Position numbers and translations under genes: made by a program. Shown in pieces: positions 1-64,000 of a DNA stretch of 64,000 bases (position 1 is the stretch's first letter; every line of letters starts with the position of its first letter). Under the pieces are notes generated by a model, which saw only the letters and a program-made list of their open reading frames with translations, had not been told where the DNA came from and ran no database searches. The DNA lies in assembly GCA_029204225.1 (NCBI GenBank), contig CM055095.1:15964049-16028048 (forward strand), in the 5' to 3' direction. Source of the stretch: Diphasiastrum complanatum. Its lineage: Eukaryota; Streptophyta; Lycopodiopsida; Lycopodiales; Lycopodiaceae.

Positions 1-1048
1 TCATCAAGTCCCCCGTTCTGCCGACCACCCCGACCGTGGACGCACCCGTGCTTACACTGTGGGCAGCACCTTGCACAACAGTTGTCTTGATGAACCCCAG
101 ACTCCGCTAGAACCGATCAAAGATTTTCAGCCATAGGAACTTGGCGCCGGGAGCAGCGCCGGCGCCGTTGGCGCCGGGGACATAGCTGGCGCCGGAAGTA
201 AAGCTTGTAAAGGTAGCTTTACAACACCACGACACTTAGACCCCACGACACCTGTGTCGTGGGGAACCTTGATTTTGCCATGCTCAACCTAGGTTCATTA
301 GCTACATATCCCTTGATGGCACTACCCAAATCTTGCACTTTAATACATTCATGTTTGGTTTGGCCCCCATAGCCATAAGTCATATCTTTATTGCTTTGGT
401 GCATAATTGCCCTTTCTCCAATGAGCCTTGAAGAAAAACATTCAATATCTCTCATTTTGAAGTTTCATCTCTTTGTAAATTTTTTTTCAGTCTTGTCATT
501 TTGAAGTTTCGCCAATTTCACTCTAAAAACAAATTTGACCTAACCCTACCTTTGCCCAGCCCTAACCCTACCCTTGCCAAATAGGTTAGAAAAAGTGCAA
601 AAAACCCAAAAAACACCCTGCCAAATTTTTCCTACCCTAATTCTTGACCTATTTAAAAAAAAAAAATTGAACCCTAAACCTAAGCATTCTCTCCTTTGGA
701 CCCTCCTCCCAAACTCTCTCCCCGTCATGGGGCCTATACCCCTCTCATCCGCAGGGTGAAGCTTACACTGATCTACACGACCTTGCCTTTTATACATAAA
801 AAACCACCCTAAGTATTTTATAAACAAGGACACTTCCAAAATTAAAAATTCAACAAGAAAAATTTCACCTCGATGTCTTTTCATGTCCACCTTCATCTCT
901 TGTCGTGGTGCTATCCTCATGCGTACAACCATCACGCGCCATACACTGCTCCACATATCTCAATAGGAGTGTTTGAGTTCTCTCAAGGTCAAGGTTGCAC
1001 GAATCGTCTGCTGCAAAAAAACCCGAATCCCGAGCGGTCTGTTTGCGC

Positions 1049-1050
<2 letters not shown>
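1..1050. other. No gene recognised; window-edge DNA
   Basis: I see no supported coding region here. Reading frames are short, and those near 1 kb run through the GA repeat, so they look accidental. A short stretch near 540-590 contains irregular CCTAACCCTA-like words, but these do not form a regular telomeric array. There is a GGCGCC-rich patch at about 143-195. Confidence 0.5.

Positions 1051-1114
<64 letters not shown>
1051..1114. repeat. (GA)n microsatellite
   Basis: An uninterrupted GA dinucleotide run of about 64 bp. Frames through it give Arg-Glu or Leu-Ser strings and are not genes. Confidence 0.95.
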
Positions 1115-1117
<3 letters not shown>

Positions 1118-1394
1118 CTTGTGGGATCACGTCACCATCGCTGCGGCCTATGGCACATCGGGCACGAAGAGATAGAGTTTCAGATACTGTCACCAGTCTT
1201 ACACTGGAGGGCCCACACGCATGAGGGCACATTTGTTACGTTTGAGGGGGTACGAGATTGCCCCTTGCATGCATGCTCTTGACACGATACTCACTCCTGT
1301 TGCATCGGAGGAGGTTCGAGGATGGGGCCCAGACAGAGAGGTAAACATTCAACTCTTACACAACAAACATTGATCAAGTTTTAACTCGCTTCCC

Positions 1395-4081
1395 ATGGCT
1401 CGGAGGACAGAGCTGCAGATGAGGCATGAGCCTAACCCGCCTTCTAGTGCGGGATCCTCGACACCACCTCCAGCCGTGACCATACCGGCACCACATCAGC
1501 CACTTGAAAGAGGGAGAGGTAGACAGGGCCACACTACACAGCTGGGGGTTAGGGACTATTATGTGTCCACTGTCGCTCCTAGAGAAGGGCGATGAGTACA
1601 GTGAGTGCGATTGGGTAGGTGTGGCCGGGGCCATCTTGTGAGCACCTGAGGACGAAGGGACTTCTTGATGAGCGGGCTTCTGTTGACCAGAAGCTAGAGC
1701 CTCTCAGGAAGGCATGGGCCCAGTACGTACTACTATCCTTTTAACTTTATGCACTGTAAACTTTAAAGACTCTATGATGATTGACCATTGATATGTAGTA
1801 TGTACATTGTAATTTGTACAGTTTTCATACATTGTGGTGGCATTGCATACTTATTACTTGTTAATAGCCATTTATGTTTAATCATGAATCATGATTGTCA
1901 ATTTTCAAATGATCATTCATCATTGAGGGATCACTGCTCAGGGTTGCAACTTGCCATGAAATTTGAATGGAGCGATTCGAGGAGGTGCCACATATTGAAT
2001 ATCTTGGTGTCTTTGTGCCTGGGGACGATGTTTCTCAGATCCATCGACACCTCTGGGTAGGCAGTCACGGGCGAGTACATGTTCTCACACATTCGAGCTG
2101 CCATTGAGGAGGTGGGACCACAACACGTTGTACAAGTATATATATTATACTATAATGGTAATTTGCAAATGTTAATGTTGAATGTTCAATGGCGATTGAT
2201 TAACAATGGATTATGGTTCACTTGAATTCGGAATTCCAAAGTCATGCACATTGCATTTTATGGTTGTGCAGGTGTCATAGACAATGCGTCAAACTGTGTC
2301 TCCATGGGTAGGCTCGTTAATGAGACCTACCCCCACATCTTTTGGTCACCTTGTGCTGCAAACTGCCTGGACTTGTTGGTCGAGGATGTGGCCAAGATAC
2401 CATGGATTGCAGAGGTGGTACGTACCGCACGGTCCTTGGTGAGATTCGTCACCAAGAGGCCCAGGGTCTTGGCCATGTTCAGGAGATAGTCCACCTTGGA
2501 TATCTTGAGACCTACCCCCACTAGGTATGCAAGTTGCAACTCAAATTTGAGTGCGCTTCTGTTGGTAAGTATTTACTGTTTAGTTACTAGTAATGGCTAT
2601 TGTAGTTTGTAACTTTGCGAGCACTGAATGTTCAATGTACCTACTCTTGAATGTTCAATGCAATGCATCATATTTCATGCATGTATTGTGTTGTTAGAAG
2701 TTAGAACTTGTCACTTGTGCCCTGTGTAGGTTTGCATTTATGTTCCTGGTCCTGGAATGACTGTTGAAAGTTCATCAGGGCTTGAGGCAGATGGTTGTTG
2801 CCGTTGAGTGGGCGCAGTGGGGACAATCCCAGGAGCCCAGGAGTAAGGGATTCGAGCAGACCATTATGTTTTCATCATTTTGAGATGAGGCATGATCCAT
2901 TGTGGTGGGCCTACATCCTATCTACACTGTCCTGCGCCTTACAGATCGAGAGGGTTGCACATTGGGCCTCTTGTATGAGTTCATGGACAAGCTGGGCGAG
3001 CAGTTGAGCCTTTGCTCGACCAGTAGCCCAGAGAGGTATATCGCCAACGCTTATTACTTAAGCCTTACTAGTTAGTAGTTACTAGTAACTAGTTGGTACT
3101 AACTTGAAACCTCTAAGTTGTAACTAATGTTTGAAATATGAATCATCAGATTCTCTCACAGGACTGCATTGCAGTCGCTTGTGAGAGAAACTGGAGTGTT
3201 CATTCCTTGATTCACACGAAGTAGAGCAATCGACTCTTCTCTGCACAGTTGGAGAGGTTGGTGTAGTACGTACACGCCAACCTCAGACTTTTGGGTAGAC
3301 TCCAGACCACCGTAGAGCCATAAATTATAATTTCTAACATGTGATCCCAGTTAGTAGATACTAAATAGATCATAGTAGAATGTAGCTAAATTTTAACTTT
3401 TGTTGGGACTCGGCCGTCCAAATTTTGTCTTGATTTCAATGTGCATTGTGACATGTGCGTAGGTTAATCCCGATCTAATCGATGTGGCAAAGGTTCCAAA
3501 GTTGCCACCGAGAGACCAGGCAGAGGAGGACGTGTACGCAATCCTCCATGAGGAGGCCATGCAGAGTGCAGGTGAGAAATTAGGATTTAGCTCTAGCCTC
3601 TAGGCTCTTAGAAGTTAGCACTTGCTATCAAGGTTGACAACTTGACGTTGCATGCTTCTGACTTGTCACTTCAGGCTTGTCAGTTCAAAGTTGACAATGT
3701 GTCACTTGTCTAAGGTCTTGAATTAAATTTTCGAAGTTCGAACTAATTATTGTAATTTACTAATTTTCAGGCAATAATACGTTTGTCACTCCTTGTGTGC
3801 ACTGTGCAGGACCTGTCACTCGAGCAGAGCGCAGGAGGAGGGCAAGAGAGGGTAGCAGCTCCCATGCTCACAAGACGACGAGTTTGAGTCAGAGGCATCG
3901 TCAGGGTCAGAGTCCTCAGAAGAGGAGGAGTATGTGGATGAGGAGTCCGAGGAGGGCAGGGATGAGGATGAGGGGCATCATACCTCTGCCTCCGATGAGG
4001 ATTTCGTTGCTGCCACTCGAGAGACCACAACAGGCTCCACAACACCAACGAGCAGGAGGAGACTCAGGCCTAGGAGAGCTT
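1395..4081 (+). pseudogene. Degenerate hAT-superfamily transposase (DUF659 type)
   Basis: Several exon-like blocks in hAT order are visible. A basic/proline-rich N-terminal block starts at ATG 1,395. Around 2,272-2,489 the peptide contains VIDNASNC, then HIFWSPCAANCLDLL and a stretch ending VRFVTKRP; this is the DUF659/hAT core with its second catalytic Asp. Around 2,730-3,030 come MVVAVEWAQW and GLLYEFMDKL. Around 3,150-3,320 come VACERNWSVHSLIHTK and YVHANLRL, the hAT C-terminal dimerisation region. At about 3,863-4,081 lies a strongly acidic Ser/Glu/Asp tail ending in an Arg-rich peptide, common in plant members. The blocks are separated by intron-like DNA and carry stops and frame changes, so the gene is dead. 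The family assignment is firm. I did not find terminal inverted repeats or an 8-bp target duplication. Confidence 0.8.
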
Positions 4082-4349
4082 AGAGTGCATAATGTACATT
4101 GTAGATTAGTTACTAGTAGTTTGGACTCTGTAGATAGATCATAGTAGTTGTAATTACATAGTATTGATGAGCATTGACTCTTGAGCTGTTTACACATCAT
4201 GATTTATCATCAGACATGTCGCATGTGGCATTACATTGGTGACCGGACTCATGAGGCACCTGGCATATGTATTTACTATTATGTTATGAATCATGATATA
4301 TTATGGATTCTAATTTCTGATTCCTGAAGTTAACTGGTTACTGTAGTTT

Positions 4350-4895
4350 GTTTTGTGAGCTGAAGTTATGGAAAAGCTGATCACCTCTTTCTCTGATATG
4401 GAACATTTTATAGTTGAGTCTTTGCTTAGGGATGATTATTCGCAGTAGATTTGAGGCCTATTCTTTTTGAAACTTTGCTAAAGACAAAGAGATTAACAAT
4501 CCAATGCTTCAATCCTGATGATACAAGCCTTTTTGTAGGGACAAAAAGTTCTAGTGTTACCAAAACTTGAGGCTGTATTTTATTTCTTTCGTTTAGTTCC
4601 AAAAGATAAACCACTTAGCTGAAAGTGACTCTTTGCTTTTTCAGATTTCCATATAACTGAGATTAGAAAGCAGAGTAACTAGTCCCGTATCACTCGAGAA
4701 GCACGATAAAGAATACAAAATTTGACTTAAAGCATAACCTCCTACAATGACTGCAGAAATAGAAATCAAAATAAGAAATCCAATCCTAAAAGCAGAAGTT
4801 CTTCAATTTGGATATGAATATGCATAAACAATTCACACCTCAAAATTCAGCATGGATGGAATTTCTACCAGGCTTCCTCACTCATGAGCTTGCAC
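4350..4895. repeat. Left arm of a ~540-bp inverted repeat
   Basis: This segment reads as the reverse complement of about 9,250-9,787. Shared words, allowing for orientation, include GAGCTGAAGTTATGGAAAAG, AGGGATGATTATT and GAATATGCATAAACAATTC. Both arms contain a similar short reading frame (peptide words KRLVSSGLK and NNHP), which may be chance conservation. Terminal identity is lower at the inner edge. Confidence 0.8.
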
Positions 4896-7800
4896 TCGCA
4901 ATTACAATTGAGAAACACGAATCAAGTCAAATGCTTGGCCTATGTATCTTAAGTTAAGACTCGTGATAATGTTTTTGTGTACCACCCGATGAACAGTCAA
5001 AAGATTCATTTCTTATAGTTGGTGGGGTCCATAGACTTCACATTTTTCAAGGACGGATCACATAGAACTTACACTTCCATTGTTGGCCTTCAGCTTCTAA
5101 TCGTAAGACTGTTGGAGAAACTCTTGTCATATCCTCCCTATTCTAGTTATACAATCATTGAAATCCATTTTATGCAACTGTCAACAAGAATCCATGGAAA
5201 AATCCCAGCTTTTAAACTATTCATAGGAAACAAGAAATATGCTACAATCTCTAAAACCAAAGGTGTCTGATGTGTATACCTAGTCCCCTTCATTGGGTGA
5301 CAATTAACCTAGAATCAATGTTGATAGAGTACATAATCTAATGGAATGATTTTTCAACCACCTCTTAAAAGCCAAAAAAACCTCATTTTGATGATCAAAT
5401 AAATGTTTTTGCAACACCAAGGATTCAAAGAGGAAGCAGCTGGTTAATGGACGGCATGGTCTTTCAGGTTGTCTTAAACTTGGCATTATGTTCTTATTTC
5501 AATCTAAAACAAATTCCTTTAAAATCTTATCATGTGTCTTATAAGCAACAAATTCAAATTCATTCACAAATATACATTTGGATGATGAGTTCACACATCC
5601 TGGTTCACATGGTCACGACTAGGACCAGTCATGCACATCCTCTTACACCTTGCACGTTCCATCAGTAGTTTCATAGAATGACCAGAATGTTTTTTCTTTG
5701 ATATAATCAAAAGTTCACAATAGCCTGTGAGATATTATGATTAGTCAACACTGAACTGAACTCCACTAGGTGCCCCGAAATGACCAAAGCAGATCTGAAA
5801 GTCAAGATTTTAATATAGGATGGTAACATCTGCATGTCAGTTGATCATGCATGTGTCAGTCTCCACTCCACTCACCTCACGATAAAGCTAGGGAGAATGC
5901 ATGCAATCGTGCATGCCCCTGCATGCACCTAAAGGGCCTGTGCAAATGTGGAAGGATCATGCTTTTTTTGGCCATCTTTGTGATGTGGTCATGCATGTAT
6001 GCATATGCATGCACCTAAGGCATGCATACATGCATGCACATGCTCACACATACATCCTATTGGCCATGTATATTCATGCAGTGATGAATTTATGTACCTA
6101 AAATGTAACCGGTGGTTACAGTTACTACAAATATGTCAAATGCCAGGGTCCAACTATGGATCCAGTTATTCATCATGTGGTTGGTGATGGCCGGTATTGA
6201 CTGGGTACCGGAATGATTATTACACGGTATCAAATAGATTTTCTAGATTTTTATACCCGCAAATTATTAATAAGGGTTGAGGGTATTTGATTTTTGGGAC
6301 CAGGCAGGCCGACTCTTTGATATTAGGTTCATACCTGATCAGATAGTTACAATTTTATATCCGCTTGAGAAATGTGACACTTGGCAAAGATCTAGCAAAA
6401 CACTACACGTACTTGCATGGGCAATAGTGCCAAGGCTAGTACTAGTAGTCCATGAATTGTACAGATTCAAGTTAATGGACAAGTATACACTCATAACAAT
6501 GTGATAAGTGGCAAAAGTCTATCATGAGTTCCATGTGCCACAATGTGCTATGCATTTGAAGGACCCTAAAATAAAGTAATCTTTTGGCTCATTTGCTTAG
6601 TGTAAGATTTTGTCCTCCTACTCCCTTTCTGAAAGAGAGCCATGCTTGCTACGTGTTATGCCCAATCACATGAATAGGAACAGTCTATTGTTCTGTTTCT
6701 TGTCTATTGTGTCATCAACATGATTGGGGATTGTTAGCATTATTTCTTGTTTTTCACTATGATTCTTGGGTTAGTGTCATATCTTGTTATATCATTTATC
6801 CTTTGTAAGCTTGTGGAGACATAAATATAAATGTTAAAATTGGCTTGGTCACCAACCTGTGGCAACAAAATTGTAGGTCACTAGTTAACAGATAGAGGCT
6901 GCTGCAATGACTTCTAAGTAGTTGACTGGTCAAAGTGTCCTATGCTATATGGGATGCTTGGTCCAATACATCAGAGAAGTGATTTGACGGTCTTAGCAAC
7001 ATCTATATTTCATGCCTATGTGTCAAGCTATTCCCAAGTGGCATGGCTAGTCACTAAATTGCACGTGCACCACTTGTCAATTTAAGAATGTATCAATTCT
7101 TACATCAACTTAACCCGCCTGGCTTGCCAGTTCTTTCTCACTCGACACTGGATCAACAACTATGATAGTTGTTTCGTTTACCCTCTCTTATTCCTATGGA
7201 AATCTACTAGCCTTCAACTAATCAAAGATTTGTTGCGATATTACCTCCAATGGCATCTTCTACCTTAGCAGCAACCTCCTCAATCCTAGATATCTATATG
7301 CATGTGCCTTGTAAGGGATCCATAATCAATGTAACAAAATTAAAACCCTATAGTTGATATGTTTGGAGCACAAATTTCAAATCAAAACACCCTTGTAAAT
7401 GGGCGATGAGGGGCTGTAGCCTGCCAACAGCCAGCTGCGCCTAACCCTAGTCAAAAAGATTGCTTGGGAAGCCCAAAAATCACACATAAGGCAGCTATAG
7501 ACCTGCGTAGAAATCTGAACCCACTTAGATTCTATGGCTGCAAATTTCCACTCTAGTTTACACTATTACTTCTGTTCCTGGGAAGCGAATGCTCACCAAC
7601 AGCCAGAAGTAGATTCCAGCCTCAAAAGAAGCCCAAATCTTGTTGAATTTCAGCACTAGACAGCCAGCCCTAACAAGCGATGATCAGCCTGTATATTCCC
7701 ACAAGTTTCAGCACATTGTAGCCTCCTATTAGCGATCATGACGATCTGAAAACTACTATTTGAAAACACACACAAAGTATTGCACAACTAATAGCCAAAA

Positions 7801-8559
7801 TCTCATCTTTTAATGATTCACAACAAAGTATATTCAATGATTGCTCAAACTTTAAAGGAGCTGGCTGCAGTGTCTCCACCCAACCTTTGTGCATAGAAGG
7901 TGATGAGGAATGCCTAACTCTAGGCTCACTTATAAACAATCCTCAAGCACTCCCTCCCCCTTAACCTTGACCTTTCTTCACGTCGACACATGGCAAACTC
8001 CATGCACAGTCAATGCTTGCCAAGTACCCATAAGCAAGCAAGGAGAAGGATCGTCTAACATGTGTCACTCATACACCGGACCAAGTGTCCCAATGTGCAT
8101 ATGACACGTCTTGCTAACCGGTTAACTCCTTTTGGAGGTCATGCAGTTCCCCATGCCAAAGCTAAGCACAACTCTGAAAGTCCAATGCCAACTACCTACA
8201 ATGTGATTACAAAGGTCACATGTTACATACCTATGTAGCTGGCAGTACTTCAATGTCCCCTATGTGCTCGTTTAGTCTCTGGGGGGCTAAATGGCGTGAC
8301 CCTTGGATAAGGGTAGGTGCCTTTGTATCACAAAGCTATCTAAATTCAACTCAAACCAAAGCAGGCACGAAATATCCACTTTATTGATTTCTCTTCAAAT
8401 TGAAAGTACATGACAAGATACACATAAACACATAAGAGCACTGCTGCTAAGTCTCCTCCCAGCCACTTGCTGCATAGATTATGGTGAAGAATGCCTCTCT
8501 CTAGGCTCACTTATACATAATCCTCAAGCACCCACTTAGACATGACCCTTTCCTAACAT
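4896..8559. other. Spacer between inverted-repeat arms; no gene seen
   Basis: About 3.7 kb of AT-rich DNA with no convincing coding region. It contains a CATGCATG-rich patch at about 5,895-6,060 and a diverged direct repeat listed separately. The short reading frames show no recognisable domain or splice pattern. Confidence 0.5.
5895..6060. repeat. ATGCATGC-rich patch
   Basis: The word GCATGC or ATGCAT recurs roughly a dozen times in about 165 bp. The word contains the plant RY element (CATGCA). The spacing is irregular, so this looks like a decayed simple repeat and not a designed regulatory array. Confidence 0.6.
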
Positions 8560-8580
8560 CAATACATGGCGGCTTTATGG
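7869..8580 (+). repeat. Diverged direct repeat, two ~130-bp units
   Basis: Units at about 7,869-8,000 and 8,448-8,580 share words such as TCTAGGCTCACTTATA and AATCCTCAAGCAC, with the same order and similar spacing. The origin is unknown. They could be fragments of one repeat family. Confidence 0.65.
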
Positions 8581-8765
8581 ACATCCTCTTCGCGAACTCT
8601 AACTTGATGATACCCACTCTTCAAGAATATCATACTAAACACAACAGCACCATGAGAGCATCAAGCAAGTCATCAATACGTGGCATAGGATATCGATGCT
8701 TAATAGTTATCTTATTGAGGCCTCGATAATCCACAAACACATGCCAACGATGCTTAATAGTCATC
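8560..8765 (-). mobile_element. Ty3/gypsy reverse-transcriptase fragment (fossil)
   Basis: On the minus strand a short stretch reads [18 protein letters not shown] followed by [11 protein letters not shown], the start of a gypsy-type reverse transcriptase. No LTRs, gag or integrase are visible around it. This is a small, old, broken remnant. Confidence 0.75.
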
Positions 8766-9249
8766 TTATTGAGGCCTTAAATCTATTTCTCACTTTCAAA
8801 AAAATCCTCACTTATTTTGAATTTCTCGAATACAAGACATCAGATTAAATTCATATGATCGTGAAAATTATTGTTTTTTTAAAGGATTGTTATCATCATG
8901 TGAATTACTACTTGCATGATTAAGGCTTGGAATTTGAGACGTTCCAAGATTATTATATATTAATTTTCTTAAACCCAGATTGCCTCTTATGCATAGATAG
9001 ATCTCGGATGGACGGTGGTTATTGTCACTCATGTTGAAAATGTTTGGAAGAAAAGCCATGTGTATAATAGAGTGAATCCTTTTTGGGAAGGCACTTATTA
9101 TTGACTTTTCATGATTCAAATATTTTCATGTGTGATCTCTCTAGCTAGTTTTTATAAGAAATTGAGAAATTTCTTTAAAAAGGAGGGGTGAAGTGATGGG
9201 CAAATTCTATTATAGGATCTCTCAGTTGCACAATTTTTGGATAAGAGAA

Positions 9250-9787
9250 ATACAAGCTCGTGAGCGAGGAAGCCTAGTAGAAAGTCCATCCACGCTGAAT
9301 TTTGAGGTGTGAATTGTTTATGCATATTCATATCCAAATTGAAGAACTTTTGCTTTCAGGATTGGATTTCTTATTTTGATTTCTATAGTCATCGTAGGAG
9401 GTTATTTTTTTTTTGTATTCTTTATTGTGCTTCTAGAGTTATACGGGACTAGTAACTCTGCTCTTGAGATGTTGCTTTCCAATTTCAGTTATATGGAAAT
9501 TTGAAAAAGCAAACTGTCACTATCAACTATCGAAAGTGGTTTATCTTTTGGAAATAAACGAAAGAAATGAAATGCAGCCTCAAGTTTTCGTAACTCTAGA
9601 AACTTTTGTCCCTGCAAAAAGGCTTGTATCTTCAGGATTGAAGTATTGGATTGTTAACAAAGTTTTAAAAAGAGTAGGCCTCAAATCTACTACAAATAAT
9701 CATCCCTAAGCAAAGACTCAACTATGAATGTTCCATATTAGGGAAAGAGGTGATCAGCTTTTCCATAACTTCAGCTCACAATAAAAA
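9250..9787. repeat. Right arm of the ~540-bp inverted repeat
   Basis: Reverse-complement partner of 4,350-4,895. It lies about 100 bp upstream of the LLG-like exon. The arrangement could come from an inverted segmental duplication or a foldback element; no flanking target duplication was found. Confidence 0.8.
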
Positions 9788-9892
9788 GCAAGACGTTCTT
9801 TTTAAATGCTATAACCCATTCTTTGTATGATTTGCATTGATTACTGAAATAGCAACAGAAGAGAACCTTATTGTCTTTCTGGTGAATTGCAG

Positions 9893-10260
9893 CTTGTCCT
9901 ATTGATATGGCTAATCTAAATTATACTCCGTGCATTAGCATCTGCAAGGCACCAAACTTCCCCAAAGTTCCATGTTGCGAAGGCTTCAAGGCAGTTGTTT
10001 GTCCCATTGTCCTTTATTTCAATAATGCATCTACAGATTGTCCTGATGAGTTCTTTTCTTATCTCAATCTTTATGGAAGCTTCCCTGGTGGCCTTTTTAA
10101 TGACTATTGTGTTGAAGGAGTTCAGGGTTTGGCTTGTCCCCTTGTTCCTGCACCATCACCCTCTCACGGGGTGCAAAAGTCCAGATTGAGTGCTACCTAC
10201 TTGCTTAGTCTTATTGGTGGTTTTGGCATGAGCTACTTTATACAATTATCATTCACATAA
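9893..10260 (+). CDS. LORELEI/LLG-type GPI-anchored protein, terminal exon only
   Basis: The exon follows a good 3' splice site (GTGAATTGCAG, ending 9,892) and runs to a TAA at 10,258-10,260, about 122 codons. The peptide has the Cys pattern of plant LORELEI-like GPI-anchored proteins: ACPIDMANLNYTPC, PKVPCCEGFK, CPIVLYFNNASTDC, FFSYLNLYGSFPGGLF and GVQGLACP. It ends with a hydrophobic tail (LLSLIGGFGMSYFIQL) suited to GPI-anchor addition. Known family members are secreted and act as chaperones or co-receptors for FERONIA-type receptor kinases. No upstream exon with a signal peptide is recognisable, so either the first exon is distant or this is an orphan duplicate. The exon itself has no internal stop. 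Confidence 0.75.
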
Positions 10261-11240
10261 AAGGAGGTGATGCCTTATGATGCTATCACAAACTTTTTGC
10301 ACAACGCTTGCCAAGGAGTTCACAGCAATTATGCACAACCAATTATTGGTCATTGTTTGATCAAGTGAAAATTTTAATGTTTATTTGAATTTGTAAGATT
10401 ATGAAGCATTGAAAGATTGGGGATGCCAGTTTAGTGATTGATGTACGACTGTAATGGGCAAGTGAGCTTTTAGATTAGTGACTATTAATGGAGCGCCATT
10501 TTTCTTTGATAATGACTTGCTTAATTAAGAAACTATTGAGACATTGGTTGAATGTCGTTTTCACTTGTGATCAATAATTGAAAGTTCTTATATTCTTCAT
10601 ACATTTTGTAGTGTGAAGCTTTGATATTGCGTCATGTTAATTTCAAGCATATCTACCTTTTATTCACTCAAAAATTTGAAAGTCAAATTCAAAGGAATCT
10701 AAATTGTGTGAGCAACAAGAAATCTTATGAAATGAGAAATGGCACAAGACCCAATTTTTTTGTGTGAATTTATAATTTTTTGAAATTCAAAAAGTTTTTT
10801 AACCCTAAATTTGTAAATGATTTCATTATTTTGCAAAATTGTATATTTAGCAAATAATTTAAATTGGAAGTATTGCAAACTATTTTTAAAATTTTTACAC
10901 TGAAATGGGTCAAAAAATAAAAATATCATTAATGTGCAATTTGTTATTATGAAAAATAGTTGTTAAATTAAGCAAGTGATTGTAACATTTTTAAAATTAT
11001 TTTTTTTACTAAAAAAACAACAAAAAATACTTTGACATGAATTTGACAACAGGGACAACCTATATAAAATTTGATATTTGTATGTTAACAATCAAGTAAA
11101 CTAAACAAATATAGTATCCAAAAAATATGCTAAATTTATAACATATATTATTCAACAAAAGCATTTACCAAAAAGAAAATTAAAAACATCTAAGAAATGA
11201 ATATTTTGTACAAAAAATACAGTAATCTTTCGAATAAAGA
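10261..11240. other. AT-rich flank, no gene seen
   Basis: This is 3' flanking DNA of the LLG-like exon followed by very AT-rich sequence. There is no coding evidence. The left edge of the methyltransferase-bearing unit may fall here, but I could not locate a terminal repeat. Confidence 0.5.
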
Positions 11241-11247
11241 GATTTTT

Positions 11248-11652
11248 TTATAAATAAATGTTTTCAATTACAGTCTCAAAAATTTTCAACCGAATCATCA
11301 GGATTTGGAGTAGCAACCCTTCCAGTTCTCCTTCATCACCAACTACACCACTGGTAGGTGGTTGAGGCTCCTTAACAAATGGAGCGATACCACCTTCAGA
11401 GGGGCCTAATTTACTAACTTCTTGAAATTCATCAAGCAAAATTGGAATACCAGCTAGTCTCATCTTAACAAAATTTGATAAATCCTCATCTAATTCTATG
11501 GCCGCAACATGTCTGCCCTTTTGGACAGCACATGCACTAGTAGTGCCACTACCACTAAACAAATCTAAAATCCAGTTTGCGGGATGAGAACCAATTAATT
11601 TATTTACAATCTGTTGTGGCTTTTGATATGGACAAGCCACAGAACCAGTCAT
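11248..11652 (-). CDS. Methyltransferase C-terminal exon: SAM-binding motif I
   Basis: Last exon of the methyltransferase remnant. It reads YQKPQQIVNKLIGSH, then WILDLFSGSGTTSACAVQKG and RHVAAIELDEDL. This matches the DNA_methylase N4/N6 family: a motif X-like KP..I...LI segment, the FxGxG AdoMet loop in FSGSGTT, and the acidic end of the next strand in AIELD. The rest of the exon is Glu/Pro/Gly-rich with no known domain. This block is open throughout. Confidence 0.8.
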   Translation of the reverse strand: MTGSVACPYQKPQQIVNKLIGSHPANWILDLFSGSGTTSACAVQKGRHVAAIELDEDLSNFVKMRLAGIPILLDEFQEVSKLGPSEGGIAPFVKEPQPPTSGVVGDEGELEGLLLQILMIRLKIFETVIENIYL

Positions 11653-12076
11653 CGGATTTTTTAATTTTTGGTCACTGCAGAAAAATCAAAATGATTTCTA
11701 AAATTCGTGTTTCCTGCAGTGTTGTAGTGCAACATGGATCTCTTTCCATCGGTAGAGAAATAATTGATGCTGAGATCTTCGATCTCATTAGAAAGACGTG
11801 CACCACCAGAATTGTGCACATTTGGCTTGTACCTACAAACATTGAAAGCAAATAATCAAAAAACCAAATAATGTAACATGTTTAAAAATATTAAAAAGAC
11901 TTGTAAATATATATGTTTAATTAAAAACAGTACTTACCAAATGGCGTTCTTTATCCCTGCATTGCAGACTTCCAGTAGGGCTTTGTGAACACCTACTTGT
12001 TGCCAACTGGAGTGAAATATCACTATCCTCCAGAGCGGAGCGGTAGCGATCTCCAAGAAACCAGCAACATCATCTT

Positions 12077-12415
12077 TTACTTCGGTGTACTTAAACGATC
12101 ATCATTCAATGAGGCCGCAAGTTTGAAGCCATATGGAACATCAGCGATGCAGAGAGTGTAAGGTCTTCTTTTTACAAACTTGGAGATCTCTCTGGCATCA
12201 CCTTGTTGTATAAAAACAAGGAGGATCATCAACAAACTTGGGAATACACGTCTCTTTGGGATCATCATCAACGTTTGAGTCTCCAGTCTGTTGAGATTCT
12301 TTGTGTTTTTTCTCGGCCTTAGCTTTTTGCAGGTGAGTTCTAAACTGCTCAGGAAGCTGCCCAGTCTTTTTATCTTCAGAACTTTGTGAAAAATAGAAGC
12401 ACTTATGCTAAGCAT
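12077..12415 (-). pseudogene. Methyltransferase exon with DPPY-like catalytic motif
   Basis: The 3' half reads FVKRRPYTLCIADVPYGFKL. The ADVPYGF stretch sits where the (D/N/S)PP(Y/F) motif IV of amino-methyltransferases belongs; the first Pro appears as Val. Upstream, a different frame carries the lysine-rich linker KAKAEKKHKESQQTG, so the exon has a frame change. The following exon contains NEIEDLSINYFSTDGKR. Confidence 0.65.
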
Positions 12416-12830
12416 GGATTTACTAAATGTTAAACTGAAATTTTAAGAAGAATAATTTAGAAAGATTTGACAAGAGTAGAAATCCACTTATGCTAAACAT
12501 GACATTCAAATGTAAAAATTGTTACTAGTGACATAAACTTATGCTAAGCATGAGTGATAATCTTAAAAAACAACAATATAAAAGAAAACAATAAACATTA
12601 AAAATACACTTCTGCTAAGCATGAATGACAATCTTAAAAACAATTATCTAAAAGAGAAGTAAGGATATCAGAGGTACACCTATGCTAAGCATGGGTCTTT
12701 TAAATGCAAAACTTGAAATTAAAAGTGATAAAAACTTATGCTAAGCATGAATAATGATCTCAAACTAACAATCTACAAAATAGTTAAAAACAAACACCCA
12801 TGCTTAGCATAAACAATATTCGCAAATTGG
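12400..12830. repeat. ~65-bp diverged tandem repeats, each with an ATGCTAAGCAT-type palindrome
   Basis: Copies of CTTATGCTAAGCATG or close variants start near 12,405, 12,490, 12,541, 12,612, 12,682, 12,738 and 12,800 (the last is ATGCTTAGCAT). The spacing is about 50-85 bp. The sequence after each palindrome is also similar (GATAATCTTAAAAA-like), so these are decayed tandem units. They lie in the middle of the methyltransferase gene, in an intron-like interval. A further partial copy is at about 14,445. Confidence 0.8.
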
Positions 12831-13374
12831 TAAATTAAAGTCGATTTATGTAAAAAAAGTTATCATATCTCTAAATAAAATAAGAAATCTTTGCAACTCT
12901 TCATCTTTTGAGTTATTTGGGTACAGCCATTGGCATTCCTCCCGATCCTTGCAATTCAGGCTCTTTACCATAGACTCTTGCACTTTCATGAAAAGCTTGT
13001 GTATGAAAAAAAACAATAATTAGATCCAAGTTTTTGCAATTGAGTTAAAAAATAAGAATTTTGCTTTAGAAAATCAAAATTACTTTTGAAATTCTTTTCC
13101 CATCTCAATAAGGCTGAGTTGTCCGTCGACAACTCTCGACAGGACACTCACAACCACATCCTTTGATGGGATGCCTTGCATATTCTTCCACTCTGATATC
13201 CCCATATCTTGGGAGATGGGGGCAAGAGTTAATTGTGTGGATTTTTTCTTTTGGAAGGACGACTCTTTTGAAAGTTGTCATTTTATCTCAAATCTGTCCC
13301 ACTTGTCAAAAAATTTATCGACAAGGTCCCAAATCTGAAACAAAAAATAATTTGTCAAAGGACTGTAATTTGAT

Positions 13375-13833
13375 TCAAAAAAATGAAATAACAAAAATAT
13401 TCTTAAGAACAATAATCACCTGCCCTTTTCGGAAGGCCAATTGAAAGACATTGTCATATTTCGTAAGTGAGGAGGTTGGATTTTTCTCATCAAATGGAAG
13501 CCTAGTCTCCTGTGCACAAAGGCACTGGAATTGTATATTTGTTTTGTCTCCTTTTTTGTGAAGCCTCAGGTACTCTCTGTGAAAAAATCTGACTCGTTCA
13601 ATAACGGTCATCTTTAGCCTGTAATCCTGGTCGATATTATGATCCCAAGCAAGGAGCTTGGCTTCCTCAACGGTCAACTCATCAAAAACTATAGCACTAA
13701 CTTGTCTAAATGACTGTACATGAGGATACTCTACGGAGAGCTCCTTTCTGGCTTGCAAATTATGGATTCTGCCCAAAACAAAAAAATTGTAGGTGTCTAT
13801 AATTTGGACATCAAATCTGCTAATGTCGGACAA
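13375..13833 (-). CDS. ParB/Sulfiredoxin-like domain exon of the methyltransferase gene
   Basis: The peptide reads DTYNFFVLGRIHNLQARKEL, then IVFDELTVEEAKLLAWDHN and MTVIERVRFFHREYL. This fits the ParB/RepB/Spo0J-like fold: a strand leading to G-x-H-x-x-x-A, then a Val-x-x-(D/E)-Leu-Thr-x-x-(E/Q)-A segment and an hN motif. In prokaryotes and phages this domain is often fused to or paired with DNA methyltransferases. The exon ends at a donor (CAG|GTGATT) at about 13,423; its open frame runs into the intron. The N-terminal part of the domain continues upstream in a different frame (FIVLVDPADCPTLAD). Confidence 0.7.
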   Translation of the reverse strand: MSDISRFDVQIIDTYNFFVLGRIHNLQARKELSVEYPHVQSFRQVSAIVFDELTVEEAKLLAWDHNIDQDYRLKMTVIERVRFFHREYLRLHKKGDKTNIQFQCLCAQETRLPFDEKNPTSSLTKYDNVFQLAFRKGQVIIVLKNIFVISFF

Positions 13834-15524
13834 TCAGCAGGGTCCACAAGGACAATGAATGGGGTAACAATGGCTTGGGTGTGGACTTTAAATTTTATCT
13901 CTAAATTATGTACATGAGAGGAATTAGGCTCTCTCACCTCCATGGGCCTATCACCGGTGACTCGGTCAATTGGAGGCCTATCACATTGTTCAATGTTCAA
14001 GAATGAACATTGTGGCTTGGATTTTTTTAGTTTCATGCAATAATTTGGCGCATTTTGGCAACATCCCTGCTAGCTGGCTCTAGATTAATTCTAGCCCCAG
14101 GTAAATTTAAATTAGAGGTCTGGGGCTGAGGTCTCTTAGAGGAGCTAGGATGTACTTCTTTAGCAAGCTTTGTTTTAAATCCTCTCGATTAAGGTGGGGA
14201 GGATGCTTCTTTGATTTTTTCCAAACCACTACGTTTTCTCTTTGAAGTTGACATTAATCCTGATCCAGTGGTAGAATCAAGTGTTTGGGTGCTTGGCTCT
14301 TGCGAGAGGATAATGATCTCGCAGATTTAGAAAGCACAGGGTCCTCTTTTTTTTTTTTTTTTCCAGAGCTCCAGCAACCATCTGTATTGCAGCTTTCAAT
14401 GTCTGAAAAAAATAAAATAAAGTAATTACAAAGAAACCATACCCATGCTAAGCAAAAAGGGATAACTAATACTCAAATTTTGTTTTCATGCAAAACAAAT
14501 TGAACTTACAATCATCTTCAGGGCGTCATCGAAGAAGTTTTGAAGTATGGCATGTTCACAAAGACAAATCTTCATAAACCTGTTCTTCAGAATGTAGAAA
14601 AATATCTTCTTGTCAATAGCTCTTACAATTAGGTTTGTAAATCCATCATCCTCGTCTGCAATCGCTACCTTCTAAAGCACGTGTCCTTGTGCTTTGAAGG
14701 TAGATGGCTCTTTTCCAGAAGTATCAGCAGTCCAGAGGAAGAGGTCCGTGAGTTTCTAGCCATCACAACCCTTGGTAAAGTAAAGCATGTGCTTAGTCAT
14801 GTCTACTTTTTGATGATTCGAAGGGTTTATAGGCGGACAAACTTTTAGCTGAGTCATTGATTAAGCAACCAATAACTCTCTATGATTCTAAAGTACAATC
14901 ATTATTGTCCTAAAAACTGTAAAATTTATCATGGTATCAGAGCTAAGTAAGAGAGTGATCATTGAATCATAAATCTTGTAAAGATCATTGGCAAAATTTG
15001 TTTTTGGCCAATACTAGTGAGGGCGAGTTCATCTAGAGTGATAGCTTGAATTCATTTGGATCAAAACGACTTGGAGGCTGTGTATGTACGTTTCACACGT
15101 GTGAAACCATACAACAACTTTCATTTCAAGTTACTTTGTGTTTTTTGGTCCCAAAATCACAATACTAGTTCATTTTTTGTGCTTTTTGAAGCATAGTATT
15201 GATCTAGATTCAATCTAACTAATACCTATGACCAAATAGAGTTTTGGATCATTGAAGCATTATTTTTTAGAGTCTAAGATCAAAGCTTAGAGGCTGATTT
15301 GTTCAGATCCTTAGTTGAAGTGAAATCTCTAAGAAAAGTGTAAAGCAATTTTTTTTGTGAGAGTGAAAGCTAGGAATTTTTGGCAAGATCTTTGTGTATC
15401 ATTCAAGCTTGTGTGCTAGTTTGATAGAGACAAGCCTATAGGCATTCTTGTAAGCTTTAGGCCTTTCATAGATCTTTTAAAATTCAGAAATCTTTGTGAT
15501 TTTAAGAAGAGCATTCATTCTACA

Positions 15525-16440
15525 ATGTCATCCATGGGTGGATATTTGATGGAATCAAGTGAGAGACTCACTTCCACAAATTATTCCATTTGGAAAGTGA
15601 GAATGGAATCACTCCTAGTGATCCATGATCTATTTGACATAGTTCAAGGAGTTGAAGAAGAGCCTCAAACTCCCCAAGAACAAGCCAAATACAAGAAGAG
15701 AGCAAGATTAGCTCTACATTGCATAAAGTTAAATGTATGCAATGACCTCTTGAAAGAGGTGTCTTCTTGTACCTCATCCAAAGAGGCTTGGGATTCATTA
15801 AAGAGAATCTATGAATCCAATAATACTTCAAGAATCCTCATGCTAAGAAATCAAGTTTTCCAAAGCACGAAAGGAAGTGGAGAGAGTGGACAAGAGTATG
15901 TCCTTAGGATCAAATCTCTTAACAAGGAGTTAAGTGCAATAGGAGAGAAGATCCAAGATCAAGAGCTAGTACAAATCATCTTGAATGGTCTAGGTGATGA
16001 GTTCACCACTTAGTCCAATCATTTGCCATTCAAGACACTCTTCCATCCATTGAAAACTTGCACAATGTTCTTGTGGCCGAGGAGAGTAGGATTCTACACC
16101 TCTTGACAAGAATGGATAGCATGTCACTTAATGGAGGAGAGGAGAAGGCTAACTTTACATCTAAAGGCAAGAAGAAGCAACATCCATTCAAGAAAAATCA
16201 AGTCAAGGAGGCCGAGATGAAGAATGGAGGATCTACTTCCAAAGGCAAAGTGAAGAACAAGGCAAAACTCAAGTGTTTCTTTTGTGGAAAGAAAGGACAC
16301 TTTGCCTCAGAATGCTACTTGAAGAAGAATCAACAAGCCAATGGAGATCAAGGGAACATTGCTCAAGAGGAAGAAGATGAGGATGGATTCAACACATCCT
16401 TAATGGTTGCATCATACACCAACTTCAAGTCAAGACACAT
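15525..16440 (+). pseudogene. copia gag region (fossil)
   Basis: Part of the copia element. It begins at ATG 15,525 with a UBN2-type gag (peptide words STNYSIWKVRMESLL, HCIKLNVCNDLLKEVSS and LRNQVFQSTKGSGES). A lysine-rich stretch leads to one CCHC zinc knuckle (CFFCGKKGHFASEC) near 16,272-16,313. Confidence 0.88.
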
Positions 16441-19400
16441 GGTGGATAGATAGTGGGGCTAGTTCCCACATGTCTTTTAACAAGCATTATTTTTCTACTC
16501 TTCTATTTTGTAATGACTCTAAGAAGTCAATATACACGGCTAGTGATCAAGCATGCAAGATCGATGGCATAGGTTCTATACATCTTTGCTTAGGCACATC
16601 AAAAAGGATAGATCTAGATAATGTTTTGTATGTTCCTACAATTTCAAGAAACTTGCTTAGTGTAGGACAATTAATGGACAATGGACTAGATGTACATTTC
16701 AAGAATGGAGTTTGTTCCATCTTGAAAAATGATAAGTGCATAGCTAGTGGCATTAAGCAAGGTAGACTTTTCAAGTTGGATGCTAATGTTGCAAGTGAAA
16801 GTGTGAACTTGGCTAGGGAGGAGCTATCTCAAGTGGAGCTATGGTATAAGAGATTAGTCCATCCTAATCTCCAATCTATGGAGTCAATGGCAAGCAAGGA
16901 ACTAGCTCTCGGCCTACCAAGAGCCTTCAAGGAGTGTGGAAAGATGTGTGAGGCATGTGGCCTTGCAAAGTCACACAAATCTTCTTACAAGAGATCTTCA
17001 TCAAGATCTACCTATCCCTTGGATCTCATACATTCTGATGTACATAGTTTTTCACATGCAAGTAATGGAGGTGCTTTGATGTATGTAACTTTTATAGATG
17101 ATTGTACTAGATTCACATGGATTGAGTTACTATCAAAGAAAAGTCTTGTTTTGAAGCTTTCATTAAGTTCAAGTGTCTAGTAGAGAAACAACTTAGTACT
17201 TCCATCAAAGCACTAAGATGTGATAATGGAGGAGAGTACACCTCCAATAAAATGAAAGACTTTTGTGAGATCAATGGCATTAAGTTGCAATACACTTGTT
17301 CCTACACCCCCCAACAAAATGGGATGGCCGAGAGGAAAAATAGGAGTCTATGCGAGTGTGTAAAGTCTTTAAGACTTGATGCATCACTTCCCATCTCATT
17401 TTGGGGAGAAGCTATAACATGTGCTAATTACTTGTGTAATAGACTTCCTAGTAGTGCTATAGATGGGATCTCACCTTATCAAGCCTTGTTTGATAAGAAA
17501 CCCAATGTAAAAGATTTTAAGATCTTTGGATGTATTTGTTATGTTCACATCCCTTTGGAGACTAGAAGGAAAGAAGATGCTACCTCCTTCAAAGGGATCT
17601 TTGTTGGCTATGGAGAAAATAGCAAGGGCTATAGGATATATGATCCTATATCCAAGAAAGTAAAGGTAAGCAAGGATGTACTTTTTGATGAGTCACAATT
17701 TGCTAAGAGCTTGTCAAATGGATCTAACCCATTGTGCATTGAAGATCTTGACAAACCCGAGGAGGATCTTGACAAACCCAAGGAGGATCTTGACAAACCT
17801 GAGGATGGAGACATGGATCCAAGTCAAAAGGGGCCGAGAAGATCATCAAGAAGCAAGGCCGAGCCCTCAAGGCTCACCTATGTGGACAAGGGAAAGCAAA
17901 AGGAAGACTCTACACCTTCTACCTCTTACTCCTTCTTAGCTACATTGCTTGAAGAACCATCATCTTTTGAAGAAGCATATAAATCTAAAGTTTGGAGAGA
18001 TGCAATGCAAGTAGAGTATGATGCATTAGAAGAAAATCATACTTGGAATCTTGTAAATTTTCCAAGAGGGAAGAAACCACTTGCATGTAAGTGGATTTAT
18101 AGAATAAAGTACAATCAAGACGGATCTATTAGTAAGTACAAAGCTAGGCTTGTTGCTAAGGGATTTCTTCAAATAAAAGGATTGGATTATGAAGAAACAT
18201 TTGCACCTGTAGCTAAGCTTGTAACTATTAGATTAATGCTTTGCATTGTTACTTTGTTCAAGTGGGATCTCTACCAAATGGATGTGACAAATGTTGAATG
18301 GCTTCTTAGAAGAGGAAATCTACATGATGCAACTTGAGGGCTTCATCAAGGTTGGTGAGGAGCAAAAGGTGTGCTACTTAAGGAAGAGCCTATATGGCTT
18401 GAAGCAAGCACCTAGAGCTTGGTACTCTAGGCTGCATGATTTTCTCTATACTCTTGGCTTTGTACTAAGTGCTTATGAACCTTCTTTATATTTCAAATGT
18501 TATGAAGGAATGATCATCATTTTGGTACTTTATGTTGATGACATCATTTTGACAGGAAATGATGATGAAGGTATAAGCAAAATAAAAGTTGATTTATCTA
18601 GTGAGTTCAAGATGGTAGATCTAGGCTTCCTAAAGTTTATACTTGGAATAGAAGTGTCTAGAAGTAGCAATTGTACTTTCATAAGTCAATCTAAGTATAC
18701 TACTTCCATTCTTGAAAGATTTGGTATGAAAGATTGTAAGGGGATTGACACCCCTATGGAGCATGTTGTGAAAACAACTAATGAAGGTGATGAAGCATCC
18801 TTTGAGGACATCACCCTCTTTAGAAAGCTAATAGGCTCTCTAATCTATTTGACCATCACTAGACCTGACTTAAGTTTTTGTGTAAGTAAGTTGAGTCAAA
18901 GTATGCAAGCTCCTTTAGTTCATCATTGGAAAAGTGCCAAGAGAGTACTTAGATATGTTTCTAGTACTAGATTTTTTGGCATACTTTATAAAGGATCTAA
19001 TTTGCACTTGAGAGCCTACTCGGATTCAGATTTTGCAGGTGACAAGATGGATAGGAAGTCCATTAGTGCATTTGCAACATTTCTTTGTGGAGGAGTAATA
19101 TCTTGGCTTTCCAAAAAGCAAGATACAATCTCACTGTCTTCTTGTGAAGCCGAGTACAAGGCATTGACTTCAACAACCAAAGCGCTCCTATGGCTAAGAA
19201 GACTCTTGATGGAGCTACATGTGCTAGAGGCCGAGGAGATCCCTTACATATTTTGTGACAATCAAGCTTCTCAACAAATTGCTTCAAATCCTATCTTCCA
19301 TGCTAGAACAAAGCATATTGAGATAGCTCATCACTTTGTGAGGGAGAAGGTACAATCCAAGGAGGTGCAACTACATCATGTACCATCATCCAAATGCATA

Positions 19401-19499
19401 GCTGATATCTTAACCAAGCCATTGTCCAAAGATCCATTTTTTAAGTTAAGATATGCTCTAGGAATTGTAGATAGATGTACATTAGATTTGCCAAGTTAG
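16440..19499 (+). pseudogene. copia pol region: PR-INT-RT-RNase H (fossil)
   Basis: Parts in order: protease DSGASSHMS near 16,450; GAG-pre-integrase zinc-binding region near 16,850-16,990; integrase core to about 17,560 with TPQQNGMAERKNR; reverse transcriptase about 17,990-18,900 with YGLKQAPRAWYSRLHDFL and LYVDDIILTGND; RNase H about 19,010-19,430 with AYSDSDFAGD and SSCEAEYKAL. A short, nearly identical Asp/Lys/Pro/Glu repeat occurs near 17,740-17,810 between integrase and RT. Confidence 0.92.
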
Positions 19500-20374
19500 A
19501 AGTGAGGAGGAGTGTTGAAAATTATCACTTCTCACTTCACATTGGTTATTGTAAATATTGATCAAACATTAGAATAATGTTGATGATCTGATTTCACACA
19601 TGTGGAGCCTGTTCCCACGTGTGAAAGGATGTTCTTTTCATACTTGTATATATCTAAATTGATTTTGTATCAATCTAGTTAGTGTGAACATGATATGACT
19701 AGTTTTTAGTCAAGTTGACTAGTCACCTAGAAATTAGCTTTTCCTTGCATGTGCATGAGTAAATGCTCCCACATGGCAAGTGGATGTTCACACGTGTGTA
19801 TAGAGTATTAGAAGATAAGAGTTGACCATTTTCCTTAGATCCTATTTTATAGGGAATATTCCTATATTCTAGGAGACTAGCTTTTTGGATTTTAGCCATA
19901 TTCTAGAAGGTCAACTTTGGATAAGGATCAAGGATGGATCAAATGGATAGATCTGAGTGATGTGGCACTCTTCACACGTGTGAAGACCTGCTGGACTGTA
20001 CCAGACTTGTGGATGTACTTGATCCATGAAAGGATCATCATTTTGCTAAGAAGATTGATGAGACTTTTGCATTCTACACTTTTGTGAGGTTTATGGTCAT
20101 TTGTCTTGTGATTTCTATGAATGATTGCTATCTAGGATTATTGTACTTGTTGTTTCAGGTGCAGGCCGTACTATGGACAATACTCCACACGTGTGAGGCC
20201 GCTCTCACTAATTTATGATGTGTTGATCCATTGCTCTTGCTTAAATCCAAGTGTAGTGAATCTAGATCAAGATCTAATGTGTAGAACTTGATAGATCCAT
20301 TGATTAAGCAACCAATAACTCTATATGATTGTAAAGTACAATCATTATTGTCCTAAAAACTGTAAAATTTATCA

Positions 20375-20426
20375 GTTGGCTCCCGACTTATGCTCAGCAT
20401 AAGTCCAAAGAGGACCTATGCTCAGC
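20375..20426. repeat. Left end of the ATGCTNAGCAT palindrome array
   Basis: Directly right of the copia element. It contains ACTTATGCTCAGCATAAGT (core at 20,390-20,400) and then a half-palindrome, CCTATGCTCAGC, where the next element is inserted. The linker TCCAAAGAGG is also found in the main array at 23.1 kb, so the two parts were once contiguous. Confidence 0.85.
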
Positions 20427-22989
20427 TGTTAGGGCCATTTTTGGCAGGGGATTGGTCCAGCCAAAACGTCCTAAAAGGGTCAAGGCCCCCGTGCTCTCCA
20501 ACCGATGAGAGTTTTCCAGGCTCTTAGAGATACGGTTGCAAGGAGGGGGTGCTGTCACTTTTGGTGCAATGATTCACTAGCTTTCTAGGGTTACAGTGGT
20601 TCTGTAAAAATTCTGATCACTAATTCACGTTAGGATCTTGCTAACATCTCTTTCCCCATTGAATTCGGTTTACAGTTAGTAAAAATCTCACATGGGCTGG
20701 AAACTGATTTACTGTTTATGATGTGCTCGTGGGGTGCAAGTTATACGCACCGCTTTGTTTGCTAAGCGGCAATATTTTTGTCGACCGTCGGGTCTAGGTA
20801 TTTCGCTAGACAGTACCGACGGCAGGTGTGACTAGTGTGACGCTTAACCAAGGCAGTGTATCTCAACCGTGGATGGTGGACGGCCCGCTCTGGTGTTTCA
20901 CAGAGGTCAGGTCCAATTAATACGCTTCATAATTGAAAAAACGTAAGAAACACTTCAAAAACTTGACGATTCCATATAAGTGTTTAATAAATCTAACTCA
21001 GCAAAATGTAAACTACTTAACCTACGGTTCTCTCCACAAAACACATTCTAAATCATTACGAAACAAGTCGTTTACTACACAACTTTCACTAAGCCAGTTG
21101 GAAATAAGCACTCATTGTTCTAATTACCCATACCGCATGTTTATAAAATATTATGATTTCGAACTGAATTCAGATTTGTGCTAAAAAACGATTCACTACA
21201 ATGCGCAATCGACCCATACTCTACGACAATCCATTCACTAGTTAGGTGATTGCAATTACTGAACTTAAGCAAAAACATTCCCATTGCAAGCAAGTGTTTA
21301 TGAGTCCATACTACCGGTAAACCCACAAATAAGCACAAACCTGATACTTCCGTGTCTACTTGTTCAAAAAAAGGATCACAATATATTGTGTCATAGTAGG
21401 GATGGATAAAACCCATAGAGGTATATCTGGAAGAGTTTCAGACAGAGAGTAGCCAGTGTAGAGATATCAGTGAGGACCGTGAGAAGGTCAGCGAGGGCTG
21501 ACAGATGGCCGCAGCTCCAACAGGATATACATAGCTCTGACAGCTAGGCAAATCCCCGGACAACGTTTGTGGTCGATTCCATGCCGCAAGCAGGGCACAG
21601 ACAACTCATAGGCATACTGGGAGGCTGCACACAAGTCTGAAAAACACAGGTAGACCAGGAAAATGGGCGGCAGCCTACAAAGTGGCCACATACAGGCTGT
21701 TTTAGGCTTCAGGCAGGTGCAGGTAAGATAGCAGGCTACAAATGGCTCGTTGGCAGGTTGCTCAGGCCAGAGAATGGGTAAACAGACAGCAGTAGGTCTG
21801 ATTCAAGCTGCACCACCCACAACAGGCTGCAATCAGACCTCAATCTCTGTTTGTTTGGGCGCATGCAATGATCAAAGGCTGCAACAGGTCTGGTTCAAGC
21901 TTCAGACAACTCGGACAGGCCGCAAACAACTGGTATAACCCGCAGGTAGGGTTTGGAGGCCGTTGACAGGCTTCAAATTGGAACTAATTTCAAGCATCCA
22001 TTCCAACACTAGCATTGAGCAACAAGCATTCATAATAACAAAGGGGAACTAACCAACATTGAACTCTCTCAAGCAAACAAGCTCTCCACATTCAACTCCC
22101 AAATGTACCAACTCCTAAAAATACTAACCCACAAAAGTACTAACATACAAAAGTCCTAACATTTGAAATACAAGGAGTTGGCTCCTTCTTATAGGAAAAT
22201 CCAATGCATCCCCTTCACAATGCCATCTTGCCATTCTTCATGCCCTTCAAGCCCTCTTTGCCACTTGTCCCCAACCCAATTGATAGTACACCTAGTGGCC
22301 TCCATAAGAGAGTGGGGGAGTGGTGCATTCAAGGCTCTCTTCCAAAACTAGCCAAGATGCCATTTTTGTCAAAGGCTAGGGAGGCCATTCAAGTTTCTCC
22401 TTTTGTACACCCTAGAAGGCCAAAATGTCAATGGCTAGTGGGTGTACCTCCCAAATTTTTTAGCCTCCAAGGTGTTTTGGCATTTAATATCCAAATTTTG
22501 GGTGAGGCCCTTTTTCAACCCCTATTTTTAGTAGCTGACCTTCATTTTTCCTTGGGTACTTGTGTTTTTTGCCTTTCTTCGATTTTTCAAGGGCCGTGCA
22601 CCTACTGCTCATTTGTCTAGGTTTTTGGTTTGTTGGGTAACTCCTTGGCCCGCATATTTCGTTAATTGCCCGTAAATTGCCCAAATTTTGCAGTTAGGGT
22701 TTCTGTGATTCCTTGACACTGAATCCATGTTTCCCGGTCCCGTTTTTGCCCGAAACTTTTCTTTCTCGATTTTTTTTTCCTGTGGTTGACTTTTGCGGCA
22801 TTCATGACTAGGGCTCCCACAACAACACAGTTTTCTTGAAAAATACACTGAGTGATCATATATTAGTAAAAATGGACTCTGTACATGGTGAGATTTTAGC
22901 ACGGTCATACCGGCTATTTTTCTACAACTTGCCATTTTTTTGAAAAGCCAATATTAGCCCGATTTTCTGTGCAAAAATATCGGCTAACA
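20427..22989. mobile_element. Solo-LTR-like element with 5-bp target duplication
   Basis: The element begins TGTTAGGGCC and ends GGCTAACA, so its tips form TGTTAG/CTAACA inverted ends. It is flanked by TCAGC on both sides (20,422-20,426 and 22,990-22,994). The flanks lie in the two halves of one array palindrome, which makes the boundaries firm. It is about 2.56 kb with no gag or pol, so a solo LTR or a non-autonomous element is most likely. A related start (TGTTAGGGCC...GGTCCAGCCAAAA) occurs at 54,052. The matching target duplication suggests a fairly young insertion. Confidence 0.82.
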
Positions 22990-23370
22990 TCAGCATAGGT
23001 CGAGAGCGAACCTATGCTGAGCATAGGTCAGCACTCGACTTATGCTGAGGATAAGTCGAGAGCGGACCTATGCTCAACATAAGTCCAAAGAGGACCTATG
23101 CTCAGCATAGGTACGCTCTCGACTTATGCTCAACATAAGTCAAGAGGTATCTATGCTGAGCATAGCTCCTCTTTGGACAAATGCTGAGCATATGTCCAAG
23201 CATAGGTCGAGAGCGGACTCTCAGCATAAGTCGATGGACGACCTATACTCAACATAAGTTCAAATAGGACCTATGTTGAGCATAGGTCCGCTCTCAGCTT
23301 ATGCTCAGCATAAGTGGGGAGAACATGTTGCTTAGCCAAAGACCAAAATAAAGCTATGTTGAGCATGGCT
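22990..23370. repeat. Main array of ATGCTNAGCAT palindromes
   Basis: About a dozen palindromes or near-palindromes lie in 380 bp, roughly every 28-35 bp. Perfect ATGCT(C/G)AGCAT cores are at about 23,014, 23,098, 23,152, 23,181 and 23,301. Others have one or two changes (such as CTCAACAT or GTTGAGCAT). Two flank types occur, CCTATGCTGAGCATAGG and CTTATGCTCAGCATAAG, joined by linkers such as TCGAGAGCG and TCCAAAGAGG. It lies between the methyltransferase gene (-) and the DUF7869-like gene (+). Likely roles are protein-binding sites or structured DNA; neither is proven. Confidence 0.88.
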
Positions 23371-24479
23371 TGGGCCCCACAATACAGCTTCAAAAAATCA
23401 AAGCTAAACTGGAAAGTTGTAAAATATGGTTAACTTACTTGAATCTTGAGATGTCAGCTTCCGGGAGCCAGTCCTAAAATTAGCAATCTTTGGAAGCTTA
23501 TGCTTTGTCTAATAGACCAGTCGCTTAGCTAAAACCAAGAGCCAGAGAGCGCAAGAAAAGCAAATGAACAGACAAAGGTGAGTTATGCCATGTATGTGCT
23601 CCTTAAATACTGTATGGGAACTGGGTGAGTCTCATCTTTCATGTGTTGAGTTTGATGGAAAAGGATGAATGACATCCTTTAAGTCTAAATTGTGGCTTTT
23701 CCTTCCATGCTCGTCATCGAAGTTGAATTTATTTGGAACTTTAATAACATCTTCGTTTTAGCTTGGAATGGGGCGAAGTAAAAAGGAAACTTAAAGCAAA
23801 TATTGTATTGTTTTCGACTGTGCACTGTAAACAAGGATTCGATTTCAACGTTGACTTACAAAATTCATTTATTCTTTGTTTCGGGTTGCTTAAGAAACTA
23901 AAAATATAATTCTGTTGTGTTTGACCTTGGTAGTCAACCAAAAATGAACGTAAGTTTTAATTTTACACGTTAGTTTTATTTTCTACGGCAAAACCACGAA
24001 CACTAGTTTAAAATTTTAAGATCTTGAACGTATTACAACATGGGGTATTTTGACAAGGTTTAGGTAACTTCACTCTCTCGTATTTTGCCTTAAATGTTGC
24101 AAACTAATTAAGGACATGGGCCTTACCAAAATTTTACCTAGAGCATAATGTCAGCAAAATTTTTAAAGTAACCCTAAATTCAAAAGTCTCTAGGACCTAG
24201 CTTTCGCCTGAACACTTTGTCTAAGTACTTAAAGATGTGGTTGCCAGTCTAGAAACATTTCATGCTTAGGTCTTCGAATGTTCTTGTTTGCTCTGTTGTT
24301 TTCTGGTTATCATAATCTATTCAAACTAGCATACTTGCTTTTCTATGTTCAACATAGAATTAAGTCTTCAGTTTTTTTTTAGTTTTTTGTTGACTTATTT
24401 AATCAAGTCCCGTGACTAAAAGTAAAATTGTAATTGTTTTAATTTTGACTTCATAGTACTTTTTCATTTTAATTTAGCA
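23371..24479. other. Presumed 5' region of the DUF7869-like gene
   Basis: AT-rich DNA between the palindrome array and the first possible ATG of the rightward gene. No supported coding region. It may hold the promoter and leader. Confidence 0.45.
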
Positions 24480-25939
24480 ATGGAAAGTTCATCTTCTTTA
24501 GTTCCTCCTGCTGTAACTTATTACGACGAAATTTCTACGAGTTCATCTTCCGACATCAAAATTACAACTGTGTACCACACGAGGTGACTCCAAGTTCGAC
24601 ACAAACTGTTGAATTAAATTCGAAATATTCATGATGTACAAAGATTTTGCAATGTCGAAGAATGTTCAGTATTTAACTTATTCTTATTTCGTGAAACTGT
24701 GGAAGAAAGATTTTGGTTTGGTAAAAATTCCGATAAAATCCAGAATGTCTGTTTGTAGCATATGCGAACAGTTAAAAGTGCTCAGAGAACAAGCCAAAAG
24801 TCCACAGGAAAAAGGTATTTGCTAGATACTACATTTTGTTATTTTTTTCAAACACCCAGTTTGATTTTCTGTTAACACTTTCAGTAAGACAAAAGCTTGC
24901 CAAGCACAGGAAAAAGTGTTTGGAGTTTCCTCAAAAGTATTTGGGTCTCGTAATCGACGATATGGATCAAAAGAAGACACTATTACCACATTTTGTGAGG
25001 GTGCCAAAAAATCTAAACGAAGTGGATTTCATCCAAGTTCATTTAGTTGGAGCTCTTATATTCAACGACACCTTGCAGTCTAAAGTGTATTTTAATTATC
25101 CCAATGTTCGAAATGATCCAAACTTGACCATTACCATAATTCACAAAATAAAAGTTGAATTTGAAAACAGTCTTCTTGAGATTCTTTACTTGCAACTTGA
25201 TAATACTGCCAGAGAAAATAAAAATCAAACAGTGCTGGCATATTTGTCTATGTTGGTTGCTTTAAAAATTTTCAAAAAAATCAAAATAGGATTTTTACTA
25301 GTGGGTCATACTCACAATCAAATCGACCAATTGTTTAGCTGCTTTTCCAAAAAGCTGAGACGCAAAAAAGCTTTCTCTTTGCCGATACTGCAGAGTGTTA
25401 TTGAGGAATTGTACACCCCTAGACCAAATGTGTTTTTACTACGACGCACATTTGATTTTAGAGACTACATAAAAACGGCGGAGGAACATTGCACTGCACC
25501 AATAAATGATATTAGTTTTCAACATCAATTCAAAATTGAAAATGATATTGGTGGCATCACATTGTTGTGGGCAAAGCAATTTTCTAACTCTACGGAATGG
25601 TTACCACCTGATGGAGTTCGTTTCTTACAAAGCGTGTCTTCTTCTCAAATTAAGCTTGCACCTTTGTGTCACCGAACTTCTACAATGGAAGAGCAAAAGA
25701 CTCAAAGAGAACATCATCCAGTTGATCCATTTGCGGCTTTAAACTTTTTGAAAATGACCATTCAAGCAGCATACCAATTTTTTGATGAGTTTGATCGACA
25801 TTGGTGGACGGATTTTTTTGAAGAGCAAAAGTTAAGTTTGCTTAACTTGGGAGATGCAAACTTGTCTGAGGAGTTTCACTGGCCGTTTAGATTTTTAACT
25901 TCAACAACGACAGTTGATTCCTCTGTTGTTGTCCAATAG
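24480..25939 (+). CDS. DUF7869-like protein (putative RNase H-fold transposase/integrase relative), spliced
   Basis: A short frame at 24,480-24,587 may be the first exon. The supported exons are 24,631-24,814 and 24,885-25,939, joined across a 70-bp intron (GTATTT...CTTTCAG) that keeps the frame. The protein shows a CxxC pair (CSICEQLK), then YLGLVIDDMDQKK, YLQLDNTARENKNQT and FLLVGHTHNQIDQLFSCFSK. These Asp, Asp-Asn and His-Thr-His...Asp blocks are the signature I know from the DUF7869 family, found in plants, oomycetes and animals and thought to be of mobile-element origin. A DDE-like active site is an inference. No internal stop occurs in the main exon, unlike most neighbours. A possible small last exon (YLGPRKSRQTVNATKAKWF) ends near 26,041. 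It is divergent to the methyltransferase remnant across the palindrome array. Confidence 0.7.
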
Positions 25940-26166
25940 GCTGAGTATTTGATCCCTTCTGCAGAATGACAAACGTCAAATTTATTTGGGTCCTAGAAAA
26001 AGTCGACAAACTGTAAACGCTACCAAGGCTAAATGGTTCTGACCTCAATGAATTAACGGTCGGGAGTCTCATTGCACTTTTGGCATCAAAAAAATAACGA
26101 AAGTCATCCATTTTGAATTGCTAAAGTGATTGACTTCATTCAGACGACGACACCAAGATTGTACAT

Positions 26167-26475
26167 GTGCACTGGATGCATACTGTTTCAATAAATGCTT
26201 TCTTGGGAAGGTACGAGCTAGAAATGTTACAATTAGATTCAAAGGGCAAGCGGAAGCGTTCAACAAAGAATCAACCAAGAATCGATGATGTACTTGCATT
26301 TAATTTCAAGTTGACAATGACCAATCATTTACGAAAGTCAACAATATCTATTTTGCAAGAACGTCATGGATCAAGTGCACAACCATCATCTTTGACTCGG
26401 CTTCAACATAGCAAAGCCACATTACAAAATTTTCTCTCAACATTAAATGGATCTACAAAAGATCCACAAGAGTGA
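26167..26475 (+). CDS. Hypothetical short ORF downstream of the DUF7869-like gene
   Basis: A 102-codon frame, basic in its first half (DSKGKRKRSTKNQPRIDDVL), Ser/Gln-rich later. I do not recognise a domain. It could be a diverged last exon of the upstream gene or chance. Confidence 0.25.
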   Translation: MHWMHTVSINAFLGRYELEMLQLDSKGKRKRSTKNQPRIDDVLAFNFKLTMTNHLRKSTISILQERHGSSAQPSSLTRLQHSKATLQNFLSTLNGSTKDPQE

Positions 26476-26479
26476 TTGG

Positions 26480-28280
26480 ATGCTTGCTTTACAACCAATC
26501 ATCAAAAAACTAGACACAAAAAAAGTTGATCTAAATTGACAATTTGACAATCAACAAGCAAGAACAATCGGTAGCATTAATCAATCACTAAATCCGACTT
26601 GGCACGTGTGTACTACAAGATGTAATACGTCCTACAAGCTGAGAAACAACAAATTGATTTGGTTGCATTTAGGTTACAAAAACTCAATGTACAATGTGGA
26701 GTAGCTCAAGATTGCCAATGAGCTCCAAAAATAATCTATCTTCTCACTATGGGAGCTTGGAATACATAGCAAATGTGACTTCCTTTGTGAAGTTAGGTGG
26801 ATTTCCAGCATGTAATAAGGAAGTTAACTTGGCTTTCTTGCCTTAATTTGCAACCCTATCCTAATTCTTAGAGTCATGTCTAGTAGGTGACTAGTTGTTA
26901 GGTGTAGGTCCTATAATCTAGGAATTTCTACCAAAATGACATGACCAACCCTATAGACTTGACCTAACCTAATATAGGATTAGTTTCCCATGTGGCATCA
27001 TGGCCTCACATGTGTGGGACCCACTTGTGTACACAATTTACACTACTTAACATGGCTTTTGATCAAGCTAGATTTGCCAATTTTTGGCAATTCTTCACAC
27101 TCCTCATCAAATTTAGCTTGATCTATTTACAACTCTCTTGCTAGATGAATGAATGCTTTTAGAAGTGTCTAAAAAATCCAGCTACAAACAAGAAACTTTT
27201 GAGATTCCAATAGAGAATGATGTCCATAAAGGATCTTTCACCACCTCTTGAATGATCCCTTACAAGATGTTCCACAAATGTGTCTATATACATGTAGCAT
27301 ACTTCAAAAACTATACATCATGCCAAGCCATGGATTCCAAGGCATTTTGTGCACTTGAAGATACATCAATTAAACTATTAAGTGCATACATAATGTGTCA
27401 TAAAATCGTGTGTGGGCGTGAGCGGCAACGGAAACACAACAGTTAGCAGCAGAAATATTCAAGTAGAAGAATTCATACAGAATGCACAAATGAACGACGC
27501 AGTAGTGAGACAAAAATTGCACTCTGATTAATATCAATAGTGAGTACAATAGCTTGAAGTAATAACTTCAGCTTGTTGAGAGTAATAACGCTAGCTACAA
27601 ATAACTTTGATTGAAAAAGAGAAATTCAATTAACTTAATTAACACCTACATAGCTTGATTCAGCTAGTATATATATTTACAAGTGTCGAGACACAAAAAA
27701 AATATCTTACAAGCTTTTAATGTTATTTACGCCAGTCTTTGCATATGTACAAAGTTGGTAACCGCGAACCGCCTTTGGGATATTTGGTTGTCCAGCTGTT
27801 TTAGGATTGCTGATAAGTTGGCGACGTCGGTCGGCCAATGTAGCAAAAATGCGAAAAAGCCAAAAAACCCGAAGGTGCCCTTAGACTGAAGGTTTGCAAC
27901 TCTTGAAGGTGCCCTTACACTAAAGGTACGTGAATCCCTAAGACGCCCTTAGATTCAAGATAGTAAAGAAGACGAAAAGTGCCGAAAAAGTGCCTTACAC
28001 TGAAGGCAGAGAAGGAGGCGTAAATTCAATATTCCGGCATTAGTAACCATTAAGTTTTTTCGCAGAAATTATGGGCGAGCAAAGAAAAATTCTTCTCAAA
28101 TCTTTACGTACATCGGTTTGCCGATTAATAAGTGGTTTCAACAACAATGAGTTACAAGAAGCTGTTTGGCTAAATGGTTAGTAATTTTGTGTTACTGTTA
28201 TCTATGCTAGAATCACCAATACACTAGTCAGACATTGTGACAATGTGTCATTATTCTCCTTGAAGGCCTGAAGCAAAAAG
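26480..28280. other. No gene recognised
   Basis: About 1.8 kb without a convincing gene. At about 27,865-27,945 the word GAAGGTGCCCTTA(C/G)A recurs, followed by related AAGTGCC words to 28,010, a small decayed tandem repeat. Otherwise the sequence resembles old retroelement flanks. Confidence 0.4.
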
Positions 28281-28284
28281 TTAC

Positions 28285-29078
28285 TCAGCACAGATCCCAA
28301 CAATCAAGAACTCTATAATTTATACTAAAATCTAGTCCATCTAGTCTAAAACAAAAAGGAGTACCAATTGTATCTATAGCATCGGATATGTCCTTCTCAA
28401 ATTTAAGATAATCATCCAAATCTATATATGTATAAAGATTTGAGGGAGGAGGAGGAGGTGGATGTGTAGTATCTACATGAATTGAAAGGGTATCCAAAAC
28501 ATATGTAGCTATATTTACAACATTATCAAGAGCAACGTTATCTACAATTGATTCCGGGTTAGGCTTCACAGATTATGTGGTGTCTACCCTCCTTACTTTC
28601 TTCGGAGCTCTCTTGGGTGCTGCCTGCTTCCTAGGACGCTTGGTAAGAAGATCAGTCCTATCTAGAGGAGTTGGTCTGGGAGCAGCAGGCTGAGATACGT
28701 GCAATTTGCAAAACCTCTCCCTCATTCTCATTAGGAGCTGAAAATCCTTGGGCATTATGGTGATTCTCTTGGAATGGATTGCCAGCAAAAATGAATCTTC
28801 AAAAAAAAGGCTCATGCAGCCTCCTGAAGGCACTGAAGAGCACTGGGTGTGAATCTAACCAGCTGTCCGAGATCATTTCTAGTTATGTTTCGGACAACAT
28901 AGTAGAATGGAGCTCTTGGAATCAAAAGAGCGGTTGATCTCTGATACTTGTGTATTTCAGAGAGCCACCTACTACGGTTGCGCGTTCTAGGTCTAGCGGG
29001 AGGTGTAATGGCAACCGCAGGAGCTGAGGACGAGCCACCAGAGAAGAAGTTCCTCCTTGTCTGCTTTCTCCTATCCAT
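28285..29078 (-). pseudogene. Histone H3 / CENP-A-like protein with C-terminal extension, interrupted
   Basis: The frame starts at ATG 29,078 with MDRRKQTRRNFF, like the H3 tail start ARTKQTARK. A short Ser/Pro/Arg tail leads to the histone fold: WLSEIHKYQRSTALLIPRAP, FYYVVRNIT, LVRFTPSALQCLQEAA. After a frame change near 28,812 it continues LFFEDSFLLAIHSKRITIMP and KDFQLLMRMRERF. These match H3 helices alpha-N to alpha-3 (KYQ+ST-LLI, LQEA, LFED, IH-KR-TIMPKD). The divergent loop (RNDLGQLVRFTP) is one residue longer than canonical H3, a CENP-A-like trait. A Lys/Arg/Pro tail follows, and past one stop the same frame continues ~95 codons with PPPPPPSNLYTYIDLDDYL. The fold junction is a few residues short. 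It reads away from module copy 1. Whether it belongs to the module is unknown. Confidence 0.75.
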
Positions 29079-29079
29079 G

Positions 29080-29906
29080 GAAGTGTATTATGGGATAGCG
29101 GACTTGTGCGTGATAGCTAGGATGAGCAGGGAAGGATGATAAAGCCCTCGTAGAGGACCGATATGTACGGACATAACGTACAATATATCGGACCTGTGCG
29201 AGCCGAATATAAGAGAGATAGATTAGTATTGAAGGAAGGCACACAAGTGCGATACGAGGAGACACATAGGCAGATGTATCGGACTTGTGCGCATGGAAGG
29301 CGGTAGGAAGAATATCGATTGTCAAGGATTCGCACAAGTTTGATATGCGGAGCGAAAAAAAAAAAGTAAAAAAAATTCATCGAAGTTTGTGATTTTATAT
29401 CTCGCACGTGTGAAAGAAAGTCCTGTCACACGTGTGGGACTTGTACGATCAAATGCAAGAGCGACACATGTCACCCTGTCACTTTACACGTGTGGAATTT
29501 GTACGAGCGAATGCGAGAGCGACATGTGTTGTCGAACAAACGAATGAACACGAGACACGTGTACAGGTGTCATTTCACACGTGTCCAGGGTCAACTCACA
29601 CGTGCCAGCGCCTGTAGTCCAATTGAAAGTAGACACGTGTCCTTTGACCGTTGACCACACGTGCATAAATTTAGTATAAATGGCACGAAACCAGATTAAT
29701 TTGTTACCTTTTTTGTTCTCGAAATTCACGGCATATCGCTCTTGTGCGCGTACATTGTTGTCTGTTTGTTTGCAACGATACCTACTTGCGCACAAGTGCG
29801 ATATTCGGTATCTACCTGCCGTACATATCTCTCTTGTGCGCGATTTTGATAGTTAGTTTTGTTTAAGTTCTCCCTCGCGCACAAGTGCGACATCTACATT
29901 ACTTCC
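29080..29906. promoter_or_regulatory. Bidirectional-looking control region, module copy 1: CACGTG cores and CGCACAAGTGCGATAT motifs
   Basis: The region lies between the H3-like frame (-) and the acidic-protein gene (+). About eight CACGTG (G-box) cores occur in 29,400-29,660, mostly as CACACGTGTG or GACACGTGTC. On both sides, near 29,088, 29,196, 29,250, 29,277, 29,330, 29,733, 29,790, 29,828 and 29,877, a motif like CGCACAAGTGCGATAT occurs in either orientation. Both sets are conserved in copy 2. In plants CACGTG binds bHLH and bZIP factors; the second motif is unknown to me and could bind the module's own protein. Confidence 0.65.
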
Positions 29907-30935
29907 ATGGCCTCTTCTTTTGGATCCTCACGAGATTCAGGCTTGAGTTCATTTCTTAGTGAATTTGGGATTACTGAAAATCTAGACTACTTCCACAGCC
30001 TATTCAGGCCGTATCTACATGTTTTCAGGACTGCACAACCAAATTCTGACGTATTTTATGAACATTATGTTAGATTCAGAGATATACTTAGTAAGCCTGT
30101 TTTCTCCATAGGTTCACTCCAGTACATGCATTATACTGATCTTGTTCATTTCTTCCCAGCTTTCAGACATAGACTAGATAGAATATTCACCAAATTGTTT
30201 GATCTTTTCAAAAGCAGTTCAACGTGTCCTTATTGCAACAAGAAATGTTGATTGGTAGAATATCAGAGTGGTTTCATACTTTTCCTGTTAGTTCAGATCC
30301 AAGATGATGAGGAAGTTTATGTTGTTGACCCTCCTTTTGCATCATCCTCTGTTCAGTTAGCTATTAAGGATATTAGTCACTTCCTTATCAACACTCCTGA
30401 TAAGGAAAGTGACTTTATTGATGTAAACACTGATGTTCTCCGGGATTCTTTTATTGGCCAAAATACATCTACTGATGAATCGATCCCTATAGAGAAGTCT
30501 AAATGTCTTTTTAATTTGCCTGTATATTATATTAATGATGATGTATATTTTACTACTGCTGATTTATGCAAATTTTTTGACTATCGTAAAGATGAGGTTC
30601 TATGTTTATTATCCGGCACAATTTCCGAATTCTCTGACTTTGTAGATTTTGAAACAGATGACCTTGTTGCTAGTATTGATTTTGATGATGAGGAGGGACT
30701 TATGACCGGTGAAGAATGCCTGACTAAGACTTTATCAAATATTGTTGAGGATGGGCGAGGCAGACCATCCGATGAAGAATTCACGACATTTCAATCGCAG
30801 ATGGGCTTTTCTCGTCCATCATTAATGCATTTCACTGATGATTTCACTTCAGTACGTGGTCACTATATTGATCATCCTATTCTGGTTGCTATTGATGATG
30901 ATGAATGTGTAAGTGTTGAAACTTCCTTGCATTAG
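29907..30935 (+). pseudogene. Unknown acidic protein, module copy 1, truncated
   Basis: Counterpart of the gene at 59,605-61,121. It begins MASSFGSSRDSGLSSFLSEF and is alignable residue by residue to copy 2. One premature stop lies at about codon 115, where copy 2 has Arg (TGA against CGA, a CpG-type change). The exon-1 donor (TGT|GTAAGT) is kept near 30,907, but the second exon is missing. No known domain is recognised; a CPYCNKKC cluster is present. Confidence 0.75.
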
Positions 30936-31039
30936 ATTGTTTACAATGATGATCTTCTACTCAGCAATCATCTAATTTTTTCTTCCTGTATGAACTTGCA
31001 TGCTTTTCTAAATTTGTTGTACTGTGTGGACTTTGTTAT

Positions 31040-33480
31040 ATCTCAAATCTGAACTCTGCGGTAGACCCACTGAAACAATTGACAAATGTAGTTTCATTTT
31101 TCATTGGTTCCTCCATGTTGTGTATTTCGATGAAATGCTGCTCGTGCTTGCCAGTGTGACTTTTCCATCCCTTGTGATGACCATACACTCAAGCTTCCAT
31201 ATGTGTTTGCAAAAAATGTTGTATGATCTCTTAGTATGTGCTACATATGTCAAAGTCATAATGTTAGTCTTATGTTTTGATCTAAATATATATGAAAAAT
31301 TGAAAGCATCTTGAAAATTTTATACTAACCATGTAATGAGTGATGTGATCTTCTCCCATGCTTTTGATACTGCATTAACAAACTCGACACAAGTCCTTTG
31401 GATAGCTTTCTTATCAATATCAGAGTATTTTTCTTTTCTTAAAATAGCAATCATACTATCAAGCTTCTTCCATACATCAACTTTTAGTACTCTGGTTTTG
31501 CCGTCTTTCTCGAAGTCCTGAGTGGCAGCAATAATATCTGTCCTGACTGAGTGTTGAATATTAGAAGCCTTACCAATATGATTTGATAGGAAACGACGTG
31601 CTTTTGCTCCTCCTATGCTTGGCTTAGTTGACATGTTCCCATTCTTTCCTGAAAGCTTTTCATCTTTTTGAATTGTGACATGTCCCTTATGGAGTCTTGC
31701 TTTTGATAAAACATCTTCTAATCGAGAGATAGCTTCCTTTGCTAATGATGCTGGCTTAGTATTCTAAGAAAAAACTATATGAAGATAAATGATCTTATCT
31801 ATTAATCTAACTTCTGCATGAAGAGTGCAAACATGCACATTTTTCAAGGGGATAGGCAGCACAAGCTTCCAGTTTGGATCTGCATATTCTCTAGTAATTC
31901 CTGTACTCCTAGTTACATCTTTTGCCATTTTCATGCAGTACAAACAAGGGTATTTTGATGTAGCACCGTGAGAGACATTATACATACATTTCAATGTTTT
32001 GAAATCATTTGCTAAGTGTCATTCAACATTGAAGTCTCCAACTCCTGGAACATTGAGAAGTCCTCCATCCATATGGTCCTTGATGATCCTAGGATAAGAT
32101 CTCCTTGAGAATATCCATGATAATATATCATGATCCTCCTTCAACACCTGTCCAAAGAATTAATCAAACTTAGTGTACAAAGAATTAATACTATTCAATG
32201 AATGTAATGTAATAATGAGGCTAGTTACTTGAAACGCTGCCAACCACCATATATCATTTTTTGACTCATCTAACTTAAGTACTATAATTATTTTGCCATT
32301 CACCTTTTCATAGGTTATATCGTAGAATGTGACGATGTATCTCAGCAAGTAATTTAGATCAACAAATAAGTTGTTTGATGAATTATAGAATATCGATCTT
32401 CCATCAGTTTTATACACCTCCTCAACATGAAATGGAGTTCCAGTGATCTTATGCATACCTATGTTTAATGTATCTCTCTCTTTCTTCAAGTGATATGTCC
32501 TAGGGATTGGGACTTTTCTAATTTGAACTTGCTTAAAAGCTTCTCTAATTAGTTTAAATATTGTTGCATATGCTTCCCTGCTAATACCACCCTGAACTAT
32601 AGTCTTATCTAAATTTTTTTTTGAATGTCCACCATCAAAGGCTCTGCTATTTTACACTTTACATTTGAACTCCTATTGTTCATCATGATACGCTCAGTGG
32701 CTTTGCAAGTCAATATTGTGCCCATTGACATTCCTAGTGAAGCATTGTCTTTAACATTCCGAGGAGCTACTAATGCAAATCTACAAAAAAACAGATAGCT
32801 AACAGAATATCACCATAGCTGAAATTAAATCCAAATGTCATTGAAAAACTTACAAAAATCAGAATATGCTTATTTGAATGCACGAATTCTTCTATTTCGA
32901 TAACCTCCTTTTGAAAGCGTTTGAATATCCTTGCAACTTTGTCGCTTTCACTTCTTACTTTCAACTTTCTTCTTCTTTGCCAAATCCACATCCTTCAATA
33001 ATTGTAAGTTTTCAATACGAATAGACTGTAAGACTGATTGCATTTGCTCTAGTTCTGATTTGATGTTGATTGTTATCTTCTGTAATGATTCATTATTTTT
33101 TTTTAAGTTGTTCATTTTCTTCTAACGTCTTTTGGAGATGACAATCTCTATTCTGACAATAAGAGGATATCCGAATTAACTCACCTTCTAAAAAGTGAAC
33201 TTTATTCATATAAAGTTGTTTTCCATGGTTCTGCAATCTTTCACAGTATCCTAATAATCCACTATGCCCATTGCATATCCATGTAACTAAATGAGTTATT
33301 GAAGAGAATGTGGGATGTGTCAAAGTGCTTGGATCTTGTGGATATAATGTTCCATCTATCCACAAATCCAAGTTTTTTTTTCCTTCTGCCCTGTAACGAG
33401 AACAAATATTTGAATTCCTTTGCCTCTTCTTCTCTGCAAAGGTGCCAAATCAATAGGGATATCCACATGTAGATGATAGA
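31040..33480 (-). pseudogene. DDE-transposase-like gene, module copy 1, broken
   Basis: Leftward gene convergent with the acidic-protein gene. Preserved blocks, 5' to 3': coiled-coil-like N-terminal part (33,460-32,770); TYHLKKERDTLNIGMHKITG and KIIIVLKLDES (32,489-32,230); LKTF..CMYNVSHGATSK then YPCLYCMKMAKD (32,000-31,900); VHVCTLHAEVRLIDKIIYLH (about 31,840-31,780); KPSIGGAKARRFLSNH (about 31,620); and SSQGMEKSHWQARAAFH (about 31,160). Asp, CxxC, CxxH and Glu stand in the order of RNase H-fold transposases. In this copy the block after the first Asp is shortened, and there are several stops and frame changes. Confidence 0.65.
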
Positions 33481-33639
33481 ATGTCAACACAAAAAAAACA
33501 ATAGTGTAATCAGTTGCATCAAAGTACTATGACCAGATTATATGAAGCAAAATAAAATACTCATCTTTGATTATATTATATACTATGTACGATCAATCCA
33601 ATCTCCATGCTTGTATGCTTGATTCAAATTTGAAAATGC

Positions 33640-35454
33640 CGCTCATTTTTTCATTCCAATAGGTAGTTGGCGCTCATATTTCCATTCCAAGGTGATGATG
33701 GCGTTCATAATTGGAAATGGCACCCATATTTCCATTCTCGTGGAAGGAATGCATATGTAAACATTTTGCAATTTTTCTTGATTCGAATTTGGGGATGGCG
33801 GTCATATTCTAGATCCAGTGAAAATATTGCCCTTTTCGTAACCAATGGAGGGAATATTTTTTAATTTAGTCAAGTTATACTGCGAACAGTTTACAGTTCT
33901 TAACTGCGACTATAGACACTGTGGTTAGATCATTGGGAGTTGGGGAGGCCTCGGGGGTGGTGGGGGCAAGCAAATAAACAATATATCCTACCTACATGGC
34001 ATTCCTTAAAGGGTCTTTTTGATATTGAGAACTCCTCTAATGTGGGGGACCATATAAAGGCATGAGCAAACGAAGTTGGCACTAGTGTGAAAGAGCCGTG
34101 GGTTTGTTCTCATCATCTCACTTGCCAAAGACCTAAAAAGATGGGTGGCAACAGATAGGACCGAGCAAAATAAGTGGATGCTGCTAAGGCATGCACATGG
34201 GACTCTTGTTGCCACATGATGAAAAGACCCAGCAAAATAAGTGGCTACTAGTGAGGCATGCACATGGAGTCTTGTTGATGCACATGATGAAAGTGAAAAT
34301 TTTAGCTCAATCCTAGAAAAGAGAGAGCTCTTTAACAAAAGAAGGGTTCTCCCCCACCTGCCATGCCATGTGCAACAAGGGAAAAAAAAATTGGGCATTG
34401 ACCATAGAATAGCTATCTTTGTCTTGGGACAAAAGAAAAAAGGGTGGCTCAGACAGAGCAAGGGATCGTGCTTCCGAGAGAACGGGATCTGGATCGCGAT
34501 CTCCGCTTTGACGACACGATCTTGTCTCATATTATTATTGTAGTTTTAATCGATTCTTCTCTTCAAGCTTTGATGGCAGGGATGGCGATGAAGCAACTGA
34601 TGGCGCTTACTATCACTCTATGTAGAACAATTACCTAACCACCTCTTGGCACCTCCTGTTCTCATAGATGATAAGATCCACATTGCTTCGGCCTCGTTGT
34701 TTTTCACTTGACAAATCTCCGGATCATGGGATTATTGATCCCTCTGCTCTTCTTCGGGGGTTTTTAGCTCCCCGCATAAGGTGGATCGTCGGTACGTCAT
34801 TTTGTTTTGCCAATGCGTAATCTGCTTTGAGCAATTTGGGTTGCATTGGTTGTATTCATAACAGCCGTGAGTGTTTTTGCAATAAAATTAAGCGTTTCTG
34901 AGAAAGAAAATTTTAGTAATGTTTTTGTCGGTAATGCTGATCCCGTCTGGGTAGTTAGGAATGTGAAGCTGAGCTTTGATTCTTAGATATCTACGTCGAT
35001 TTTCCATTCTTGCCTGTCACGCCTAAGCAAATTAACTTACCGATCGTTAATTTTACTGCTTTTCTGTTAGCTGTCGAAAAGAGCTTGTCCTGAGAGCTGT
35101 ACTATCATAGTTTTTCTCTGAACTGCTTAGACACATTCGCATGTCTTCCTGGCTTAATTGCCACCTTTTGCATTTGACACCTTGTGGGTTGTCTTGTTCA
35201 TGCATTTGCCATCAATGAGAAGTTTTTGCCATATGTAACAACATCACCAGCTCACAGGTTTACAGATTACGATTCTTTTGCAGGTGATGGCTCCATTTCA
35301 TGAAACCAGTCTCATTGGAGTCGTTTTTCCCTGCTGCCATCGTCAGTTCTTCGGTCAGCTATTCTGAGCATTTCTTTCGTTCTCATCCACCATAGAATGT
35401 GTGCAGGTAAATGATTGAAAATTCCCATCTCTAGCTCCAAGTTGACAGAAGGAA
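33640..35454. other. Upstream region of the GT61 gene; no separate gene seen
   Basis: It contains a ~60-bp tandem duplication at about 34,160-34,285 (shared words AGCAAAATAAGTGG and GGCATGCACATGG). A likely leader with a non-coding exon precedes the GT61 start: a TTTTGCAG acceptor-like site is at about 35,276-35,283. A minus-strand frame at 34,006-34,530 shows no domain and is treated as chance. Confidence 0.4.
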
Positions 35455-38400
35455 ATGGCTACTCTGTATTCAAGGAATCACCCGGGAATAGCGAGTGACA
35501 AATTCAAGATCTATTTGCTTATTTTCTCATCACTGGTGATAATGGTTCAATTTCTGGTTTTTGAGAGAAAATGGAACGACCTCTATGCTCGAGTAGAAAA
35601 CTGGACAGATCTTAGTCCAGCATGGTACCAAAAACACCACAACTACACTCAACTTTCACCAGAATCAGATTCTAAAGCAAGAAAATTGGGGAGCATCAAT
35701 TCGATGAAGGTTGAAGAGAAATTTGAGCATTTAGAGCCATGTATGTCTGGAAAGAGGTTCAATGGGGACGAAAAGGTTGACTTGACTGAAGCTGAACTAG
35801 CTTGCCTGAATGATATCTTACATACTCAAAAATTAGACTGCCATGATACTCAGTCTGGTATACTTGAAGCTCTGAAACTGGAAGTATCATCTCTTAGAGA
35901 GAAGCTTTCCTTGTCCTTGAAGCAACTGCAACCTTCTAAACCTAACATGGATGAAGAACGGACTATAGAGCACTTGCAGAAAGAATTGAAGCAGTTGCAA
36001 ACAAACCTTGCTCAATCAGTGACCTTTTTGAACTTGAAAGATACTCGAGAGCCTGGCGAGACAAACCAAGACACCAATTGGTTCATGAGCTCCCTTCACG
36101 GCCATCCTGAAAATGGAAAACCTGAGGCTTTTGATTTTCCATCAGAAGAATCTAATGGCAGAGTACTTTGTCTGCAAGGAAATCACACCAGTGATGGCAC
36201 ACAGAATAAATATGCTTTTGCTTGGAAGGGTTTCTTACCTCCCAATTCTGTTTTCCTTCCTGGAGTTACCCTGGTTGCTGACAACTATTGGAACTATGAG
36301 AATATTTGGCATGGCATGTCTGCAATGGTTAACTTTGCAGCATGGCGTTCAGAAAATGGCTGTATAGTTCCTGATAGGCTGGTACTTTATCACTGGGGTG
36401 AGCTAGTGACAACAATGGGAACTTGGCTTAATAACGTGCTGCATGCTTCTCTCGGTCGGAAGCTGGAAATTGAGACCTTAGATTATGCAGGAAGGCCTGT
36501 CTGTTTTGAACGCGCAGTAGTGCACAGGCGCGGATTGGGTGGTACATCTGTACAAAATTTGAATAAGCTTTTTGACATGGTTCGTTGCAGGGTTCGCATT
36601 TTCTGCAAAGTAGAAGTTGAAAAAAGTATTGCTGCCAGACAAGAAGGGGCCATAAATCTCCTTATTCTTTTAAGAACTGGACCTAGGGCTTTCAATAATG
36701 ATTCGGGTGTAATAAACGTGGTGGCTTCCCGATGTGAAAGAGTCAAAGGATGTAGATTGGAGGTGGTGCACATCAGCAACCTAAGTTTTTGTGAGCAGGT
36801 ACATTACATTACCAGTCAAGTACACAAGACTTATCTGAAAAAATTTGCTTCTCAAATTCTTATCATGTATGTCAGTAAATCCTCAAACTGTTTACACACA
36901 CAACTTTAGCATTTCGATATGTTTTGGGCAGTTCGTACCCATTTCAATGTGTTTCATGTGCATAGTTCCTTAGTGACTCCCAGGTTGTGCACGTTTTTGT
37001 GTTATTTGGATAGTTTCATAGATCTAACTTCTTGCCACCATTGTTTTGTCTTATCAGCACATAAGACGTTCTTTTTTAAGATGTTTTGCAAATTTTATTT
37101 TATTTTCTTCATTGTTGATGGGAAGATTTTACTGGAGCCGCCATCTTCAGAAAGATCTACTACAATTTCATTTGAGAATACAAAGCTTTCATTTTTTTAT
37201 TGCAAATTGCAATTAGCTCCTTCATTTTCATCTTCATGTTGCCTTTTCCATATCAATTAGCCTTTTCAAGCATAAATCACTCGTCATCTTCTCCCTTAAA
37301 GATGTGACCACCTGCATTTGTCATATCAACTCCCTTGGCTCAGCTGCAGTCAAGTGCTTTATGTCAATAAGTTTCAGTTGGAGTGGTGCACTTTTCATAT
37401 TAACTACCATCTTCAAATATATCGAATGACTGACATTTGAGACTCTTGAAACTTGAAACGATGATTGGAATTTTTAGTGTATAGGATACCCTAGCATTTA
37501 GTTAGGCTACAGTATGAGAAAGTTGGTAATTTGAGATTGTGGGGTGGAGCTGTTAAAGTTACAATCATAAAGTTTTGAATGCACTTCACAAACCAGGAAT
37601 GACACAAGAACGATAGACGATGGAATGATGATCAAATAGTAATCTCCTATAAAGGGCACCATACAATCAGCATGACATTGCTGTCAGACACTCATAGTTA
37701 TGGACATGTCTAAGACTTATTGGGCCAGTGACCAAGACGTACGGCACAAACGCTTTTGGAACCCAATAACCTTTCCTAGAAGGTTTCCCGGCATAGGATC
37801 TCGACTAGTCATTAGGTAGCTTGTTGATTCTGATGTCTATAATTCTCTTTGTAGGAGATGCTTAGCAGGTTTCTATTGTAGAAGGACATGCACACAAGAG
37901 TCTTGTTGATTGTGTGGTGTTCTTTACTGTTTAATCTACACTTCATTGAGTATGTTTTTGTGTTGCCATAGTTGTGATTTGTGTTCGTAATTTGGGTTGC
38001 AAGAGACATTATTACATTAGAATCATATCACAATTATCGGAAGAATTGTGTGGATGGAACAATGAAGCCGAAGGAAAGTGATTTTTATGACAAGATTGGA
38101 GCAATATCTATTTTGTCTTGCCACTGTGTATCAAGATTGTTGGGTTTCACGTACAGATTTCATCAACCTTAGGAGCTGTTTAATATTGTTTGCTCAGTAA
38201 ATGTGCCAATTCAATCTACCTTACTATCCTTATGTGCTGCAAACATCAGAGTTGCAAAGAAAGGTTCACCAGTACATATGAAGTTTAGGGGCCTGCCCCA
38301 CTTACAAGTTAGTACTTTTCAGTTAGTGCTAGCTAAAGCTAACTGAGAAGTGTGCTGCCCCACTTACAATTAACTCACACAAGTTAGCTAACTGATTCAG

Positions 38401-39285
38401 TTAGCACTAACTTGGACTAGACCATTTTGTGCTTCTCACTCACTGATGTGAAACAGGTTCCTTAAGCTAACTTGTGCCTCAGTTAGTGTTGAATCCAACT
38501 CCCACAGTCCTCCAGTTGCCTTCATCTCTTCTCCTCCAACTATCACTGGCCTGTGTTCTGTTTGCCTCCTTGTGCTGCATCTCTCTTCTCCTCCATAGCT
38601 GCTCTTAGTTACTAACTTGTATGTGGGGCAGCACCTCAGTTACAACAAACGTAACAGAGGCAGATAACTGTAGGTAGGGAAGCCGAAATACCAGTTAGTT
38701 AACGATTACAAGTTAGCAATAACATAACTGACAATTAGCTCTTATTCTGCAGTTCAAACAAGCTTAATGAACTTTGAGAGCAAGCGAAGAATAGAGTACG
38801 CCCAAGATCATATATGTTGCTATTTTGTGATGCTGCTGATAATTTTGCTCATGCTGCAGGTGAAGCTATTGAGCAGGACTGATATCCTGGTGACCTCTCA
38901 TGGAGCTCAGTTGACCAATATCATGTTTATGTCAAGGGGAAGCAGTGTGATGGAGATGTTTCCCAAGGGCTGGTTGAAATTTGCAGGCATAGGACAGAAT
39001 ATATATAAGTGGTTAACGGACTGGACTGGTCTCCACCATGAGGGAGCTTGGCATGATACAGAGGGTCCGGATTGTCCCTACCCTGTGACGGAAGTTTTGC
39101 CATGTCTACTTTTTCATAAAGATCTCTCTGTAGGGCTCAATGAAACTCATCTCTCAACTTGGACAGCAGATGTCCTGCAAAACTTTCAGAGGAGAAGAGC
39201 TGATTTAGGAAGCAAAATGGAAGCTATTGATTCCAAAGGGGCGGAATGTGCTTGCAACCAAATAGGTCAAGATTCAGCCTTGTAG
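35455..39285 (+). CDS. Glycosyltransferase family 61 (DUF563) protein, two coding exons
   Basis: Exon 1 is 35,455-36,798 (448 codons) and exon 2 is 38,860-39,285, joined in phase 0 across a 2,061-bp intron (CAG|GTACAT ... GCTGCAG). The product is about 589 aa. Residues ~18-36 form one membrane segment (LLIFSSLVIMVQFLVF), a type II Golgi anchor. Residues ~135-190 are coiled-coil-like (LKLEVSSLREKLS, LQKELKQLQTNL). The catalytic region starts near residue 235. It includes ENIWHGMSAMVNFAAW, LLILLRTGPRAFNND, LSFCEQ, then SHGAQLTNIMF at ~461 in exon 2 and the C-terminal YPVTEV. Plant GT61 enzymes transfer xylose or arabinose onto xylan or N-glycans; the long stem plus HGA(Q)LTN motif fits the family, but the sugar and acceptor cannot be told. 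No stops; this is the best intact host gene in the window. Confidence 0.88.
38290..38760. repeat. MITE-like insertion in the GT61 intron
   Basis: GTGCTGCCCCACTTACAA at about 38,352 recurs inverted as TTGTATGTGGGGCAGCAC at about 38,617-38,634, and a further copy of CTGCCCCACTTACAAGTTAG lies at 38,294. Many CAGTTAG/CTAACTG words fold onto each other. Edges and target duplication are not fixed. It looks like one or two nested short elements. Confidence 0.55.
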
Positions 39286-39291
39286 ATTGTG

Positions 39292-39293
<2 letters not shown>

Positions 39294-39343
<50 letters not shown>

Positions 39344-39348
39344 CTCTC
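39294..39348 (+). repeat. (CT)n microsatellite in the GT61 3' UTR region
   Basis: About 55 bp of CT repeats beginning nine bases after the GT61 stop codon. Confidence 0.93.
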
Positions 39349-39797
39349 ATGAGCCATGTACCTGCAAATGCCGACTGGTACCTTGAGAATGGCATTCCTC
39401 AAAGGAGGATACATCTTATTTATTCAAGAGAGAAACAAATCACTGTCACATTTGCTTGTACATCACCTTGGGATTCTCATGTGCTGTTTTCTCTCATTGA
39501 GTACTAAGTTTGGAAAGATGACTTGGTGTTGTAACTTGTTGATAACCTAGCTACCCCAAGGAAGATTACTCTACACCATCTAGTAGGGGAGACTCAAACC
39601 CTAGTAAATCTATAGAAATTCAAGACTGCTAACTCATCAGCTTTCAGCTGGAAATACACCATGTTGTTACCTTTTGCAACAATCAACTCTTGGCCTGTTG
39701 GAAGAGCTATGATACTCCCAAGTAATCCATAGCTAGAGAATTGGAAGGCAATTGATGCCCCAAAAGACGACTTTAAAAAATAACAAACGTCTTTGTG

Positions 39798-39800
<3 letters not shown>

Positions 39801-39887
<87 letters not shown>

Positions 39888-39942
39888 GCGCGCGTGCACC
39901 ACGCACACACGCACGCACGCGCGCGCGCACACACACACACAA
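39801..39942. repeat. Compound (CT)n(CA)n and CG-rich alternating repeat
   Basis: A CT run (~34 bp) passes into a CA run (~45 bp) and then into alternating purine-pyrimidine DNA rich in GCGCGC and CACACA to about 39,941. Such DNA can adopt the Z form. Confidence 0.92.
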
Positions 39943-41449
39943 TGAGAATGGGTTTCACCGATCACAATGATGAATTAGTTACTTTACCTCTAAATATGTT
40001 TCGAGGCATAAAATAATGCCTATTTAAATTTGAATAGTGTCCAACATTTAATGTGCGTCCCATTTGGTCCATTGACATACAATAGTACAAATATAAATGA
40101 TGCATAAGCCTCTAACTTGGGCCATAGTTATTTGAGTGGCACATTTCTCACCCATGAAATGACTTATAGGTTCTAATGGTATATATGACATGCCATCTTA
40201 TTGATTGCAAAAATATAAGGTTTTTTTTCTTTTTCTTTTTTCCGAGAAAGGATTAACCATAGACTAAGAACATTATACAAAAGTACAATTGAAAGAGACA
40301 ATTCAAAGAGCAACTAATCTCAAAGAGACATTATCTCAAAGAGCAACTAATCGAGTAGTCTCTTCACAAAGAAGCATGTGGAGATGCAAAAATCACCATT
40401 TCCAAATTCCTCGCTATTTTTGTTAAGTTAGTTGTTCCATATAGACATCACTCTAAGACATTGCTAAAGCTGCTAAATATCCATATAAAGTCTAGATCGA
40501 AAATTTTCTGAAATTACTGAATCTGGAGAAATCCATTTCTCACTCGAAAAAGCCATTTCTCACTCGAAAAATCCGGTAGAGGATATGGCTCTAATCTACC
40601 CACTAAACCATTTTTATCAGGAATATAGGTGTAAGAGCTCTTTGTGAAGATAAGCATGCTGAACTAAAACTTCTGTGATAGATTGACCGGCAACTGATAC
40701 TTTTAAATCCATTATCCTGCCTTTCCAAGAGCTTCTATATATGTTACCCGATTTTTTTTTTTTCGGAAAGAGCCTTTTTCGGAAGGATGCATAAAGATCC
40801 ATTGATACTTACGATATATTCTTGGTATCCATTGATCTTCTGCATTTTTTGCATTGCAAATATTGATTGCATCAATGGTTCCCCTTGGTCTCCGATTATG
40901 TGTAGCCATTACTCCAAAATATGTCTACGCAAGCTGAGAACGGAGAGAATGAAGAGAATGAGAGGTACACCTATGAATGAAAATCCAAAATATGTCTATG
41001 GAAGCTAAGAACATAGAGGAAAAAAATGGAAGAGAATGAGAGGTATACCTAAGAATGACAAGAAGTTCATAAACTACAAGGACTAGTTAACTACAGTTTA
41101 TGACTATTGATGTCAAATCAACATCGAGTGTACAAATACGGGCATTGAAAGAGTAATCAGGCAGTAACTGTGGTCCAATCACAATTGTTTGTTCTGCCCG
41201 ACGGGATTTTTGTAAATCACAAAAATTTGGCCGGGAAAGGCGAAAACAATTTCCGTTCGTCAACCACTGTTACAGTTCGTCACAGATGGACACCATTGAT
41301 TGGGACACATAAGCGTTGAAAGCGTGCGAAGTAAAAAAAAAAAACATCTTGACAAAGGGCCCATTTTGAGTTCTAATATTGCTTTTATATAAACAGTTAT
41401 ACTTGGAATAATCTTGTAATTAACAAAAAAAAATTTGTTTTTCTAGGCA

Positions 41450-42560
41450 CATGACAACTGATGAAGTTCTTGCTATGGGGGACGATTTTCCCATTTCACC
41501 AAAAATTCACCCATTTTCACCCGATGGGGATGACCCACTTGACTCAAACTCATTGTTTCTCACCTTAAGCAAGACAGAATTGGAACTTCATCAAAGTAAC
41601 AAACAAAGGGATAATCAGATGTAAAACTTGTTTAACCAATTGCAAACACTTATTTCGCATAACTTGGGCTACCAATCGGATATTTTCACCGGTGAAAAAA
41701 AATTTAAGTGCCCCAAAGTTGTAAAAGATTGGATAAATCGTTGGTCTAGCTACTTTAGGTTGCACAACGTCCCAGAAGAGAAGCAAATTTTATCTAATTT
41801 GTTGTTTCTTGAGAAAACCGACGAAATGGGCTAGATTCCTAGATGAATTCTATAAGAAATTTGTCGCAATTGACGATTCAAAGATGTAGGTTCATTTCAT
41901 CAATTGTCGGATGGGTAGCCAAGAACTGGACATCTATCTCCAAGAGTTCTTGGATTGTTTGACCAAGGTGCCACTCGTCGATCGGAAACTTGCACAATGG
42001 CAATTCATTTATGGATTGCCAATCGATTACCAAAATGAGTGTAAATGGAATGTCCTCCACACATTGGAAGATGCTATCCATGTAGCTAAAGCCTATGATA
42101 GCACTGTAGTTGCCTCACGGAAGAATAGGCATGTCCAATCGGCCCAGAAGCCTAAGATTTAAAAGCCAAAGAATAATAAGAGGAAAAAATTGTTCTTTGA
42201 CGAACTGAAAGCTACTGCGTACCAGTATAAGAAGAAGAAAAACAAGAAGAAGCCTGTTGTAATTGACAAAGTGTGGATTGTGACAATAAAGGAGAATCTC
42301 TACTTCTTATGCAACAAACCTGGGCATTGTGCTAAACAGTGTCTTGAGAAAAAAAATAAATCATCAAGTTTCATGACGATGGATTTACCTGTAGGTAAAT
42401 TGCAAGTTGATTTGTTAAATGGTTGTGAATGTACTTGTAACTTCATTACACTTTCTTTCAAGCCTTATCAATTGTTTTGAGTTAGAGGCAATGCTTTAGG
42501 GAAAAACGTAAATGTACTGTATGATTCATGAAGTACTCACAACTTTTTAAATGCTCGGCT
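41450..42560 (+). mobile_element. LTR-retroelement gag fragment (fossil)
   Basis: Readable parts: a gag core (WINRWSSYFRLHNVPEE; ELDIYLQEFLDCLTKVPL; WQFIYGLPIDYQNECKW), a Lys/Arg-rich patch, and one zinc knuckle (YFLCNKPGHCAKQC, about 42,302-42,343). No pol or LTRs could be tied to it. Old and broken, with several breaks; gypsy-type is likely but not certain. Confidence 0.7.
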
Positions 42561-43123
42561 TGTGCAGAAGCTTTAGGTGCCCACCATGGTGAGTGATCAC
42601 TATTATGTGGTCCATTAACCTCGGTGTCGGACACATATCAACATGTTAGTAGCTTTAACAACTTCATTAACATTTTTCCATGATAAAAAATACACATTTA
42701 TTTGAAGAAAAACAAAGTATTTTAGGATGGATCGATCTGTTTACAATTTGATGGATAGACAAACTTTTAAATATTTAATAAACCACACGTTCATAAAAAA
42801 ACAATGGAGTGGCATGAAAAGACTAGCGATCTAGGTTTTGGAAGAGATCCAGAACCTTCCATAAGTTGATAAGCTTGAGTAAGAGCATCTAAATAGTCTG
42901 AGATATCGGTTCAGCGTGCGTTTTAATGTTTCCTATATTACTGACGCTCACAGTGCACGTTGAACAATATCTCATTATTTTTTGTTCTTAAATTTCTAAT
43001 ATCGATTCAACGTGCACTTGCAACCTTTGTAAAATTTCATTCATCTCCTAGTGCATTGAAACAATATTTCATCATATTCTAGTACATTAACACGTTTTTT
43101 TTCTATTTCGTTTGTTTGTGCAG

Positions 43124-43525
43124 TCCTCCCAACAACAAATTTGTGTTAGTTGCGGATGGTATACAGTCTTCAATGCAAGATCATTCTTTATGTGGCTCGC
43201 TCAACAAGACTCTATTCCAGATATACAGAAGGTCATATATTTATTTAAAAAAATTCATGAACTTATTATTGTCAGTTTCCAATCCTTGTTATATTCATGA
43301 CATATGTTTCTAATCCAAGTTTTCTTATAAAATTTGTTTTCTTAGGTTTCTTGCACACCAATCACGCCACAAGGGATCTGGCATTTTCAACATGAAGCAT
43401 TAAAGATATTGATGGAAAATTCCTACCCTGTAGATATTCTAGACGCTAGTCCAGCAAAGGTTCTTCCATCTGGAGAACTAGATTTAGAGATCATAGAGCC
43501 AAAGATAGATGATGCAGAACAATGA
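43124..43525 (+). CDS. Unknown two-exon gene fragment
   Basis: Exon 43,124-43,231 (36 codons, after a TTTGTGCAG acceptor) joins in phase 0 to 43,346-43,525 (59 codons and TGA) across a 114-bp intron (GTCATA ... TTCTTAG). The peptide reads SSQQQICVSCGWYTVFNAR, FFMWLAQQDSIPDIQK, then VSCTPITPQGIWHFQHEALK and PSGELDLEIIEPKIDDAEQ. I do not recognise the family. The clean splice sites and matching phase suggest a real gene end. Upstream exons are not found in the retroelement-rich DNA before it. Confidence 0.4.
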
Positions 43526-43799
43526 ATGGCCTCCCTTCATGTGGATGAGCCAATATGTATTTCACATGTACAGACAAATATATTGAGATTTTATATATTC
43601 ATGCATCTTCAATTTCGATTCTTGTTCCTATATATTTGCATTTCAGGTTCTTATTTCAGGTGCTCAATGAGTCAAAGCTAGTTCTCATGATCAAAGCTTG
43701 CCTCAGTAGTTTTTTCATAGCCTTGGTCTGTATGGCCTTTACCTTGGCATGTTTGGATTTGTTGTGGCAATTTTTAGAGTAATTTTAGGTGGATTTTGG

Positions 43800-46700
43800 G
43801 GCAGGAAGAGTTAGTTTTCTGCATTTTCTTGTGTTTGGACTGTTCCCAGCTAGTGGAGGAGGTGTGAGAGGGTGAAGGAGGCCTTGAACAGCCTCTAAGG
43901 GCTTGACATCCAAACCAAAACCTAAGAAAATCCAAAAAACACACCAATCTGCATTTTGGAGGAAAAAAGAGCCAAATTTCCCATCAGATTTTGTTTTCTC
44001 CAAAACTAGTGAGAGATAACCCTCGCATGACTAATAACAGCTTCAGGGTACTATACCAGACCTGGATAGAAGCTTGTGAGAGTTAGTTCCAAGCAGATAG
44101 CAAAAATCAGAGAAAAAATCATAAAAATTCAAAAAATCCTTGTAAAAAATCAAAAAAATTCAAATCTTCATAAGGACTCTCACAGAGTCCCCTGAAGTTC
44201 CATCTCATTGAGACTAAGACACAATGGAGCTTGCGAGAGTTAGTTCAAAATCTAAGTGCCTGTGCGAGAGTTCCCAGTGGAAAAAAGACGGGAAAGTACC
44301 AAAGAACCCTCACAAACACTATAATTTTCAAATCTAGTGGTCAAGAACCCTCGTAGAGAATTTTGAAGTTCTATCTCAATGAGACTAGGACACAGAGGAG
44401 TCTGCGAGAGTTAGTTTGATTCAAGTGAATAGAAAATTGGGTTTAAGTGCTAAAAAATCACTAAAAAGTGAAAATCCATCAAATCTTTCCAGAGAGAACT
44501 CTCGTAGACCACTCCAATCGATCCAGAATGTCAATTTCCATTAGTGATGAAGCCTGCAAGAGTTACTACTGATTATTGGTGAAGATCAAGCCAAATTAGT
44601 GGTTTTGAACCGTCGCAAACAGTGAAATTTTCACTTAATACGAGAGTTAACCCTCACAGAGATTTTCAGAGTCAGATCTACCTTAGATAAACCTTCTGTA
44701 ATCCTTGCAAGAGTTAGATCCCAGTAATTAAAAAGATATCAAGGTTACTTGACTGCAAAACAATTAAAGGACCCTTGCACAGCCAACCCTCGCACTAGAA
44801 ACCCTCGGAGACTAGATCAGTGAAAAGATTTGTATCAGATCCAGCTACTATCAAAATCTCACGACAATCAGTGCAAGGAGTAAGAAGTTATCAAGGAAAA
44901 ACCACCGTACCAGGCCTAAATCCTCAATACCGGCCTATCAATTTGATCAAATCCATAAGATCCAGACTACATCCCATTGTACCAAAAAGATCCAACTACC
45001 TTGGACTCCACCATCGGATGAATCTGAGATTTGGACGATCAGTAGCAAGAAGGATCGTGAATCAAGCACCACACCTTCTCAGATTAGTAGCTGTTTAACA
45101 AGGGGCAGAACCTAAACCAGTGCCAATGGATCCAATGGGTCAACCCGTACCTGTCGCTCCCTTGCAAGCAGTCTGGAGGGCACCTCAGATGGAGATACCA
45201 AAATACGACGGATCATCAGATCCCATCCGCTTCCTCTACATCTACGAGCAAGCTTGTGAAATTTACGGCGATCAGACACCTGTAGAGAAGTTGATTATGG
45301 TATTCCCCATATCACTAGTAGTGGTGGCTCAAAATTGGTTTTTCAATTTGTCATAGGAAGAAAAATCCACCTGGGAAGCGGTTAAAGCGGCTCTCATCAT
45401 GCGCTTTAAACCAAGGAAGTTCCTAGAAGACCCGTTTCTCCTGCTCAACAAGGTCAAGATGGGAAAAAGAAAAAGGGTCAGGGACTATAGTGAGTGGGTC
45501 AAACATCTACGATCCGAGTGCAGTGCAGCCCTAACTCCTGATCATGTGGTGATTATGTGGCTCCTTGCAAGGCTACCATGTAGCATCACGAGAGAACTGA
45601 AACGACGGGAGCAGTACGCTACTCTACAAGAAGCTATGGAAGATGCCATCAGGGAAGAGGATGAGAGATCAGACGACGAATATCCAACCACCCATACTCC
45701 TACTTCCTCGATAGCGTCATCATCATTAAATGTTTCCACTCTATCCACAGAATTGTTGTTGGAATAGATGACAAAATTACACAAACAGCAGATGGAGCAA
45801 CTTACGGCACAATTTGATCGAAAACTGAAAGCCTTACAGGAAACTGTAACAACAACGTCCAATTTACCGGAACAAAACCAGCTATAGTATCCCCATCGCG
45901 AAAATGTATGGTGTTCAGTATGCACAAAACCATACAGCAAACGAGTGCACGATCCTAAAGCAAAATTTGAGACTGACCCATAGATTTTGCCATTTGTGCA
46001 ACGCAACATCGCACAATACGGCCTTTTGCCCATTTAACCCTCGGATTGTCCAACAGAAGAGGAGTCCTTATCAGACTTCTTATCCATATCATCAAGGGGC
46101 ACCAAATGTGGCATCGAGGTATGGCGCGCCGATTAATCAATAGCGCATGGCCTTACCTACACCACAAGGGCCAGCTAATCAACAAGGGGCCGACATAAAC
46201 TTGACAGCAGCAGAACCAGAGATGCCAGTACCACCTCAACCTCAGTAGCAGCAATGGTATGGGCCGGATGAACCATATATGGATCCTGCCATAAATGAAG
46301 ATATTGCGGCCTATGCAGCTCAAACTCAGCGTCAAGACGCAAGAAATTACGGCTGCTACGGATGTGACGAAGGACACAGAATTGCTGAATGTCCTTACAA
46401 GGGACAATATACATCCTTTTGCCGGGAATGCGGTTATGGACACTGCTTCAAGAATTGTCCTTTGAGACCTGGGACCAGCACACCATTGAACTTCACTGCA
46501 ATACAACGAGCAACAGTTCCAGCAGGGATGCCATTGGAAAAGCAACATTTCCATGCCCCTGTGTTAGCCGTTACGTGAGCGTAGAAGAGGAAGGGAGTGG
46601 CTCCCTCACCACTGCCATCGGTCACTGATGACCAACCCTCAACTTCAACGCCATATCCAAATGCGAGGGAAGAAAGGAGGCAGTACCAGAAGATACGACA

Positions 46701-48560
46701 TTGGGTACAGAGAGCACAAGCGGAGGAAAAAGAGCAAGAAAAGGCCAACCCTATGGAACATCTTGTTGATGAAGAACCGGAACCATGAACGGGCTCACCA
46801 CTACGCACTGATCAGAATGATCGATTGCATCATCATGAATCACCTTTCCACGTGGTTAATAGAAGGAGACTGAACTGGCTGATGAGTAGGTCCTACAACA
46901 CATGGACTCGGATCGTTATGGAATTAAGAGAGTACCAGCTCAGTCATCGCAAAAATCTGCTATGGTGAAAGTTTCAAGGATAGATCCACCAAAGGCACCT
47001 ACCGACAAGAAGAACCAGGTGAAACAATGCTACAGCCAGGTGATCTGATGGAGTGATCTACCCGAAGAAGTTATAGCTATAGTGGATGTTGATATCCACA
47101 ACCACGAGGCGAATGTCACACCAGTTCCGAAGAAAGACAACAAGGACGAATCCACCGATATAACAAAAAGAGACAAGAATAAAGTGTTGGATTCCTTGAA
47201 GTCAATAAGGATGAACTCTGATACAACGTCATCCTCTACTCAGATGACGGAGAATCACTACAACCCAAACTACACGGAACTGATCAAGCAAGAATTACAG
47301 AAGCTGTTAGACATAGATTTCATTTACAAAATTGAGCGCACTGAATGGGTATCGCCGATAGTTATAGTACCCAAGAAGAATGGCAAAATACAAATTTGTG
47401 TGAATCTGAAGGCCCTAAATCAGTCACCAAAAAGGATCATTTCTCTTTGCCCTTTACGGAAAGTGTCCTTGACAGAGTAGCTGGAGCCGAAGCCTACAGT
47501 TTCTTAGATGACTTTAGCGGTTACAATCAAGTGAAAATAGCACCCCAAGACTGGCATAAGACAGCATTTGCCATGGAATGAGGAACCTTTGCCTATGAGG
47601 TGATGCCATTCGGGCTTTGTAATGCCCCAAGCACCTTCCAGCGAGTCATGCGGGCGACATTCGAAGATTATTTGCAAAATTTTTTGGAAATTTTCTTGGA
47701 CGATCTGTGCGTGCATGGACCAAACTCTGAATACTTATCCAATCTGGAGAAGGTGCTACAAAAATGTTGCAAATTCCAGATCTCCTTGAATCCAAAAAAA
47801 TGTCAATTTTGGGTTACACATGGCTTGATTATGGGCCATATAGTGTCTAGACACGGGATCGCCACAGACCTATCGAAAATCAGGATCATTGTTGATCTAC
47901 CACCACCAGGAACGATTCGCGAGGTCTACATCTTTATGGGTCATGCTAACTATTACAGGATTTTCATTCTAGATTTTGCGGAGTTAGCACGACCAATTTA
48001 CAAACTCACAACGGATCCACATTGGAATGAGAAATCCCTAAAGGCTTTCCAAAAACTTAAAGATGCATTGGTCTCAGCACCAATCCTACATCCGCCCAAT
48101 TGGTCCATTGAGTTTCATGTGCATACAAACGCATTGAAGTATGCAATTGGAGCAGTCTTAACCCAGCCAGGAGAACACAAAAAGGATTTTTTGATCCAAT
48201 TTGCAAGTTGACAACTCAGTGATACAGAAATGAATCTTTCAACCACAGAGCGGGAAGCACTGGCAATGATATATGCGGTTAAGAAGTTTCGGCATTACTT
48301 GATGGCCACACACTTTGTCTTTTTTATGGACCATCACCCCTTGCTCTACTTGTTAACAAAACTTGCAACACAGGGAGAATCACTCGATGGCTACTTTTGT
48401 TATTAGAGTTTGACTTTCAAATAGAGTTATGACCTTCTACACCCGGTCTTAGCCCAAGCACCATTTGAAAAGTCAGGATTGAATTACATTGGTCCAATTC
48501 ACCCTACAGCAAGAAGTACCCAATCTCAATACATAATCGTGGCCACCGACTACCTCACCA
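43800..48560 (+). mobile_element. Ty3/gypsy element, leader to integrase (fossil)
   Basis: Parts in order: a long leader (43.8-45.1 kb) with recurrent GCGAGAGTTAG words; gag about 45,120-46,140 (EIPKYDGSSDPIRFLYIYE; MRFKPRKFLEDPFLLLNK); two zinc-binding knuckles near 46,350-46,460 (CYGCDEGHRIAEC; CRECGYGHCFKNC); reverse transcriptase about 47,280-48,000 (FLDDFSGYNQVKIAP; VMPFGLCNAPSTFQRVM); RNase H about 48,100-48,420; start of integrase about 48,480-48,580. It appears to stop inside integrase. Old, with many breaks. LTRs not assigned. Confidence 0.85.
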
Positions 48561-48876
48561 AGTGGGTCGAAGCCAAGGCAATAAGGGTAGTTCTAATGAA
48601 TATAAAGTCCTAAATCAAGGATTCAAAACTAAGCAAGCTGGAACAAGCAACACAAAAGAATCAGATGGTGGACAAACTGACCCAACTAAATCTAGATCTA
48701 GCCCCAAGCTATGGATCAATCTATCTCAAGGGAAGGAGGAATCACACCAACAACATGTAGTTACTAATCACGCAATCAAGCATGCACTAGTTTTAGCCCA
48801 ATAGGTATACTTACACCCTCCAAGGTCCATGTTGTGGGATGCTAGAAACGGAAATTATTAGCTCTAATACCACATC

Positions 48877-49944
48877 TATTGATGTTTTGGATTGATGTCA
48901 ATTGATGAAACAAAATTTTTTAATAACAAGATCGTGGATTACTTAGAAAATGGAGTTTACGAGTTGTTCTTTTGTGTTGAATAAGATTATCAGTGTAGGA
49001 GTCTCAGACTGCCATGAAAGAGAGATTGCAGAAACGAGTAGAAGTTTGAGACAGCCATGCAATCCTCTACTACTGATAATCTGATTAAGAAGAGAATGTA
49101 GAAAATATTTTAGGCGTCAGAGACAGCCATACATTTCTCTGATAATGATGTTTTTGTAAGAGGAGTGAGAGTTATTATCATTCAACAAGAATGCAAAAAG
49201 GATGTAGAACAATAGCAAATCTGTATAATAAAGTTGTAGTAACAACGATCAGATCACAATACAATTGCGTTGATAAGCGCGTGATTGATCAGTTTAGCAG
49301 TTAACAACTGATAAACTGATCAATAGATCAATTTATTGTTGGAGCGTGAAGACGTAATGATCTGGTATTTGGAATTCCTTGTAAATCCGCAGATGGACGA
49401 CACGACACTTCTTGGCTTTTTGGCCTTTGCTTTTAGTTAAGCACAACTTTCGACATTTGTAGGACACCGTTGACATTTGTAGGGCACCTTCACAATTTTA
49501 AAGGCAAGTGCCGTATTTTTCACCTGTTATAAACTGCGTGTAAAAATGCAGTGTCATGTTTTGCCCTAATTGTCGCCTGTCAGAAATTGCATGTAAAAAT
49601 GCAGTGTCACTTTTTGCCCTAATTGTCACCTGTCAGAAACTGCATGTAAAAATGCAGTGTCGCATTTTTTGCAAAAAGTGTCTAAATGGCCGAAAAACAA
49701 CTTACATAAGTGTCGCTAAACACTTAGATGCTCAGGAAGGTAAAAAGAAGCAACAGTGTCAGGTGTCAGGTTTTTTGCCTATGAAAAAACCTGAATAAAA
49801 ATGCAGACTGTAGCGACAATCAGTTCAAATATGCAGACTGTTGAAAAACAGTTCATTTTTTGCAGGTTTCATTTGAGAGAGTAAAACTCAGAGAAGGAAG
49901 AAGGGCTGTTGGAATGAGTAGGAGTTAGATTAAATTCCAACACG
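48877..49944 (-). mobile_element. LTR on the minus strand with PBS and polypurine tract at its two sides
   Basis: Read on the minus strand, AGGGGGCG is followed by TGTTGGAATTTAATC at about 49,944; the LTR-like stretch ends near 48,877, where a primer-site-like TGGTATTAGAGCTA follows. Having a polypurine tract on one side and a primer site on the other points to overlapping or tandem elements. Boundaries approximate. Confidence 0.5.
49498..49680 (+). repeat. 53-bp tandem repeat, about three units
   Basis: Units share TTGCCCTAATTGTC, CCTGTCAGAAA and GCATGTAAAAATGCAGTGTC. Two full units and diverged flanking partial ones are visible inside the LTR-like stretch. A short open frame across it is a by-product of the repeat. 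Confidence 0.8.
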
Positions 49945-50459
49945 CCCCCTATAAGGGAAGCTCCTTAGATCCTGCTTACAAATCCTAAACACAAAAGGAT
50001 AACACACTATGGAGAAACCACCCAACCAAGTAGAAGCATCCAATCAATCTCTAGAAGTCTCAACCCCAAGCAAAGGAACAAGAAGCATGAATGTAGAGTG
50101 AGAGCCTGGCAATGAATCAAGAACTATGATAAGGAGTAGGGCAAGTTTGGTCCTCTTATATAGAGCCTAATGCATCCTGGGCACATAGCCATGCATAGTC
50201 CTATGTTTCCTATACATAGATTCACCTAGAATAGAGTCCTATGCATGGACCAACTATTCATAGAATTGCTAGTGATAACTCTACACATGCATACACTGTC
50301 TCATTACCTTGTCTAAACTCCACCTAGTGCGTTCTGGGCCTCACAAGGATATTAGTTACTTTCAGGTCACATTCAGTATGACGTGGCATAACTAACAACT
50401 TGTTTCACTGGAGTACCGTGTATCCAAGACTAGGAGTATATTGTATCCTATGTACTGGT

Positions 50460-53400
50460 CATGGACATAACATTCTTCCCTCCTTAAACTGTTTCTATCC
50501 TTAGAAACTAAAATTCAAAAAATTCTTCTTTATGCTATCAACTCTCTCTCACGAATCATCATCCTCAGTACGACCCTTCCACCGAATTAAGCACTCAGAG
50601 ATAGAATGATTTCTCAATTGTTTATCTCTGGTTTTGAGCACTTTCTCATGTTCCAAAGGTACACTAAGCGACAAATCTTCCAATTGGGATAAATCCTCAT
50701 CCGATCCAACTGTATCACCATCATGTAAACTTAGTTTCAAATGACTTACATAAAACATTGGGTGTGCAGTCGATTTTCCTTGAAGATCGAGTTCATACGC
50801 CAAAGAACCAATTCTACATACAATCCTGAAAGGTCCACAATAACGGGTAGACAGCTTATAATGCTTCTCTGTACGTAACATCTTAGAATCTTTTGGAATC
50901 CTAAGATATACCCAGTCATCAACTTTAAAAACTCTTGGAGATCTCTTAAGATTTGTATAGTATTTAGCTCTATCTTGAGCACTCCGGATACTATCCTTAG
51001 CCACTTGCAATATTTCTTGCATATCATGCAAAAAATCAGCAACCTTCTGGATCTTAACAGACTTCATCTCAACATGTACTGGAGATCTAGGTTGAAAACC
51101 GTACATAAGCATAAAAGGACTATAACCTATAGCAAAATGCTTTCTACTATTATATGCAAACTCAACCAATGGGAGCTAATCTTCCCAATGAGATTGCCTG
51201 TGAGAAACATACGTCCTCAAAATATCCTCCATAGTTTGATTAGTCCTTTCTGTCTGGCCATCTGATTCAGGATGATCAGAAGAACTCAAACTCAAAGAAG
51301 TTTCCAGTTTATGGAATACTGCTGACCAAAAGTGACCCGTGAACTTAGGATCTCTATCACTAACAATGTCACTTGGCAGACCATACAACCGAAACAATCT
51401 TTCAACAAAGATCTGGGCTAAATCAGAAGCCTTTATAGTTGACTTGACTGGTATGAATGTAGCTAACTTAGTTAACCGATCCACTACAACCCAAATAGAA
51501 TCATTTTGCCATTGGGTCTTTGGAAGCCCAACTACAAAATCCATAGATATGCTTTCCCATTTTTTATCTGGGATATTTAACAGATGCAACAAACCACCAG
51601 CCTTATGGCGTTTAGACTTTGCTAGTTGACAGGGCTTGCATTTAACAACATATGACTCGACATTTGGCTTGAGCTTTGGCCAATGAAATTTCCTCTTAGC
51701 CAAGTCCAGAGTCCTGTGTATACCAGGATGTCTTGCACATGGTATGTCATGACATTCAAACAAAATCTTCCATTTGAGCTCATCATCACCAAATACGCAA
51801 ACTTTTCCATTCCGAAATACTAATCCATCTTGAATGGTGAACTGTTCCAAATCTTCTTATCTTTCTTAGTTAGTTGAGTCCCATGTGTTTCTAACTCAAC
51901 ATTGTCCACATTTCTTCTGGTCTGAACAATGTTCCAAATGTGACCAAAATGGGAATCTGATTCATATTTTCCTCTCAACGAAAGATATAGATCTGTAGAA
52001 ATCTGGGTGAATGACAACTCGTTCAGTTCACCGATCCGACTAAGAGCATCTGCAACTTGATTAGAGCTGTCACTTATGTAACGGATTTCATGATCGAATT
52101 CTTGCATCAATTCAGCCCATCGGGCTTTTCTCTCCCAAAGACCATGTTGATTACAAAAATACCTAAGAGGCTAGTGATCCGTAAACACTACAAACTTACT
52201 ACCATACAAGTAGTGTCTTCGAGTTTTAAGTGCATGCAGTACATCAAACAATTCCTTTTCCTGCATAGTATAATGCAACTGAGGACCAATGAATTTTTTA
52301 CTTTCAAATGCTAGTGGCCTATCCATTTGTAATAGAACCGCTCCAACTGCAACATCGCTTGCATCTATTCTCATGACGTAAGGTAAATCTGGATTTGCAA
52401 TTTATAACACGGGAGCTGAAACAATCATTGTTTTAAGTTTCTCAAAACACTGATTCAATTCCTTGTTCAAACAACAGGTAGACTAGGTTGATTCCTCTTT
52501 TTCTTTTTATTAACAGTTTCTTTTGTCAGATTATTAAGCGGTGCTGCTAACTTAGCATAATCCTCAATAAATCTCTTGAAGAAAAGTGTAAAACCTAAAA
52601 AAGACTTTATCTGCCTCACAGTTTCCGGAATTGGCCACTCAATCACAATCTTGATTTTATTCTCATCAATCTTGATCCCATTTACTGTGATCTTATGACC
52701 AAGATAAAGTAACTCTTGCTTAAAGAGTTCACACTTGGACTCTTTAGCATAGAGTAACTCCTGACGGAGATTGATCAAGACGATCTTTATGTGTTCTACG
52801 TGTTCCACCAAGGATTTACTGTAAACGAGAATGTTGTCTAAGAATACTACCACAAACTTCCCCAAATATGGATGAAATAAATCGTTCCGATCATTTGCTG
52901 GAACATTGTTGGAGCATTCGTTAATCCAAATGGCCACACTAGAAATTCATAATGACCAAATCTAGAACGAAATCCTATCTTTTGGACATCTTTTGACTTA
53001 ATTCTTATTTGATGGTACCCTGTCCTGAGATCTACCTTGGTGAAATACCGTGCTCCACCCAAGCAATCTACAAGGTCATCCATCCTGGGTAATGCATATT
53101 TATTCTTTATAGTCATTTTATTAAGGCCCTTGTAATCCACACACATCCGGAAATCTCCATCTTTCTTCGCTTTAAGAAGAACAGGAGTGCTCCATGGTGA
53201 TTTACTTCATTTCAAGAACATCCACAACTGGAATAGCATAAATTGAAAAAACTTCATACTCAGAATAATCCAATGCTTCCATTTTATTAACTGTAGAAAT
53301 ATGATCCAACAGACGTACAAAATTACTGCCAAATAATGTAACTACCTTATCACCCTCCTTGAAAGTGAGAACATGCTTCTCAAAATCAATTAATAGAGAA

Positions 53401-53620
53401 GGCGATTTACTAAATAACCATTTGTAACCTAAGATTAAATCAGTACGAGCTAGTTCTAAAACATGAAAATTAACTATTTCTATGTGTCCTTGCACCAAAA
53501 CTGGGAGCTTCGGGACTTTTACGTTCCAAGTCTCCAACTCTGCTCCTGAAGCTAGATAAACTTTATATCTATGATTGCTGGCTTCAGTTTCCAAGCTGAG
53601 TTTCTGCACAAGACAAGAAT
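50460..53620 (-). mobile_element. Ty3/gypsy (chromovirus-like) element, pol mostly present (fossil)
   Basis: Minus strand, 5' to 3': aspartic protease about 53,600-53,200 (LARTDLILGYKWL); reverse transcriptase about 53,190-52,480 ([49 protein letters not shown]); RNase H about 52,380-52,070 (MRIDASDVAVGAVLLQ); integrase about 51,850-51,000 (PGIHRTLDLAKRKFHWP; CKPCQLAKS; VDRLTKLATFIPVKS); and a chromodomain-like C-terminus near 50,600. A purine-rich GGAGGGAAGAAT precedes a likely LTR start at about 50,471. A few breaks; looks of intermediate age. Its gag and 5' LTR are not clear. Confidence 0.88.
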
Positions 53621-53742
53621 TAATAAACTATGAGTTGAACTACTGTCCAGGAATTAATAAAATTATGAGTTGAACTACTCTCCAATGCTACTGGTTGTTT
53701 TGCCTTTGTCTTGTTATCCTTTAAGCCTTTCTTTTTCTTGGA

Positions 53743-54051
53743 CTACTGCTTGTTTGAGCAGAGTGCCATGGATTTGGTACTCGTTGTCGTAGACAAGCTT
53801 TTCCTCCTAACTTCTTCCTGCAACAGTCTTGCTATCAATTTTTGGAGAGACAACACAGGAGTATTGCTAAGAAGCAACACTAAATTGTCGTAGGAGGATG
53901 GCAGACTGGCAAGAAGAGACATGGTAGAGTCTTCTTCTGAGATAGGCAAACCTATTGCAGCCAGTTGGTTTAGCAACTGTTTGAACTCATTCAGATGGTC
54001 ACTGACTGAGGTGCCTTCACTCATTCTGAGTGTCAGTACCTTCTTCCTCAA
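53743..54051 (-). mobile_element. copia-type gag fragment (fossil)
   Basis: The minus-strand peptide is UBN2-type gag: LTLRMSEGTSVSDHLNEFK, QLAAIGLPISEEDSTMSLL and VLSLQKLIARLLQEEVRRK. It abuts an unrelated LTR-like start at 54,052, so it is cut by or fused to another element. Confidence 0.75.
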
Positions 54052-54345
54052 TGTTAGGGCCTTTTTTGGCGGGGGATTGGTCCAGCCAAAAAGTCCTAAA
54101 AGGGTCAAGGGGCACCAAGTCTGATGGCCCTACATGAGTAATAGAGGTTCCGCCACATCCAATCTTGAAGGCCTTCTCTGTTACCCCGTGCTCCCGAGCC
54201 GATGAGAGCTTTCCAGGCTTACAAAAGTACGACTGTAAGGAGGGGGTGCTAGCACTTTGGTTCAACGATCGGCTAGCTTTATAGGTCCATGTTCCCTGAT
54301 CTCTAATGCTGGCTCTCATTAATGTCTCTTTTTCCATCCAATTAG
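54052..54345 (+). mobile_element. LTR fragment related to the 20,427 element
   Basis: It begins TGTTAGGGCC and shares GGGGATTGGTCCAGCCAAAA, AGTCCTAAAAGGGTCAA and GATGAGAG(C/T)TTTCCAGGC with 20,427 onward; similarity fades near 54,345. An extra ~60-bp segment is present relative to that copy. A second family member, truncated. Confidence 0.75.
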
Positions 54346-54670
54346 TTCTCCGTATGGCCCCATCAGCTAAGTGTAAGGTCTTATGTGACTTAAAGGCATG
54401 ATATGATGACTAAGGGCACTGCCTTTACTCTAAGGGCATCATCCTCAAATTTGGCAGTCAATTCTAATTGAGTTGTCTAAGGGTATCGGCCCTAGAAAGT
54501 GGTCACTTCCATTATAGTTTTGGGATATATCATGAGTTTAGGCCTCCAATCATTAATTATGACCATATGTACATGAGGGCCCCGAACCCCTCATAATGAT
54601 AATTAAGTTATGGGTCGAGGTAGGCCTACTGACCTCTAGCAGGATAATCAATCTGAGATCAGTTGTGGGC

Positions 54671-54802
<132 letters not shown>

Positions 54803-54987
54803 TTACAAAATTTCACATAGTTCCTCTTGAAAATTCAAGACCAAACCCTTTGAGACCTTCATTCATAAACCAACAAGAAAAAATAGAGTTGGAAAGATCA
54901 TACGATACTAAAAAAAATCATAGTAAGGTCAGACTTATTTGAAGGCGTTCACCATCCCACCACACAAAATCGCAAAGGTTAGTTTAG

Positions 54988-55460
54988 TGAGGAATGTTGG
55001 AATTCAATGCTCAACCTCAAATCCATTCATTAATGAGCATCTTAAAAAACCAAAAATACAAGGCTCAAATTTTTGAGCAGAGGATCGAAAAACTTAGAAT
55101 TTTTTTTTTTTTTAGAATTTTTCGATACTTGATCGACTCGAAAAATTCTATATCTTTTGAGTCAATCTATATTTTTCGATACTTGTGAATTTTTATATTG
55201 TCGGTCTAAAATCTGACCCAATGACTTCGTGTTGACAGTCCTGTTGGAATTCGATGCTCAACCTCATATCCATTCAATAATGAGCATCTTGAAAAACAAG
55301 AAACTGAAGGCTCGAATTTTTGAGCAGAGGATCGAAAAATCCAGGATTGAAGTTTCTAGAATTTTTTGATACTGGATCGACTCGAAAAATTCTACATTTT
55401 TCAAGTCATTGTGAATTTTCGATACTTATAAATTTCGATACTGTCAGTCTAAATTAGACC
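54988..55460 (+). repeat. ~250-bp tandem duplication
   Basis: Units start at about 54,990 and 55,243 with TTGGAATTC(A/G)ATGCTCAACC. They share AATGAGCATCTT(A/G)AAAAA, TTTTTGAGCAGAGGATCG, TTCGATACT and GACCCAA(T/C)GACTTCG in the same order. The unit lies just before a copia fossil and may be part of its leader or LTR. Confidence 0.8.
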
Positions 55461-55559
55461 CAACGACTTCGCATTTTCTACAAGAGAAAATAAAAAATCT
55501 GCATCATCTTCATGCTTAAGGTCGGACCCTCAAGCCCTATATTCCAAAAATCAAAAGTT

Positions 55560-57060
55560 CAGATCCAAAAAGAAGAGTGATATGCAGTCAGGATCAAATT
55601 TTGAATCAGGCTCGAATTTTGGCCCAGGGTCGAATTCTAACTCAAGGTCGAATTCAAACACTTCATCTTTCCAACCAAAGCAGAAACTATTCTACAGATA
55701 CTGCAAGAGAACTGGACATGAGATCAAATACTGTATAAGTTTGAAATTTAACAATGAGAAGAAGAAGCAATTTAAACAACAAGCAAATTTTGTCTCAACC
55801 AGTTTTTCGATACAGCAGCAAGAGGAAGATGAAACATCCTATATAACCAAGGTCGAAGAACATCAGGATATCGATTCTTGGTATCTCGATTCTGGGGCAA
55901 CTCAACACATGACTCACCGTCAAGACTGGTTCAAATATTACAAATCTTTCACCCACTCTCGAGTTGTGCAACTTGATGACAACTCATCACATTCTATTCA
56001 GGGTGAAAGAATAGCCAAAATTGAATTTCAGAAAATTGAAGTCAAATTGCTGTCCAATGTTCTCCACGTTCCAAAACTGACCAAGAATCTACTCTCAGTT
56101 AGCAGAATCACTGATTCAGGTCGAAGAGTTTCGATACAAACGGTTGCACCATAAACACAAATCCCAAAAAGTTTTAGCTTTCAGGAGAAGAAGTGGCAAC
56201 CTCTACAAACTCAGCCACTGTTATTATTTCAACAATCAAACTCTTTACACTTCTACCTCCAAATCATCTGATATGCTTTGGCATTTCAGATTAGGCCATT
56301 TGAACTTCAGTAGTATTCATCAAATGTCAACGTGCAAGATCTGCCTCCTATCAGCAAGCCAACTTCTCCATGTGAAAGCTGTATAATCAGCAGACATGCT
56401 AGAAGTCCGTTAATGTTAGACTTAGTTCATACTTCCAAGGACCTATTCAATCTTGTACATAGCGACATCTGTGGCTTGATTTAGGCTGCTTCCAAAGGGG
56501 GAGCTCTATACCTCCTAACCTTCATTGATGACTTCTACTTTTTGAAGAACAAATTGAAGGCATTAGTCACGTAGTTCAAGGTGTCTGCAAAAAATCAAAC
56601 CTAGAGGACGATCAAAGCTCTACGCATAGATGAAGGGGGAGAATTAATCTCCATCGAATTTAAGGAGTTCTGCAAGGCCAACGGAATACAACAACAATTC
56701 ACAACAAGCTACTCACCTCAGTCCAATGGTGTAGCTGAATGGAAGAATCAGACACTTGTGACCATTGGAAAGCGCTCACAAAAGTCATGAAGTACATCCA
56801 GGCAACCAAACATCTTAGCATCTGTTATGGAGGCAGCCAACCTCCAACATACTTGAAGGATACATAGATGCGGATTGGGTAGGGGATATCTATACCAGAA
56901 GATCGACTTCTGGGTTTGTATTTTTATATAATCAAGGCCCAATCTCGTGGAACAGCCGAAAGCATACCTCAGTAGCATTATCATCAACTGAATCAGAGTG
57001 CATTGCTCCCACAAATGCTACAAAGGAAGCAATTTGGCTGTGTTGGAAGTAAATCTGATT
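55560..57060 (+). mobile_element. Ty1/copia element, internally shortened (fossil)
   Basis: Parts: a Ser/Asn/Gly-rich gag end; zinc knuckle (YRYCKRTGHEIKYC, about 55,693-55,734); protease (WYLDSGATQHMTHRQDW, about 55,880); GAG-pre-integrase (LWHFRLGHLNF, about 56,278); integrase pieces to about 56,740 (YSPQSNGVAEWKNQ); then directly RNase H (about 56,790-57,050; YIDADWVGDIYTRRSTSGFV). Reverse transcriptase is not seen. Old, with several breaks. Confidence 0.85.
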
Positions 57061-58824
57061 TGCGAATGTTTGGCTAGATCTACTCACGATGTGGTGTAGT
57101 ATAGAGAGGATTTTCCACTTTCTAAGTTTCTACCAAGTTTAAAATGGAGTGCAAAAATAGAAAATAATGACGAAAGCACTAAGGCTTACCCAACTAGTGC
57201 TTGAAATAGAAATGAAACTAACTAAGATGACAAAATACAAAACCTTACTAAGGCTTACCCAACTAGCAAGGTGATTAAACTAAATCCTAGATTAACACCC
57301 AAAGGGATTGAAAAGATAGATTGCTGCTACTAAGCATCAATCAATTAAAAACATACCACAATAAAAGAACCAATGAAAAGAGGCAAGAGGAGGCCCGAGT
57401 ACTTTCCCTCAAGCTATGCACCTTCCAATGGGAACATAAGTGAAATACCAAGATAATCTAAAAAATAGAGAACTTGATAGCTTAATCTCAAAAGTGTTAT
57501 TTACGAGACAAATACCTCTCCTTTTATGGCAAGGAGGGTCTTCCATAAGTATCCACTAACTTATGGGACTAATCTATTTCTAGCCTTTCTAGAACTTCTA
57601 ACTTAAGATTTAGAAGTTTAAAGTTTCTTAACTTAGAAAAACTTAAGACAAAATATTTAAAATCTTAAGTTTCCCAAGACTAAGTTCTAAATCTAAGTTT
57701 AAGCTATTTGATTATTTTTTAAGCTTCTACTCATGGGCTTACAAACACATGCCATGGCAGAAGTTTATTAACAGACACTCGTATGTAGACTTACAAAACA
57801 CATGCCATGGAGTTTTATTTCTCTCTTTTTTATTTTTTCTGTGTTAGCACAGATGCTAACATTATCCCCCTCAGTAAATTGGTGGTCCCACACCAATCAA
57901 AGCCTTTTCTTCCTGGATCTTCTGTGCTTTTTGGAGGCGAGACTGTTGCTGTCGGGAGTGGTAGATTGTGGTGCTGATGCCCTCCATCATTTGCCACTGT
58001 AGTTTGTTCAGGAAGGGCATTGGTTTGTAATAATGGAGCATACCCCCTGTAGAAAGTTGTGGGTTTTCCATAGCTCCACCATATCAACATGCAGGGTTGA
58101 AGTGAGTGCAGCACGATAATTAAGCCTTGCTATGCTGATGTGGTCTTCTTGCATTCGCAGTGGTTTATTGATCTCAAGGGTAGCCCTCGATCCCAAAAAC
58201 CCTTGAGTTTTGCCAGAAATGCTACCAGACGACAATTGTCCGCAAAATATCTGACGTCGTGGTCAGGGTTGCCATGGTGCTTCTAGTAGAATACACGGCA
58301 GTTGGTGACCATGTCTTCGACTAAGTTGTCGGTATCGACGCCTAAGAGCTTGGGCCAAAATATCCTATTCTTGGCCTTGGTGGCAGGAAACGGTTCTCGC
58401 CTCGCTACTGGATAGTAATAAGGATTTGTGCACAGAGAGCTTTGATATACCATGCCATCGAGGTCTTACTTTGAGAAAGAGTTGATGGCGCCAGAGAGGT
58501 TGTGGATCCAATAGTTTGTTGACATTTTTTTATGTGTTTGACACTGGTCCAAATCTGGCAATATGTAGCAACCTCGCTCTTTTGTCGTTGGATATTTCTT
58601 GGTAAACTCTTGAGAGGCGCGCAACTCCTTGCTTGGTTCTATAGGCGTGATTCTGTGCCGGATGGATGGTGCTTCAGAGGCAATCTCATGCTGAATTTGG
58701 GGATCAAGTTCAGGAGAGAGAGGAGGGGAACGATTAGCTTCAGCAATTCAATTGTGACTCAGGAGAAAATTGGCATTGAATAAATGGGGGGTTAGTGGTG
58801 TCGAGAGGGTTAGAAGCGGTGGAA
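57061..58824. other. Retroelement-like flank, no gene supported
   Basis: On the minus strand ACTGAGGGGGATAATG near 57,863-57,880 resembles a polypurine tract next to an LTR start (TGTTAGCATC), so a minus-strand retroelement end is possible. Reading frames at 57.8-58.2 kb show no domain I can name. The sequence upstream of module copy 2 does not match the H3-like frame found upstream of copy 1. Confidence 0.4.
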
Positions 58825-58829
58825 GGAAA

Positions 58830-59604
58830 AATGATAAAGAACTTGCAGAGGACCGCTATATATGGACAGAATGTACTGTATATCGGACCTATGCGAGCCG
58901 ATTATCAGAGAAAACGATTAGATTTGAGGAAAGACACACAAGTGCGATATGGGGTGACACGTAGGAAGAGGTATCGGACTTGTGCGCATGGAAGGTAGTA
59001 GGAGGAATTTGATCGTGAAGGGCGCGCACAAATATGATATGCGAAGCGAAAAAAAAAGTGAAAAAAATTCATCAAAATTTGTGATTTTATATCGGAGTTC
59101 GCACGTGCGAAAGAACGTCCTGTCACACGTGTGGGAGTTGTACGGACAAATGCGAGTGCGACATGTGTCACTCTGTCACACTACACGTGTGAGATTTGTA
59201 CGACCGAATGCGACAACAACACGTGTTTATAAGCACTCGAATGAACACGCGACACGTGTCTAGGTGTCATTTCACACATGTGTAAGTGTCATCTCACACG
59301 TGCCTGTGCCTGTTGTCGAATTGAAAGTAGACACGTGTCATAAGTCCATTGACCACACGTGCAAAAATTTAGTATAAATGGCACAGAAACCGAATAATTT
59401 TTTACCTTTTGCATTCTCGAAATTCGTGACATATCGCTTTTGTGCGCGCTCATTTCTGTCTGTTTGCTTGCAAGTATACCTACTCGCGCAGAAGTGCGAT
59501 AATCAGTATCTGTTTGCCGTACATATCCAGCTTCTGCGCCATTTTGATTGTTAGTTTTGGTTCAGTTCTCCCGCGCGCACAAGTGCGATATTCACGCTAC
59601 TGCC
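58830..59604. promoter_or_regulatory. Control region of module copy 2: CACGTG cores and CGCACAAGTGCGATAT motifs
   Basis: About eight CACGTG cores lie in 59,100-59,365, in an order similar to copy 1. CGCACAAGTGCGATAT-like words occur near 58,882, 58,939, 58,970, 59,024, 59,430, 59,485, 59,520 and 59,575 in both orientations. The last lies about 15 bp before the ATG of the rightward gene. A TATAAAT at about 59,374 may be a TATA box. Confidence 0.65.
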
Positions 59605-61121
59605 ATGGCCTCTTCCTCATCATCCTCACGAGAATCAGGCTTGAGTTCATTTTTGAGTGAATTTGGGATTACTGAAAATCTGGACTACTTCCACAGCCTA
59701 TTCAGGCCTTATCTACATGTTTTCAGGACTGCACAACCAAATTCTGACGTATTTTATGAACATTATGTCGGATTCAGAGATATACTTAGCAAGCATGTTT
59801 TCTCCATAGGTCAACTCCAGTACATGCATTATACTAATCTTGTTCATTTCTTCCCAGCTTTTAGACATAGACTGGATAGAATGTTCACCAAATTGTTTGA
59901 TCTTTTCAAAAGTAGCTCTATGTGTCCGTATTGCAACAAGAAATGTCGATTGGTTGAATATCAAAGTGGTTTCGTACTTTTTCTTTTAGTTCCGATCTCA
60001 GATGATGATGAGTTTCCTGTTGCTGACCCTCCTTTTGCACCCTCCTCTATTCAGTCAGCCATTCAGGATATCAGTCACTTTCTTATCCACACTCCTAATA
60101 AAGAAAGTGACTTCGTTGATTTAAATATTGATGTTCTCCGAGATTCTTTCATTGGCCAAAATACATCTGATGATGAATCCAAATCTATGGAGGATTCGAA
60201 ATGTCTTTTCAATTTGCTTGTATATTATATTAATGACGATGTATATTTTACTATTGCTGATTTATGTAAATTTTTTGACTATCGTGAGGACGAGGTTCTA
60301 TGCTTATTATCCGGCACAATTTTCGAATTCTTCGACTTTGTAGATTTTGAGATAGATGACCTTGTTGCTGGTATTGATTTTGATGATGAGGAGGGTCTTA
60401 TGACCGGTGAAGAATGCCTGAATAAGACTTTATCAAATATAGCTGAGGATGGGCGAGGCAGACCATCCGATGAAGAATTCACAGCATTTCAATCCCAGAT
60501 GGGCTTCCCTCGTCCATCATTAATGCATTTCACTAATGATTCCACTTCAGTACGTGGTCATTATATTGATGATCCTGATCTGGTTGCTGATGATGATGAA
60601 GAATGTGTAAGTGTTTAATCTTCCTTGCATTTTAATGTTTTCAATCACTGAATGTGTTTTTGCTAGCATATTTCCTATTGCAGGATGCTCTCATAATAGA
60701 TGAATTTGCTACGAGACGAGGTGGTTTCAGACAACACGCATCCTCGTTCCAGAGGGACAGTGGACTGGGCCACTATCTTCGGCATTTCTTGAAGAGTGAG
60801 ATCTGTATTGCTCATTCCAAGATGAGCCAAGTCGGGGAGAGTCTTATAATGGCAGTTAAAGCTTTATCATTTTATTTAGGAGGACATAAATTTGTTAAGA
60901 CAAATAAGATCATTTTTGTCAAAAGATCTTATGTTTTGAACATTTTAGGCTTTACTGATGGGAATGTTCCTTTAAGGAGCTCCCATTATTCATTGTATTC
61001 CACTTATATTGAGCTTAGTGGAAATAAGAATAATGCACATCTATTAGATGCATACGCTAGCAGAGAATTTCTTCATGACAATACTACCATAGAATATGAT
61101 ACAAGATCTGATGATGAATAG
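59605..61121 (+). CDS. Unknown acidic protein, module copy 2, two exons
   Basis: Exon 1 is 59,605-60,606 (334 codons), exon 2 is 60,684-61,121, joined in phase 0 by a 77-bp intron (TGT|GTAAGT ... TTGCAG). The product is about 479 aa with no stop. ATG 59,605 (GCCATGG context) is chosen because both copies share it and the Ala-Ser-Ser start. Features: Ser-rich N-terminus; aromatic helical region to ~105; Cys cluster CPYCNKKC at ~107-114; a strongly acidic middle (DDEEGLMTGEECL); a conserved VYFTIADLCKFFDYREDEVL segment loosely like viral Bro-N/KilA-N N-termini (weak); and a basic C-terminal region (HFLKSEICIAHSKM, RSYVLNILGFTDGNVPL). No family recognised. It faces the DDE-like gene tail to tail, so the two form one unit. 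Confidence 0.72.
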
Positions 61122-61233
61122 TTGACACTTTGTATAATACAATCAATACATTTACATTGGGTATTGCTCCTCTCTTGTTCAATGAATTTGCAAAGCAATT
61201 CTGAACATGTCATCATGATCTTCTACTCAACAA

Positions 61234-63884
61234 TCATCTAATTTTCTCTTTCTGTATGAACTTGCATGCTTTTCTAAACTTGTTGTATTGTGTGGACTTT
61301 GTTATATGTCGAATTTGAACTCTACGGTAGAACCACTGAAACAATTGACAAATGTAGTTTCGTTTTTCATTGGTTCCTCCATGTTGTGTATTTTTATGAA
61401 ATGCTGCTCGTGCTTGCCAGTGTGACTTCTCCATCCCTTGTGATGACCATACACTCAAGCTTCCATATGTATTGGCAAAAAAAATTGTATGGTCTCTTAG
61501 TATGTGCTGCATATGTCAAAATCATAATGTTAGTCTTATGTTTAGGTCTAGAAATATATGAAAATTTGAAAGCATTTTGAAAATTTTATACTAACCATGT
61601 AATGAGTGATGTGATCTTCTCCTTATGCTTTTGATATTGCATTTATAAACTCGACACAAGTCCTTTGGACAGCTTTCTTATCAATATCAGAGTATTTTTC
61701 TTTTCTTAAAATAGCAATCATACTATCAAGCTTTTTCCATACATCAACTTTTAGTACTCTGGTTTTGCCGTCTTTCTCGAAGTCCTGAGTGGTAGCAATA
61801 ATATATGTCCAGACTGAGTGTTGAATATTAGAAGCCTTACCAGTATGATTTGATAGAAAACGACGTGCTTTTGCTCCTCCTATGCTTGGCTTAGTTGGCA
61901 TGTTCCCATTCTTTCCTAAAAGCTTTTCATCTTTTTGAATTTTGACATGTCCTTTATGGAGTCCTGCTTTTGATAAAACATCTTCTAATCGAGAGATAGC
62001 TTCCTTTGCTAATGACGATGGCTTAGTATTCCAAGCGAAAACTATATGAAGATAAATGATCTTTTCTATTAATCTAACTTTTACATGAAGAGTTCAAACA
62101 TGCACATTTTTTAAGGGGATAGGCAGCACAGGCTTCCAGTTTGGATCTGCATATTCTCTAGTAATTCTTGTACTCCTAGTTACATCTTTTGCCATTTTCA
62201 TGCAGTACAAACAAGGGTGTTTTGATGTAGCACCGTGAGAGACATTATACATACATTTCAATGTTTTCAAATCACCTGCTAAGTGCCATTCAACATTGAA
62301 GTCTCCAGCTCCTGGAACATTGAGAAATCCTCCATCCATATGGTCCTTGATGATCCTAGGATAAGATGTCCTTGAGAATATCCATGATAATATATCATGA
62401 TCCTCTTTCAGCACCTATCCAAAGAATTAATCATACTTAGTTTGCAATGTATTAATACTATTCAATGAATGTAATGTAATAATGAGGCTAGTTACCTGAA
62501 ACGCTGCCAACCACCATATATCATTTTCTGACTGGACACTGAATTTGAAACCTTCTTGGTTCTCCGTTTGGGATAGAGCACCATTCATGAGAGTTATACT
62601 AACCCTTTCCATCTTCTGCCCTTTCACAATTTCTGACTCATCTAACTTAAGTACTATGATTATTTTGCCATTCACCTTTTCATAGGTTATATCATAGCAT
62701 GTGACGATGTATCTCAGCAAGTAATTTAGATCAACAAATAAATTGTTTGATGAATTATAGAATATCGATCTTCCATCAGTTTTTTACACCTCCTCAATAT
62801 GAAATGGAATTCCAGTGATCTTACGCATACCTATGTGTAATGTATCTCTCTCTTTCTTCAAGTGATATGTCCTAGGGATTGGGACTTTTCTAATTTGAAC
62901 TTGCTTAAAAGCTTCTCTAATTAGCTTAAATATTGTTGCATATGCTTCCCTACTAATACTTGCAAAATCACAAGCACCTTGAACTATAGTCTTATCTAAA
63001 ATATTTTGAATGTTCACCATCAAAGACTCTGCTATTTTACACTTTACATTTGAAATCCTATTGTTCATCATGATACGCTCAATGGATTTGCAAGTCAATA
63101 TTGTGCCCAATGACATTCCTAGTGAAGCATTGTCTTTAATATTTCGAGGAGCTACTAATGCAGATCTGCAAAAAAAATAGATAGTTAACAGAATATCACC
63201 ATAGCTGAAATTAAATCCAATGTCATTGAAAAACTTACAAAATTTAGAATATGCTTACTTGAATGCACGGATCCTTCTATTTCGATAACCTCCTTTTGAA
63301 AGCGTTTGAATATCCTTGCAACTTTGTCGCTTTCGCTTCTTACTTTCAGCCTTCTTCTTTACCAAATCCACATCCTTCAGTAATTGTAAGTTTTCAATAC
63401 GAATAGACTGTAAGACTGATTGCATTTGCTCTACTTCTGATTTGATATTGATTGTTATCTTTTGTAATGATTCATTATTTTTTTTAACTTGTTCATTTTC
63501 TTCTAACATCTTTTGGAGATGACAATCTCTATTCTGACAATAAGAGGATATCCGAATTAACTCACCTTCTAAAAAGTGAACTTTATTCATATAAAGTTGT
63601 TTTTCATGGTTTTGCAATCTTTCACAATATCCTAGTAACCCACTATGCCCATTGCATATCCATGTAACTAAATGAGTTATTGAAGAGAATGTGGGATGTG
63701 TCAAAGTGCTTGGATCTTGTGGATATAATGTTCCATCTGTCCACAAATCCACGTTTTTATTTCCTTCTGCCTTGTAACGAGAACGATCTTCAGCAGATAT
63801 TTGAACTCCTTTGGCTCCTCTTCTCTGCAAAGGTGCCAAATCAACAGGGATATTCACATGTAGATGATATAATGTCATCATCAA
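61234..63884 (-). pseudogene. DDE-transposase-like gene, module copy 2, spliced, lightly broken
   Basis: Exons on the minus strand: 63,884-63,259 (HVNIPVDLAPLQRRGAKG, coiled coil, then basic KKRKRQSCKD); 63,165-62,496 (IPRTYHLKKERDTLHIGMRK; KIIIVLKLDESEIVKGQKM); 62,416-~61,600 (VEWHLAGDLKTLKCMYNVS, HGATSKHPCLYCMKMAKD, KPSIGGAKARRFLSNHTG, WKKLDSMIAILRKEKYSD); and ~61,500-61,234 (SLSVWSSQGMEKSHWQARAA). Introns at 63,258-63,166 (GTAAGC...TTGCAG) and ~62,495-62,417 (GTAACT...GATAG) keep the frame. First Asp in LKLDE, second in AGDLK followed by CLYC, then CxxH (kept in copy 1) and Glu in GMEKSH: the layout of RNase H-fold transposases with a zinc insert. At least two in-frame stops. The family name is unknown to me; relatives resemble uncharacterised proteins of cnidarians and fungi (from memory). 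Confidence 0.68.
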
Positions 63885-64000
63885 AAAAATAATAGAGTAA
63901 TCAGTTGCATCAAAGTACTATGACCAGATTCTATGAAGCAAAACAAAATACTCCTCTTTGATTATATTATATACTATGTACGATCAATCCAATCTCCATG

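Follow-up and report, generated by a model that had tools for sequence, protein, structure and literature searches.

The window, a 64,000-nucleotide stretch of contig CM055095.1 of Diphasiastrum complanatum, contains a decayed copy of a terminal inverted repeat (TIR) transposon whose two genes diverge, one for a methylase on the minus strand and one for DUF7869 on the plus strand. The bounds given in the initial annotation (11248..26041) proved too small, as the remnant extends from the left TIR to the point of truncation on the right. The following features were assigned:

10714..26444, no strand: transposon remnant with two nested retroelements, bounded by the left TIR and truncated on the right
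10714..10734, no strand: left TIR AACAAGAAATCTTATGAAATG, from the ends shared across copies
11248..14857, minus: multi-exon pseudogene for a ParB-fold and beta-class amino-methyltransferase protein (exons inferred; start codon set by eye against copy L002)
11248..11685, minus: last methylase exon with motif I DLFSGSGTT (PF01555, 3.2e-8)
11938..12380, minus: methylase exon that carries motif IV (ADVPYG) and has a frame shift in the window copy (family comparison)
12405..12810, no strand: five exact palindromes and two others with a single mismatch, in the inferred methylase intron that precedes the motif IV exon
13418..14040, minus: ParB-like exon or exons, homologous to P0121-P0123
14445..14455, no strand: single-mismatch palindrome within inferred intron 1 of the methylase (corresponding site in the 5 complete copies)
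14858..20374 (approximate), plus: copia element inserted later, with little of its 5' LTR left (from ORFs)
20375..20426, no strand: initial part of the palindrome array between the genes (sequence read)
20427..22989, no strand: later solo LTR, TGTTAG...CTAACA, flanked by the duplication TCAGC (read by eye)
22990..23366, no strand: rest of the intergenic array, period of about 28 bp, ATGCT[CG]AGCAT palindromes of up to 23 bp
24481..26444, plus: remnant of the DUF7869 gene, predicted transposase, N-terminal part deleted and 3' end cut (comparison with other copies)
25007..25585, plus: DUF7869 domain with RNase H-like core (PF25273, 2.6e-50; predicted fold of homologue P0028)

Stops and frame shifts make the methylase of the window copy a pseudogene, and its introns were placed by eye from GT..AG borders, without the use of transcripts. 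The ORF of the last exon, 11248-11685(-), matched the PDB enzymes RsrI and CcrM at approximately 5e-6, which together with the PF01555 match bears out the minus-strand methyltransferase gene proposed initially; at least 150 matches to this exon were present in the genome. In the beta class of DNA amino-methyltransferases, motif IV lies ahead of motif I (FxGxG). The same order was found here along with PF01555, which was also matched by the Ginkgo-type protein P0125 at 7.6e-18. The Pfam search of the ParB-like part gave nothing above the cut-off, although the predicted fold of the homologue P0122 was ParB/KorB-like and of the ParB-CTPase type, in agreement with the ParB-like domain first noted. 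In the P0122 model, 438 of 758 residues had a pLDDT below 50 and the methylase half was poorly modelled, so the methylase class rests on sequence. The nucleotide-binding P motif (Box II) of the ParB-like part was mostly YVIGG[SN]HSxEA in the family, with the arginine seemingly replaced by S in a register judged by eye. Relatives of the methylase were found in Ceratopteris and, by gene prefix, in Ginkgo; among the matches listed, the similarity of P0125 to phage proteins was limited to the methylase half, at approximately 25% identity.

The usual catalytic motif IV is [DNS]PP[YFW]. The form D-[IV]-P-Y was present in 11 of the 15 distinct readable copies and D-P-P-Y in none of the 15, and P0125 carries DIPH. 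This unusual motif suggests that catalysis may be altered or lost. The altered motif and the very large number of broken copies would suit a passenger that was captured once, is kept by chance and no longer methylates DNA. We consider such a history quite improbable, given that D-[IV]-P-Y is retained in most readable copies, that relatives exist in Ceratopteris and apparently Ginkgo, and that dN/dS values were 0.07-0.33 when three subfamilies, close to saturation at synonymous sites, were compared with each other, a substitution pattern that shows purifying selection on the methylase between subfamilies.

On the opposite strand, the ORF 24776-25939(+) matched PF25273 at 2.6e-50. The homologue P0028 has an integrase-like predicted fold with an RNase H-like core and an acidic triad, in line with the RNase H-like nature suggested earlier. 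The Foldseek search of DUF7869 against the PDB gave weak E-values (2e-3 at best), the first match being Argonaute. DUF7869 proteins carry a CxxC motif ahead of the core, and the named matches range from liverwort and fern to mollusc and sea urchin. From the modelled fold, we predict that DUF7869 is a transposase of the RNase H-like type; no account of DUF7869 was found in the literature searched, the scope of which excluded most subscription journals. The description of this gene as nearly intact had to be abandoned: compared with L004, the gene lacks approximately 800 bp between 24575 and 24616, its frame breaks after 25939, and nothing remains of the 3' end beyond 26444.

The relationship between the two genes was established by comparing copies across the genome, where the two-gene element is common and its copies are dispersed. 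The left boundary at 10714 was common to L031, L036 and further methylase loci with unrelated flanks. Ends resembling the left TIR were found in L031, L036, L040, L043, L046, L047, L048, L051 and L055, and its inverted form constituted the right ends of L002-L005 and L014. The ends of the window-type subfamily read AACACGAAATCTTWTGAAAYG with variants; AACA[CT]GATGAC formed the ends of 5 copies, the right one of C16 being partly deleted. Five copies read as a whole measured 8.3-9.3 kb and had inverted ends in common, and target site duplications (TSDs) were a fixed 4 bp in all 6 copies examined. Other copies extend further on the right than the window copy, which is cut at 26444. The copy L009/L034, in which the first DUF7869 exon is inverted and the methylase and DUF7869 run in the same direction, was excluded from the complete copies as rearranged. 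Both retroelements inside the block, the copia element and the solo LTR, were confirmed as later arrivals; only about 77 bp of the copia 5' LTR are left, and the LTR remnants are 97% identical over 77 bp.

Among the matches listed for the 1.74-Gb genome, 11 pairs of methylase and DUF7869 lay within 12 kb of each other (0.35 expected), all of them divergent. The refuting condition set initially, that the two genes are never found together elsewhere, therefore fails within the source genome. Two separate repeat families that came to be adjacent by chance could be envisaged, as the copia element disrupted the junction in the window and only 11 of 238 methylase places had DUF7869 within 12 kb among the matches listed. 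This explanation has a negligible probability and was rejected on account of the divergent orientation of every close pair and of the termini and TSDs common to the surroundings of both genes. The methylase and DUF7869 almost certainly form one two-gene transposon. Sequence comparison shows this single unit through common termini, 4-bp duplications, dispersed copies, divergent co-occurrence and purifying selection on both proteins; the integrase-like fold predicted for a DUF7869 homologue also supports it. The earlier interpretation is therefore strongly supported as to a single mobile unit with its own transposase and methylase, and fails as to the intactness of the DUF7869 gene. The idea that DUF7869 accompanies every methylase was rejected, as two lone methylase places had neither DUF7869 nor a palindrome array within the 5 kb read. 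One of these two places contained a copia-like insertion inside those 5 kb. Two scans of viral contigs found no relative of the unit, and they speak neither for nor against a viral origin.

The palindrome array reported between the genes is real, as ATGCTNAGCAT occurs exactly 11 times in the window compared with 0.10 expected from shuffles. The related palindromes noted inside the methylase gene, at 12405-12810 and 14445, are likewise present and fall in inferred introns. Each complete copy carries 15 or 16 palindromes between the genes and in the inferred methylase introns, and other methylase loci also have them. When two subfamilies were compared, the palindromes persisted and the spacers were no longer alignable, a retention that fits their role as candidate binding or modification sites. 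Selection was looked for in five young copies and not found, with palindrome cores no better conserved than spacers (4.8% versus 5.0%). The palindromes might instead be sites of the DUF7869 transposase, as an autoregulator or a transpososome accessory, with the methylase acting elsewhere, e.g., by marking target DNA or new copies. Binding to internal repeats is common among transposases, the DUF7869 proteins have the CxxC motif, and palindromes are located in the shared promoter region and immediately ahead of the DUF7869 start. Nevertheless, we regard this arrangement as unlikely, since the five complete copies also have palindromes at matching positions in two inferred methylase introns and have none near their ends, and since other methylase loci carry palindromes as well.

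Our main reading, to which we assign a probability of about 0.6 as a whole, is a two-gene cut-and-paste TIR transposon with a DUF7869 transposase, a ParB-methylase and palindromes that serve as docking sites, the element marking itself against silencing. Judging from the predicted fold, the transposase would have an integrase/mariner-like RNase H core and join ends with a 4-bp stagger, the likely catalytic triad being the conserved acidic residues in DGMD, LDN and HTHxxIDQ. The second protein would be a DNA amino-methyltransferase, probably of adenine, whose ParB-like half keeps it on DNA. Either the methylase or the transposase would dock at the palindromes of the shared promoter region and the methylase introns. 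By marking or occupying the element's own regulatory DNA, the methylase protein would maintain expression against host silencing, and it may also regulate the element's own two genes. By analogy with VANC in VANDAL elements, self-marking against silencing is the most likely role of the methylase.

DNA transposons with a DNA-modifying second gene are already known as a kind, and the present element is a new variant. We did not find it described by title or abstract in the literature searched, a scope that excluded most subscription journals and Repbase. VANDAL (MuDR) elements of Arabidopsis with VANC likewise combine a plant DNA transposon, a second protein and short non-coding motifs, which VANC targets in introns and intergenic parts, often arranged in tandem and differing from one related element to the next (PMC5735166). 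The present element differs in that its second protein is a ParB-fold methyltransferase and its transposase is DUF7869. We know of no methylase in VANC. Fungal TET/JBP dioxygenase transposons also carry a DNA-base-modifying enzyme; they oxidise methylcytosine, use other transposase lineages and belong to fungi (PMC12730594). The virus-borne mariners Mariner-2_PGv and Mariner-1_OLpv and the Sola2-Fanzor elements share the pairing of a DNA transposon with a methyltransferase or accessory gene, but they have mariner or Sola2 transposases and Methyltransf_26 or C5 methylases, and neither a ParB fold nor a palindrome array is described for them in the available part of the report (PMC3627910). The 4-bp TSD and short TIRs described for Sola2 (PMC3627910) are also features of the present element. 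DIRS1-like retrotransposons resemble it as eukaryotic mobile elements bearing a methyltransferase domain without a known role there, and differ as tyrosine-recombinase retroelements (PMC3266345). The same two-domain combination, a ParB-CTPase fold fused to an N6_N4 methyltransferase, is enriched in phages, a prokaryotic system, and the words 'transpos' and 'plant' have 0 occurrences in the main text of that report (PMC12704722).

The findings suggest that DUF7869, classed as a domain of unknown function, acts as a transposase, and they reveal that a DNA transposon in a plant carries a DNA amino-methylase of phage type that is under selection. With its own phage-style methylase and rows of palindromes between and inside its genes, the element may therefore chemically mark its own DNA. 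It is possible, though doubtful, that a land-plant transposon lineage uses a phage-derived ParB-methylase to write its own adenine or N4-cytosine mark on the palindromes of its introns and bidirectional promoter, a code for recognising itself and countering silencing. The existence of real 6mA or 4mC in land plants is disputed, and this question gains a concrete enzyme, a candidate set of sites and hundreds of element ends. A self-written mark, if real, would give vascular plants a source of true 6mA/4mC; should the anti-silencing role prove correct, the VANDAL strategy would have been invented independently, with a writing enzyme.

The 1.745 Gb assembly (5176 contigs; window at G000:C4:15964049-16028048) was searched with exons of the two genes. 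The DUF7869 exon gave at least 110 matched rows (107 of 4883 candidates scored), with 23 chromosome-sized contigs among the places listed. The last exon of the methylase gave at least 150 matches (150 of 2324 candidates scored), as did a methylase query from another subfamily (at least 150; 150 of 3447 scored). The two methylase lists, joined into 238 listed places, were compared with 107 DUF7869 places, three short rows having been dropped. Among the matches listed, 11 methylase-DUF7869 pairs lay within 12 kb, against a random expectation of 0.35, and all 11 were divergent, in agreement with the co-occurrence anticipated for the same genome. Within 20 kb there were 14 pairs among the matches listed, 13 divergent (including the window) and one in the same direction. 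Two couples among the 11 pairs appeared to be recent duplicates (C6 at 73.6 and 73.8 Mb; C17 at 38.0 and 38.2 Mb), and nine is therefore the safer count of independent cases. Among the matches listed, 227 of the 238 methylase places had no DUF7869 within 12 kb. In both of two such lone places, no DUF7869 was present within the 5 kb read where the partner was expected, and one carried a copia-like stretch at that position; many copies are therefore fragments or interrupted.

Five of a set of six pairs within 12 kb were read whole (L057-L060 and the C16 copy). They aligned over 8.3-9.3 kb at 5.7-8.8% divergence between the same two end points, and fragments of other copies lay directly outside the C16 copy. 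This subfamily has AACATGATGAC as its left end; its right end reads AACACGATGAC when inverted and is partly deleted in C16. The flanks carried 4-bp duplications (AGTT, AAGG, TTTA, TTAA and TTGA). The 32-base right end had 758 matches at three or fewer mismatches (control, 0). Window-type ends were AACACGAAATCTTATGAAAYG with variants, as seen at five right ends and at ten left ends, the window's included, that are distinct and differ in their flanks; L031/L002, the sole window-type copy read at both ends, had CTAA on either side. The initial annotation had proposed one mobile unit and an alignment of copies to define its termini; divergent pairs elsewhere in the genome, common ends and 4-bp target duplications bear this out. 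These comparisons show the element to be a two-gene, multi-copy TIR transposon.

Derivatives were also seen. In L009 and L034, a rearranged copy, the first DUF7869 exon is inverted, and methylase and DUF7869 run in the same direction. L006, L007 and L036 represent a deletion derivative in which the positions equivalent to window 11237 and 12172 are joined and methylase fragments lie downstream of DUF7869.

Genes of the window copy.
14857 to about 11250, minus strand: methylase gene, decaying, several exons, inferred by eye
24481-26444, plus strand: DUF7869 gene (PF25273, 2.6e-50)

The last methylase exon matched Pfam N6_N4_Mtase (PF01555, 3.2e-8) and the solved structures of RsrI, CcrM and MboIIA. 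An exon upstream of it contains the motif ADVPYG, and a region still further upstream is homologous to the proteins P0121-P0123; P0122 is named Gb_10123, judging by the prefix a Ginkgo gene. The left end is preserved (10714) and the copy is truncated at 26444; L002, L003 and L005, copies with readable ends, extend some 420-500 bp beyond. The copia element and solo LTR, previously described as later arrivals, are indeed later insertions, the solo LTR lying within the palindrome array with TCAGC on each side.

By eye, window 4370-4870 and 9290-9790 appear to form a long inverted repeat, and about 2280-2520 (plus) looks like a fragment of a hAT/DUF659-type transposase. An ORF near the transposon's left end (9886-10260, plus) resembles, again by eye, the cysteine-rich domain of LORELEI/LLG-type GPI-anchored proteins.

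The window holds 11 exact ATGCTNAGCAT palindromes (0.10 expected), lying, as originally noted, between the genes and inside the methylase gene, here in inferred introns. Their period in the window subfamily is about 28 bp. If one mismatch is allowed, each complete copy has 15-16 sites.

Palindromes in the complete copies.
Intron before the motif IV exon: two or three
Methylase intron 1: one
Between the genes: ten or eleven, usual spacing near 41 bp
Immediately before the DUF7869 start: one
Additional weak site: one, in L058

Of 20 methylase loci, 13 had one or more exact palindromes in the 1.5 kb upstream of their last exon; once near-identical duplicates were removed, the figure was 11 of 17. 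In the one copy pair compared, L002 and L058, intergenic DNA matched at 8e-11, and at best 0.04 with the palindromes masked. Conservation of palindrome cores over spacers was not found in the five young copies (26 changes in 540 core versus 106 in 2118 spacer letters; 14 of the 26 were C-to-T or G-to-A). Core and spacer change equally often there, which counts against palindrome function.

We infer the chemistry and role of the two-gene transposon; among the known cases examined, VANDAL elements offer the closest functional counterpart. PMC5735166 describes VANC as binding short motifs that lie within the element encoding it, both in introns and between genes; these targets often form tandem repeats varying between relatives, and VANC causes loss of DNA methylation. 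Other reports describe fungal transposons carrying TET/JBP genes (PMC12730594), methyltransferase genes in viral mariners and Fanzor in Sola2 (PMC3627910), and DIRS1 with a methyltransferase (PMC3266345); phage ParB-fold/methylase fusions (PMC12704722) share the domain pairing of the element's methylase. No report of DUF7869, a ParB-fold methylase and palindromes in one transposon was found in the literature searched.

Relatives of the methylase occurred in Ceratopteris richardii (P0140) and in many metagenome contigs; seven more were genes whose Gb_ prefix points to Ginkgo. This suggests that they are more widely distributed than this plant.
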